From the NCBI GenBank assembly GCA_033065855.1, contig JAVXUO010002860.1:372001-436000 (forward strand): DNA of 64,000 nucleotides, read 5' to 3'. A program made the position numbers and the translations under genes. The notes below the pieces were generated by a model, which saw only the letters and a program-made list of their open reading frames with translations, had not been told where the DNA came from and made no database searches. Below are positions 1 through 64,000 of this stretch, piece by piece. Source of the DNA: Escallonia rubra. Lineage: Eukaryota; Streptophyta; Magnoliopsida; Escalloniales; Escalloniaceae. Each line of letters starts with the position of its first letter. Positions within the stretch are counted from its first letter, which is position 1.

Positions 1-63
1 TAAACAGGAGCTATCCAAAATTAAAAGGAAATGCAAGCAGTCCGAGGGTTATATATACAAAAC

Positions 64-1410
64 CTGTATCCACCCTTTAACGGACTCCAGAACAGAACTC
101 CTATAATCTTCACCAGCCAGATCATGAACTTTAGCCTGCCATGCATAATAGAAGTATACGATGTAAAACTGATATGAGAATTTCGTCACGCAATAAGAAG
201 TAGAAACAATAAAAACCAACACTACGTCATTGAGAAGGTATTTACCAGTTTCAAGCGCTACAGAGAACACTAGAACATAGTATTTTTATTTTGCACAATC
301 AAAGACTAAGGGCACAAAATAGAGCAATGGAGGAGATCATGAGATAAACCGGATAATAGCAGCATGATGCCATGATGGAACATATACAAACCTTCAAAAG
401 CAAAAATATTGCAGAAGCATATGCATCTTCGGTCAGGGATGTAAATCCAAGACTTCTAAGATCATGAACAACCACACCAATGTTCTTCACTAATCTGTTA
501 TTCTCCAAGAACGTTCTCTGATGATGACATCCATCAAGATCCATGTCACGTGTACTGTAGGCAAGTGTAGGATTTTCATCTAGATCCATGTCATCTTTCT
601 CTTGCGCTTCACTAATATCATCATACTCACCAGCCATCTTTGTACTTAACTCCTCCAATTTCCCCTTAAAATACCAGTGGAGTACCTCTGAGAATATTTT
701 AAGACACAGAAGAAGCATAAATCAAAAAGTATATGTACTTGTTCGTCACAGAAAGATAACACGATAAGAAGCTTTACAAAGAGCTCCAGTATGATGTCCA
801 GAAAATGAAGAAGAAAGAGAGAGAAAGGAAGAAAAACGTCTGCAGTAAGAATAATCAAACCCGGAGAGATCAAACCATTTTTAAACTACATGAAAGAACT
901 GCAGCACTGCGGCTTTACATGAAGACAAATATCAATAAACGTTAATATCTGCATGACAAAGATTGACCAACGCAGGGAAAAAAAACCCTTGGCGTCACAA
1001 TAGTTGAGGAGTTCTTGTAATAAATGGATACTCTATCATGCTTTTCCAGAATCCCATTTGTCTCCACAAATTGCATTATCGACAAAATATTAACCCTTTT
1101 AGCAATAAATGAGGTGTGGACAAGCATATGAAGAAATAGGCATTCCCACACATTAACTGTTGAATTAAAAGTTTCAGGTACTTACAAAACACACATCTAT
1201 ATGTGGTGGAGCTGTTAAGTTTACAAGTTATAAACTTCCCCTTCAAGATGCTGAAATTTTGTCTCTCAAAGACATATATGCTATTTAAGGAGTAAACGTA
1301 CGAGCGATAATATCACATCCTCTATAGGAAAGAAAAAAGGAATCATATAGAAATATTTATACTGATATATATGTGTATAAATGTAAATATTATATATGTA
1401 TGTATGTATG

Positions 1411-1462
<52 letters not shown>

Positions 1463-4400
1463 TAGAGAGAGAGAGAGAACCATGCACCATTTAGAAAAAC
1501 TCATTGTAAGCGCACAAAATTAACAGTGACTATATACCATGTTCTTCGTGCACAAGAAGCAAAAGCAAATTTTCAAATTTAATCAACATCGTTTTAGCTA
1601 CCATTTGCATTCACTTACTATTTTTCATGTGTTCCTTTGGGATAAACGAGTCAAAAGCGCCAGCGCATAAGTGCAAAACTAACATATTAACAAATCATAC
1701 CAGGAAAATGCCGAGGAAGACTGGTCATCAGAACTGATGACACAATTAATTGGTATTTAGGAACAGGATAGGCTCTTCCCACATCTGAGGTGAGCCTTCC
1801 CTCTAATGTACTATCTTTGTACGACTGTAAAGCATGAACCAGAATCGATAAGCACTTCTCCTGATATTGTTTCTCTAAAGATATCTCTCGCAAAGCTTTA
1901 CATAGTACTTGCTGAACCTCATCATCTTGCATCTGTTTGAATATGAGCGGGATAAGGATGCCAATTTAACAATTAAACTACCGCATTTAGATTAGCATCC
2001 ATACAAGTTTGGCAGAATAAAGTACAGCTCGCAGCAGTTTGAAAAAAATCAAAAGCAAAATGTTTTGAAAATGCCATTCAAGTCTGGAAAAAAAATATAG
2101 CAAACACTTCTGCAGAAGACTAGAATTTTCTATTGTCGGTTCAATTTTATGGCATCTAGTCCTATTAATTATTTACAAGCAGTTAAGTATCTCAAATATC
2201 ATCTCCATTTATACAAATATAATGGCCAGTCGAAATGGCTGAGGTTGCTCAAGGATTTATAACATCAGAGGACCCTCTATGAACATGCTTGTCACGTGTC
2301 TACCTTAGTGCATTACAAAAAATTGGGCATCACCACATTTTAAGTGGACAACATGACCACAACCTGAGGGTGCAATAGTGCCATAGCCCGTAGGGACAAC
2401 ATGCAAAGCATATGTCCTGGATTGAAGATATGAGACGAGCTTGACAATTGCCAAAGCATGGGATTCCCTACTCAAGGATCATCTCTACTAGCAGGTAGCT
2501 AATTGAGAAATGCTTACTGGGTGGAGAGATCCTTGTGCATTTGCTTATCGGTAGGCTTTTAGAATTCACGAATAGACCCTTGCACGCTTGAGCAAGCCTA
2601 GGTATGGGCAAAAGACATTGGGAGCTGAGAAGCACCTCGTTTTGCTTTCGTTGGTGTAATATCTCGAAAATGGACCTCTCGCCATTGTCAGCGGATCTGT
2701 ATTTTACAGAAATTTTTTTGAAGGAAGGATTGCTCAGATGTCTGTTTTCTGCTATCACTTGCAAAGCAGAAAATGCATCCTCCCACGGATCAAGCACTAC
2801 AAACAGGAGGTCAACGATGCTTGAAACTTCGATGCAAACACTATCATAAGAAACATAGATCACAGTGGAAAACTAAAATAAACAGAAAATATCTTGCTCT
2901 TAAAGTAAAAATGCAACCATACTTTAGCCTTTTGCCTCATGCCTTCATAATAATCACTTGTAATAGCAATTTTACTTGCTCTTCAGTGACAATTTTGACC
3001 ATACTTTCGCCGTTGGCTCCACGCTTCACAACAATCACTTGCATTACAGCAATTTTGCTTGCAAAATATAGAATTAGATAATTTATGCATTTTATTGAGT
3101 TTACCATAGGCAAACCAGATTAAGTAAGATCCTCCAATTTCCTTAGAGATTGTTGAACATGATTAGGAGATTCCTAAGAGATTGTTGAACATGATTAGGG
3201 GGATGAGAACCGCCCAGCCTCCACCCAAGTGCCCAACATACTTAAAGGCACTGAACTTCGGAGTGGAAGATAGCAAAAGGCAGGTTTTCTGGATGTTGGC
3301 AAACGGGCTTGCATAGGGCATTCCTCTTTACTCCCAACAGCTTCTCAAAGAGCTTCTGAGAGTAGTGACATCATTTCATTGCCTTACTTTACCCAGCTTG
3401 AAGTGAAGTTCCAAGCCTTTCCTTAGGTAGGCCTAAATTAGCAGGCCGATTCAAGAAAAGAACAGACCTTTAATGCATCGGCAAAACACACTAGATCACC
3501 AGACACACGCACATTTACTGTTATGAAATCTGACCAAGCTGTCAACAGCACATTTGGTGTCTAATTCTGATATTCATTCTTGTTTTCAGTTTCAGTTTTC
3601 CTAATCTTTTTCACTCTTATCTATCTATAATTAATTTTTGTTTTAACAACATTACGAGCTTGGTCGGAAACATGTTCAATTTTTCTTAGAGGAAGGCTAC
3701 ATTCCTAAAAAAAATAAAATTTAGAGTATGGGAGCCTATGTCCCCCTCTATCCCTCTTCAGCCTTTTGAAAAAAGTGTTTCTCGAAAGTCTTTTCCAGAA
3801 TGCTAACCGTACATATGTGGGAAATGCAAACAAAGCCAAAAGAAATGCTCTCATCAAGAAAGTAGTAATATAAATTACGAGTTTTCCAATTAAAAAAAAT
3901 GTTATATAAAGAAGAAGATGATAACAAACATGAGGTGACAACTAAAAACCTTGTAAATGTTCACAGATAAACAAACTGGTGGAAGTTAATTTGCCTATTA
4001 GAGAGCATGCAACAAGTATGTACTGTCTGATAAAACTTGGTGATGAAAATGCTGATAAAACATCCTAATTTCATTGAACTAAAAAAATGTGACGATTTTG
4101 TTACAGTAGAAAAGGGAACATATGATTTTCGACAAGGAATCACGTCTCTCTATTACACAACGCAAGTGCAAGAGAAAAATGAATACTTACAGAGTCGTTA
4201 CACAATTCTGGAGCTCCAACATTGCTGTAAGCATCAAAATTCTGCCAAAACTTTGATGCACAATTTTTCTCAAATATTTCCTGCATGAAAACAACAAAGA
4301 AAAAAAAAATTAGAAACGAGTATATTATTCAACAATAGGACCCCATTCATGAATACACATGCGTGCACACACACTGTTAAGAAAAAAGCAGCAACGGGCA

Positions 4401-5315
4401 ATTGAAGTAGGAAATCAAAACATGACGCGATAGAGTTGACAAGGTTCAAAACTATGGCTTTGTAGCCGGAGAATGAACAGTTGCAATATCACCATTCAAC
4501 GAATAAGGAAATTGTCTCTTTGCTTAAGCACGAGATTCGACGATTGTGATTCTCTTGGATTGAGCCTTCTCACTCTTTCTATGCCTCTGGATTGGAAGCA
4601 TATCCCTCCCTATTCTTGTGCGCTCTAAAGGCGATATACGAGAACCATAGAGCGAAATACGCAATATCACAACAGTAAGCACTACAATGAAATATGTAGA
4701 TGTTAGGGCTTTGACGTGTAGTACGATCCTGTAAAAATGTAATTTGGTTAAATTAAGCTCCACGTATAACATTAAATCAGCATTACTTCCTACTGAATTT
4801 TGCAATTTGGTTGCTGCTACTGAACTATCAATTCCTTGAATATACATACCACAAAATGTAACTTAGAGCTACTTAAAAATACTAAAAGTGTTCAGTTTCG
4901 AAAAGTTAAGAGTGCATACTTTCACAACAAAAATCAAACACGGCTAATCGAGTAGAGATCAGATTACTGTATATAGATTGAAAACGTTTTTGTATATGTT
5001 TGAGCTTAATGAATACAAATGACCTTTGACCAAAAAAAAATCAAACACGGCTAATCGAGTAACCGTTCGAAGCGTTAAAACCTGTACGGAGTTAAGGAAG
5101 TGGTCCTCAGCCAGAGCGCGAAGGCCGTGCTTGCAGAGAGTATGAACGTGAGGCGCGAAATCAGGACCGCATGACGGATTGCCATTGCCGTTGAGAAGAG
5201 CTTCTGTGGAGAAGCAGAAGCCGTTCCAGCTCTCCGCTATTTCAGCGATTGAAGTCTTATTGAGCCTGTCCAGCGCCGACAGGTTGCACACCGACGAGTG
5301 AGCATTCAGCGTCAT
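64..5315 (-). CDS. APC2: Anaphase-promoting complex subunit 2, 5' part (exons 1-5)
   Basis: APC2 is the cullin-like scaffold subunit of the APC/C ubiquitin ligase, which with APC11 marks cyclins and securin for degradation. Exons read on the minus strand are 5315-5082, 4280-4191, 1932-1701, 687-392 and 135-64. All have GT-AG borders and compatible phases, giving 308 codons. Conserved blocks include HTLCKHGLRALAEDHFLNSV (exon 1), VLCKALREISLEKQYQEKCL (exon 3), EVLHWYFKGKLEELS (exon 4), DLRSLGFTSLTEDAYASAIF (exon 4) and AKVHDLAGEDYRSSVLESVK (exon 5). These match remembered Arabidopsis APC2 closely in order and spacing. The cullin-homology and C-terminal winged-helix parts (family length about 860 residues) lie beyond the left edge. 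Intron 2 is long (about 2.26 kb). The start is the first in-frame ATG and fits the family N-terminus. No break is seen in the exons present. Confidence 0.93.
1398..1478. repeat. Compound microsatellite (TATG)n-(TA)n-(GA)n
   Basis: This lies in APC2 intron 3. Consecutive runs of GTAT, TA and GA units occupy about 80 bp. It is likely length-polymorphic. No function is implied. Confidence 0.95.
2279..3680. other. APC2 intron 2 interior, unrecognised
   Basis: The minus strand holds a 131-codon open frame at 2468-2863 that I do not recognise. A short imperfect tandem duplication of about 30 bp lies at 3141-3200 (unit contains AGAGATTGTTGAACATGATT). The intron length and the stray open frame suggest old transposon debris, but no family motif is visible. 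Confidence 0.4.
4955..5040 (+). mobile_element. 5'-truncated LINE stub with poly(A) and long target-site duplication
   Basis: About 80 bp ending in a run of nine A's is flanked by a perfect direct repeat. The repeat core TCAAACACGGCTAATCGAGT plus one A lies at 4934-4954 and again at 5041-5061, and shared A's make its 5' edge ambiguous. A poly(A) tail plus a 21-26 bp target duplication is the signature of target-primed reverse transcription. The tail resembles plant LINE 3' ends (AATGACCTTTGACC then A's). The copy sits in APC2 intron 1, only about 40 bp from the exon 1 donor at 5081. Confidence 0.7.
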
Positions 5316-5581
5316 CGTGGTGGTCTAAAACGAACTTATTCAGCGACTGAATTGGTACGGATGGAAAAAAAAAACGTGGTGCAAAGGGGAAACCCTAATT
5401 TAGAAGCTTTGTGTACTGAACACTACGTGCAGGGCTAGTGTGTGTGAAAAATGGAAAAGAAGATTATCAGCATTGAAGAACCCTAGTTCTTCGATTGCAG
5501 CAGAATTCTCGGGTAAAGAATTCCATTTGCCGCCACTTCCACAGTCAAACAGTGTCTCCGGTCCCAATTTTGTGCTAAAAC
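5316..5581. promoter_or_regulatory. APC2 leader and proximal promoter region
   Basis: This is the sequence between the APC2 start and a hAT-type insertion 266 bp upstream. I see no convincing TATA box. A plus-strand open frame begins at 5440 but runs into the transposon and is probably not a gene. Confidence 0.4.
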
Positions 5582-6197
5582 GGGTGAGCATCAAGCCGCT
5601 CAAATTGTTCAAATCAAATCAATCAAATCCGAAACATTCAAAAATTTTAACGGTTCGTTTTCACATTTTTCAAACATATCTTGATTCGGTTTGGTTTACA
5701 ATTCATATTTTTAAAACTATTTCCAAACCGAACCGAACCGATATATTAATATATTTTTAACAACATTTATTAATAGTTTCACATATAAAGTAGTTAGCAA
5801 ATCTGAATAAACAAATGTTGAAAGTTAAAAGAAAAGAAAATAGCGATAACACTTTTAACACAAAAAGTTTGTGGCCAATATCTATTATATATTTATTCAT
5901 TCTATCTGATACATCAATGAGTATTTATATGTCGAATGTCACGAGATTATATGCAATTTAGAAAAAAATATAACTTCAATTTTTAATTATTGTTAGATCT
6001 AATTGTAGCGTGTAAATGAACAATGTTTTTAAGTGAGTACAAACTGATCCAAACCGACTAAGCCGAACCACTTAAATTGACCAAACCGAAACGTCCAAAC
6101 CGATGGCGTTTGGTTTGGTTTAGTTCAAAAATTTTCAAATCGAGGGATAACGGTTCGGTTTATAGTTTGGTCACCAAACCGAACCGTGCTCATCCCT
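5582..6197. mobile_element. hAT-type MITE, 616 bp
   Basis: The terminal inverted repeats read GGGTGAGCA at the left and GGGATGAGCA (reverse complement) at the right. The 8 bp flanks GCTAAAAC (5574-5581) and ACTAAAAC (6198-6205) differ at one base, as expected for a hAT target duplication. The interior is AT-rich with repeated inverted ACCGAACCG/CGGTTCGGT words typical of this MITE class. There is no coding capacity. It lies between the divergent APC2 and UCP3 genes. Confidence 0.85.
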
Positions 6198-6205
6198 ACT
6201 AAAAC

Positions 6206-6968
6206 CTCCTCTTACTTTACTTTTTTTTCATTTATTTTTATCATCAACTAGAATTATAAATTACTTTGCAATCGCATAGTTAAAAATATTGTAAAAATAG
6301 TCTTAATAAGATAGTTGCCTAATATTTCTAACTTATATTTTGCTATTCTAAGTATAAGTCGGTGAAGGAGCAAATAACTACTCAAATTACACTCGAGCGA
6401 GCTATTTTCATTGAAGCTGTGCTATTATATGTAATTTTTGAAAAAATATTAATCTCTAAATGACTTCCATTCACATACACATTTGGAAAATACTCAGATT
6501 CGGGGATGTTTTGAGCCTAAATTTTATTTGTCATCAAAATTTTAAATCAGGTATATAGTTAAAATTGCTGGTAGGAAATTTTTAAAACTACTTCTAAACT
6601 TAAAAAAGACTTTGTAAGGATAAGACACGACAATGATAACAACTTATATCTATCGAAAGAGGTGAACACAAACGGTTGGTTAGTAAAATCACATTTTTTG
6701 CATAAAGTCTGAATTAAAGTTGTAATTTATGCCAACAAACTCACAATGACTTCTATTAAAATATATCAGTTTTCAAATCATTTGGTTTAAACGGCTATAC
6801 ATAACTTTGAAGATTCACTAGCCTAAATTAATAAATCATTATGTCCTAAGTCATTTTTTTGTCCAAAAAAAAGAATTAACCCCCTAGTTTTTAAAAATTA
6901 TCACGTTAAATTTACATCTATTAACGCCGAACAGAGTTAATGAAATGAATTTGCACTCAGCGGCAAGA
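6206..6968. other. AT-rich intergenic DNA upstream of UCP3
   Basis: No gene or repeat is recognised. It presumably includes the UCP3 promoter. No clear TATA box was identified. Confidence 0.5.
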
Positions 6969-7058
6969 ATGCGACTATGCATTGGCCAGAAGAGTGAGAC
7001 AGAGCACCGGCCTCCCGGTTCCGACGAAGAAAACATCCATTTCTATGGAAGGCCGTGA
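6969..7058 (+). promoter_or_regulatory. Upstream ORFs overlapping the UCP3 start codon
   Basis: An ATG at 6969 opens a 29-codon frame that ends at TGA 7056-7058. It overlaps the UCP3 ATG (7045) in a different frame. A second ATG at 6976 opens a 6-codon frame ending at 6996. If transcription starts upstream of 6969, both precede the main start, and the overlapping one could reduce UCP3 translation. The transcript start is unknown. Confidence 0.5.
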
Positions 7059-10000
7059 CAATGCTCCGAGGCCTCCCGCGAAGAAGTTAGCCGTCGCACT
7101 GGCCTCGCTATCCGCCATGGTGGCGGAGACCACCACCTTCCCGATCGACATCACCAAGACTCGGCTCCAACTCATCGAGTCGCCCTCGACTCGCCGGGCC
7201 TCCGCGTTCCGAGTCGCGTCCGAAATCGTCCGCGCCGAAGGCCCTCTCGGACTCTACCAGGGCCTGTCGCCCGCACTCCTGAGGCATCTCTTCTACACGC
7301 CAGTCCGGATCGTCGGTTACGAGCACTTGCGTGAGCGCTTCGTCATCGGTGACAGTTCCTTTTCGTTTTACAGCAAGGCGCTCATTGGCGGCATTTCCGG
7401 CGTTATCGCTCAGGTATTCGATCTTTACTCTCCTAACTATTATTTGACTTTCTTGCGAATTCTTTGGATAGATTTAGTTCACATAAATGTTGACTTTACC
7501 CATTTTTTACCGTGGCTTTGACCTCACAAATGATACTTATTTAATCTATAATTGTCATTTGAGTTTGATTTGATGTTTACTTGTAAAAAATTTTTAGCCT
7601 AGGATATTGCACAAATTCAGTGAAAAATGGAGACTATGTATCGTGTTGATGGGTTGGTTGTTGTTAGCTGGTAGCCCACATTTTTTTGAATGTATAGAAA
7701 ATACTAGCATGTGAACTTGACTTTACTCTTTGTTTTTGACGTATTTTGACTCTTCAAAATCTGAATCTATAATTACTGTTTGAGTTCGATAGAATGTATA
7801 GATGTTTAAATTCTATTCTAGAAGTTTGCAAAAAGTCAAGGAGGACAAAATTTTTGGAGGGAGTAACATTTATATAAATAGAAGTAGTTGCCTTTTTCTA
7901 AACATAGAAATCTTTGGGTAAATAGGCGGCGGAATCCATGGGTGGTTCTTTATACAAATAGTAAATTAGAAACTTTGATAGATTCACTTATAATGTTGAA
8001 ACGACGTTCGTTTTAGCTTTTCAATATATGTTCGGATGTAATGTTCGTTTTTGTGCAACTGTGAGAGTCAAGATGAATATTGACTAAGGAGAACAAATAT
8101 ATCTATGGAAGCTTGAATAAAATAGGCAGCTATTCTGCTATTATTATAGTTAGTAGCTTCTTTATTCCATTTAATGTTGCAGAAGGTTATCTATTGGTGT
8201 TGGTGATTTGGAACAAACAAATTGCGCTGCCTATGTTGGATAATTTAATGATCCCACCATGATTTAGATATGTACTTCACAGATGACTCTATCGTAGTAA
8301 TTGAGGCTTCTATTAGGTGTTTATGTAAAGATAAGTAGTTCATAGAAAGGTCTTGCTACGGTGAACCGAGACTACCTATCACGTGTGCGAGACCAACTTT
8401 GGATGGTGGTGTAAAGATAAGTAGATCATAAAAAGGTCTTGCTACAGTGAACCGAGAGTACCTATCAGTCTTCGGACCTACTTTAAGTCCCTCGTCCCCG
8501 TATGCGCTTTAGTGAAGAAGGGGCTTAGTAGATTGTGGACTCTGGAGGAATTACTTATGGCGAGGCAATGAGCTGTGGCAGAAGGGGATTAAGGAGTTTG
8601 GAAATTTTGATATATTGCTACAGTGGTTGTGAGATATTCCATTGCCGGATGGAATTCTTTGGATGAGGGTAGTGATGTGTTGCGACGAGTAAACCTTATC
8701 CTGGTTCCAAGATATTTGCTGCTAGCAATTGGCAGGGAGGCTAGCATTTCAGTCACAAATGCACGTGATAGATTGAGAATGCTTAGTGATTTCCCACCTA
8801 GACTAGCAAAGTCCCCTACAAAATCAGGCTGCCAACATGTAGAAGAGCTAAGTAAAAGTAGCTATGGCAGTACTCTCAGGAAGACCGACATCAGACGTAC
8901 AAGTTTGTAACAGCTATACACAGAAAAAACTGTCCAAAACCTTGAGCAAGGCTTCTTTGGAGTAATCCCCTTTAGCCCAAGAAAAGAGGCTGAGCAAGAA
9001 ATTAAGACTTGCAAACTTTCTCTGTTTTCATTCACGTGTTTTTGAGTTTTTCTTGTTTGGTTACTGTTGTCAGATTTTGTTTTTCAAAAACACCAAATTT
9101 GAAATACTATTTACCAGCTCTTTGAAAATGTATTGTTGGAATTCACTCCACTTATCACTTATCAATGTTAATTAAATTTCATCATTTTTGTGATTTTGAA
9201 AATGTTATCCAAAGTCCCGACAAGTTAATACATGTTTTTCAGTTTTCTGAAAAGCCATCTTCTTCATATTTTCAAAAACATGAAAGCCAAAACAAAGAAA
9301 ATGGTGAGCACACAGAATCTTAACATCCTCCAACGGTGCCTCGTAACTCGTGTGTTCCTTTTTATCTAAATGCCCCAAGAAAGACAAAGATGAGTCATGC
9401 TCCACATGTCCATCCTCCTCCTCCTTATCTTATAGAGGGAACAACACCTCAACAAATCAAGCCCTGAACAAGGCATAACCCACAATGTGAAGAAGAGTAA
9501 GACCAAGTCTCAAGGAGATCTTGCGACTCGGCAATGTAAAGTTAAATGATCGATCGACTCACCATCACTCTTCCACATGTAATACCAGTTGATATCAAGC
9601 TTCCAAGGCTTCTTCAGATTATCATTGGTTATCATTTCATTTCTTGACGCCTTCCAACCAAAAAGAAAGAGGCACACCTTGAGAGGGACTGACGGATGCC
9701 AAACAGAACGCCACGACCGAATAAGGTACGTTAAAACCACACCGAGTGTCTAGCCAGAAGTGAACGCGGGAGCCATCATTAAAGCCAAATTGGATAAATT
9801 CCTTTAACTGACCCACCCCTTTCAAAAAGACACCCACATACTGCAACTGTGAGGCCTCTTCACCATACTTACCAGCAACCTATCGTCTCTAAGAACATTC
9901 CTCTTGATCATGTATCTCCATAAGTTCGTTCCACGAGGATCCTTCTAAAGTATCCCAATAGGGTGCAAATGTGTCCGTAATGAGCAGATGATACATTTTA

Positions 10001-11282
10001 ACCTTGTCGGGCTTTCCTGTGAAAGTAAAGGGTGGGCACTGTGAATAGAAAGATTGCTAATGAGAGTGAATCAGCATCCTTGAGAGAGATACTGCGCCTT
10101 TAAAAAATCCAACCGCTTCTTAAAGCGGGCAATTTGTGGACCCCAACACACCTCTAAAGACTAAGAGCCCACGGGAAGACCCGGAAAGGAAGTGCGGGGA
10201 CTTCTCACACCAGACCCAATAGACTGAGCCAGAAAAATGCACATTAGGGCCCACTAAACATATACCTTAAGCCCTGAGAGGCCTGAAAAGCAGCAGCCAC
10301 TAACTCAAATAATACAGTGGAGTATCATCCACATCAGGATGAAGTAGTGCCATCCGCAAAAAACCGGTGTGCCACAACAAGAATACAAGATCAAAACTGA
10401 ACAACCCCGTGCTCTAAAATCACTGAAGACACCCCCCCCCCCACCCGGCCTGCACCCCATACTCCCGACCAGTCAAGACCAACTAAGTGCCTCCATAACA
10501 ATAAGAAACAAGGAGGGGTAATCTTGCAGAATGCCACGAGGAGATGGAAGGAAACCAGCTGTGGCACCAGTCAAGACCAACTAAGGGCCTCCATAAGAAT
10601 AAGAAACAAGGAGGGTAATGTTGCGGAATGGCATGAGGAGATGGAAGGAAACCAGCTGCGGCACAATTCCCAAAACAGAGCTGCACATAGTAAATGGGGT
10701 TTCTTTTGGATCTTGTTCCAATTTGGAGTATTCGACTCAAGACTGGTCACAGAGCTTTTGACTGGATCAAGTTATCTACTTAAAGTTGGAGAAGCTTTTC
10801 AACAATCTCTTGTTTACAGGGTTAAATGAGCTTAATTAAGTTTTGGGGACTTTTTGACTTTTAGGAGAGCTGGTATCTGCATATATCTGTTTTTTATGCA
10901 TACTTTACCTGCACAAGAGTTGCACCAACCTATTTGCGTCTTTTAGTACTCTTTATGTACTGAGGATCAGACTTGCTAGTTTCAAGAGAAAAATTGGAAT
11001 TCAAAGGGATATTTGTCATCCTGACTATCATGAGGATGCTAGCAATATTTATCATGAGTTTGTTACTCGATGCTCGTTCCTGCTGTTTTTAAAGCTAAAG
11101 TTTTGTCAAAATTTAATATGCAATAGCTTTTTCTACTTGTTACATACAGCGTTATATTTTGTTCTCTTCGTATCGATCAAACGCTGAAACGTGCCTGGTG
11201 CTTAATCGTGTCTCGGACGTTTAATTATGATTGGATCTGTTTCTAATATCACATGAGATTTGCTTACACTTCGTCCGATGTT

Positions 11283-11345
<63 letters not shown>

Positions 11346-12823
11346 ATTGTTGAAAGTTCAACTCCCTTGGGCCTAGCAAATTGTGTGTGGGTACATGGTA
11401 AATACTTAAGTTTTTTTTAAGACTCAGCCGACGAAGAAACTGAAATCAAGAGCTACATCTAACAAAATAAAATCTCACAGATTTTGCAGTCAATCAGTGG
11501 TACAGCAAACTTAGATATTAGAGTAACACCTGTATTTTTGTTATTCCACAACTGTTGGTCACCAGCCAATTATCTACCATAATTTTGTCCTTAATTCATC
11601 ATTGTTATTTTTCTTTACAAATCATTGAAAAAATTACTTCGAAATTTCTAATTTTTCCATGTGATAAATTTGTCAGTCTTCATTTATGCCTCTACACGAG
11701 TCCTTGACACTTTGATGCCCGTTACCCGTTTATGCTTTCTTTAGCATAGGAGTGGTGTTACAAGTAGTCCTCTTTTTTACTTTTTCCCCCCATTCTTATA
11801 CTACTTAACTATGTTTTTGGATTGTGCAAGTACTTGCTTCTGGGTGTGCCCATTAAAGATTTCCCCTTTTTTTTCCCTTTTTTAAAACCTTGTAGAAGGG
11901 AAGAGAAAGCTGATGCATAATTTTAGAATGGCAAGTGGTTACACCATCCCATGGAAGATAACCATTTATATAATCGTGCTAAAGATGGTCATATTCATGA
12001 AGCTCCTTTACTTTTGGTTGGCTATTACTGCGGTTAACTAGTACTAATTTGTACTCTGCAGTGAGCTTGAAACCACATTACTTTCTGGATCTTTATAAAT
12101 TATTCTACTTGCAATTGCACACAGCCCTGTAATGGCTGTCTTAGATGCATACCTGTGAGCAATCTCTAATTATCGTTCCCTTAAGGTTATGTTGTATACT
12201 ATTGTCTTCGCCATGTCTCTCTGATTTTTTATCACACATGTTTGGTGTCACAACTTTGCGGTTTACCCTTAATAGTGCAGGTAGTGGCAAGTCCTGCTGA
12301 TCTTGTTAAAGTGAGGATGCAAGCGGATGGTCGTATGATTAGCCAAGGACTCCAACCCAGGTACTTGGGGCCACTTGATGCTCTAAACAAGATTCTTCAC
12401 CAAGACGGCCTTGGAGGACTCTGGAAAGGGGTTTTACCAAATGTTCAAAGAGCATTTCTAGTGAATATGGGGGAATTAGCTTGCTATGATAATGCAAAGC
12501 GTTTTATTATTGAAAAGCAGATTGCCTCTGATAACATTTACGCCCACACTTTAGCATCTATCATGTCAGGCCTTTCAGCAACTGCTTTGAGTTGTCCGGC
12601 AGACGTAGTGAAGACGAGAATGATGAATCAGGCAGTCAACGAGGAAGGTCAAGTTAAATACAAGAACTCTTTTGATTGTCTTGTGAAAACTGTTAGACTT
12701 GAAGGATCGAGAGCACTGTGGAAGGGGTTCTTTCCCACATGGGCCAGGCTTGGTCCTTGGCAGTTTGTGTTCTGGGTCTCGTATGAAAAGTTTCGACAAA
12801 TTGCAGGCCTAACTTCTTTCTAA
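7045..12823 (+). CDS. UCP3: Mitochondrial uncoupling protein 3 (mitochondrial carrier family)
   Basis: This is a six-helix inner-membrane carrier of the plant uncoupling-protein branch. Exons are 7045-7413 and 12281-12823 (123 + 180 = 303 residues; remembered Arabidopsis UCP3 is about 305), joined at phase 0 with GT-AG borders. The three carrier repeats carry the Px[DE]xx[KR] signature: PIDITK at residues 33-38, PADLVK at 128-133 and PADVVK at 229-234. The C-terminus (FFPTWARLGPWQFVFWVSYE) and VNMGELACYD are diagnostic for UCP3. The start is the first in-frame ATG; the same frame is open upstream to a TTG at 6982, but no ATG precedes. The 4867 bp intron carries transposon debris. The coding sequence looks intact. 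The transported substrate of plant UCP3 is not settled; plant UCP1/2 carry amino and dicarboxylic acids. Confidence 0.95.
8325..8466 (+). repeat. Direct duplication of a ~56 bp unit in the UCP3 intron
   Basis: Copies lie at 8325-8380 and 8411-8466. They share GGTCTTGCTAC and GTGAACCGAGA, with a few substitutions and an 86 bp offset. The origin is unknown. Confidence 0.75.
9500..9900 (-). mobile_element. Decayed LINE fragment with RT zinc-binding domain
   Basis: On the minus strand, two frames give FNDGSRVHFWLDTRCGF and then SVWHPSVPLKVCLFLFGWKA, with SIDHLTLHC further on. This is the layout of the plant LINE C-terminal zinc-binding domain (zf-RVT) and the stretch before it. The frames shift between the two blocks. 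No ends or target duplication were found. It inserted into the UCP3 intron. Confidence 0.75.
10469..10664 (+). repeat. Tandem duplication, 98 bp unit
   Basis: Two copies (10469-10566, 10567-10664) share CAGTCAAGACCAACTAAG and GAGATGGAAGGAAACCAGCT with a few differences. They lie in the UCP3 intron, just after a C-run at about 10431-10442. Confidence 0.85.
11286..11343. repeat. (TA)n microsatellite
   Basis: About 58 bp of pure TA lies in the UCP3 intron. Confidence 0.97.
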
Positions 12824-13017
12824 CTTTTTATCCACGCACATTTAGATAATCTTCATATGGATACTCCTAAATGAAGCTCTTGTTATAATTCTCTTTTCCG
12901 AGCTTCCTTGATTGTTAGAGGCCCCTCTCTTTGTTTCAGTTGTGTTCTTTCAGTTTTCCAGTAGCTAGTTTGGGTACTTTTTGGGTGACTGCAACACAGA
13001 GAGGCCTTTCTTCCATC

Positions 13018-13023
13018 AATAAA
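13018..13023 (+). terminator. Candidate UCP3 polyadenylation signal
   Basis: AATAAA lies 195 bp after the UCP3 stop in T-rich sequence. Plant signals are degenerate, so this is only the best canonical match. Confidence 0.5.
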
Positions 13024-14236
13024 CACTCTAAATGTTATTCTTTTTGGTTCCACTCCTGTCCCTTTGCTCTGCTGTATGTTGTTAAAGCTGGGCTCGGTCC
13101 ATTGGGTTTTTGAAGCTCATGTTGAGCAGGCTGAACTCCATGGCCGAAAGGCAAGGCCGGGTTGCGGGGGCTGCTATAGTAAAGCTCTGTGACCCAATAG
13201 ACTAAAATCTTGCACATGGGTTCCTTACCTGTTAGCCACAATGCTGTTGGCACTTATATTTGTTCGGTACTGTACCCTACTTTCTGATAAGAATCTTTTG
13301 TTGTACACTATTTATTCGGTAATAGATTTTAGTGACAAAATATTATTACTAAAAGCGTTTTGTCTCTGTTGTTAAAAATTACAGAGATAATTTTCGCTGT
13401 TAGAGTACAATAGCAACATTTTTCTGTTACAACATAGGTTCTGCACAACAGAGGATTTTGTGTTCAGTACTTGTGATTGCAGTAGTGTTTCTATATGTCT
13501 GTCTCTGTGTGTGTGTGAGCCAAAAATTAATGGAATTAGGCTGGTAGGGGGGCTGTGTTAGGCTCTCCTCCATGCTCTTTATGTTGGTGGGGATCAGCCC
13601 TTGGGGCACTATTTAGTATATCTACCCGATTATACTGCTGGCCAACACGTAGCCGAAATAAAAGCTCATAAGGAAGCCCCAACCTGTACCAATCTCCCTT
13701 CCATCTTCTATGTTGCTAGAACACACTCTTAAAGCTTGTGAAGCTGGGCAGATGTAGCTTTCTTTGTAAAGTTGGATAATTTATGATTGCTTTTATGTCC
13801 AGGCCAGAGACTGGTGAACCTTTTATGATCCAACTGCAGATATAATAGCCCAAAGCTGTGTTTATTTGCCAAAAGTCTGAAATCACTGAGGGTAGCACTT
13901 CGGCTAGATATTACAAAGATTATCGTCCGTAGATAAATTCATATAATGGCGTTCTTACATCGTAGTATAACATATAGCTCGCTCATGTCGCTAATCAATT
14001 GCAAAAACACTCGATGTACCATTTTTAAGGAGATCATAGAGATTGCATTCCAGCACCGAGCGTGTGCTTTTAGTTCGTTAAAAGCTCGTTCATGATTCTT
14101 CACATGGACACAGAACCAGAGTTCGATTGAACATGTACATCGTAGCTCCACGGGTTGAGCCAAAGTAATAACTTTTTCTTACTTTCTCCTTTCCTCGCTT
14201 GTGCTCATAGGATGAAATTTTTTTGACTGATACTCC
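13024..14236. other. Intergenic DNA, no gene seen
   Basis: There are only short shadow frames. Around 13310-13400 is a stretch with TAGTGACAAAA-type words resembling the subterminal words of the MITE that follows, too degraded to call. Confidence 0.5.
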
Positions 14237-14430
14237 GGTTAAATGAATCTTCTTCCCATATAACGACAATTCGTGGTCGCTAAATATTTATAGTGACTTT
14301 TATTTAATGACGCTAAAAAAGTTCTGTTAAACAGAACTGTCATTGAAAGTGTTAGTAGAGAAGTCACTAAAAATATTTAGCGACTATTAATCGTGACTAT
14401 ATACAAGATTAGAAGGAGATTCTTATAACC
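14237..14430. mobile_element. Foldback MITE, family A copy 1 (~194 bp)
   Basis: The halves form an imperfect inverted repeat that starts GGTTAAATGAATC on the left and GGTTATAAGAATC on the reverse complement of the right. Internal words TCGCTAAATATT and TAGTGACTT recur inverted. A second copy lies at 20313-20508 in opposite orientation. No clear target duplication was found, so the superfamily is unresolved. Confidence 0.75.
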
Positions 14431-15316
14431 CAGATATCAACCAAAATCTATTGGATGATTATTTCACTATAATTGTGAAATCCAATACTCAAATCAAGCC
14501 ACGGGAAGGATTGGCAGTGGGGCTATTGAGGTGGCCCTGGGTTCCCAAAGGAAGGTGAAAAGGAAAGCAGAAGGCCTGTACGTAAATAAAGAGCAGTTAT
14601 TTAACTGTACTGCATTTAATATTTCTTGCTACAATGCCAACGTAAATATTATTACATGGTCCCCAAATTATTACATGGTGCCACACAAATGTACGGTTCG
14701 TTGCCAGATACGTTACATGGACGTATGAGCGTGGCGTACGGGTTGCATGAATGAATGATTCACTTCCCAAATGATATCGTTTTTATATCAGAACAACAAA
14801 GTTGGCATAGCCGACGTCGAGAGGGAAAGTTGAGAGCGAGAGCGCTCACCACTTTAAACGTATTGAATACTTGAGCTAGAGCGAAAACATACGGTAGATT
14901 TGATTAAAAATTTCACTTTTATTATGAACTTGGATTACTAGTATTAACTTATTAATTAATATTAGATTCGGTTTTTTGTATTCGTCTCTCAAGAACCAAA
15001 AGAAAACTTTGGCTCCAACCTTGATTGGAGTAAAGTTCCTCTAGTCTCTCCATAGGGCACCGAAGAATCATTGCCAAACTCCATTGGTGGCAATTTCAAT
15101 CTTTCGTTACTTTTACAAATGTCGTCTAAGTATTTTTTAAAAATTCCTTTAGTAGCAATTTAAATATTTGTCACGAGAATGGAGGGGTCGGAGGAAGTTG
15201 CTTCAACTAGAGTTGAAATAAAATGCATTACACATCTCAAATTCTTAGTGGAGAAGTTGATATGTTAATTAATCTTTAGTCAAGCAGTTTTAATAAGAAA
15301 GGTTTAAGTATCTGTT
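14431..15316. other. Intergenic DNA, no gene seen
   Basis: The sequence is AT-rich with short non-conserved frames only. Confidence 0.5.
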
Positions 15317-15620
15317 TTTTTTTTTTTTTTGGGGATAGTGAAGCAGTTTTATTTCACAAATTTTGAGGTACATTGTCTTGGATGACAGGCGTTACAAAAT
15401 CCGGCTCCTCTCTTATCCATGCACAAAAGTTGTTGAGAGTTCTAGCATATTGAGCTAATTTGTGGACCACTGTGTTTCCTATTTGCCTTCTAAGGCTAAA
15501 ATCACATCGATGGAAGTTCTTGAATCCAAATTCGATTCCAAAAAGCATTGCTTCGGAGGCTACCATAGCCTCTGCACATTTGAGTTCCAGTGAACCCATT
15601 ATTTTCTTCGGACATCATGG
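15317..15620 (-). mobile_element. LINE 3' end fragment (RNase H tail, 3'UTR, poly(A))
   Basis: The minus-strand frame 15354-15599 includes VVHKLAQYART and WIREEPDFVTPVIQD, the usual C-terminal end of the RNase H domain of plant LINEs. It is followed by a short 3'UTR and a run of A's (T's at about 15317-15332 on the plus strand). The middle of the RNase H domain appears deleted and the 5' side is truncated. Confidence 0.7.
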
Positions 15621-15624
15621 GCTT

Positions 15625-16980
15625 TTAATTGTTTTAATATTCTTTTGATCCACAAATTTTTAATTTTACAAAAACATCTCTTTAGATTTTTTTTGCGACT
15701 AAAGTTAGAGAAGTTGACGTTTATCCCTACCTTGAGCTACAAAGTTTTTGAGAAGAAAATGTCAATGAAGAGAAAAATGAAAAGAGCGACAATTCTTACT
15801 CATTACGGTTAAATTAAGTTCGCAGGCGACCTTTAACTTTTTCGATTAAATTAAGTTCGCAATATGTAAAGTTATAGGCAATTGTCAAAGTAGTTTAACT
15901 TATGCCAAAGCAATGTTTACTTTGAAATGCTTTTATCGATTATTCTTTTACAATGTAATGACAAAAAAGTCATACGTCTACCTTGTTTTCATCACCAAAT
16001 GTATGTGTACATATTTGGAAAAGTAAACGAACTGTACATTTACACGAACATATATTTAACTTTTCTCTTTTTGATATTTTGGAGAAGTAAATTGACGTAC
16101 AGATATATCATAAATACTCTTATCCTTCTCTGTGTTTAGCAGGTTGATTGGTTGAATCATAACCATTGGTTAAATACTAGTACGTAAATATGTCCTTTAA
16201 TATATAACTCTCTGGTCCATTCTGGAGAAAGATTTAACACTGAGTAAATATCACATCTGCCAATGAGGGTAAAATGATCAAACTATATGCTATTAGGACA
16301 ATCATGTTACACGAGGTTGAACACATCCTGTCCTTCGTGGTAACATGTGATTTTATGGTCTGTGTTTATGGGTCTGTGTTTATGGTTAATTGCAAGAGTC
16401 GCTAGGCCACCTTCTGCGAAATCAAAAGAGAAACACGAGCGTCCTAGTTACAGTCAAATCGAAGGAGTGCAGTTTGAAGGGTAAAATATGGACAGTAAAT
16501 GATACCATCACAACAGAAAATCAAGAAAGTGGAGATATTTGCATCTAGATTATGGGTTGGTGTTAAATGTCTTTATCTTGCATTTTTTGAGTTTCTTTCT
16601 TCTGGCCTCCGTTTCGCTGTTGTAGGTGGAAGTGGAAAGTATGAGATCGAGTGAGTACAAAAGCAAATATCATATAGAATTTCACTGCTCTTCAAGTCCT
16701 TGGTCCTGGTCCGTCCCATCTGAGATATAACTTAAGTATCACGAGTGAAGAAATAAGCATGATAAATTTGTAAGCTCGAGACCCTCAAAGGATCCCAACA
16801 AGGAGTTGTTCAAAATATAGTCATTACGGGTTTTTCAAAAAGGCCAAATTGTTAAAAAAAAAATTATGTTACGTGTCCGAGATGTGCAAGAGGTGGTTTA
16901 CAGTAATCCAAGCAATGTTCTACAGTTATCCAAGCGATAAGCCATTCACGAAAGGGTTGGTAATTTATATTTTGAGGGAA
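15625..16980. other. Intergenic DNA, no gene seen
   Basis: No recognisable coding or repeat structure, apart from a small local duplication near 16360-16385 (GGTCTGTGTTTATGG twice). Confidence 0.5.
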
Positions 16981-16989
16981 TGATAAGTG

Positions 16990-18760
16990 TATGACGGGCT
17001 ATAAACATGTGACTCTGGGGCAGGTAAGGAAGAAATCGAAGGCGGTTTCATTTTCGAGATTACAAATTTTGGCACAAAGTAAAAATTTGAAGACCACGGG
17101 AGAGCCTAACATGGTTTTGACAGGTAATTCATCCATAACTAGTTGCAAAATAAATAGGTAAATTTTGAGGGGTAAGTTGAGTTACCAAATTGAATCCTAA
17201 ACAAGACAAGGTACATGGAGCCTATTTCTGATAACCAACATATCCAGAAGAAGATTATCGTTGCAGAGCATTGTAAATGCTGAAGATACTGAAAAGTTAA
17301 CCTTATCATTTGGTTACCAGGTGGCTTTATCTTTGAAACCTGCAAATAAGATATGAATTCATGTGATTGAGTTCATAATATTACTGGGAAAGTGTGCATT
17401 GAGAGTAAACCCTTAACGCGGGAACTTCAATGAAGAAAAGGTTGTGATCTGCATTGGTTTGCCTCGAAGACTATTAAGACTATCGGAGGATTGAATAATC
17501 TTCCAACTGACTTCAGCAAGAAGAGCCAAGTTAAAAGTTTTAACGTACATCATTGAAGCCTAGACCACCCCTAGTTGCAGAGTCGCACAAGTCAAACCAA
17601 TTTAAAAGTGCAGACCCATTTTAGCAGGATCGCCAGACCAAAAAAGTCTACTGAATGTAATATTAAGTTTTTTACGAATATGAATGGGAAAGATAGAGGT
17701 TACACATGTTAAACCGGTAGTCCGGAGGGCACTGAGGAGATAAAAATGAGCTTAAGAAGTAGGCCTTTTCAACCTACACACCTCTGTTAAACCTTTCCGA
17801 ATAACGATTTAAAGAACTCATTTCTTATTGTGATACTATCCAAGGAAGTTCCCAGATATGTCCTAGAGGAGTCAGAGACCTGTATGCCAAGACATGAACT
17901 CACATAACTTGTGTTGGGGTTGCACACCAGTGAGGACTTATCAAAGTTGATGCTTTGATCTGAGATGGAACAGTATTTGATCTAGTAAAACTTTGAGGGG
18001 GTCTAGCGGATTATAGGATCCAATTGGAAGAAAAGAATAGCATTTATCAGCGAACATTAAGTAGTTCATTTGCGGGGAAGAAGGGGTCCAATTTTGATGC
18101 CAGTTATTCATTTTTCTAATTATGTTTCGCCAATAAGGCTGATAAGACTTTAGAGCAGAGAACTAATTAACAAGAAAGGTGACAACGTGTCTCCTCGACG
18201 AATACTGCGAGCTGGATGAATTCGTCTAGATGGGGAACCATTGATTTTGAATGTTGCGGATGCCTTTGTACCAGATTTTTTTGGTACGAAAAAGGTTGTA
18301 GTTTCTTGTGCAATGAGGATATTACGAGTGATTGTCCTACCTCAACAAACAAATTAAAGGCATTTTTGAGTACATGAAATCAGCGAGGGCACGATACTAT
18401 TGAGCCGATTAGCAAGCACCTTGAAAGCAACTTTATAAATAGTTCTACAAAGATTTATTGGACGAAAGTTGGACGGGGTCCGAGAATTTGTTTGCTTTCA
18501 GGATTAGCAGGACATATAGAAAGTTGGCTTCTGATATACCCAGATTGAAGAAAAGAGAGAGGACTCCTCTAATAATATCACCTTTCTAAAGTGACCAACA
18601 CTTAAATTCACCCCATGTGAGCTACCATCCGGCCTGCTGCTTTGAGAGGAGCTACTACGTCAGAAAGGGGCCTATTCCACTTCTTTTGCTATAAATGGAG
18701 AGGACAAAGAGTTGGCTTCTTCTTAAACTAGGCGAGCAGATAGAGAGTTGACGAGGGACA
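16990..18760 (-). mobile_element. Heavily decayed LINE reverse-transcriptase remnant
   Basis: Reading the minus strand across frames gives recognisable scraps of a plant L1-type reverse transcriptase in the right order: a motif like [15 protein letters not shown] near 18380-18430, a degraded FADD-like block (LMFADK) near 18060, and a DISGNFLG-like block near 17860. Many stops and frame changes mean it is old. The boundaries are approximate. Confidence 0.55.
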
Positions 18761-18764
18761 AATA

Positions 18765-19673
18765 TATCTGTTTAAATGATGGGGTATGTTAAGTTATTTT
18801 TGTTGAAAAATGAGTATCAAAAGTGGTCACAAGCAATAGTTGTCATTTGAAACCCAGTTGTTGGAAACACCAAAAATTCCATCAATTCGATTTTGATGTC
18901 TCGAGATCGTTGTAATTCATCTAGGCTTCATTTTCTGAGCAGAAAACAATTCTTCACAATTCAAGAGCCAATTTAATCTGTAAGTAAGAATTGAGCATGA
19001 GCACTGGGCTTGACTATCATAGCTCATTTTGTTTAAGGAAAAAAAAAGAGTAGTTTTCAAGTTTAATTTCTATTAGTGCTTTCCTCAGATTTGTTTTTCT
19101 TAAAATTTTTAGTCAAATAAATGCGTTAATGAAACGAAGCTTCATTTTCTTTTACCTCACTTTATTAGATTTTGTCCTGGAACTACTTTATCACACGACA
19201 CTCCTGGCAAGTGAACCGAGTCTAAATCTAGCTTCTGTAACCTAATAGAAGCGAGCACAACTGTGCTTTAAGTTCAAAAGAACGTATGTAGTAAATTCTT
19301 ATTTTTCCAAAAAAGGCTGAATCGCATTACCATGGAATATTGTGGACGACAAAAATGATTACTCATTAACATCATTGAAAAGATAATTCTAGTCCCTTTT
19401 TGGGAGTGTCTAGTTCCATACTCATATATGTTTCTTCACACCTAAAATTGTCGTTAACAAGTTAATGTCTCGTCGTTAACATACCTTTAGCGACAAACGA
19501 GGGTTTCCAAAAATATAATGAAGCGTAAAAATGGATGTTTCATTTTTTAAATCTGGCCTAAAAACGAAAATTACTTGGTCACGGAACGTTTATATATTAA
19601 ATTAAATTGCTTACAAGCATGGCCCCGAATTATGATCCACGTAGGAAGAGATTGACCAGATCAAGTGTTAGCC
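18765..19673. other. Intergenic DNA, no gene seen
   Basis: Near 19450-19500 there are GTCGTTAAC and TTTAGCGAC words like those in CACTA and MITE subterminal regions, but no ends could be found. Confidence 0.45.
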
Positions 19674-19676
19674 TTA

Positions 19677-20156
19677 GGCTCTGTTTAATTGGGTTTTCGT
19701 TTTCAGTTTTTTTTAAAGTTTTGTAAACTGGAGAAAAAAATGCGTTTGGCACACAGTTTTCATTTTTTTTCCATTCAGTTTTGAAAACCAGTTTTTAAAA
19801 CATGACTGTTTTTTAAAACTTTCATTTAAGAGTTTTGGGCTTTCAGTTTTGGTTTTTATTTTGAGACCACCGCCACCACCACCCTCCCACCACTACTGCC
19901 CACCGCATGCCGCCGGCCACTGCAGCCCTGCCGGCCGACCATTGCAGCCCTGCCGGCCGGCCACTGCTTGCTGCGGGTAACCGCTAGCCACCGCCGCCAG
20001 CCACTGCCACGCCCCACCACCAAAGAAAAAACTCAAAATAAAAGCTGGGTAATCAAACATCCATTTATTTTTATAAAAAATAAAAACTAAACTGATTTTG
20101 ATTTTTGTTTTTTTGGAAACAGAAAACTAAAATTGAAAGTGAATTCAAACGCTACC
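19677..20156. mobile_element. PIF/Harbinger (Tourist-like) non-autonomous element, 480 bp
   Basis: It is flanked by TTA on both sides (19674-19676, 20157-20159). The left terminus GGCTCTGTTTAATT and right terminus GGTAGCGTTTGAATT (reverse complement) form short inverted repeats of the GGnnnTGTTTG class. The GC-rich core at about 19870-20030 contains a ~25 bp minisatellite (CACTGCAGCCCTGCCGGCC-like). Confidence 0.8.
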
Positions 20157-20312
20157 TTAATAACTGAATTATGTATGGGCCCATGTAGAAGAGGATTAAA
20201 GTAATGGTCCCCTTTGGTTATTCATGGGCTACCAGTTTAACTTTCTGGGCTATTACTGTTCTATCACCATCATTTCATAATGTTTTTTGAACAAATTTTG
20301 TCTGCTATTCGA

Positions 20313-20508
20313 GTTGTAGGAATTTTCTTTAAATTTTGTATGTAATGACAACTAATAGTGGCAAAATATTTCTAATGACTTTTCTTCTAACATTTCAATA
20401 ACAATTATTAGCAGCATTTTTTTAGCGTCACTAGATAAAAGTCACTAGAAACATTTAACGACCATTAATTGTCGTTATATGGAGGTAGGAGGAAGATTCA
20501 TTCAGCCC
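20313..20508. mobile_element. Foldback MITE, family A copy 2 (~196 bp, reverse orientation)
   Basis: The reverse complement matches the 14237-14430 element across its length, including CATATAACGACAATT, TAGTGACTTTTAT and AGTGACGCTAAAAAA. The sizes of the two copies agree. Confidence 0.75.
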
Positions 20509-20553
20509 GATAACATCCAATTTTTTTTTCATATTTTTATACTGTATTTTAAA

Positions 20554-22200
20554 GGCTTAATTGTAATCTAAACTATGTGGTTTTCAAAAAGGTTGCAGTT
20601 AAAACTTCATCATTTACTTTTAGGCAACGAAAATCCAAGGTTCATCATTTTACTAAACGATATTAAGAAATCTGTTAGTGATGAAGGGCATTTCTATCTT
20701 ACCAGTCTCCTTGGAGCACACCCATCTTCTTCTACCTCCATCACCCCTTTCCACCTCCATTTTAGATTCTCGCACCACCTCTACCACCATTGCAACTAGG
20801 TAGCCGGCTACATACCAAACTAAACCTTTCTCTTTCTTCTCTTATATTGTCACTACTTTGCCATAACTTATAAATCCAGATCACCACTACCACCACTTAT
20901 CAAAGCACCACCACCTAGGGGCGGAACTAGAAATTTTTTTCAGGGGGTGCAAAAATTCTATTGAATGCACCCAAATTTTTTTTTTAGTAAAATAATATTA
21001 TATAGAGATTTTTTTAAATCTCTATATAATCACTGAATTAAACGCAATTTAAGAACTTTACTAAACCTCTATATAATCACTGAAATTAAACTATACCAAT
21101 GTTTCGATACTCAAAATTTTAGAATTAAACTCTAGGTTTATGATACTTTTAATGTACAAATATATTTGAATTGACATCTATATACATGCAAAATAACCCA
21201 AGTCTGTAGCATAAGCATCGACATACAAATATAAAATAAATAATAACAATAATTTACCAAACAGTGTGCCACTCCGTCAAGCACTTAAGTCTCAAGTAGA
21301 CAACACTCAACAGACAACAGACAAATTCACCACGGCTGGATGCAGCTCCAACACGAATTGGGATGAAGCAACATACAACATACAAATTCCCAGCAATCGT
21401 CCGTGCAGCAGCTTGCGGGCGCCGACAGGGTGACTGGGTGTGGCACTCCGTCAAGCAGATCTGGTCGCGTGGTCGGACGGCGTCAAGCAGTGGCACTCTG
21501 TCAAGCAAATCTGGTGACTAGTCTCGTGGTCGGACGCCGAACAAAGACTAAGAGATCTGGTCGCCGGCGGAGTGCCGTTTCTTCAAGATCTGGTCACCGA
21601 GTAGTATAAAAAAGCAAAGAAATGATAATGTGGTCCTACCCACCCACGCCCAAGCAACTAGCCGTCACCGTCAGCTGTTTCCCCATTTCCAACACCGCCC
21701 CTTAATAAGCGCACCTCGCAGCTGCCGCCACCACCGCCATATCCACGATAAGCAGCACCGCCTTGAGCAGCTCATGTGAGGGCAAGATATCGATGATGTT
21801 GATGGATGAAAAGCAATCGAGCTCGAGGGAGGACGATAGGCCGAGCGCCGATGGCGGAAGAGCAACCGAGCATCTACAACCAGGGAGAGGCGGGCGGCTA
21901 TACTAGGGAAGGAGAAAAGACAGAGAAATTAAAAGAAAGAAATAAAATCCTACCCTTCCTCTCTAATCTGTTTCGATCTTATCTGTTAAAATTGATTGAC
22001 AAAGTTAATTGTTGAAAAAACATAAAATGAACCTAAAAAGAAGAAATACCTTAAAAACTAGTTGAGTCATTTACGGCCGTTAGTAGAATCCTTTGATTGC
22101 AAGACATGACAAACCTTTGAGATTTTGCTACCTAACAATAAACACTGGGATTTTAGCTGCAACTTTTTGAAAACCACGAGGTTTAGAGTGCAATTAAGCC
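20554..22200. mobile_element. Non-autonomous MULE 1 with long terminal inverted repeats
   Basis: The left end GGCTTAATTG and about 100 bp after it are mirrored at the right end (22050-22200). Shared words include GTGGTTTTCAAAAAG and GTTGCAG. The target duplication is unclear because both flanks are T-rich. A hAT-like end (AGGGGCGGAACTAG) at 20917 lies inside without a clear partner, suggesting a nested partial element. The interior has CCACC-rich low-complexity sequence and no real gene. Confidence 0.7.
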
Positions 22201-23884
22201 TTTTTTTTTAATGGAAATGATATTTTTACTTTGGGTTAAATATACCTAAGTACTCTAAAACTACACAAAAATCTCATATGATGACCTATCTTTTCAATTT
22301 TTGCACGTTAGGATCTAGATGTTCTAATTTGCCATTAGTAAGTACTTCCGTTCAAATCCCCTAACTTTGGAGGCAAAATCATCTTGGACAAAATCGTTAG
22401 CCAAGTTTCATTTTTTCTCCACTCTTTTTCTATTTTTCACTTCTTCTTCTTCTTCAGCCACCTACATCTCCTGATGCCACATCCCAAGCCCCACCTACCA
22501 CTAATCCAAGAATACGATGCCGCCAGACACTACCCCTACCATACCCAACACTGGCCCATGCAACATCCGACCACCGCGACATACAAACAAGCGCGCGCGC
22601 GTACATACACCCGTTCGGCCCTTCACCTTATTTCCCATACCTACTCACCTACCTCAGCCAATCTATTGCCCAAGCCCCACCCACTGCGACACCCCCCAAC
22701 ACGCATGAGTGAGACACATAGTAACACACTCACATGTTCGCCCCTCCCCCTTCCCCTATTGGCCCATCACCCACCCACCTCATCCAGCTCATTGCCCAAG
22801 CCTCACCCACCACGACACACACACACATGCACGACACACAACACAGTCCACACACATTTACAGTTTCAAACATAGAAACACACATAGTTATACACTCACC
22901 TGTTCGCCCCTCTTCCCCTATTACCCATCACCAACAACCCTCCCCCTAGCCTCATCTTACCACGCTTCCACCACTTCATAACCCTCTACCCCTCTAGGCA
23001 CACATACATATACATACACGCAGAAATATAGACACATGCACAAATTCCAAACACGGTGCCCCTACCCAGCCCCATTGTACCATCCTTCCACTACAATACA
23101 ATCCTCCACCTATCCACACCACCCACACATACACATGCCCCTATGGACAAGACACACACAAAACACATGCATTTTTTTGCATTAATGTGTGTGTTTATGT
23201 GCGTATGTGTTTTGTATGTTTCTATGTGCATTTTTATGAGTGAGTGCGTGCGCGCGCGGGGGCCTTTTCTAATTTTGTGTGTTTTTCTGTGTTTTGTCCA
23301 TGAGGAGGTGTGTGTCATGGTGGCCGGATAAGGGGCGGTGCGGTGCATATGGCAATACTGGCTTTGGTGGGGCGGTGTATGGGCGACATCTTCTCAGAGT
23401 GGTGGTGGCTGGGACTACGGGTTGACGCGGAGGGGGAGGGGGCTAGTTGGCTGAAGAAGATGCAAGGAAAAATAAAAAAAATAGGAGAAAATAACTAAAT
23501 CTGAGGTGACAATTTTGTCCTTAAAGTTATGAATTTGGATGGAAGTACTTACTAATACCAAATTTGAACATCCAGACACTGGCATGTAAAAATTGAAATG
23601 ACGGGTCTTCAAGTGAGATTTTCAGGGTACTTAAGTGTTGTTCCCAATCTATTCTGGTCGCACCCAAAGGCCCACTGGGGTCCCATTTTGCATGACACAT
23701 CTGCACAAGAAACAGTTATTTTCAACGCTTCCAACCGGTCAAAGCATGCACGCTCAAGTCACGTGCACTTCTCACTTTCGTAACGTTACTTCGTCACTAA
23801 GAAACTCATTTTTGCGCGACGACTCATCACGCTTCGACCGTCGCACATCGTCTGTCGGCGCGCCATGGCATTTGCCCAAGAAAG

Positions 23885-24062
23885 TTGGCCTTGGCCTTCC
23901 CCGTGGGGTCGGCCTCGGCCTTGGCCTTCCCCATGGGGTCGGCCTCGGCCTTGGCTTTCCCTATGGGGTTCGGCCTCAGCCTTCCCATGGGGGTCGGCCT
24001 CGGCCTTCCCCTGGGGTCGGCCTCGGCCTTCCCTTGGGGTTGGCCTTCCTCTAAGGGTTGGC
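23885..24062. repeat. GC-rich minisatellite
   Basis: This is a short-unit tandem repeat of GGCCTCGGCCTTGGCCTTCC with variable spacers such as CCATGGGGTC, inside the solo LTR. Frames through it give Gly/Leu/Pro-rich repeats and are not considered genes. Confidence 0.9.
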
Positions 24063-24559
24063 CTTTGGTCTCCATACTTAACACCTTCACTTCTCTTCAA
24101 GGGACCATACATTACTCCGCGACCCCGTCGCCCGGACGTCACTCCGCGACACCCGTAGTCCGAACGTCGCCCACGCCCACACACCGTCTCTACAACCCTC
24201 GTCGCCGGTGCCCGCACGCCAACTTCTTGACCCCGTCGCCCTGGCATGGTATCCGCGACCCCCGTTACCGGTGTTCGGGCGCTGCACTCCAACACTCTGT
24301 CGCGCCCGTGCACCGCGCGGCTAATACAGCTGTGCCCCCAGGCTCTCTGTCACACTACCGTGCCCACGGTACCATACACACTCTGTCGCACCCATGCGCC
24401 GCACCACTAACACAGACGTGCCCCCGACACTTTACTCACTTCATCGCGCCCATGCGCCACAATCATGTTACATGCCCCCCGGGCACCACACTCATTCACC
24501 ACATCATGCGCACCTTGTTTTGGTCGTGGAACATGCTTCGACCCACTCCCTGGAGTACG

Positions 24560-25200
24560 CAGCACCTGCGGGGATAGACGAATCCTCCAGGACACTATCT
24601 CCGCCAGGGAGCTTTTCAACTCCCCTTCCGCCAGGTAGACGGCTCCTCCGGGATGCTACCTCAGCCAGTCGGGTAGACGGCTTCTCCGGGATGCTACCTT
24701 GATGCGCTTTGAGTGCTCCGGCACAAAGACTCACCCGCGGGGATAGGCGACTCCTCCGGGACACTATCTCCGCCAGGGAGCTTTTCAACTCCCCTTCCGC
24801 CAGGTAGACGGCTCCTCCGGGATGCTACCTTGGCCAGTTGGGTAGACGGCTCTTCCATGATGCTACCTTGACGCGCTCCGAGTACTCCAGCACAAGGACT
24901 CACCCGCGGGGGTAGGCGACTCCTCCGGGACACTATCTCCATCAGGGATCTTTTCAACTCCCATTCCGCCAGGTAGACGGCTCCACCGGGATGCTACCTT
25001 GACGCGCTCCGAGTGCTCTGGCACAAGGACTCACCCGCGGGGATAGACGACTCTCCGGGACACTATCTCCGGCAGGGAGCTCTAAGTGCTCCGACACGAA
25101 GACTCCCCTTCCGCCAGGTAGACGGCTCCTCGGGGATGCTACCTCGGCCTGCAGAATAGGCGACTTCTCCGGAACACTATCTCCGCCAGGGTGTCTACGT
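24560..25200. repeat. Degenerate tandem repeat block
   Basis: Units containing TAGACGGCTCCTCCGGGATG and CGACTCCTCCGGGACACTAT recur with variable spacing (roughly 130-200 bp between like units). They lie within the solo LTR. Confidence 0.85.
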
Positions 25201-25927
25201 GACTGGCCTACGTGCTCCGGCACTGGGGGCTTCATCAGCACCCCTAGGGACTATGACCTCCGGTCACTCCGAGACGGGAACATGTCTTCGGAGGGCATCG
25301 CGCCTAGTTCGCCTGACAGTTGGGCGTTGGGTCTTCCCCATCGCTGCCCAGGCCTGTGGGACTCTGCAAGGGCTTGGATTGGTGGCTAGATAAAGGGGGT
25401 TCTCTGGCCACACCAACGCTGTGGGAGCCAATCTTTCCAGACAGACAGAGCGACGTTGTGCGGGGCAGGCCGGGTGAATATGCGATCCGACAGTCCGTGG
25501 AGCACCGGCACCCATGGACTCCCCGGTGACGTGTCACTCTCGGGGAACGCCACGTGTCAGTTAATGACATCATCATCTCAATCTCTATAAATAGAGGTCT
25601 TGAGAATTCATTTGGGACGGTTGGACATTTTCATAATATTTTCTCACTCTAGAATCCTAGAGAGAGAAACATACAGGACCCTGACTCTGGACCTAAGCAT
25701 CGGACTGTGACTGTTGTCGTGTATTCATTCTACGCCATCGCCCTCGCAGCACTGCCACCCTCAGGCTCTATCTGGGAAGCCCTTGGTCTCTGCCCTTATT
25801 CCACCATTGTTGTGTCCTACATCAACATACTTGGCATCTGACTCAGACTGCATTCCTTGTGGCACATCCAGGTCGACTACGAACCCACTTTCCTTGGCAT
25901 CAAGTGTATTTATACCATTTTAACTTT

Positions 25928-27922
25928 GTATGCTTTTTTACTTTCTTTTTGACGATGGCTTTAAAGTGACGGTGACTATGATGATGTATTATCTTCTTCC
26001 TTGACTTGCATTTTTGGTGGCATGTGCCTTTGAATTCGGTGATGACGGCTGGTCGAGGATGATGATATGATTGATTTTGGCTTTTATGAGTCGATTAAAT
26101 CCATAATTTTTTGCCAGATTTGAAGTCATAGATGTAATCGAACTCTGATTATTCTTGGCAATGGGGACTTTTCGGGTTAAAATTTGGATACACACCAGAG
26201 AGATGTTTTTTTCAAGTCGAATGGAAACTTCTTTAACTAAAACACAAATGTACGACCTAACAGAGTACAAAAAAATGTTTGGCTCTGAAAACAGAGTAAC
26301 AAAAGTACAACTAAAAGAGCACAAGCATAAGTTTGACCCTAGAACTTAAACTGACCAACATGACCTTGAAAGAAAGTAGAAACGATAAGTATTACCACTG
26401 TTGGATTTATGCAATCCATATCAAATGGTAATAGGGTGAAGGAGATGTAATTGGGAATCAATTCCATAGGCCGCATGAAATGACAGTTTAGATTACTGCT
26501 GTGGTTATCGTCGGATCCAAAAGAGGTAGAGCGAGTTCCCAAGGCCGGATCTAATTGATCCGTAGCTCGAAGGGAGTCAACATCATCCATCTCTACTAGA
26601 TCCGCCTTCTTCAAGCCACAACCCCGTCATATCAGACCCGCATAAAAAAATTCAATGCAAACCAACTGGATCAGAGGTCCAGTGACTACAACGGATCTGA
26701 AAAAATCTTTCAGATCTGAGACTAGCGAGTGGGATGGAGTAAATTTGTGACTGAAAGACTTCTGATCTGTGGGTGGGAGTGAAGATCAGAGGGCGGATGA
26801 AGGTGGTGGCGGCGGATGGCAGCAAACGTGGGGTGCCGAGGTAGGGGAGCAAAATACGCGAAAAAAAGAACAAGAGAAGGAGGAGTAATGGTGTGAGGGC
26901 CTCCTCTTCCATCCTCACAGCCATGGAAGCTGAAGGTGGAAGGGTCGCGGCTGGGTCTTTTTGGAGAGAAAAGATGTAGGTTTTTTTTAGAGAGCGAGAT
27001 CGAGGGGTTTTGCTTTTTCATAACTAAATCACTCACACCAGAGAGATGCTAATAGAATCTGATTACTGATATCAAATTCAACAAAACCAAGATAAGGGGA
27101 AAAAAACTTAAGCAATGAACTCCAGATTTCATTATGACCATGATTAGAGCTAAGAATTGGTAGAGACGAAGTAGAGAGGAGAGACGAGGAGACGGACACA
27201 AGTTCGTGGGGTAGTGGGCGCATGCCAAGTTATGAAAGTGTCCAGGGTAAAATGGAAAAGACAAATGAATTTGACAATTTTCTTAATATGGGTGCAAGTC
27301 AAATGTATGCAATTAATTTGGGATAGAAGGAGTATATGCTAACAATGCACACCATTCAAAGACCAACTCTTAGAGACTAAGGTTGGAATTCCAACCTTTA
27401 ATCTTATTTTTTTGTTGGCATGTCAACCAGATTGTTTGCATCTTAATTGCGGTAATTTCGTTTTGTACTAAAAACATTTAGAGATGTGCGTAAATTGCAA
27501 ATTTGACTTGAACAACATTCGCGACAAAATTGCAAAAACCGTGCAACTTAAAGGAGGTAATAAAGTGACCTTCATTAAAAGATTCCTCTGTTAAAGCATG
27601 ATATATAATGTTTGGTCCATTCCTTATGAGTTTAAGTTTTTAGAGCAATCGATAACTTAAGATGCTATCAAAGCTTTGGATTGACAAAGACTTTGGTTAT
27701 GAGGGAATGTGTTGAAGCATGATCTACATTATTTTGCTATTCTCTACCAGCTTAAGCTTTTAAAGCAGTTGTTAACTCAATATTCTCCACTTGCGGTGAA
27801 CCAAAACATGATTAAGTTATAATATATCAGTTTTCACTGATGACCTATCAACAGACTTGTATTTGATTCTAATCTCTCGAGGAAAAAGTAAATGTTTATC
27901 TAATGAGTTAACATGAGGAGGT
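25928..27922. other. Intergenic DNA without a recognised gene
   Basis: A 15 bp word (CACACCAGAGAGATG) occurs at 26191 and 27034. Near 27322 is a word like a Stowaway MITE end (GGGATAGAAGGAGTA) with no partner. At 27600-27830 a phrase of the type TTTAAGCTTTTAAAGCAGTT is duplicated with divergence, as often seen near retroelement remnants. Confidence 0.45.
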
Positions 27923-27945
27923 GGGGGGGGGGGGGGGTGGGTGGG
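27923..27945 (+). repeat. G-run with G-quadruplex potential
   Basis: About fifteen consecutive G's are followed by TGGGTGGG. This is a strong quadruplex-forming candidate on the plus strand. Confidence 0.9.
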
Positions 27946-27999
27946 TTTCTTGATCACATAACAGCCATAAATTCTTCATAAGGAAATATAAGTTGTATA

Positions 28000-29106
28000 C
28001 AGGGGCGGAGGCACGTTAGGACAAGGGGGGGCTGAAGCACCCCCTGACTTCTGGGGGAAAAAATAAATTTTTTTTTGGGAATCGCGTTGACCCCGTTCCC
28101 GAGATCCCGTTCCCCGAGGCCGAGACCCGTTCCCCAATCCCCGAGACTGGCCGAGAGCACAATCGACTCTCTCTCTCTCTCTCTCTCTCACCGGCGATCG
28201 GTCCACCCACCGGCGACAGCTCCACCCATCGGCAACAGCTCCTTCAGACAGGAGCTTCGAGCCTTCGACGACGATGACTCGTCACGACGGAGTGACGCCA
28301 TGACCGGACGACGACCGTCGACCTCCGCTGTCCCGCGACGCACCGGTGCCGACACCCTTGAAGAACCATATCTGAATTCTCATCTTGGCCTTGCGTGAGT
28401 CTTCCCTCTTGCTCTTAGATGCTGATTGCTGAATGAATTGCTGTCTGCTAGTGCTAGTATTTAATATGATAATATATTACATTTATATTTTAGTTTAATA
28501 TGTTACATTTATATTTTAGTTTAATATGTTAAATTTAGTGTAATATGCTAATATAATAATATGTACAATTATTTAATTATGTGAATTTGTATTGAGATAT
28601 TGAAATTTTATTCCAATGTGCGTGTGTGTGTTTTTTTTCAGAATGGATAAGTTTTTTAAAAAGCTAGGGAAATTGGCAGAATCCTCGCAGCCTAATCAAG
28701 ATAGTATTCTACAGTCTTCAACTTTAACAGTAACGGACAAGGCTCATTTTGTGCATCGAGATGTTGATTTCGGGGGTTTAAGTAGAATTCGTGATGAGTT
28801 CAACTCTGATGAGCTTATTGCGGATCCTGGCTTGTGTCCGAATATTATGGATTATAGTCCCAATATTCGAGATAAAGTTCGACGAACATATTGGTCGAAA
28901 GGTCCTTGCCAACCTCGTAGCCACAATTTTCCATTTACACAATTCGGGAAACAATCTCGTCGATTTGTTTCTTCTTGGTTTGACCGTCATGCGAGTTGGT
29001 TGGAGTATAGTGTAGCAAAAGATGAAGCATATTATTTTAATTAAAATTTTAGTAACGGACATATAATTTTTGTACCTCCTGAAAAATATTCCTGGCTCCG
29101 CCCCTG
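28000..29106 (+). mobile_element. hAT transposon, internally deleted (1107 bp)
   Basis: The ends are CAGGGGCGGAGGCA (left) and CAGGGGCGGAGCCA (right, reverse complement), flanked by a perfect 8 bp duplication GTTGTATA (27992-27999, 29107-29114). The perfect duplication suggests a fairly recent insertion. It encodes only the N-terminal zinc-finger part of a hAT transposase. The catalytic RNase H-like domain and the dimerisation domain are missing. Confidence 0.92.
28643..29044 (+). CDS. N-terminal TTF-type zinc-finger part of a hAT transposase
   Basis: This 133-residue open frame starts at the ATG two bases after a splice-acceptor-like TTTTTTTTCAG (28631-28641). A non-coding first exon at about 28080-28395 is possible. 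The block DPGLCPNIMDYSPNIRDKVR...FDRHASWLEYSVAKDEAYYF matches the TTF/zf-MYM-like domain of plant hAT transposases, which binds transposon DNA. The frame stops just where the domain would continue with its Cys pair, at the internal deletion joint. There are no stops before that. It could still bind transposon ends if expressed; this is inference. Confidence 0.8.
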   Translation: MDKFFKKLGKLAESSQPNQDSILQSSTLTVTDKAHFVHRDVDFGGLSRIRDEFNSDELIADPGLCPNIMDYSPNIRDKVRRTYWSKGPCQPRSHNFPFTQFGKQSRRFVSSWFDRHASWLEYSVAKDEAYYFN

Positions 29107-29114
29107 GTTGTATA

Positions 29115-30330
29115 GTTAGGGAGAAGCATTCACGTATTCATCAATTAAGTGGATTGCCTGCTACGTACGATCTTAGTTGGTTGTATTGTATTTCGTTGGG
29201 GGGCTTTTAAGAGATACAGTAAAGTTAGGCACTTGTTGGAATTGATGGCTAATTATCCTACCCTATACTCCCACAGGCTACAAGCTATTTATTGCCACTT
29301 TACCATGTCAGTGGAAATGGAAAAGCTGTACCAAATTTTCTTTTTGGGACTTGAAGAAACTGAAGACAACAATTACAGTAGATTGCCGTTGAAAATGTTG
29401 CTTACCACAAAAATAGAAAACAGAATCTTGGCACTCTAATTACCCTTCATGTGCAATTGTTTTAAGCGTGTTTTCTTTTTGAATGGTAACGAGTATTCTT
29501 GAACCAACTTTAAAATCAACCGAGATTAATTTTTCTCCTTAAAATGATTTTAAGGGAGCACCCTCAACATCGGCCTGATACATTCAAATGAGTGTTGGCG
29601 TTGATCCCAAAATTTAAACCCAGGAAGTTAAGAAAGGGAGAAAACCTCCTTGACTAATAGGGCAACCCCTTGGGTTATTGTTCGAGTGTTGTGAATGAGC
29701 AAACCTGCCCCCAAAACAAAAAAGAAGCTAAAAATTAGTTCTGTTCGTTGGAACAGTTGTGAGAATATGGAGGAAGCACTCTTTGTTTCCTCAAAGTCAT
29801 TAACAGAGACGATGGCCTCAAGTAAAATGTCCACTTCACCTTACTAGGAGTGAGACATATAATGTTATGTAACACATCCTCTTTAGACCAAGTGTTCCTC
29901 TGTATCCAAACACGAAGGATTAATTTTGACAACAAACTGAACCACTGTGTTCCAAACCCAAACACCCATTTCCCGTACGTTATACATACTGGTCAAGATA
30001 TTCTCCGGAAAAAAACATCCGATACAATGGTTCTAAGGTTTCACGGGACACACTAATCAAAGTATAAAACTTGACTTGATCTCCATTGTCCCAGAACCTC
30101 TTCAACTCGTTAACTCTCGCGTGTCTATTTTATAACGTGTCCTTACAATTAGCCGTTGTAACAGTTTGATCCTTAGATTTTGTCATGACAATTATGAGAG
30201 GCAATGATTAGGGCCATGAGGGTATGGGTGGAGACGCACCTATGCGAGCAGGTAGCTTAAGCACAGTTTCTTTCACCAATTAAGAGTACCCGCAAGTGGG
30301 GATGCTGATCAAGTTATTAAATTCTTCTTA
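29115..30330. other. Region upstream of the MYB gene; weak LINE-like scrap
   Basis: The minus-strand frame 29735-29965 contains LILRVWIQRNTWSKEDVLHN, loosely resembling the linker between the zinc-binding and RNase H domains of plant LINEs. Evidence is weak. The rest is unrecognised, and the part nearest 30330 is the likely MYB promoter. Confidence 0.3.
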
Positions 30331-30332
30331 GC

Positions 30333-30340
30333 TTATATAT
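30333..30340 (+). promoter_or_regulatory. Candidate TATA box of the MYB gene
   Basis: TTATATAT lies about 120 bp upstream of the ATG, followed by a CT-rich leader (30350-30395) typical of plant 5'UTRs. Confidence 0.55.
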
Positions 30341-30460
30341 TGTCACTTTCCTTTCTTCGATCCATCATCCCTCTACAATCCCTCTCTCTCTCTGGGTATC
30401 GTTTCTGTTCTTAGATAAAAGAAAAGCTCGGAACCTTCGAATAACTTGGAGGCATCGAAA

Positions 30461-32842
30461 ATGGGGAGGTCAGCGTGCTGCGAAAAGGTGGGCTTGAAGA
30501 AAGGACCATGGACACCTGAAGAAGACCAGAAGCTGTTGGGTTACATTGAAGCATATGGCCATGGAAGCTGGCGTGCCTTGCCTGCGAAAGCTGGTATTTC
30601 ACATGGAACCTTGATCAATATTCATGTGACAGATACATTTCGTTAACACGAAGTTTTTCTTTAGCTACAAAAAAGAAAATGAGCCACCGTTGCTCCCCGT
30701 GCATGAACTCGTTAATCAGAAAGTTTATCCGAAGTACTAATGATCAACATTTGTGGGTTTGATTTGTAGGGCTTCAGAGATGTGGGAAAAGTTGTAGGCT
30801 CAGGTGGACAAATTATCTGAGGCCAGATATTAAGAGAGGAAAGTTCAGTTTGCAAGAAGAACAGACAATTATTCAGCTCCATGCCCTCCTCGGAAATAGG
30901 TGAAAGTTTGGTGCTCAATATGTTTCTTGTACCTTAATTACCTGCATGGCAGTGCTTTGTACGGTTATCATCAGCATTATCCTAAACATGCATCATAGGA
31001 CTTGGCACGTCCATGATAATCATCTTCATCACCATCATCATTAACATCATCAATGTAGTTTACATAGACAGGCCATTCATGCACACTTTCTTGCGTTCTT
31101 ACTATGATTTCATTAATTTACGATAAATTTTTTACTTCTCATACGCGTTGAAGTTTCATGTCGACTATACAAGTAGATCCAAGTTCGGTCTTTTTATGAG
31201 CATATTTTTTTGCATAAACAGAGTATTAAAAAGAAAGAGACAATGGTCAGTTTGCAAGACGAGAAGAATAATAGAAATGTCTAAATTGCCCACAATATAT
31301 AATCTAGCTCCATCAGCCCTCAGCCGTCGGGTGAAACCATAGGTCGAAACCAGCCATTTGGCCTGCTGCAATATATTTCTTGTACCGGTTAATTAATCCC
31401 GTGCATGCTGCCGCCATCATCGTCTAGTTTGTGCCATCACCGCCCAGTCACGCTCATCCCCAGCATACCTACATCAACAATAAACACCACATCATAATCG
31501 ACTTCAAGGGTTTCACGCAATCCATGGATTCAAACCCTCTGCGATCTTCATCATCATCATCTATGTGAACATCATCTAATGTGAGGTTTGACATAGACAG
31601 GCCGTTCTATGCAATTGCGACTTTCTTGACGGCTTTTTACTATGATTTCATTAGGATTTACGATAATTTTAGTCTTAATGTCTCACACGCACTTGAAGTT
31701 TCATGTCGGTATTTTTATAACACAGTAGATCCAAGTTCGGTCTTTTTATGAGCATATTTTTTTGTTGGACATCGAATTTTAACATGGTATCAGAGCCAAG
31801 CCCACACTATTAAGATCGAGATAAGAAAAATTAGAGAGCATAAAAATGTCCCCCTAGGTGATCGTATTACTAAGGAGAATATAAACGTAGGAAAGAAAGG
31901 GAGCTTAACCTTGTAAGAGTTTTGTACCAAATGCATTCATGCTTGTACCTTTTCGTTTTTCGCAGCATATATTTTTCTCAATATTTATTGATCATTCCCC
32001 ATTATTTTTTGTTCTTCAGGTGGTCAGCCATAGCAGCTCACTTGCCCAAGAGAACTGACAATGAAATCAAGAACTACTGGAACACCCACCTCAAGAAGAG
32101 GTTAACCAAGATGGGCATCGATCCGGTAACCCACAAGCCAAAAAGGGACACCCTCGGGTCCGGCCAGTTTAAGGGAGCCGCCAACCTCAGTCATATGGCT
32201 CAGTGGGAGAGCGCTAGGCTTGAAGCCGAAGCCAGACTGGTCCGCGAGTCTAAACTAGTCTCAAACCCCTACCAAACCCCCCAGCTCGGCGCCTCCCCTT
32301 CAGCTCAGCTCCATACCAAAACCCAAGTTGCAGCACCAAAGATTCCCTGCCTTGATGTGTTAAAAGCATGGCAGGGGGCATGGTTGTCCAAGCAAAAAGA
32401 CATAGCCATTTCTAACATGGTTTTCAACTCCAATGGGAGCCTCGAGTCTCCCACTTCCACGCTGAACTTCTCGGACAACACTTTGCATAATATCCCTACA
32501 GTCGGATTCAGTGACATGTCATCCATGTCAACCATCGCCTATCCCAATAACTCCAACAGTATGATCGTGAAAGCAGACCCTACTGGATTCAGTGACATGG
32601 CTGCGTACCCTAATGATCCTGCTAAGTATATTGAAGACTACTTGAGGCTTCCAACTTTCATGGAAAGCTTCACGGATGTTATGCTAGACAATGCTGGTGT
32701 CCATAATCACCCTAACGCCAACGGAAACTTAGATAACGTGGTTGGGAGCTGCGGGAGTGATTTCGAAGAGAACAAGATCGACTACTGGAACGACATGCTA
32801 AACTTGGTCAACTCTACAACATCTGGTTCGCCGGGGTTCTAG
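30461..32842 (+). CDS. MYB106-like: MIXTA-like R2R3-MYB transcription factor (subgroup 9, MYB16/MYB106 type)
   Basis: It acts as a nuclear DNA-binding activator. In other plants this subgroup controls conical epidermal cells, trichome shape and cuticle genes. Exons are 30461-30593, 30770-30899 and 32020-32842 with GT-AG borders, giving 361 residues. R2 (about residues 14-61) contains [20 protein letters not shown] and [21 protein letters not shown]3 contains [20 protein letters not shown] and [11 protein letters not shown]. The bHLH-contact motif of R3 is absent, as expected for this subgroup. The subgroup 9 signature follows: [20 protein letters not shown]. The C-terminus [20 protein letters not shown] resembles the MYB106 end. 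Intron positions are the conserved ones for R2R3-MYBs. Intron 2 (1120 bp) is enlarged by a retroelement relic. A possible AATAAA signal lies at 33108. The coding sequence looks intact. Confidence 0.95.
31020..31900 (+). mobile_element. LTR retrotransposon relic in MYB intron 2 (fossil)
   Basis: Two diverged direct copies of a ~190-230 bp segment (about 31020-31222 and 31555-31784) share CATAGACAGGCC, TACTATGATTTCATTA and AGATCCAAGTTCGGTCTTTT. The second copy ends in CA and is followed at once by TGGTATCAGAGCC (31785-31797), the classic primer-binding site complementary to initiator tRNA-Met used by plant Copia elements. This suggests LTR 3' ends and the start of an internal region. It is fragmentary, with no coding part. 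Confidence 0.6.
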
Positions 32843-33575
32843 TCCTCAGTGACGTGATATGTCTAGCTCACCATAACTAGCTTTGGGTCACATTTTAGCG
32901 GATCAAAAATAGTTTAGGATGCCCTTATGCTATTTGTTGTGAAGGAATTGTATCGTGTCATAAGTTCCACCGTAACTAAAAAGTGCACGTAACTTCTGAT
33001 GCGCAAGTGTTGTACGCGGTAACATGACATTAACGTATGTGGAAGTTATTTAGCTAGGTTAGTGGGTAGACAAATAATTGTTAATTTCAGTCCTTGCCTC
33101 GGTAGCAAATAAACACATTAGGTCATTTGAAAGTCATAGTAGCATTTAGCAGTCTTAACCTTCCAAGAGTTCTATATGTCACCTTCCCCTTCTAAATTGT
33201 CTACGTGACTTTTTGCTTTATGGAATGTATCATAGCCTGACAAATTGTGTGGTCCAACAGGCATGTTCAGTCAAAATCAAGTCAGTCTGTACATGTCTTT
33301 CTCATGGCTTTTACTTTCTTTAAGAATGCACTTATTCTAAAGTCTAAACTTGGCGATATTGTAAAATTATCTTTTCGAAGTCTCGTTGGAAGATCAAAAG
33401 AAACACTTAATATTGCAACCACAATTAACAGCCAAGTTTGATGTAAGATAACGGGTACGAGTCGTAGGGTTAATTATATTTTTGTCTATAAAGTTTGGGT
33501 ACAATTGCATGTAAATACGTAAAATTTGGAAAGTAAGCACGTAACCAAAATATAAAACGTGATTTCAGTCATATA
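32843..33575. other. MYB 3' flank, no further gene seen
   Basis: It holds the probable 3'UTR (candidate AATAAA at 33108-33113) and then AT-rich sequence. Around 33470-33550 is a stretch that resembles a MULE-like terminal region (GGGTTAATTATATTTTTGTC) without a convincing partner. Confidence 0.4.
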
Positions 33576-36500
33576 TTTTTTTGGTACAATGGAAATAGAA
33601 ATGAAAACATACTACTTGGAGGGTCTCACATAAGCCACTCCATACAGATCAGCCAAAATAAGGCTAGACATATCGCTAGCTGCTTCACTAATACATACAT
33701 ACTTCTCGTTTTGTCCTACACCTAGGTTCGCCAAGTAGTCCGCACATTGGTTTTCTTCACGCATTGTGTGCATCGGAACACTTCCCATTTGCTTGATGAT
33801 GTTTCGACAGTCCTCCACCAGTGCTTTGAGTGGGTGGTTCTGAGTGTCTTGTTCCACGACCAGTTGGAGGACAGAGGTAGAGTCTGTCTCGATTGTAGCT
33901 TTCCCCCAGTTTCTTTCTCTTATGGTCATAAGGCCTCTATGGATTCCCCATAATTCAACATTGAGGCTATTACTTTGTCCGATATTCCCATAAACACCTT
34001 CCATCCATTTGCCTTGGTCATTTCCGACTATCCCTCCATATCCACTTTGGCCTGGGTTTCCCTTAGCCGTTCCATCAGTATTAACTTTGATGAATCATGC
34101 ATCTGGAAATTTTCAACTAATCAGCTTGGTTGTGTTACTGACATTTTGTGTTGGAGAGACTTTGAAAGCTTCAGTGACTTCCCTTGTGAACTGATGGCTG
34201 GAATAGAGGGCTTCAGAAAAACGGATGTGTTTGTTGTCAAAGACACTTTTGTTCCTGCACTTCTAGTTAGTCCACATAATAGATATAAACAGGATTTTCC
34301 AAGGAGAACTGTGGGTATGGTTATCAAGTAAATTGAACCCTTTCCAAAACCAAGGAAATATCTGAAGATTTTCGAGTTGTTGTATTTGTCTATGATCAAT
34401 GGTTTTTTGCCAGAGGGTCATGGCATAAGAGAAATTCCACAGAACAGGTAAAGTGGTTTCCTCATATCTATTACATCTAGGGTATAAGTTAGAATCAGTC
34501 ATTCCTCTAATCTTTCTAAGGGAATTAGTTGGAAGTTTTTCATGAAGAGCGGTCCAGAGAAACCTTTGAGCTTTTGAGGTAAGTCCATGCTCCAAAGAGT
34601 ATTCCAATCGGTGGTTTCAGCAGGTTGGAGATTAGTATAATGAGTGGAGATCAGATCAAAGGCACCTTTGGTGGAGAAAATACCATTTCCAGAGAGACCC
34701 CAGCAAGGTGTGTCATGTAAAGAGCTGTATTTAGCAATGTGAGTGTTGGTTATCTCACATTTCTCAGCATTTAAGAGTTTATTCTCAATATCAGTGATGT
34801 TCCAATCTTTATTTTCTAAAATGCTGATAACCTTGGTTTCATTATCTCCTCTCACCCCCATTTTGATTTAAAGGTTTGGTACCACACCACCAATCTTCCC
34901 ACAAGGATATTTTGGACCCATCTCCAACAATCCATTTGGTTCCTCTCACAAGAATTTCCTTGGTGCTTAGAATTCCTTTCCATATGCATGAGGCTCTTTT
35001 TTTCTTTTTCCAAGTTCTAGGGTTATTGGTGGGTTTGTATTTTTCCTTCATAACCTCAATCCACATTTTTTCCTCACCTTTAATGATTTTTCACCCAAGT
35101 TTGGACATCATAGCAACATTGTTATCTTTAGTCTTACGGATGCCTAAACCACCTTGTCTCTTAGGTTGACAAACAGTGGTCCAGTTGACAAGGTGGATTT
35201 TTTTTGAACTTATAGTATCACCCCATAGGAAATTTCTGTTGAGTTTGACCAGCATGTTGCATGTAGCCATGGGTAAAGGAAGGGTTTGCATGGTGTAGGT
35301 GGGGAAGGCCGCAGTCACCGCATGCACTAAAGTGAGCCTGCCACTCAACGAGAGCAACTTAGCCTTCCATCCGGTAAGTTTATTCTGCACTCTCTCAATA
35401 ATATGAGAAAAATGAGTTTTTGAGAGTCTACTGTGTATGAGGGGGACTCCAAGGTAAAAACCAAGATTCTTAGTAATGGGGATACCACTCATATGGCTTA
35501 AGTTACAAGCATCTTGTTTGGGAACGTTATCAGAGACAAACATCTTAGACTTGGCAAAATTGATACTTTGACCAGCTTCATTACAGAAGGTAGTAAGAGC
35601 TTCAAGCATATACTTACAGTTTTTCTTGTTGGCTTTGGCAAATAGCATGAGGTCATCCGCATAGAATAAATGAGAGATGGGAGGGCCCTTTTGAGACGCT
35701 TTTAAACCAGTCCATTTCTTAGCATGAGTTTTGAGGCATATGAGATTAGAGAGTCTTTCCATGCAAAGAACAAAAATGTAAGGGGATAAGGGGTCACCCT
35801 GTCTAATGCCTCTTCCAGGTGTGATGGGATTAGTGGTACTACCATTCCAAAGGAAAGACATATGGTTACCCACAACACAATCCATGATCAGCTCTATGAG
35901 GTTATCAGGGAACTTAAATTCCTTAAGAGTGTGAAGGATGGAAGTCCACTTAAGTTTGTCGTAGGCTTTTTCAAGATCAATTTTTCATATCATACCGCCT
36001 TGCTTACCTTTTTTGTACTTAAGGGAATGAAGGACTTCCTGGGTGATGCATATGTTATCAGAGGTGTGTCTACCAGGGAGGAAGCTACTTTGAAAAGGGC
36101 CAATAATGTCTTCAAGCAAGGACCGGATCCTGTTGACAATGATGTTAGTGATGATTTTGTAGTTTACATTAAAGAGGCTAATGGGCCTCAATTGATTAAT
36201 TCTTTTAGGGTGGTTAATTTTAGGTATAAGAGCCACTAAGACATCCTTATCATGGGCAGGGAGCTGTTTATTAAGGAAACAATTTTTGACATAAAGACAT
36301 TTGGATGGTCCTATCTCATGCCAGAATTTATGATAAAGAAGGGATGGGATCCCATTAGTGCCGAGGGCTTTATTAGCCTTTATCTCAAATGTGGTTCTCT
36401 TAATCTCTATATCGTCGACAATTTTGGTAATGAGATTTTGATTATCCGGACATAAAAAAGCATGGTTGGTCCGATGAGAATAATCTCTAACGGGTTCATT

Positions 36501-36690
36501 ATCAGCAAAAAGTTTGTTGAAATTATTGATAATGATATTTTTTTAACTCTTTCCGGTCGTCAATCCACATATTATTATCATTTTTGAGACTTTCAATTTT
36601 ATTTCTTTTTCTTCTTTTCAGGGTAGTAACATGGAAGAATCTAGTATTTCTTTCGCCAAGAGTTATAGATTGAGATCTGGACATATACAT
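33576..36690 (-). mobile_element. LINE (plant L1 type), 5'-truncated, with RT, zinc-binding and RNase H domains
   Basis: In minus-strand order: GERNTRFFHVTTLKRRKRN near 36650; the RT N-terminal half (ALIPKINHP, LRPISLFNVNYKI, FQSSFLPGRHTSDNI) at 35985-36236; an RT core frame at 35091-35885 with GIRQGDPLSPYIF, the catalytic FYADD and GFYLGVPL; a zinc-binding domain with FLWTALHEKLPTN at 34263-34607; and an RNase H tail with IETDSTSVLQL and REENQCADYLANLG at 33612-34004. A short A-run lies at the 3' end (T's at about 33576-33582). The endonuclease domain is absent. Several frame changes break the ORF, though less than in the other LINEs here. No target duplication was found. Confidence 0.9.
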
Positions 36691-36699
36691 ATGTAATTA

Positions 36700-37260
36700 A
36701 GCTGTTGAAAATATCTTTTTCTTTGACAAATACCATCACATTCTATTTTTAAAATGTCAATACGACCTTTTATTCGGACGTATGCTAATGGAGAACATTC
36801 TGACGGTCCCCAACCTCCACACCATTAATCACAATTTACCATTAATTAATGCCATTTGCCAAATCATTGAATCAACCAAAACAAGCAAGCACACACATCC
36901 ACACAAACACGACGACCACACATCACCCGTATTACAGGACGACCTGAAGGACTTAAGGTCATACGGCCACCGCGTGCCTCAATACCAGGTGGACCACCGT
37001 GTAATCAGTCACCCACTGCTCTCTCTACTGTCCCCACAGCTAGTGAGTAACCGCCATGACCGTCACCTCCCCTTCCATCTGTAAATCGAGACCGCCGGGC
37101 AGGTGATTGGTCGACGGTGCTAGGAAGGTGTTTGTTGCCGGAAAGTTGTGCGTGTTGATGAATTGCAGAGCTCCCGTTGAAGCATGTTCTATAGGTCAAG
37201 GGCTGATCTAGGGTTTGGTGTGTGTTTGCATGTGTGCGCAGATCCGGGTTATTTGGTGAG
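36700..37260. other. Intergenic, C/A-rich low-complexity sequence
   Basis: It resembles the interiors of the non-autonomous MULEs elsewhere in the window (CACACATCCACACAAACACG-like), but no inverted termini could be matched. Confidence 0.35.
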
Positions 37261-37270
37261 TCAATGCAAT

Positions 37271-37426
37271 GGACGGCTCAAATGATGCCAACGTACCACC
37301 AGAAATCTACATGTCTGACTCCACACCAACCCAACCCAATGGATGGTGGTGGCGGTGGTTGGGTTGGTGTGGAGTCAGACATGTAGATTTCGGGTGGTTA
37401 CGTTGGCAGATTTGAGCCGTCGTGGA
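37271..37426. repeat. Near-perfect inverted repeat (hairpin) with 20 nt loop
   Basis: The inner arms 37302-37336 and 37357-37391 are perfectly complementary over 35 bp (GAAATCTACATGTCTGACTC and on). The outer arms extend to about 37271 and 37426 with a few mismatches and small indels (both contain GACGGCTCAAAT and GCCAACGTA). The loop is G-rich (GGATGGTGGTGGCGG). A transcript would fold into a stem of about 65-70 bp. Confidence 0.9.
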
Positions 37427-38490
37427 CGCCGTTGAGTGTGGTAGGCGGTGGTTCTGGATGTTGAGTTTGGAGGTAGCCAGTGGTTTTGGATGGTTGTGGT
37501 AGGCGGTGGTTCTGGATGGTTCAGTGCTGTAGTAGTGGTGATGTGGAGGTGGGGTTGGGCTGTTACCTGTGAAGTCACGGTGGTATTGGTAGAAGATGGA
37601 AGTGGCAGCATGGTATGGAATTAATGGTGGTGCTGCGGCCGGAAGAATGGCAAACCTAGATCTTTCGGTGGACGGAGGGCGAGCCAATTCCAACAGAAAC
37701 CCTACTGTAATTAGCCTTTATCGTTAAGGGCATTGAGGTCATGATCTAAAAATTCAAGAGGATATCACTAATATCTTTCATCACAACTTATGAAATTTTT
37801 CGCTTCAATCTCAGGACATGGATGTAATTAATTCTGCAAACGATAGCTGCGGACTTTGGGTTTTCCGTTGTCCTAAGACGTGAACAACTCAGACATCAGA
37901 AACAGAGTAATGGCATATCGACTCAGATATCAAACATTATAATGGCATATCCCTGTGGTTTGGTGGAACCTTTGATGTACTCTGCAACATGTAGGGGCCA
38001 AGACAGACATCCAACAGAAAGTTGCATTCAATGGGGTTGATTTCATGTTTCCTGCAGCTACTCTCGATCACATGCCCTTAAATGGGAATTGCCCTTTTCC
38101 TTTACAAATAATTGCCTCGGCTTGGAGATATGTAAATGACAAGTACTTTTACTGTTTACTCACGAGGGATAAACAGTTAAGATTTCAAAAGCTGGAATTT
38201 AAAGTTCCACCGCGTATGAAAAATCAGGAATTTGTTTGGGGAACTTCAAAAGATTTTTACCTCTTATACCTGGTGACGTTTTCTGCTTTGAGGAGTGACA
38301 AAACAATAAATTTTTTAGCGGGAAAAGAAGAGTCCTAAAAATTAATATGAAACTATTGCATGCACAAGTACACAAACTGAGATATGACCAGGTTATGCTC
38401 GAACTCGTGTTCGGTTAATCCTCAAAGTTTTGTTTAAACTTGATTTGCAGTTTGATTCAAAAATCTCGTGTTCGGCTCAAGCTAACAATA
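37427..38490. other. Intergenic DNA with one unassigned plus-strand frame
   Basis: A 97-codon frame at 38045-38338 is not recognised and has no codon or motif support. The last ~100 bp (from about 38390) contain CTCGAACTCGTGTTCGG and CTCGTGTTCGGCTCAAG, words typical of hAT-type MITEs. The Helitron at 38491 appears to have landed in such sequence. Confidence 0.4.
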
Positions 38491-38639
38491 TCTATATTTA
38501 TATATAATATATAATAAGCGAAGCGAGAGTTTCTTTGCGCGACACATCATCACAGATATAACTTCTTTGCTTGATACGTCACCGCATTATGTTTCCAATG
38601 TTAAATAAAATTATAACCATTATTAGTGTCCCTAAAGGT

Positions 38640-41270
38640 CTAAACTATTATCTTGGATAATGTTCTTATTTCTTGATAAGTTAAATTTCATATTATTAAG
38701 CCTTATATAATTGAAAAACTAATTCTAAACGTTCTAAAATTTTAACTGATTGCTGAACTAACTTATTAGTACTTAATTTTGACTATTGTATCCTTAAAAC
38801 CACCCTCTAATATGAATGTAAAAATTCATATCTAAAAATGAAAATAACATATTAGATTTAGAAAAGAAAAAAAAGAAGGTGCTACAATTGAGATTGAAAC
38901 AATAAAATTTGTTGACCGTAAACAATGTAATGATTTGTTAATACGATATAGTAGCTTTTAGAATCCTTTTTGTAGAATAAAAAAATTGATGTTACTTTTT
39001 GGGTGGAAGCACACAAACAACAAATGAGTGTACAATTATTATTAATTAAAATTACAGTAATGATAAAGCTTATTCATAAATCTGATAGTTGAAAAGGACT
39101 TAACGCTGTATATTAAACACGTAAATATATATAAAGTATGCAAATATAATTTTAGATGTGATTCCTATTTTTAAGTTTATTTAATTTTATAGGAACTATA
39201 TAAGAGCTATGGAAGCCTTATTTAATATGAAAACTAATTCTAAAACTCTAAGTATACTAACTTTTTAGGATTTGATTTTAACTATCATGTTCTTAAAACT
39301 AACTCTCTCGTACAAAGACAAAAAATCACGAATCTAAAAAATATAACTTATGGATATTTAGAAGAAAAAAATTATGTTACAATTAATTTAAGTTCATTGT
39401 AATGTCATAAATGTATGTGTATTTTTACCCATAACATAGTCATTGAAAAAGTTATCTATATAATATATAAACTCAAAAATTAAATTTTGGGATAATGTTT
39501 TACTTTGATATAAGACCGGACGATCAATAAAGTGATTATATAAGCATATATGAGATTTTGAAAATAAATCATATATGTATTAGGAAAAAGAAAAAAAGGT
39601 GCAACCAAATCAAATAAATAATTCTTGATTATTATATTTGAGAACATTTAAAACATTTAAGATGCAAAAATATGACATAACTATTGTACCCCTAAAAACA
39701 CTCTGTTAGTCCTACGGTTTGATAACTTAAGCTTACATCTTATTTTGATGATAGCTACACATTGATTATGTTCTAATGTGTGCTTTGAGTGTATTCTTAG
39801 TAGGTATATACATGCACACTCATGAAGACACATTTGAGAAGTTGGATAGATGGATTAAAACCAAAGAAGCTTAGAGCTATAGTGGACATACTATGGCTTC
39901 CTTGAAGAGGTGGATGTAGGGTTGAGGGTAGTTCAAGCCGAACCATTTAAATCTCCTTGTCAATTATCTCTAACTCAATATCTTTACTTATTACTCTTTA
40001 ATTGTTTGAGATTGTTTAGTTAGCATCTTCATTGAACTATTACTTAGTTTGATTGAGATTTATGATTGTGCTTAGCTTTAATTCCCCTTTAATTTTCAAA
40101 AAACCTATTCACTCCCATTTAGGGTTGTTTTATTCGTTTCACACTCTCTTATATGAATATATAAATTCATATGTCTTTAAAACGAAGATAATATTATCTT
40201 GGATGGAGTCCTTATTTCTTTTTTATATAAGTAAGCCTTATAATTGAAAAACTAATTCTAAACATTCTCAAACTCTAACTAAATAATGAAGTAATTTATT
40301 ATGACTTAATTTTAACTATTGTATCCTTAAAAGCACTTTCTAATATGAATATGAAAATTTATATATCTAAAAAAGGAAAATAACATATTAGATTTAAAAG
40401 AGGGGAAAAAATAACGTTATAATTGAGATTGAAGTAATAAAAATAATGTAACAATTGATTCGTATTTATTTTATTTTAATATATGTTTTACCGTATCGAT
40501 GTAAAGATTTATCAATATAATATATAGCTTTTAGAATCCTTTTGGTAAAATAAAAGAATTGACCATCGCTTTTTGGGTGGGACCATACGACCAACAAATG
40601 AATGTATAGTTATTAGTAATTAAAATTATAATAATAATAAAACTTATTCAAAAATCTGATAGTTGAAAAAGATTTAAGGCTATATAATAAACATATTAGT
40701 GTATCTAAAGGTATGCAATATTATTTATGATGTGATCCATATTTTTAAGTTTATTTATTTTTGCAGGAACTATGTGAGGGCTATGTTATTTAGTTTTGCA
40801 AAAAGCCTTATATAATTTGAAAACTAATTCTAAAAACAAAACATATACTAATTTATTAGATTATAGTTTTGATTATCATGTCCTTAAAACTAACTCTCTC
40901 ATATGATGATAAAAAAATTATGTATCTAGAAAACAAAAATATCATATGAGATTTAAAAGAAAAAGATTATGTCATAGTTAATATAAGTTTATTCTAATGT
41001 AATAAATGTATATTTATTTACACATATCATTGCATGAAATTATCTATGTAATATATAAGATATATAATCAATTATAAGACATTTTTTATGTCACACTGCA
41101 CGATAATCAAAGTGACTACATCGTATAGATGATATTTTGAAAAGAAATCACGTATGTATTAGAAAAAAGGTACAATTAAATCAAATAATTCTTAATTATT
41201 ATATTTGAGAACATTTAAAACCTTTAAAATATAAAAATGTATCTATGTAATTCTACAAAGAAACTATTAA
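38640..41270 (+). repeat. Large direct repeat (two ~1.1 kb copies) inside the Helitron
   Basis: Copy A (about 38640-39690) and copy B (about 40190-41270) share long diverged blocks, e.g. ATTGAAAAACTAATTCTAAA, AACATATTAGATTTA and CAACAAATGA. The solo LTR at 39704-40141 separates them. Tandem duplication before LTR insertion explains the order. Confidence 0.8.
39704..40141 (+). mobile_element. Solo LTR, family S copy 1 (438 bp), fossil
   Basis: It begins TGTTAGTCC, ends TTCGTTTCA, and is flanked by a perfect 5 bp duplication CACTC (39699-39703, 40142-40146). Its ends match the reverse complement of the 56092-57552 element. This copy is much shorter and lacks that copy's middle. The lineage is unresolved (Copia-like appearance). 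Confidence 0.85.
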
Positions 41271-41499
41271 CTAGTTCGCTTTTACATATGGCCTTACGAT
41301 TAATGAAAAGACTTTTTTATTTATACTTGATTAAATTTTGATGAAAAAAGAACTATGAGTGCCTTAGTAGATATAAAAACTATAAATTGGCGACAAGTCA
41401 TTGAAGATATTGAAAGTAATTCCAACAATTCAAAATAAGGACACGTCATCTTGTTCAATTTAATTTTCTCATTATTAGCAACTTACAAGAGTTAAAGAA

Positions 41500-41540
41500 A
41501 CACACACACACACACACACACAAATATATATATATATATA
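41500..41540. repeat. (AC)n-(TA)n microsatellite at the MULE insertion site
   Basis: A CA run (about 41500-41521) is followed by TA repeats (41525-41540) abutting the MULE 3 left end. The TA tract supplies the target duplication. Confidence 0.9.
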
Positions 41541-41729
41541 GGGAGCCGATCCACACCCACCGGTATCTAGCCGTCCACGCGTAATAGTGGATGGCCCAGA
41601 TCTGTTTTTTTTTAAGTTGCAACTGCCGCTCTTTGATGCGGTTGCAAAATGGTCAAAAATACCCCGACAAGCTGAAAAAAACCCCAACTGCAAGAAAGAC
41701 TAGCGGTTGGGGACCATGCAATGATCATT

Positions 41730-42162
41730 AACCGCTACAAAGTGTAGCAATTGGTGATGATCACTAACCGCTACACTTTGTTGCGGTTGGTGATGATTGC
41801 AAAAATAATTTTTTTTTTCTTTTCTTTCTTTCTTTTGACCGTGGTTTTTTTTTTTGTAATGATGACCAACCGCCACTAAGTGTAGCGGTTGGCATCATGT
41901 TCATTTTTTTTTCAGCCTTCAAATTAACAAGACAAGACAATGCAACCTTCAACTTTGGCCCCACCATAGTCCCCAACCACTACTCTTTGTAGCGGTTGGC
42001 ATCCATCCAATTTTTTAATGCACAACTTACCCCCAGCTACCCTACAGCTACCCCACAACTATCCCACAACTACCATTAAAAACCCTAATAAAACCCCCAG
42101 CTGCCCCTACTTACCCCGAGCTGGCGCAATTAATGCCCCAACCGCTACAAAGAGTAGCGGTT
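41730..42162. repeat. Subterminal palindromes, left side of MULE 3
   Basis: Five ~24 bp imperfect palindromes built on AACCGCTACA...TGTAGCGGTT lie near 41730, 41765, 41868, 41968 and 42138. Related ones are on the right side near 51661, 51775 and 51877. They could be transposase-binding sites (inference). Confidence 0.75.
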
Positions 42163-42599
42163 TGGGGGTTTCCCTTTACTTCACGATCAGTCTTTTTCTT
42201 TCTGGCTATATCTCTCTTTCTTTTTCTTCCCAATTTCCTCACTATCGAACCCTAACCATTTCTTCATCCTCTATAACCCCTAAACTCCCATTTTTTCATC
42301 AAACAAACACTCAAAAATTCTTCCAACATCACAAACTTTTAGTGTTTGCTTGCACTATCTTGAAATCAGTTTATCCAACTTTGGTGATATTATCAAAAAA
42401 TCTAATATTGGAGCAATTATCTTGAAGGAGGAGGCAATTGAAAGCAACAATACTACATTGTAAGTTTTGCCTTTTTCATTTCATTTCATTCGATTTCATG
42501 TCATTCCATTTTATTTCTGTTTCTTTACAAAAAATTTCATTTAATTCTATGACTTGTTGAGAATGATATAATTTTTATTTTCTAGATTTCAATATAAAT

Positions 42600-44901
42600 A
42601 TGGATACAACTGGAGGAAATAATTTTTGTGAAGATTCTGATCCACCTTACAAAGCTCAAGTTTTTCAAACACTGGACGAAGTTGAAGCATACTATAGAGC
42701 ATATTCGAAAATGATAGGTTTCGGCGTTAGAATTAAGACGACTAGAAAACGGGCGAATACAGACCAAATTTATTCCCGACTATTTGAGTATCATAGAAGA
42801 GCCCCGCATGTACCCCCGGTTGTTCGGATCAGTGACGAAGGGCCAACATGACAAAGAAAAAGGGACACATTTTCGGGTACCGGCTGCAAGGCCCATGTGT
42901 ATGCAGTACACCGAAAAAATGAAAATCATTGGGTTGTGACGGGAGTGGAGTTGAGCCATAATCATCAGTTGATGACTCCTAATAAGATTGGTCAAATTCA
43001 TCAGCACCGACAAATAAGCACGGCACACAGACAACTGATATTTACAATGGCCGAGGCTAAAATTCCACCTTCTAGAATGATGGGGGTTTTCTCAAGCCAG
43101 GCTGAGGGGGTTGAGAAGTTGAGCTTCAACGCAGTTGACCTTCGAAATGAACTTCGTGCTCAGAGGAGAGAGTCTTTCAGTAAGAGTGATTCTCAAGCTA
43201 TATTTGATATATTCAGGTGCCTTCAGAGCGAGAATTCTGGCTTTTTCTATAGTCTCCAACTGGATGATGAGAACCGCATTAGTACTATATTTTGGGCGGA
43301 TGCCCGTTCTAGAGCTGCTTACCAAAGTTTTGGTGATGTTGTGACGTTTGACACCACATACCGCACAAATAAGTATTCTATGCCTTTTGCTCCGTTCACC
43401 GGGGTGAACCACCACTATCAGTCAATTTTGTTTGGCTTTGCCCTGTTTAGGGATGAGACGGAGGAGTCATTTACGTGGTTATTTGAAACGTGGCTTGAAG
43501 CAATGTATCATATTCCTCCAAAGACCATCATCACCGACCAAGATCTGGCAATGAAAAATGCAACCGCTAAGGTCCTTTCAGATACTCACCATGGTCTGTG
43601 CACATGGCACATAAGCAACAAATATCCCGAATGGCTTCACAATGTATATGCAAACCATCCGACATTCAAGAGTGACTTTAATACATGTGTGAAGAAATCG
43701 TTGACGGTAGACGTGTTCGAGGAGAGGTGGGCCAAGTTAATGGATGACTACTATTTGCACAGTCATGAATGGTTGCAAGCGTTGTATGAGATCAAGACAC
43801 AGTGGGTCGGTGCCTACACCAAAAAGTTTTTTGCAGCCGGAATGACTACGACCTCGAGAAGCGAAGGTATGAATGCATTCTTTGATGGGTACGTAGGTCA
43901 TTCTTCAAGTATAAAAGAGTTCGTACTAGGGATGCATAAAGCCTTTGACAAGCAATTTTTCCTTGAGAGAGAAACCGACGCGGCTACAGTTTACAGAGAA
44001 AGATCCATAGTAGTTTTTTTCACCTTTAGAGGCTCATGCGGCTCAAGTCTATACCAAGGAAATGTTTAGACAGTTTCAAGAGGAACTACTAAAGTCGAAT
44101 CAATATAGCATGACAAAGTTGCACGAGCTATGCACCAGAGATCTCAAGGTTTATGCTTTGACAAATGTGACGAATTTCGCCAATCCGTGCTCTTCGTCGG
44201 CTTCGAAGAAAAGAAGACATTTTACCGTAGCAGTTTGTATGGAGACCGGGTTTGTTAATTGCAACTGTCTACTGCTTGAGCATAAATGTATACTCTGTCT
44301 ACACGCGTTGAGAATTTTTAGCGCCAAGAATGCTCGTGAAATCCCTCCAGAGTATATCTTGGATCGGTGGACGAAGGAAGCCAATAGAGTGCACGGTCAC
44401 ATTCCTTATGTGCCCAATGTTTCAGTTGATTTCGAGCAATCTGAGACGCTATAATATGATTACCTTTGTAACATCATGCATGGTTTATCATTGGATGCAG
44501 CATCAACATTTGATGGGTACATGTATCAAGTTGAAGCAGCCGCACGGGATAAGGCTAACTTTGCACAGTTTAGGATGGCATTACCAGAAAGACGGGACAC
44601 TCCGACTACTCGGGCGACTCCAGCCTGTAGACTCAATCGAGCTTCACAGCCAGTCATTGACAGCACTAGCTTGCAAGGTGAGGAGGATAATATTTTTGAT
44701 CCAATTTTGTCTCAAACAAAAGGGCGAAAACGAGCAATACGTATGAAGAGTCCGATTGAAAAAGCAACGGGTCAAAAAAAATTGCGAAAGTGTGCGTTAT
44801 GTAATCAAATGACTGACCATGATAAGAGAAACTATTATAAAGTTCTAGGTATCGAACCTGACAGTATCGTCGAGGATGATGATGATGAGGAAGAGTGTTA
44901 G
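42600..44901 (+). pseudogene. MULE transposase (FAR1-like), broken
   Basis: This is the catalytic gene of MULE 3, about 766 codons with no intron needed. In order: a FAR1-type N-terminal zinc-binding domain (FQTLDEVEAYYRAYSKMIGF; GTGCKAHVYAVHRKNENHW; ELSHNHQL); the DDE core with DVVTFDTTYRTNKYSMPF (first Asp) and IITDQDLAMKNA (second Asp), then GLCTWHISNKYPEWL; a SWIM zinc finger (CNCLLLEHKCILCLH); and a C-terminal zinc-knuckle-like CALCNQMTDHDKRN with an acidic tail. Breaks seen: in-frame TGA at 42849-42851, a frame change in a T-run near 44015, and TAA at 44452-44454. Otherwise the reading is continuous, so decay is mild. It probably cannot make active transposase. Confidence 0.88.
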
Positions 44902-44986
44902 GGTTAATATTTCAGTTGTTTAAATTGAACTTTTATAATGTTTAAATTTGTGATTAGGTTTGTGGAATCTTAATATTTTTGGAAGA

Positions 44987-46755
44987 GCCTATTCGCGCAC
45001 ACTTTAGCGTCAAATTCATAGCTTGTGAAAAATGTTGTAGTTTTTTTTTGTAAATTTTTTTCGCTCATTGCACCTTAGGCACGCTAGTTAGCCCATTTCT
45101 ATTAATTTCGCGAAAAAACGAGACACGTTATTTTTTTGGATTTTCTAATGAAGGGCCTATTTGCGCACACTTTAGTGCCAAATTCATAGCTTGCGAAAAA
45201 TGTTGAAATTTTTTTGTCACTTTTTTTTGGCTCATTGCACTTTAGGAACGCTAGTTAGCTCATTTCTATGAATTTCGAGAAAAAACCAGACACGTTATTT
45301 TTTTGGGTTTTCTTATGAAGGGCCTATTCGCGCACACTTTAGCGCCAAATTCATAGCTTGTGAAAAATGTTATAATTTTTTTGTCACTTTTTTTTCCCTC
45401 ATTGCACCTTAGGCACGCTGGTTAGCCCATTTCTATGAATTCACGAAAAAACGAGACACGTTATTTTTTTGGATTTTCCTATGAAGGGCCTATTCGCGCA
45501 CACTTTAGTGGCCAAATTCATAACTTGCGAAAAATATTATAATTTTTTGGTCACTTTTTTTCGCTCATTGCACCTTAGGCACGCCAATTAGCCAATTTTT
45601 ATGAATTTCGCAAAAAAAAATGAGACGTTATTTTTTTGGGTTTTCTTATGAATGGCTTATTCACGCACACTTTAGAGCCAAATTCATAACTTGCGAAAAA
45701 TGTTGTAATTTTTTTTGTCACTTTTTTTTCACTCATTGCACCTTAGGCACGCTAGTTAGTCCATTTCTATGAATTTCATGAAAAAACCAGACATATTTTT
45801 TTTGGGTTTTCCTATGAAGGGCCTATTCGCGCACACTTTAACGCCAAATTCATAGCTTGCGAAAAATGTTGTAATTTTTTTATCACTTTTTTTTCACTCA
45901 TTGCACCTTAGGCACGCTAGTTAGCCCATTTCTATGAATTTCGTGAAAAAACGAGATACATTATTTTTTTGGGTTGTCCTATGAAGGGCCTATTCACGCA
46001 CACTTTAACGCCAAATTCATAACTTGCGAAGAATGTTGTAATTTTTTTTCTCTCATTGCATCTAAGGCCCGCTAATTAGCCAATTTCTATGAATTTCGCG
46101 AAAAAAATGAGACGCGTTATTTTTTTGGGTTTTCCTATGAAGGAAGGGCATATTCGCGCATACTTTAGCGCCAAATTCATAACTTGTGAAAAATGTTGTA
46201 ATTTTTTTGTCACTTTTTTTTTCGCTCATTGCACCTTAGGCACGCTAGTTAGCCCATTTCTATGAATTTCTCGAAAAAACGAGACATATTATTTTTTTGG
46301 GTTTTCCTATGAAGGGGTCGATTCACGTACACTTTAGCGCCAAATTCATAGCTTGCGAAAAATGTTGTAATTTTTTTTGTCACTTTTTTTTCTCTCATTG
46401 CACCTGAGGCATGCTAGTTAGCCAATTTATATGAATTTCGTGAAAAAACGAGACACGTTATTTTTTTGGGTTTTCCTATGAAGGGCCTATTCGCGCACAC
46501 TTTAGCGCCAAATTCATAACTTGCGAAAAATGTTGTAATTTTTTTGTCACTTTTTTTTCTCGCTTATTGAACCTTAGGCACGCTAGTTAGCCCATTTCTA
46601 TGAATTTCGCGAAAAAACGAGACACATTATTTTTTTGGGTTTTCCTATGAAGGGCCTATTCGCGCAAATTTTAGTGCCAAATTCATAACTTGCGAAAAAT
46701 GTTGAAATTTTTTTTTGTCACTTTTTTTTTGCTCATTGCACCTTAGGCACGTTAC
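44987..46755 (+). repeat. Satellite-like tandem array, ~167 bp unit, about 10.6 copies
   Basis: Units start with GGGCCTATTCGCGCACACTT at about 44987, 45155, 45322, 45488, 45655, 45821, 45988, 46148, 46316, 46485 and 46654. The period is 160-169 bp. Each unit has CCAAATTCATA, a poly(T) tract, TTGCACCTTAGGCACGCTAG and GAGACACGTTATTTTTTTGG. Divergence between units is modest. The array begins 86 bp after the transposase stop and ends at the stop of the convergent Ulp1 part. Confidence 0.97.
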
Positions 46756-47321
46756 TGAGAATAATGGTAATGAAGGCGTCTAGCTTCATTCTTTTTCAGC
46801 TCCCAGGCTATCCTATACCTAAACGTCAAGGCATCCCTCTTAGTCCACGACGTATATTCGAGCACCTCCGAGCGAGCAATGTAGTCCATGTACTTGAGGA
46901 CGTAAATCACGCAATCGTGACTGTTATATTGCTTTGGTCGGTCCTGTATCATCACGACCGTCCAAGGCTCTACCGTCGAATTCCTGGTGATGGTCTCCCC
47001 CGAATAATCTTGGAACGCTAGCGAGAGGATAGTAGTCTGCATCCAACAATAAAAAAGGTCATCAAGCCTATGTAACAAGAAGAATATACTATGAGCCAAT
47101 GTCAACAATTAAAAACTAACCACTGCAGTGATGTACTCGCTGTACATCTGTGCCAGCAGCCGCTCAGGTCCATCCTCCCTTAGGCTATCGTATATGTGGA
47201 TAACTCTGTTCGCTGGATGGAGAACTAATAGGAAGAAGTGGTTTGCATGATGACAAGGTATCATGATAAGGTTCGCATGAGCAGCGTGACATTGATAGTC
47301 CGAGTTCAACATGCCTAACAC
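46752..47321 (-). pseudogene. Ulp1-like (C48) cysteine peptidase part of the MULE 3 cargo gene
   Basis: Two minus-strand exons, about 47321-47121 and 47036-46752, are joined by a short GT-AG intron. Ulp1 peptidases process SUMO; transposon-borne ones have unknown targets. The catalytic features are visible: His in HHANHFFLLVLH (the usual HW is HF here), Asp in HIYDSL, and Gln/Cys in QYNSHDCVIYVLKYMD (the usual DCG is DCV). So the His-Asp-Cys triad is present. It follows the PMD part in the same direction and is probably the 3' end of one fused gene. The link across 47322-47462 is not resolved. Called pseudogene because the upstream PMD part is broken. Confidence 0.75.
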
Positions 47322-47462
47322 GTTTCGAGATGGTTTCCACTTACCCCTGCCTGCCCCTCACCTCCTTCATTCTGTGAAATCCCTCATGCTGATCACCACT
47401 AATCCCATAAAATAAGTGGGATACATGTTAAGCTTCAAATCTTCAGAGTGGTTATAACGTAT

Positions 47463-49653
47463 CTAATCCGGAACATATCTATATAAGCGCACAAAATTTG
47501 AAATATCTGTCTTCGGCGCCAACATTCTCATATCCGCATGACCTAGGAATGTCAAAAGAGGAAAGTCTGTTGTATCGACGGGCTGAGGCCCGAAGTAGTG
47601 CCGGTCGATCCAATCTCGCTTGTCCGGCCTCAATGGCTTCGTCGCTTGTCCTTTATCCGACCGGATGCTTGGGCGCGAGGCCTGGATTCCTACTTGGGTC
47701 ACCTGACTCTGGCGCTGAGAGTCGTACGCGTCAGGAGGCAAGCGACTAGACGGCTCCCACACCTGACTCTGGGGTTGAGAGTCGTACGCGTCAGGAGGCA
47801 AGGACTAGACGACTCCCACACTTGACTCTGGGACTAAGAGTCATACACGTCAGGAGGTAAGCGACTAGACGGCTCCCACACCTGACTCTGGGGCTGAGAG
47901 TCGTACGCGTCAGGAGGCAAGCGACTAGACGGCTCCCCTTGGTAACCCCGGTACGCAAGACTAAAGTTGTGAACTTCAGTCTTGTACCTCTCAATGGACC
48001 TCTTGAGATTGTCAGAAGCCTTCGCGACAAACCAGTCAAACCCCTCCAGCTGCTTGAACACCTCAGTGCCCTGGTCAACCTAAAAAACATGCATAGAAAA
48101 TATGGCTAATCATTTCAGGCATGGTCGATAAGGTGCGCAAATAAAAATTGAAACAACACTAGCATGACTTACAATGTTCAATGCCCAGAACTGGTCATAG
48201 ATCTCACGTGGCGCATACGATGTCTTCCTCACCTGGGAATGGCGATTCACCCTCGTGCGCGTCACCTTAAGAAACCATTGCAGGTACTCCACAATACTGA
48301 TGCCGTCGTCCTTCAGCGATACAAGGCTATCATACGTTTCTTGCCAAGTATTCCACTGTTGCACCTCATCGCTCAACAAATTCAAGGCATCAGGCACCTC
48401 GAAGTTCGGCCCTCGACCACTCCTGTATGGCCGTATATCTACAGCGGGTTTTGGTATCCCTTGTAGACAGCTAGCTTGCCTCATAGCTCGATCGAGCATC
48501 TAAAACTCACATACTTCAATGTGAATAAGTGGCACCCGAACCAAACCTGCCAGCACGTACGACACTGGAAGTTGCCAACACCACTCATCCAACCGATGCA
48601 TCACCTTGCCATATGGCTGCCACGTCACCTTGGATGCATCCCGTATCTCTAGTTCCCCCCGATAGAACTTTAGATGGTGGTGAGGGTCTACCCGTCTCCT
48701 TCGGTTGGTTGTAGGCCCCCAGGCCCACACCCTAGACCACGTCTCATCGGAATCAGCTACGGGCTGTGGACGACCCGTGTGTAGCCTCTCGTAAGACCAA
48801 ACCTGTGAATGCAAATATTATATGGAATTAGTAATTATTCACGAATATATTGACACGTCATCCAAGAATATAGATGCTCAAACCTGTAATAGAGTTAGGA
48901 AGGCGGCAACAGACTTGGCACCCTTTCTCGTAGCTCTGTGCAGTGCTTGATATAGGTGCGCAAGGACAGCTGAACCTCACGAATACGAGTATATCTCCTC
49001 AAGATCCTCCAAGACACCATATACTTCAGATGCACCGTGTTTTTCGAATGTGTCAGAAGTAATATAACTCTAATAATATACAGAAGGAATGCCTTCGCAT
49101 ACGTCACCAAATCGTGACGAGTGTATTCATCCGGTAGCACGCCATACTGCTCTCTCAGCCATTTAAGTTTGATGCCGTTTGTTGTAAGAGCTTCCCTCGG
49201 AATTCCCGAAAAATATTGCCTAGCCATCTTCGCTATGGATGCATACGTTTTGCTTGAAGTAATGGGTCTGCCGTGACATGAGATTCCAATTATAAATTCG
49301 ACGTCTTCTAATGTAATAGTCATTTCACCAAACCGGAAGTGAAATGAGTTCGTCTCGCTCCTCCATCGTTCAATTAGAGCGGATATAACGCAATCGTCGT
49401 GCCGAGACCAATGATGAAGATTGGTGAACGTAGATAAATTTTGACGGTGTAATATTTGTATTTGTTCCTCGTTTAGTACCCACTCTTCGAGGTGACTTGT
49501 GCTTTGAATTGTTTCCAAAACACCCCTATCGACACCGTCAAATACGTGCCTCGTGGTCATCGTTATCGTATAGGATTGATGTATCATGAGGTCCGGGGTT
49601 GAAATCCATATCTCTAAGAACAAAATATAATCGTAAACCAACTTAGCGTCCAT
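47463..49653 (-). pseudogene. Plant mobile domain (PMD/MAIN-like) part of the MULE 3 cargo gene
   Basis: Minus-strand exons are about 49653-48887, 48802-48173 and 48079-47463 with plausible GT-AG borders. PMD motifs: HHWSRHDDCVISALIERWR, FHFRFGEMTITLEDVEFIIG, NGIKLKWLREQYGVLPDEYT; then RKGAKSVAAFLTLLQ and VWSYERL across the first intron. PMD proteins (MAIN, MAIL1) occur both as host genes acting in silencing and as transposon cargo. Breaks seen: a one-base frame change near 49005-49015 with a TGA soon after in the restored frame, and a TAG at 48500-48502. The third exon holds four 20-residue repeats and leads into the Ulp1 part. Confidence 0.8.
47695..47935 (-). repeat. Four 60 bp coding repeats (20-residue unit)
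   Basis: Units spaced exactly 60 bp or nearly so encode PPDAYDSQPQSQVWEPSSRL with minor changes. They form a proline/serine/glutamine-rich linker between the PMD and Ulp1 domains. The multiple-of-three length keeps the frame. Confidence 0.9.
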
Positions 49654-49659
49654 AATATT

Positions 49660-51235
49660 TACATTCCAAAACTATAACTGGATCTTTAACCTAGCTTACC
49701 AACGCACTAGCAATAGTCATTATCTCATTATTTCAATGTATTAACACCATTCCTCACTTCCCACCACTCCGAACGCTTAATTACGTGCGTTCCTTAAAAT
49801 TTAGCGCCAACGTGGCAATTTACCAATATACCCCCTGGCATCAGAAAATCTCAGAAGTGCTTTAGAATGCTATTTTAAGCTTCCTAAATTTATTTTTGAT
49901 CTAAAAAGTATTTTACAAAATTTTCGCCCAAAAATTCCAAACTGGTGTCCGGATCGAACGCTTAAAAGTCTGTTCGGCCAAAAAAAATAGCTAACGACTT
50001 TGGAATGGCCCGAAGTCTTGGGAAATGAAACGTCCCAACATCCTAGGGTTCTCATAAAAGTTTCAGGCGAAATCGGGCTAGCTTGATGTTTTAAATTACA
50101 CTACAAAGTTACAAGGTTCCCCGTATCAGTTAGCCCCTTTCCAGTCTTCGGAAAAATCTGAAATTTTTCCTTGGTATAGATCTTTTAAAAATAACTAGGG
50201 TATCTTTTTTGTACTTTGGCAAAATTTAGCTCTAGCTATTTTTTTATAAATTACTGAAAAACTGTCTAATTAAGTTTTCACCTTTAGCGACAATTACGTT
50301 TCGTATTCACATTAAACACACAAAGTGTTACACCTTAGGAACACACAGCGTCTTCTTCCTTCAACCAATCCCTCAATCGGTCTTTGACTTTTTTTAAAAA
50401 AATTATAAAATTTTTACGAACAGTCGAGTCGAGTTGTCGGTTTTTTTTTTTAAGAACGGTGGCCGTCTTTTCTCTAAAGAAAAGGACAGTTGTCATTTTT
50501 TTATCTTAAATTTATAAGTTGTCCTTCGTGAGGGATTGATTTCAGAATTTATAGAGAAAGGACACGCCACGTGTCACTTCCGGGTGACTATTTCTTTTAA
50601 AAAATTTTATCGATCTTCGTGCTATTAAGTTTTTATCTAAAATTTTTGCCAAATTCATATCTCACTCATCCGATCTCCGATTGATCTCATTTTTGTTTCG
50701 TTCAATTTGTATTTTTGTTCTCTTCGATTTGAGTCTACAATCACTATTTTTGGACTTCGAATGAATATTCGCTAATAAACTCTAATTTAGAGAACCATAA
50801 AAAACTCTAATTTTGATGCCCTAAAAAACCGCCCATCTTGAATAAACTAAAAACTCCCAATTTTGAAACCCTAAAAACCCTAATTTTGACGTCTTAACAA
50901 ACCGCCAATTTTGAATCGATAAAAATCCATAATGTTGGAGCCCTAAAAAAACCTCAATTTTAAAAAAAATAAAAAACCCTAATTTCTTATATCAAGTAAA
51001 CCTCTAATTTCATAACCTAAACGCTAGTTCAATCCCTAATTTTAAACTCTAAAAAACACGAATTTGAGATTATGGTAAAAACAATTTAAGCATAACACAA
51101 TTTAAACAATCCACTGGTAAGAACAATTATGGTAAGAACAATTTGAAATTAACATTGAATTATAAGAAAATTCGAAATACTTACTTGCTTTAAACTTGAT
51201 ATATTTTAATCTTCTAGCGGTTATCCACCGATCTT
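49660..51235. other. MULE 3 spacer upstream of the PMD gene
   Basis: This AT-rich region presumably holds the cargo-gene promoter. At 50780-51060 degenerate units of the type CCCTAATTTTGA recur about every 25-40 bp, resembling plant telo-box words (AAACCCTAA). No gene is seen. Confidence 0.55.
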
Positions 51236-51427
51236 CTAGCGTATAATTTTTTTGTTTATGTTATCGTGGAGATTATGCAGGTAAGATTTGGAGGAGGATG
51301 GAAGAAAGAGTTGGGAAAGATGATGTAGAGTGAAAGAGAGGGTTATGTCCAGAAAGAATTGGGGAGAACGGATTATAAAGAGAGAAAAGCGAGGGAAAGA
51401 GAAGAAAGAAGACCCGTGAGTGTGTGT

Positions 51428-51570
51428 GTAAGTGAAGTGAAGTGGACTATTTGGCTTGTGAAGTGTGTTAGTGAAGTGATCAAAGTAAGGGTGCAAGTGA
51501 AGCGGACTATTTGGCTTGTGAAGTGTGTCAGTGAAGTGCACTATGTGGCTTGTGAAGTGTGTCAGTGAAG
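51428..51570. repeat. Short tandem repeat near the right TIR of MULE 3
   Basis: Units containing GACTATTTGGCTTGTGAAGT and GTCAGTGAAGTGATCAAAG recur two to three times at about 60 bp spacing. Confidence 0.8.
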
Positions 51571-52671
51571 TGATCAAAGAAACCCCGGTTGGGTTTTTTT
51601 TAAAAAAAAAAATGGGAGGCAACGTAAAGAAGGCAAAAAAAAAAAAAAAACCCATCATCACCAACCGCTACACTTTTGTGCGGTTGGGGTTTTTTTTTTA
51701 AAAAAAAAATAGGGGGTAATGATTAATGATGCAACGAAAAGAAGGCAAAAAAAAAAAAACATTTCCAGTAATCACCAACCGCTACACTTTTGTGCGGTTG
51801 GTCTGTGGTGCATTAAAAAAATGGGAGGTAATGATGCATCTAAAAGAAGGCTTAAAAAAAATAAATGGAATCATCAGCAACCGCAACAAAGTGTAGCGGT
51901 TGGTGATGATTGCATGGACTTTCTTGCGGTTGGGGTTTTTTCAACTCCCCGGGGTGTTTTTGACCATTTTGCAACCGCATCAAATAGTGGCGGTTGTAAC
52001 TTTAAAAAAAAAAAGAGATCTGGGCCATCCACGACTACACGTGGGCGGCTAGATTTATGGTGAAGAAATTGTTATTTCTCCACCGGTGGGTGTGGATCGG
52101 CTCTCATATATATTGGATATGATGTGATCATTTTGCCAAATTTATTTTTGTAGACAATAATAACTTATTTGAAAGTAGTAAGGTGTATACATAAGTCCTG
52201 TTAAATTTAAAATACAAATTCATTCCATTTAGTTTATACTTAATCATTATAATAACCTCTAAAAAAAATATGTAACACCACAAAAACCTTTGAAGTTAAA
52301 GAATTTTGCTCATATATAACATATAATTCAAAAAGGATACGTCATAGCATCCCACTTTTGAATTTCAAGCACAATTATATTCGTTATTTTGCTCTATATG
52401 GGACCAACAACTATTCTACTACTTTAAGAGTTAAGCCAATATTCATTTGAAATATTACTTGACAACTAAAAGTAAAAGCTTAAAGAAGGCAAGTATCTAG
52501 CTGCTCCACTGTGTCGCTATCTATACTTTATAGCTAAGTAGAACGTATTTTTATAATGTTAATGTCCTTTTTGTCTCACGATATATAATAAATATTAATA
52601 CACTCTTTAAAACCTTGTGGTATACTCTATCTTATAAACTGACCCGAGTTTGACTCGGGTTACTGGGCTAG

Positions 52672-53460
52672 TTTGATTTAATTGTATGATCAAACTCAAA
52701 CTTGGAAACTCTTGTTCTCGTTCTGAACAATTATTCCTAATTAAGGACTACACCTTTCTTGACCTTATTGTCTAACTGATTTTAGAATTTCCAAATTTAA
52801 ACTTAATTAAGTTATATGACTTTTGGACATTGTACTTAAGTTATTATCTAGACGAGCCGATTTATGAACATTTTGGAATGTTCATACTTGACTCGTTTAG
52901 TAAACGAGCTCTAAAAAATTGTTCATATTCGGTTCATATATTAAATAAATGAACCTGAATGAGTACTTTGGCGAACGACCTACTGAACATCTCGATTTAT
53001 TTACATACCTATGCACATGCTTCTGGTTATATGAATGGCAAACCAACCCAAATGGCCAATTGACTAGTGGTGGCAACAAAGATTAGATTCTCAGGCATTA
53101 GGCAAGGCATGCCTCTAGGTCACGGACTCTGCTTCCATAAGAAAGGAGACCTGGAAGTTGGGGGTGGGGGTGGGTGGGATTAGAAGGTTTTGGTAGCAAT
53201 TCTATATCCCTAAAAATGCCGGTGCAGGACACTTAATATCATGATGATGATCCTTGACATACCCTTGAACCCTCAGAGCTGCATTCAATCCATTCATCAT
53301 ATTTACCTGTTTGCAGGGGATTAATTAGGTAGCCACATTTACTATTTTAAAGTAGCTCTCATTGCCTCGTGCAGAATCGTACTCATACTGTAGTGATGTT
53401 TCACAGTATATAGTGATGTTTCACTGCATAAGCTTTTAGCTTTTGTGGACAACACTGAAT
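52672..53460. other. Sequence right of the Helitron, MITE-like
   Basis: It contains inverted words (AACGAGCTC, ATGAACATT, TTCGGTTCAT) like those on the left flank of the Helitron (38390-38490), consistent with both sides being halves of one hAT-like MITE. No gene is seen. Confidence 0.4.
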
Positions 53461-53465
53461 ATATA

Positions 53466-53488
53466 TACACACACACACACACACACAG
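53466..53488. repeat. (AC)n microsatellite
   Basis: A short CA run follows a TATATATAC stretch. Confidence 0.95.
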
Positions 53489-56086
53489 CCTTCTTCCTCT
53501 TGCTTTGCTGGCCGGATAAGTACCCAGAGATGTTGAGCGAGTGAACACTTGAATTTTTTTTTACTTGATTTAACGGTAAAAATATGCCTAAACTCGTTTC
53601 ATAATATGCTTGTCCACATTTTTTCGTTACCAAACGTTAATATGATGCCTCTACAAAAAAGCATGAAAAAAAATTATTGGACACATTCTCTACTGGTTTA
53701 GATTTTTAGAGCAACTGATTTAATAACCCACTATCTTGATGTGTAAGGTATTAGTTTTGATTATTTTTACTTGCATATTTAGTCGCCGCATAATTATACT
53801 CCGTTTATTAGCATAACTTGGTGCGGCACATCTTCATTTATATATCATTGACTTATTTTATCACGTGTAATCAATTATTTTGCACATAATGTTGGGAGAG
53901 AAGGCATCTGCCTAAAGCATCAGAATACACATATAAAATTGAATTTTTGCAAAAGGGCAGGTGAAAACGTGCCCATTGGTGCACTGCCTCCGCCACTGTC
54001 TTGCTTTACTTCAATTCTTGCAGCCAACTTGCCATGAACTTAATATTCCTAAAGTCCGTACCTGGATGGAGACAGTACTCATTATTCTTTGGCAACAGCT
54101 CTGCTCCAACGTAGTCCATGAAAATGGGAAAAGAGGAAAGAGAAAGAAAAAAATAAAACTTTCAGAATATGATTTTTTTCCCGAAAAATAAGAGCAGCAG
54201 ATAAAAGAATTACACAACCCACACGGTTAGTCCAATGGAATTGGAAAGGAGCCCTGATTTTCTGTGTTCAACTCTCACTAAGGGTATGTTCGGGCCAATC
54301 ATCGTAGTCAATAATTGTATGCAACACGTAAGGACAATAATCACTTGTCAGCCGTTTAAAAGTGCACGTGTCATGGCCATGATGTTTAACCGTAGAAATC
54401 TATTGAACCTACATATTATACTTTTAGTGCTTCTGTATCTGTCAAAAGTGAATAACAAAGTTACACACCTCAAGTTGCCTATGCTACCATTATTCAGTTT
54501 GCACTGTTGTTAGTGTAAATAAGTTATCTATTAGGTGTAAGGATTTCGCACGAAAAGGCTATGTATTCCTTTATTAAGTAAATATCATCAATTTCATAAC
54601 TCTCACATATGATAAATCTTCATAGGAAATGTGAAACCAGCAAACTTTTCTATGACATAGTACCAGTCAACCATCAAATCTTTCAACTCACCACAGCATT
54701 ATGGAAGAGTGCTTCAGTTATAATTGCTGCTCTGTTTTACGTAGCAAAAGACATTAACTTATTGGTCCAATTATATGCAGTATAATATTTGTGATACGCT
54801 GGAAAAAGAATAAACATAATGACCAAGTCATCTTGCTGGAATAGCAAGAATGTCTACTATTGGCATGCCTATATGTAGTAAGAATTCAACCTGTGGTGTA
54901 TGTGTGGTAAAAACGAAGAAAAGACTATTGTTTATTTTGATTCTTTAGATCTAGAATATAACGAACATACAAGTGCAATTCAAATGCAAAACTAATGTGT
55001 ATCTGTTACATGATAGAATATATAATTTAAAAGAAACTAGAAAGAGCTGATTCACCCAATCCACCAAATTACTTTTAAATCTTTCCTAGCACCATTTACT
55101 TTAAGAAGTTTCTGCCCAATTGCCAACTCTATAAAACTCTATAAGGACAACTCTGAGACTATATACATCCCCTTCAGAACAGCAACCTGCGTGCTCGAGT
55201 ACTCTGGAGCTACATAACCAAGATGAGCTCAACCTTAAGCTATGCCAAAAGACGGGAGGGAGTCAGCCGAGGTCCTCGTTGCAGAGGGATGTTGGCCAGT
55301 GGAGTCCTCGTCGTCGTTGCCAGTCAGTCGGCCGCCTCGCCGTCGTCGGTCTTCTATCGGATCTAGAACAAGAAGGCCGGACTTCTCTCCAATCTCTCGG
55401 CTATCTTACTTCGAGGGAGGAGAGAGAGAGAGAGAGAAAGCCCCTGGCTATGTTGCCGTCTAGCCGTCTCCTGTTGGCTAGAGAGAGATGCGAGAGTGAG
55501 TAGGTGATGGAGTTATGGAGATTGGAGAGAGAGTCATGGAGATTGCAGAGAGAGAGGCAATGAAGTTATCGAGATTGGTGAAAAGTTTTTATTTTTTATT
55601 TTTAAGTTCAAGGGCTACATTAGCACCCCTCAACACCCCCCCTCCCCACCCCTGCAGTCACCACGTGGTTCCACCATTGATTGTACTAGAAGATATATTG
55701 TTTTTTTTTTGTGTGAACTTTGTACGCACCCGATACCATCTCGGTACCATCTTGAATTTTTTCATCAATTATATACATATATAATACTCATTCGGTAGGG
55801 AATTCAATATATATATAGATATATTTTCTCCCTTACAGCTCCTCTAAAATTAAAAGTTTGTCCTTATATAGCTTGAAGTACCTCATTTTTCAACTAAGTT
55901 GTTTGTTTTTATAAATAGCACTAGGCAAATAACTTATTCAATTGATTTACCTCCTCTACAGTTATCCCCCTTTTCAACAATTTCGTTAGCGAATTCTTAT
56001 AAAAGAATAAGCTTTTTATTCAAGAAAAACGTCTTTGAGTTAAAGAATGATTTCTTTGTGTCAGTGTATCTATAAAGTTATACATC
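53489..56086. other. Gene-free stretch
   Basis: No conserved coding sequence was found. 55240-55600 is GC-richer with GA repeats (GAGGGAGGAGAGAGAGAGAG), and overlapping plus-strand frames there look like low-complexity readings. It may be the interior of another non-autonomous transposon. Confidence 0.4.
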
Positions 56087-56091
56087 ATATA

Positions 56092-57552
56092 TGAAACCAA
56101 TAAAACAACCCTAGAAGGGGGTGAATAGGGTTTTTGAAATATAATGGGGAATTTAAACTAAGTACAATCATAAATCTTAAACAAACCAAGTAATACTTCA
56201 ATGAAGATGCTAACTAAAAAATCTCAAACAATTAAAAAGCAGTAAGTAAAGAGATTGAGTTAGAGATACTTGACAAGGAGATTTAAATGGTTCGGCTTGA
56301 TATACCCTCAAACCTACATCCACCTCTTCAAGGAAGTCTCTTGCAAAAGCACTAGAATTCACTAGCAACAATCTTCTTCCGGGTCAAGATCAAAACCCTT
56401 ACAACACTTGGTGATATCCCCACACCAAGCACAAGCCTTGAATCCACAAAGCTCACCCAAGACTTGACAAACCCAAGTTTTGATCACAGTCCGTTTACAA
56501 AGATCAAATGTGTACAAAGAAACTCTCTTAAGAGGAAATGTGTAAAAATGAAGCTCTAGTACAATAGAGAGATGAGAGAATTGATGACTTGAAGAGTGGT
56601 CACTCTCAATCAAAGAATTGCTCACAAAGATGCTCTCTTTAATGATGTAAAATCATGAAGATGAAGAGAGAAAAGTTTAATCTATGAGCCTTGATGTTTC
56701 TCTAATGAATGAAGGCTTAGAATGTGGTTTCCATGGTGTATGATGAAGTCCCAAATCATTTATATAGAGAACAAATGAAATATAGCCGTTATAGGCATAA
56801 TATGGCCAAAACTGCCATTGCAGTCGACTGTAACCCAATGCAGTCGACTGTAATCCCTCTAAAATAGCCGTTGGAGTTTTGTCCTCGAAAATAGCTGTTG
56901 GAACTGAATTTTGACCAATGCAGTCGACTGCATTGGACTGTAGTCGACTGTATTCAATTACAGTCGACTATATTACCGAGTAGCCTATTGGCTGCCTCAC
57001 GGAACCCCCTTTCCTATTTTGGGCATAACTTTCTCTAGAAAAATTGGATTGAGGTGCCGTTTTTTGCGTTGAAAAGCTAATGAAAATTTTTATCAAGATA
57101 TGAAAAGATTAGCACCAATTTTGTTTTTGAGAAAATCCGAGTAAACTCCAAAGTTCGCTCATTTTCAAGAACCACGCTTGTGTGAATGATTATGAACTCA
57201 CATGCAATGCACAAGGTGTCCTAAGGTCTTTTTAGGTCATAGTCATCAATCCAAGCATCAAACAAAGACTAGTTACATAATAGGAAAGATCAATTATAAT
57301 CGATAGTAACTTAGCCGATGCATTCTTTGTTACTATTCGACATTGGACTTGATAAAGTTCTATAACATGCCCACTATAACTTTGAGCTTTTTTGGCTTTA
57401 ATCCATCTATCCAACTTCTCAAATGTGTCTTCATGAGTGTGCATGTATATACTTACTAAGAATACACTCAAAGCACACATTAGAACAAAATTAATGTGTA
57501 GTTATCATCAAAACAAAATGTAAGCCTAGGTTATCCAACCATAGGGCTAACT
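56092..57552 (-). mobile_element. Solo LTR, family S copy 2 (1461 bp), fossil
   Basis: The reverse complement starts AGTTAGCCCTA and ends TTGGTTTCA, matching both ends of the 39704-40141 copy. It is flanked by a perfect 5 bp duplication ATATA (56087-56091, 57553-57557). The middle (about 56330-57200), absent from copy 1, contains several GCAGTCGACTG words at 56820-56970. No internal region is present. Confidence 0.85.
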
Positions 57553-57557
57553 ATATA

Positions 57558-57917
57558 GATGAAAAAAATCTGATGAAAAGGTTTCAGTTATGAAGTAAAT
57601 TTAAAGCTAAAAGGGAAGTCAAAGCAAACTGAGAATTGCGATGAAAATTGAGAACTTGTCAAGAAATATTTAAAATTTTGTAATGAATATTGCGAGGTAC
57701 AGAGGCTTTGACCCATATAATAGTACCTAAACTTTTTTGAATCTAGTTTTTATATGGTTAATTGACTAAATTTTTCAATAAACTTTGTAACTTTTATATT
57801 TTAAAAGAACATGTACAAAGCACAATATCTCAGTTGGTACATAGTCTCCGATAGATGTCACATGTATTGTCTGAGACGACCGTTACAAAGCGATACTTTA
57901 ATTTATAGAAAATATAA
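57558..57917. other. Intergenic, nothing recognised
   Basis: This is a short AT-rich interval between the solo LTR and MULE 4. Confidence 0.5.
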
Positions 57918-58470
57918 GAGTAAATTACACACGGAATACCTGAGGTTTGCCCTAAACTACACACAGCTCCACCTATCTTTTTTTTTATTACACTTCGCTC
58001 CATAACTTTCTATTTTCCTGACGGTGTTAATGGTTTGAAGCAAAAGGACATTTTTGCCCTTTACAAATTTGATTGGTAATTTTTTTTTCTCTTCCCCTCC
58101 CTTTTTCTATCACGTCTTGAACCCTTGACCTTGGGGCCAAAGCAACAGTGTGTAACCCACCAAGGAGTAAGGTATCCTGGCTTGATTGATGACCGTTAGT
58201 GGTTGTGAGTGTGACATGATGGTCGTGGGTGGGCTGGATTTAGATGGGATGGGCCAGCGGTTGTGGGTCGTGGCGCAGCAGTGTGGTGGCTATTGGTGGG
58301 TTTGTTGACTCGAGATAGGATGCGTTGGTGGTTGTGGGTGGCCCTTGGGTTTTGTGATTGGTGGTCGTTGGCAGTTGTAGGTGTGCCGGGATGCCCGTGG
58401 GTGGTCATGATTTATCTGTGGGTACGCCGGCGGTGGTGGGTCGGGCGGGGCTGTGTGGCCTTCACTACCC

Positions 58471-58472
<2 letters not shown>

Positions 58473-58523
<51 letters not shown>

Positions 58524-58556
58524 TCATTCACTCATTCTCTCTCTCACACACACACC
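58473..58556. repeat. (CT)n-(CA)n compound microsatellite
   Basis: CT runs pass into CA runs, then a second CT/CA set. It lies inside MULE 4. Long frames through it are artefacts. Confidence 0.95.
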
Positions 58557-58697
58557 CGTGCGCGTGCACAAACACACATGGTGTTACCGGGTGGTGGGTC
58601 GCGGTGGCGGCGTGTCAGTAGGTGTTGGTGGGTATCGTTTGGTGGCCGCTGGGTGTTGCCAAGTGGGTCGTTATTGACGGTGTTGCAGGATGGTGTT

Positions 58698-60488
58698 CAC
58701 TACAAGGAATAAGGCCTTTGGCGATGCGGATATTCGTCGCCTGAAATCCGTCGCTAATAGTTTTAGCGACGAAAATACCGTCGCTAAAAGTTTCTCATTT
58801 AAAAGACCGTAACTAAAAGTTTTGCGACGAAATTTGAAAATCCGTCGTCTGAAATTCCTATGATGTTCAAAGTATCTTTTTCATGTATAGAAGGTTCTCC
58901 AAGTCGGAAAGAGCCCATGAGAGGGTACATAGGATAAGGAAATCTTGGGGGAGACTGGGAATGGCGAAGTTTTTACGGTGCAAGTTAAGTGAAGCTCTCT
59001 TTTTAAAAAGAAGCTGAGGATGAGGAGATGATTGATATGTGTTAAGCTAGCAAGGAGTAATTCTGACATATGCTTAGTGCCCACTATTTGTTTCGCTTTG
59101 AGATACTAATTATCTAAGTCTACCAAACAGCATGATTAGTCAATGTGAAGCTAATACATGGCCTTGCTTGGTAGCTATGAGGTGCTAATAGGATAATACT
59201 GGATAGCAAATATATAAGGAACAACATAAATGGAAGAAACCAAGTATATATATACAGTCATAGTAGTAAAGCATTTTGGTACTTTTCAATTGCGTTCATA
59301 AATTGTCTCTGATTTGAATTTTCTTCTCCAGAATGACAGCCACCATGTTTCGAAGATGGCGCTCTTCAAGCCAAGATGCTAAGGTTACAAATCAATCAAA
59401 TTTTGACAGCTTAGTTTGGTTCTCATAAGTTATTCGGGAGTTCAGAGACGCGTATGCATATGCAATTTAATTGCCACATAGAAACTGATCTTTGCATGCA
59501 AGCATGTCGAGGAACTAAGGGCTGGTCTTGGAACCCTATCAGAACGCAACTCCAAGATTAATAGATATGCAAACATTCTTGCCAAAAAAGGTGTTGTTGC
59601 CTCAACTTCCTATTTATGCACTTTTTAATCACCTATAGGTTGTACTAAGGTAAGGCTCCAAGCTAATACCACTCACGTTAGATACCCAAGACTTATCTGT
59701 AGTGTATAGACACATATGTATAGCAAAATCCCAGCAAAAAAATTAGACTAAACGGATAAATTTGGAAGAATTATACAGGTTCAATGCAAAATTGAGCTAC
59801 AAATTATGAAACAAATTCTAATCAAAATCCCGTCATTTTAAATCCATTCGAATAATTTCTAGGGTAGAAAAAATAATTAGGGTGTTACGTTGGGAACTTA
59901 CCTATATTAAAAGGCATAATAGACGGCGACAGTGGAGGGCGGCGGCGGGCTTTTCACGCGGTGGCAGTGGAGGGATTTTCATGTGGGGGTAGTGCAGTGG
60001 AGGCTTTTAACTTGCGGCAGTGGATGGGTCACCGTGGAGGGGGATCGCCGGAGGTGGGTCACCGTGGAGGTTGGTCGCCGAAGCTCAGAATAGCGGTGGG
60101 AGATTTTTAGAGAGAGAAATAGGGAAAGAGAAATAAGCAGATCTGGATGTTTTAATCGAAGACTTTTAGCGACGGGAGTCCGTTGGTAAATCACGACATT
60201 TACCGACGGAAGTTGTAGCAAAGGCACAATTCCGTCGCTAAAACAATTTTATAAAACCCTCGAAAAAAATAATTTTGTAAAAAAGTTTTAGCGACGGTAA
60301 TTCCGTCGCTAAAAGACCGCCGCAAAAACATTGTCGGCAAAAATTTTTGCCGACGGTTACTTCGTCGGTAATAAGTTTTTAATGACAGACTTTTACCGAC
60401 GGTATAATCCGTCGGTTAAAGTCGTTTTACCGACGGATTGTCTTCCGTCGATAAAAATTCATCACTAAAAACGTATTTTCATGTAGTG
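58698..60488. mobile_element. Non-autonomous CACTA element (1791 bp)
   Basis: The ends are CACTACAAGGAA and CACTACATGAAA (reverse complement of the right end), flanked by the 3 bp duplication GTT (58695-58697, 60489-60491). Subterminal regions contain many copies of words such as CCGTCGCTAAAA and ACCGACGG in both orientations, the usual CACTA transposase-binding layout. No transposase is present; the interior holds what looks like captured host exons. Confidence 0.92.
59333..59590 (+). pseudogene. Captured fragment of a SEC14-like (CRAL-TRIO) gene inside the CACTA element
   Basis: Two short exon-like blocks with good splice borders are present. 59333-59383 (acceptor TTCTTCTCCAG before it, GT after) encodes MTATMFRRWRSSSQDAK. 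59503-59590 (AG before, GT after) encodes HVEELRAGLGTLSERNSK and on. From memory, SEC14-like phosphatidylinositol-transfer proteins of plants begin MFRRR..., then (V)EELRAALGPLSGRSLK, with an intron between. The second block departs from the family after NSK, and the lipid-binding domain is missing. It could be a captured 5' gene end. Identification is by short motifs only. Confidence 0.45.
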
Positions 60489-61023
60489 GTTGTCGGGTAG
60501 TGGGTCGTGGTGGTGGCCTGTCAATAAGTGGTGCCGTGGGGCAGTGTGATGGCTGTTGGTGGGTCGCGATGGGTGGCCGAAGGGTGTTTTCAGTGTAGGC
60601 TTGGTGGCCGTGGTGCTAATTCCGGTGGGATTGATGGCGGATGCTGCAATGTTGTTGGGTTTGGTTGATGATGAGGCTTGCAATGTGAATTGTTCATGTA
60701 TTATTTGTTGTACTATTTGAATTGTTAGTTGTACAACATGCATTATTAGTTGTACAAATTAAATTCTTGAATGTTTAAAAACCCAAAAAGACAAGTTTGA
60801 TTTTGACTCAACAAAGGGAGGGTAGTTTGGGTATAAAAAAAAGTAAAAAATGATTTGTCAGGGAATCTCCAAATGGAGTTAGGCTTTCCTTCAGATTTGT
60901 GTAGCTCCATGAAATACGGGTACAAACTTCAGGGAACAGAGTGTAATAAAAAAAGATAGGCAGAACCGTGTGTAGTTTAGGGCAAACCTCAGGAGTGTCG
61001 TGTGTAATTTATCCAAAATATAA

Positions 61024-62004
61024 AGGAAGTCATGTCAATAGAATGCAAAAGTAGTATTTGTTAACAAAAATAGGATTAATTTTACGCTATACCTCATATT
61101 TAGGGGTCAGTTGCATCCAGCACCCCAGTGTTTTAAAATTGGCACCCAACACCAAAAATTCAAAAAACTTGACTTCCATCACCAAATGACGGTCAAAATG
61201 ACCTTTGACCACACGTCCGTTAAAATTTTAAGGGCAAAATGGTCTGTTCACCAGTGGAATCCACCTGCCATCCTAGTCACCAACTATACACACCAATATC
61301 ATCCACGTCATTTTCCCTCAACAGCCATAATTCTCTTCTCTTCTCCTCTCTCCCTCCCTCCCCCCGTGTCACCGATTAACCCATTTTCCCAGTTTATCAC
61401 ATCAACCAACCACCTCAACACCACCGACCTCCGCAACCCACCACCAATATCTATCTTCCCCCCTTAGCCCCTACCATAACCAACCACCATTCTCCCCTCT
61501 TCCCACCACTGCCACCCGCTATAAATCAGCCCACTAAGTGCCGACCTAGATTTGCAGATCCCCACCACTCCGCTGCAAATCCTGCAGTAGCAATCAACTC
61601 TTTATTTGATCACTAAACTGTTGCCGAAGACCACGGGCTAGCATGCCAAACAAGGTCAGCCCTCGAAGAGCCCCATATGAGTTTACCTACAAACCAACAA
61701 CAAAAGGAATATAAGAGCCATCGAGCTTCAAAAGTATTCTGGGTGTGGGGACGTCTAGCTTCACTGCATGCATGTCGGATCGTGCTTAAAAAAAGATTAA
61801 TATTTGCTCTAAAAGTTTAGATTGTTCAAAAGTAGTTCTACGATGCTGATAACGTACAATACACATTGTTCTTGGCTTTCACGTTCTAAGAATAAATTAA
61901 AAGTCTCATATCAACTGCTAAAACACGAGGAAGAGTTCGTCTACCTACTTGGTGGGCTAGCTGTCGTATCTTTGATTACGCAAGTCTTATCAAGTTGGAA
62001 CTAA
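61024..62004. other. Intergenic; possible truncated MULE-like end
   Basis: 61090-61260 resembles the terminal part of the non-autonomous MULEs here (CCCAGTGTTTTAAAATTGGC and ACCACACGTCCGTTAAAATT), followed by CCACC-rich sequence to 61560. No opposite end was found. No gene is seen. Confidence 0.4.
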
Positions 62005-64000
62005 TCTATATATTATCTATAAAAAGCTGAAACCTTCACTTAAAATTGCGACACGTAAGTTTTTTAGAACTCTATTTTTGCGACACGTAGAATTTTTTTA
62101 GGAACTTTCGTCTTCTGCCACGTAAGCTTCTACTTTGCATGTGGTACTTACCTTACTTAATTGGTCTCTTCATTTAGAGTTCAACTTTTTTGAATTGGAT
62201 ATATAAGATTTAAGAATCCTATTTGTTTTGGTGTTCTTTTTTTTTCTACCCTATTTAACTATTTCCTATGATTTATTTTTAGAAAATTTGTAGGTATAAT
62301 TTACCATATATTTGTAGACTTTATGAAATTAAGAAGTCAATCATACACCTTATAAAACTCTACTTAATCATTATACTTATATATTTGGCCCTAATTTTGA
62401 TTATTAACACCTTATATGATTCAAGAATCCTATTTATTTCCCTCCTTTGTTTTAGTGTGTTCTTTTCTTACCTTATTATTACTTTCCTATCATTTATTAT
62501 TAGAAAATTTGTAGGTAAAATTTAACCTATATTTGTAAACTTTAAAAAACTAAAAAGCCAATCATATACTCTATAAAACTCTACCTAATCACTATACTTA
62601 TATATTAGGCCCAAATTTTGATTATTAACACATCAAAAGCACTTTAAAATAATCTTTGCGCCACATAGGACTTTTTAGGAATTTTCTCCTTTTAACACGT
62701 AAGCTTCAGCTTTACATGTGGTTGTTCCCCAACTTAATTGGTCTCTTCATTTAGAGTTCAATTTTTTGAATTGGATATATACAATTCAAGAATCCTATTT
62801 GTTTTGGTGTCCTTTTTCTTTTCTGTCCTATTTAACTCTTTCCTATGATTTATTATTAGAAAATTCGTAGGGATAATTTAACCTATATTTGTAAACCTTA
62901 TAAAATTAAGAAGGCAATCACACACCTTATAAAACTTTATCTAATCACTATACTCATATATTAGGCCCTAATTTTGATTATTAACACCTTATAGGATTCA
63001 AGAATCCTATTTGTTTTGGTGTTCTTTTCTTTTTCCACCTTTGTTTTGGTGTTCTTTTCTTTCCTACCTTATTATTTAACTCTTTCATATCATTTATTAT
63101 TAGAAAATTTGTAGGTATAATTTACCCTATATTTATAAACTTCATAAAACTAAGAAGCCAATCATATACCTTATAAAACTCTATCTAATCACTGCACTTA
63201 TACATTAGGCCCTAATTTTGATTATTAATACCTCAAAAGCACTTTAAAATAACTTGATTTTTAGAACTCTATCTTTGCGCCACGTAGGATTTTTTAGGAA
63301 TCTTCTCCTTCTGACACGTAAGCTTCAGCTTTGCATGTGGTAGTTTCCCAACCTAATTGGTCTCTTCATTTAGAGTCCAACTTTTTTGAATTGGATATAT
63401 AAGATTTAAGAATCCTATTTGTTTTGGTGTTCTTTTATTTTTCTACCTTATTTAACTCTTTCCTATTATTTATTATTAGAAAATCCGTAGGTATAATTTT
63501 CTCTATATTTGTAAACTTTATAAAACTAAGAAATCAAGCATACACCTCATAAAACTCTACCTAATCATTATACTTATATATTAGGCCTTAGTTTTGATTA
63601 TTAACACCTCAAAGTACATTAAAATAACAATATAAAATCTCAAAAATATAAAATACAAAATCTTCCCTACTTAATAACTCTTTATTATGATTTTATTATT
63701 AAAGAATTTATAAGTATTATTGGCTACTACACGTAAGATTTACGACACATAAGATTTGTTGAGCTCTTATATTTTTTACAAGTAAGATTTTTGAAACTTT
63801 GAGCAGCAACTACTTTAGAAATTCCAAGAGAATTATATAATCTTTGAGATCGCTAAAAGTAAGTTTGAAAGGAATCTATTTTTTTATAAGTTATACCGTT
63901 AAAGTCTAACGTCTTACTTAGTTTTAACTAAGAACAATATGTGCTTCGTATAAAATAACTTGTGGCAAGCTAAGATTGAGTTGGAAGAAAATAAATGTAA
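62005..64000 (+). mobile_element. Helitron 2, 5' part, running off the right edge
   Basis: The 5' end TCTATATATTATCTATAAAA follows an A. The next bases (GCGACACGTAAG) resemble those of the first Helitron (GCGCGACACATC). No 3' hairpin/CTRR terminus appears before the window ends. No coding capacity is seen. Confidence 0.55.
62060..63720 (+). repeat. Higher-order tandem repeats, ~580-620 bp unit made of two ~220-380 bp halves
   Basis: The phrase TTGGTCTCTTCATTTAGAG recurs at about 62160, 62738 and 63357. AAAATTTGTAGGTA-type phrases recur at about 62285, 62505, 62862, 63100 and 63478, so each long unit holds two related halves. CACGTAGGATTTTTTAGGAA-type words mark the unit starts. Confidence 0.88.

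Follow-up and report, generated by a model that had tools for sequence, protein, structure and literature searches.

A transposable element with two convergent genes in a TA microsatellite

Within the window, by which we mean the whole stretch of 64,000 nucleotides that was analyzed, positions 41541-52105 are one decayed member of a repeated family of plant TIR-MULEs whose copies lie in TA microsatellites. The copy comprises a FAR1/MULE transposase gene on the plus strand, a 167-bp satellite, and a convergent gene on the minus strand that encodes a PMD, 20-residue repeats, and a C48 domain, and each of these two genes begins near one end of the element. This agrees with the initial annotation, which had described a long-TIR MULE with a convergent transposase and PMD-Ulp1 cargo around a satellite. 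Our preferred reading, to which we assign a probability of roughly 0.4, is that a TIR-MULE of TA microsatellites carries, convergent with its transposase, a VANC-type PMD-C48 protein that would act on the palindromes of its own subfamily.

The TIRs, previously put at 250 bp or more with nested palindromes, measure approximately 250-270 bp, contain such palindromes, and are set in an (AT)n tract. The left TIR (41541..41813, plus strand) starts with GGGAGCCGATCC within the (AT)n tract, and the right TIR (51854..52105, minus strand) was defined by comparison of inverted arms. The outermost arms are 100% identical in inverted orientation over 22 nt (41543-41564/52082-52103), and further arms are 90% (41565-41613/52006-52054), 86% (41605-41684/51932-52011), and 84% (41757-41813/51854-51910) identical. 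By our own reading of both ends, the right end has about 27 bp without a counterpart in the left TIR. Long TIRs are present at other loci as well, and the left TIR has at least 41 long matches across its own genome, the window copy counted. Copy counts are lower bounds, with the best 40 of 358 TIR candidates, 150 of 2079 C48 candidates, and 147 of 4175 PMD candidates scored.

When the flanks were compared for a target duplication of 8-11 bp, a 9-bp candidate was observed (41532..41540, with its partner at 52106-52114), the two sides being alike, by our own reading, at 8 of 9 positions. Because both flanks are AT repeat, a true duplication is indistinguishable from the microsatellite and the candidate is not diagnostic. 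The ends of other copies likewise lie in TA repeats: all 21 termini located have an alternating T/A run of 6 nt or more within 24 nt, a count in which the C1638 terminus is a displaced end piece and to which C2061 and C835, with no terminus located, do not contribute. The terminus of L060 is also flanked by alternating T/A. MULEs that target TA microsatellites are in print as MuTAnT, TAFT, and SaTar (PMC4486113, PMC5907723), and these insert into (TA)n as the present element does. MuTAnT resembles it further in having many short non-autonomous copies, whereas AutoMuTAnT is described with a single transposase ORF rather than two genes, and the TIR letters of that group (GGGGTTTGCTAGAACA) differ from those of the window element (GGGAGCCGATCC). 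The passages of PMC4486113 that name mudrA and mudrB do not give their layout.

Gene order in other copies had been proposed as a check on the suggestion that the element could represent a family. In 13 of 17 other loci, which were chosen by a TIR, C48, or PMD match and not randomly, the same convergent order is found around the same satellite, and this recurrence argues that the order is not due to chance. The four exceptions are C1212, which lacks PMD-C48, C903 and C2322, which consist of TIRs only, and C1448, which lacks the transposase; both genes are thus kept in 13 of the 15 loci that have any coding part. The architecture recurs in two subfamilies, A and B, and none of the A copies examined is both intact and full-length. 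We rejected the notion that the A and B ends are unrelated, as by our own reading there is partial alignment across their outermost approximately 29 bases (CGATNCACA...ACCGGTGG).

The transposase gene and the central satellite

The transposase gene (42600..44901, plus strand) consists of four open pieces recognized by Pfam matches and by a homologue in L061. It was correctly annotated as a FAR1-like transposase facing the minus-strand gene, with Pfam FAR1 matches in two pieces (4.9e-6 and 1.7e-4), a MULE/DDE domain match at 1.3e-30, and a weak SWIM match (0.19). Compared with the open 777-amino-acid L061 homologue, which matches MULE at 7.1e-33 together with FAR1 and SWIM, the window copy is interrupted by two in-frame stops and a single change of frame.

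The satellite of 1.77 kb was also found as annotated, at 44982..46751, with 10.6 units of 167 bp and 86% matches. It lies between the 3' ends of both genes and abuts the C48 stop codon. Among 13 A elements, full units are 0.866-0.945 identical within an element and 0.885 identical between elements. A recent expansion in each copy was therefore rejected for subfamily A, and the near equality of the two values indicates that the array is older than the copies. Uniformity is higher in the two B arrays, with within-array identities of 0.962 and 0.981, and A and B units are 0.873 identical. The satellite may act as a common 3' end for both transcripts, which would stop each from reading through into the other.

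A predicted four-exon gene joins the PMD to the C48 domain

At the DNA level, the PMD and the C48 domain belong to a single accessory gene, for which four exons are predicted, as the initial annotation had suggested for the PMD, linker, and C48 together. Exon 1 (48884..49609, minus strand), inferred from Pfam matches and the splice sites of relatives, would encode the first half of the PMD. Exon 2 (48173..48802, minus strand) would encode the second half and has one in-frame stop in the window copy. Exon 3 (47121..48079, minus strand) would encode the linker, its 20-residue repeats (47700..47937, minus strand; 60 bp x 4.0), and the His/Asp region of C48, and exon 4 (46752..47036, minus strand) the Gln/Cys region, ending in the stop codon at 46752-46754. 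In the window, Pfam matches the PMD in two exons (1.6e-26 and 1.7e-8) and C48 in two pieces (0.0028 and 4.9e-8). The linkers of L016 and L017 are B-like.

The initial annotation would have been refuted by other copies with the PMD and C48 as separate, unrelated genes. In 44 of the 44 pairs listed, window included, the two instead share a strand and the PMD precedes C48, mostly at a spacing of approximately 2.3 kb. An unaltered copy, L060, reads as 886 amino acids across three phase-0 GT-AG introns, and this protein matches the full PMD profile (2e-70, positions 15-346 of 347) and C48 (1.1e-19) in Pfam. Splice dinucleotides in relatives are GT in 16/16 and AG in 17/19 for intron 1, GT in 30/31 and AG in 28/31 for intron 2, and GT in 35/35 and AG in 31/35 for intron 3. 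The frame of window exon 3 is broken twice, within the repeats and between about 47463 and 47357. Since the linker and C48 form one open frame that runs through 47463-47321 in seven other loci, the latter break represents damage at the DNA level; several other copies also have length changes near it. An 84-nt stretch within C48 is open in several A copies, with a block pairwise dN/dS of 0.295, and many listed copies have one stop within the C48 match. Because this stop falls in the 84-nt stretch in L060 and L061, we set aside a coding role and treated the stretch as a putative intron.

Selection was gauged from fixed differences between A and B. Restricted to 14 A copies with an assigned subfamily, the count gives a dN/dS of 0.43 (p 0.0004) for PMD-C48 and of 0.45 for the transposase. 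When C48 loci that had no subfamily assignment, including L016 and L017, are also placed on the A side, the two ratios are 0.37 (p 0.0002) and 0.46. Codon comparison of these copies thus shows past purifying selection on the predicted PMD-C48 gene. The competing notion that PMD-C48 is a functionless passenger carried by amplification draws on the decay of most copies and on the pairwise dN/dS among 35 copies, which is 0.6-0.8 in several blocks, 0.80 in the first part of C48, and 1.44 in the spacer. We consider it very improbable, and it is already weakened by the fixed-difference ratio, by the preserved splice sites, by the retention of both genes in nearly all loci with a coding part, and by C1448, which keeps PMD-C48 and lacks the transposase.

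Domain affinities and the C48 active site

The PMD appears to bear a weak, distant likeness to both DUF1985 and DUF7745. Of 7 PMD-exon sequences scanned, 5 match DUF1985, the domain carried by VANC (PMC5735166), with E values from 8.9e-7 to 2.3e-4, all of them sub-threshold; the best score is 29.4 bits against a Pfam cut-off of 35.1. The window PMD exon at E 1 and L061, both frame-broken copies, gave no DUF1985 match. The 886-amino-acid L060 protein matches DUF1985 at 2.2e-5 and matches DUF7745, a domain of unknown function, better (32.0 bits, cut-off 26). The better fit of DUF7745 and the sub-threshold scores of DUF1985 indicate that the likeness is not VANC-specific. A structure model for PMD exon 1, computed with 11 relatives, failed, reaching a pLDDT of 34.5.

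A His-Asp-Cys triad had been reported as visible in the window. The three residues are indeed present, but their neighbors are altered (HF, DCV). In the relative L059, the C48 domain (match 5e-21) can be aligned with SENP2/SENP5 around the His (HW), the Asp (DS), the Gln, and the DCG motif, and all four of His, Asp, Gln, and Cys are found. This retention would suit a protein with a broad trans effect on host silencing and no need of an element-specific DNA site, either through a PMD that competes with MAIN/MAIL1 (PP7L partners) or through a C48 domain that strips SUMO from silencing proteins; host PMD proteins are described as required for TE silencing (PMC7156037, PMC5418596). We judge such an action improbable, as no host target is indicated here, a broad effect would presumably harm the host, and PMC6117577 regards SUMO as an unlikely substrate of Kaonashi-type C48 proteins.

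Palindrome arrays at the element ends

The left end carries six copies of a 27-bp palindrome of A type (approximately CCAACCGCTACAAAGTGTAGCGGTTGG, with up to 6 substitutions) at 41684..42164, and the right end carries three copies by the 27-bp pattern at 51661..51903. The expected count is 0 (50 simulated sequences). The remaining 53.4 kb of the window contain no A palindrome and one match to a looser half-site pattern. In nine longer complete elements, window included, we counted 114 palindromes, none of which lies in a coding or satellite stretch. The arrays are confined to the element ends, where several copies per end spread past the TIR homology toward the genes.

Six positions, all in mirror pairs, distinguish the A palindrome from the B palindrome, the latter known from one element (L060), and a B-like G occupies one changed position in 29 of 134 A palindromes. 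No B palindrome was found in L061, the sequence of which apparently lacks element ends. AACCGC showed no enrichment in the flanks of L061 and L060, a result that seemed to speak against a shared motif until the B variant was recognized in L060.

MULE transposases bind in TIRs, and the MuDR layout has a convergent second gene. The palindrome arrays could therefore be transposase binding sites, with PMD-C48 assisting insertion or expression in a mudrB-like manner and having no anti-silencing role. The position of the arrays in and beside the TIRs, their retention in the TIR-only derivatives C903 and C2322 (6 and 7 copies), which need transposase, and the MuDR-like placement of the second gene all fit this account, which we regard as possible though short of even odds. 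Against it, the arrays extend beyond the TIR homology with several copies per end, and the PMD weakly resembles the VANC domain DUF1985.

Relation to known systems and proposed function

Arabidopsis VANDAL elements carry VANC or KIU (Kaonashi ULP-like) genes (PMC5735166, PMC10398659, PMC13317346, PMC6117577). VANC proteins are described as containing tandem peptide repeats that vary, and as targeting repeated motifs in noncoding DNA that are not the same from one related element to the next (PMC5735166). The present family resembles these MULEs, some of which join a DUF1985-type and an Ulp1 domain in their second gene. It also has tandem peptide repeats that vary, and its repeated noncoding motifs are distinct in the two subfamilies, with the B type from one element. 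It resembles Kaonashi elements in having a ULP gene antisense to mudrA (PMC2528002) and differs from the non-TIR KI-MULEs in its long TIRs. In contrast to VANDAL/VANC/KIU, its N-terminal domain gives a full PMD match and a weak DUF1985 score, and it has long TIRs, a (TA)n site, palindromic end motifs, and a satellite dividing the genes.

Other parts also have precedents. PMD genes are reported in plant MULEs of several clades and, often or sometimes, antisense in the MUDR, MUDRAVI2, and MDR clades, which like this family are TIR-MULEs with a SWIM transposase and an antisense PMD gene; their descriptions in PMC6446971 name neither the C48 fusion nor the satellite that are present here. PMD genes also occur in Gypsy elements, with function unknown per PMC9289625. 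Antisense ULP1 in MULEs is already published, and the grapevine, melon, and rice ULP1-MULEs, TIR-MULEs included, have an ULP1 region, sense or antisense, downstream of the transposase, as here, whereas their descriptions name no PMD (PMC2528002). Some genic PMD proteins have the PMD fused to a protease (PMC7156037). Our literature search found no paper that joins the plant mobile domain to Ulp1/C48, and a PMD-C48 fusion may still be in print. Thus, antisense PMD, antisense ULP1, PMD-protease fusion, and TA targeting are not new singly, and the initial interpretation stands as to a family of defined architecture with one PMD-linker-C48 gene but was over-read as to parts already in print. New here are the end-confined 27-bp palindrome arrays, the mirror-paired variant in a sister subfamily, and the sub-threshold DUF1985 similarity of the PMD.

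We favor the VANC-type reading because the DUF1985-like PMD, the end-only palindromes, and the mirror-paired A/B changes resemble the VANC system. PMD-C48 would be an accessory gene in the mudrB/VANC position and probably a sequence-specific anti-silencing factor, composed of a PMD, a variable repeat linker, and an Ulp1-type C48 domain. The PMD and linker would bind to the palindrome arrays that characterize the protein's own subfamily, and the protease part would strip SUMO-like tags from silencing factors at the element ends, such that the TIR promoters would stay on and transposase would be made. The earlier idea of interference with host silencing remains conjectural and is sharpened by the weak DUF1985 similarity and the apparently subfamily-specific end motifs. 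Standing against this reading are C1212, which retained ends and transposase in a copy that has no PMD-C48, the possible role of the palindromes as transposase sites, the lack of VANC specificity in the domain likeness, the single element behind the B palindrome, the B-like G in some A palindromes, the weak pairwise dN/dS in parts of the gene, and the finding of no intact, full-length copy among the A copies examined. The most specific form, in which a subfamily-specific anti-silencing factor of a TIR-bearing MULE has the end palindrome as its target and this palindrome shifted from one subfamily to the other through mirror-paired substitutions, like a dimer-bound site, we put forward tentatively and consider rather unlikely.

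If it is true, PMD and DUF1985 would be branches of one transposon counter-silencing fold, which would explain why PMD genes lie antisense to so many MULE transposases. If PMD-C48 works like VANC, the role of transposon PMDs would be open to direct testing. The two subfamilies, which combine similar proteins with different palindromes, lend themselves to a swap experiment, and sequence-specific epigenome editing would be a by-product.

Layout of the window element

The window is G000:C1149:372001-436000 of the E. rubra genome (566 Mb in 3222 contigs); its gene content fits a plant. Terminal inverted repeats (TIRs) delimit the element at 41541-52105, and the DNA surrounding it is AT microsatellite. 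From left to right, the element consists of the left TIR with a palindrome array at the left end; a plus-strand transposase gene inside that end, with FAR1 and MULE domains (SWIM only at 0.19 in the profile search); a satellite of 10.6 units of 167 bp at 44982-46751, between the two genes; a minus-strand PMD-C48 gene, with PMD at its 5' end and C48 at its 3' end; and palindromes with the right TIR at the right end. The satellite begins directly at the C48 stop codon. Each gene begins beside its own TIR and the 3' ends lie face to face, as in the MuDR layout. This copy is decayed, with interruptions in both reading frames. Elsewhere in the window are an R2R3 MYB-like gene exon (31874-32842) and, on the minus strand, two LINE-type reverse transcriptase ORFs (35091-36542), all named by eye, and a GC-rich tandem repeat (24563-25001; 169 bp, 2.6 copies).

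The PMD-C48 gene

The initial annotation proposed that PMD, linker and C48 form one minus-strand gene. Among 150 listed C48 matches, 44, including that of the window, have a PMD match within 20 kb; the remaining 106 are without PMD among the matches listed and are uninformative either way. Rather than behaving as separate unrelated genes in other copies, the two domains are collinear in 44/44 listed pairs, with PMD upstream of C48 on the same strand at a distance of 1.0-3.3 kb, mostly about 2.3 kb. A single open frame covers linker and C48, spanning the window's break, in seven other loci (L010, L016, L017, L026, L029, L060 and L061), and PMD exon 1 reads open as far as the splice site in L043, L056, L058 and L059, L029 and L059 being one locus. 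Three introns are predicted, with conserved GT and AG. The unaltered sequence of L060, a subfamily B locus, joins four exons in phase 0 to give 886 aa with a near-complete PMD (2e-70) and C48 (1.1e-19); by reading, its first ~34 residues are in a frame unlike that of other copies. The collinear pairs, the seven open frames and the L060 readthrough bear out the proposal and indicate that PMD and C48 are one gene. On the same sequence comparison, the window's frame break near 47463-47321 is evidently damage; block spacings reveal length changes near it in several other copies also.

The transposase and PMD genes may have leader sequence in common that extends past the TIR, since 21 codons resembling the start of the PMD reading frame in the window also lie upstream of the transposase at L059:9393-9455.

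Recurrence of the architecture

A genome search with the left TIR, in which 40 of 358 candidates were scored, yielded at least 41 long matches (its own included), inward-facing pairs 6-18 kb apart on seven contigs, and pairs about 1 kb apart on two. Window blocks were mapped on 17 further loci, each selected for a TIR, C48 or PMD match; 15 belong to subfamily A and 2 to subfamily B. The order transposase, satellite, C48, linker, PMD, with convergent genes, was found in 13 of the 17, in agreement with the earlier suggestion that the architecture could be a family; both TIRs lie inside the fetched stretch in seven of these 13, and the fetched piece of contig C2061, another of them, starts within the linker. 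Of the other four loci, C1212 has transposase and satellite only, and C903 and C2322 are TIR-only loci of about 1.0 and 0.8 kb. The fourth, C1448 (subfamily B), carries PMD-C48 and satellite, and the block mapping found no transposase body there. None of the 17 loci has a different gene order, although C835, C1448 and C2609 carry additional PMD fragments. In 30/30 loci from the C48 search (the window and eight of the 17 among them), the satellite lies downstream of C48 at a distance of no more than 164 nt, with 4-10 unit matches per locus.

L060 (C1448:384000-393900) is a derivative that retains PMD-C48 and satellite; inverted repeats of 0.8-1.2 kb lie in its ends. Some family members may be recently active, because a FAR1-MULE-SWIM transposase frame is open over 777 aa in the sister-subfamily copy L061 (807-3137). 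Tandem units of ~595 bp at L061:7842-9603 seem to derive from sequence on the 5' side of the PMD gene; judged by eye, the window has one similar stretch, near 49840-50290. At L055:175-204, an inverted 30-nt terminal TIR piece lies just beyond the TIR match of C1638.

In the portions of the literature consulted, antisense PMD (PMC6446971) and antisense ULP1 (PMC2528002) in MULEs, PMD-protease fusions (PMC7156037) and TA-targeting MULEs (PMC4486113) are already described. Within this incomplete coverage, we found no publication that mentions PMD fused to C48 in a MULE.

Selection on both genes

Among 35 copies, the PMD exons have pairwise dN/dS values of 0.61 and 0.42, linker blocks 0.73 and 0.67, and the spacer 1.44; the C48 parts stand at 0.80 and 0.41, and transposase blocks at 0.645 and 0.43. 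Post-insertion decay shifts these values towards 1. We also counted fixed differences between subfamilies, taking as the A state one found in 80% or more of 14 copies assigned to subfamily A and requiring agreement of the B copies (two; one for the transposase), with the intron-3 block excluded. For PMD-C48 there are 32.5 synonymous differences over 378.7 sites and 53.5 non-synonymous over 1400.3 (dN/dS 0.43, p 0.0004); the transposase value is 0.45. Adding C48 loci of unassigned subfamily gives 0.37 and 0.46, respectively, and 0.41 (p 0.023) for linker and C48 alone. By these fixed-difference counts, little constraint is apparent on the linker block that precedes the repeats or on the tail of the transposase.

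Terminal palindromes

At up to 6 substitutions, the subfamily A 27-bp palindrome occurs 9-15 times in each of nine longer complete elements (114 in total, window included) and 6-7 times in each of two short elements. It is restricted to element ends, with no copy at this threshold in the rest of the window and none expected in simulated sequence. A looser half-site scan (spacer free, 9-15) found 137 palindromes in 15 A loci, window included, of which 134 share a spacer of 11 nt; beyond the element's borders it matched the window once. The palindrome of subfamily B (L060) differs, with six copies at up to 6 substitutions and five by half-site scan; since the A and B forms differ by 6 letters, the substitution scan cannot tell them apart, and the distinction comes from reading the copies. 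The six differences between typed palindromes fall at mirror positions, and 12 of 13 pairs are complementary in both. Such paired changes are consistent with a dimer-bound site or a foldback, and might also be produced by gene conversion between arms. Both subfamilies are surrounded by (TA)n.

Comparison with VANC

The DUF1985 profile matches PMD exon 1 in five of seven sequences scanned (E 8.9e-7 to 2.3e-4, all under the Pfam curated score); the match is missing in the window copy and L061, both of which carry a frame change. DUF7745 also matched, exceeding its cut-off in the 886-aa protein. According to the portions of the reports consulted, DUF1985 is present in VANC, the anti-silencing protein of VANDAL elements; VANC also has tandem peptide repeats that vary, and its binding targets are repeated noncoding motifs, which are unlike between related elements (PMC5735166). 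Some VANC genes include a Ulp1 domain (PMC13317346). Parts of the same kinds are present in the PMD-C48 gene. On this likeness, we consider it possible, with a probability of roughly 40%, that PMD-C48 is a VANC-like accessory factor, which would bind the end palindromes and affect silencing.
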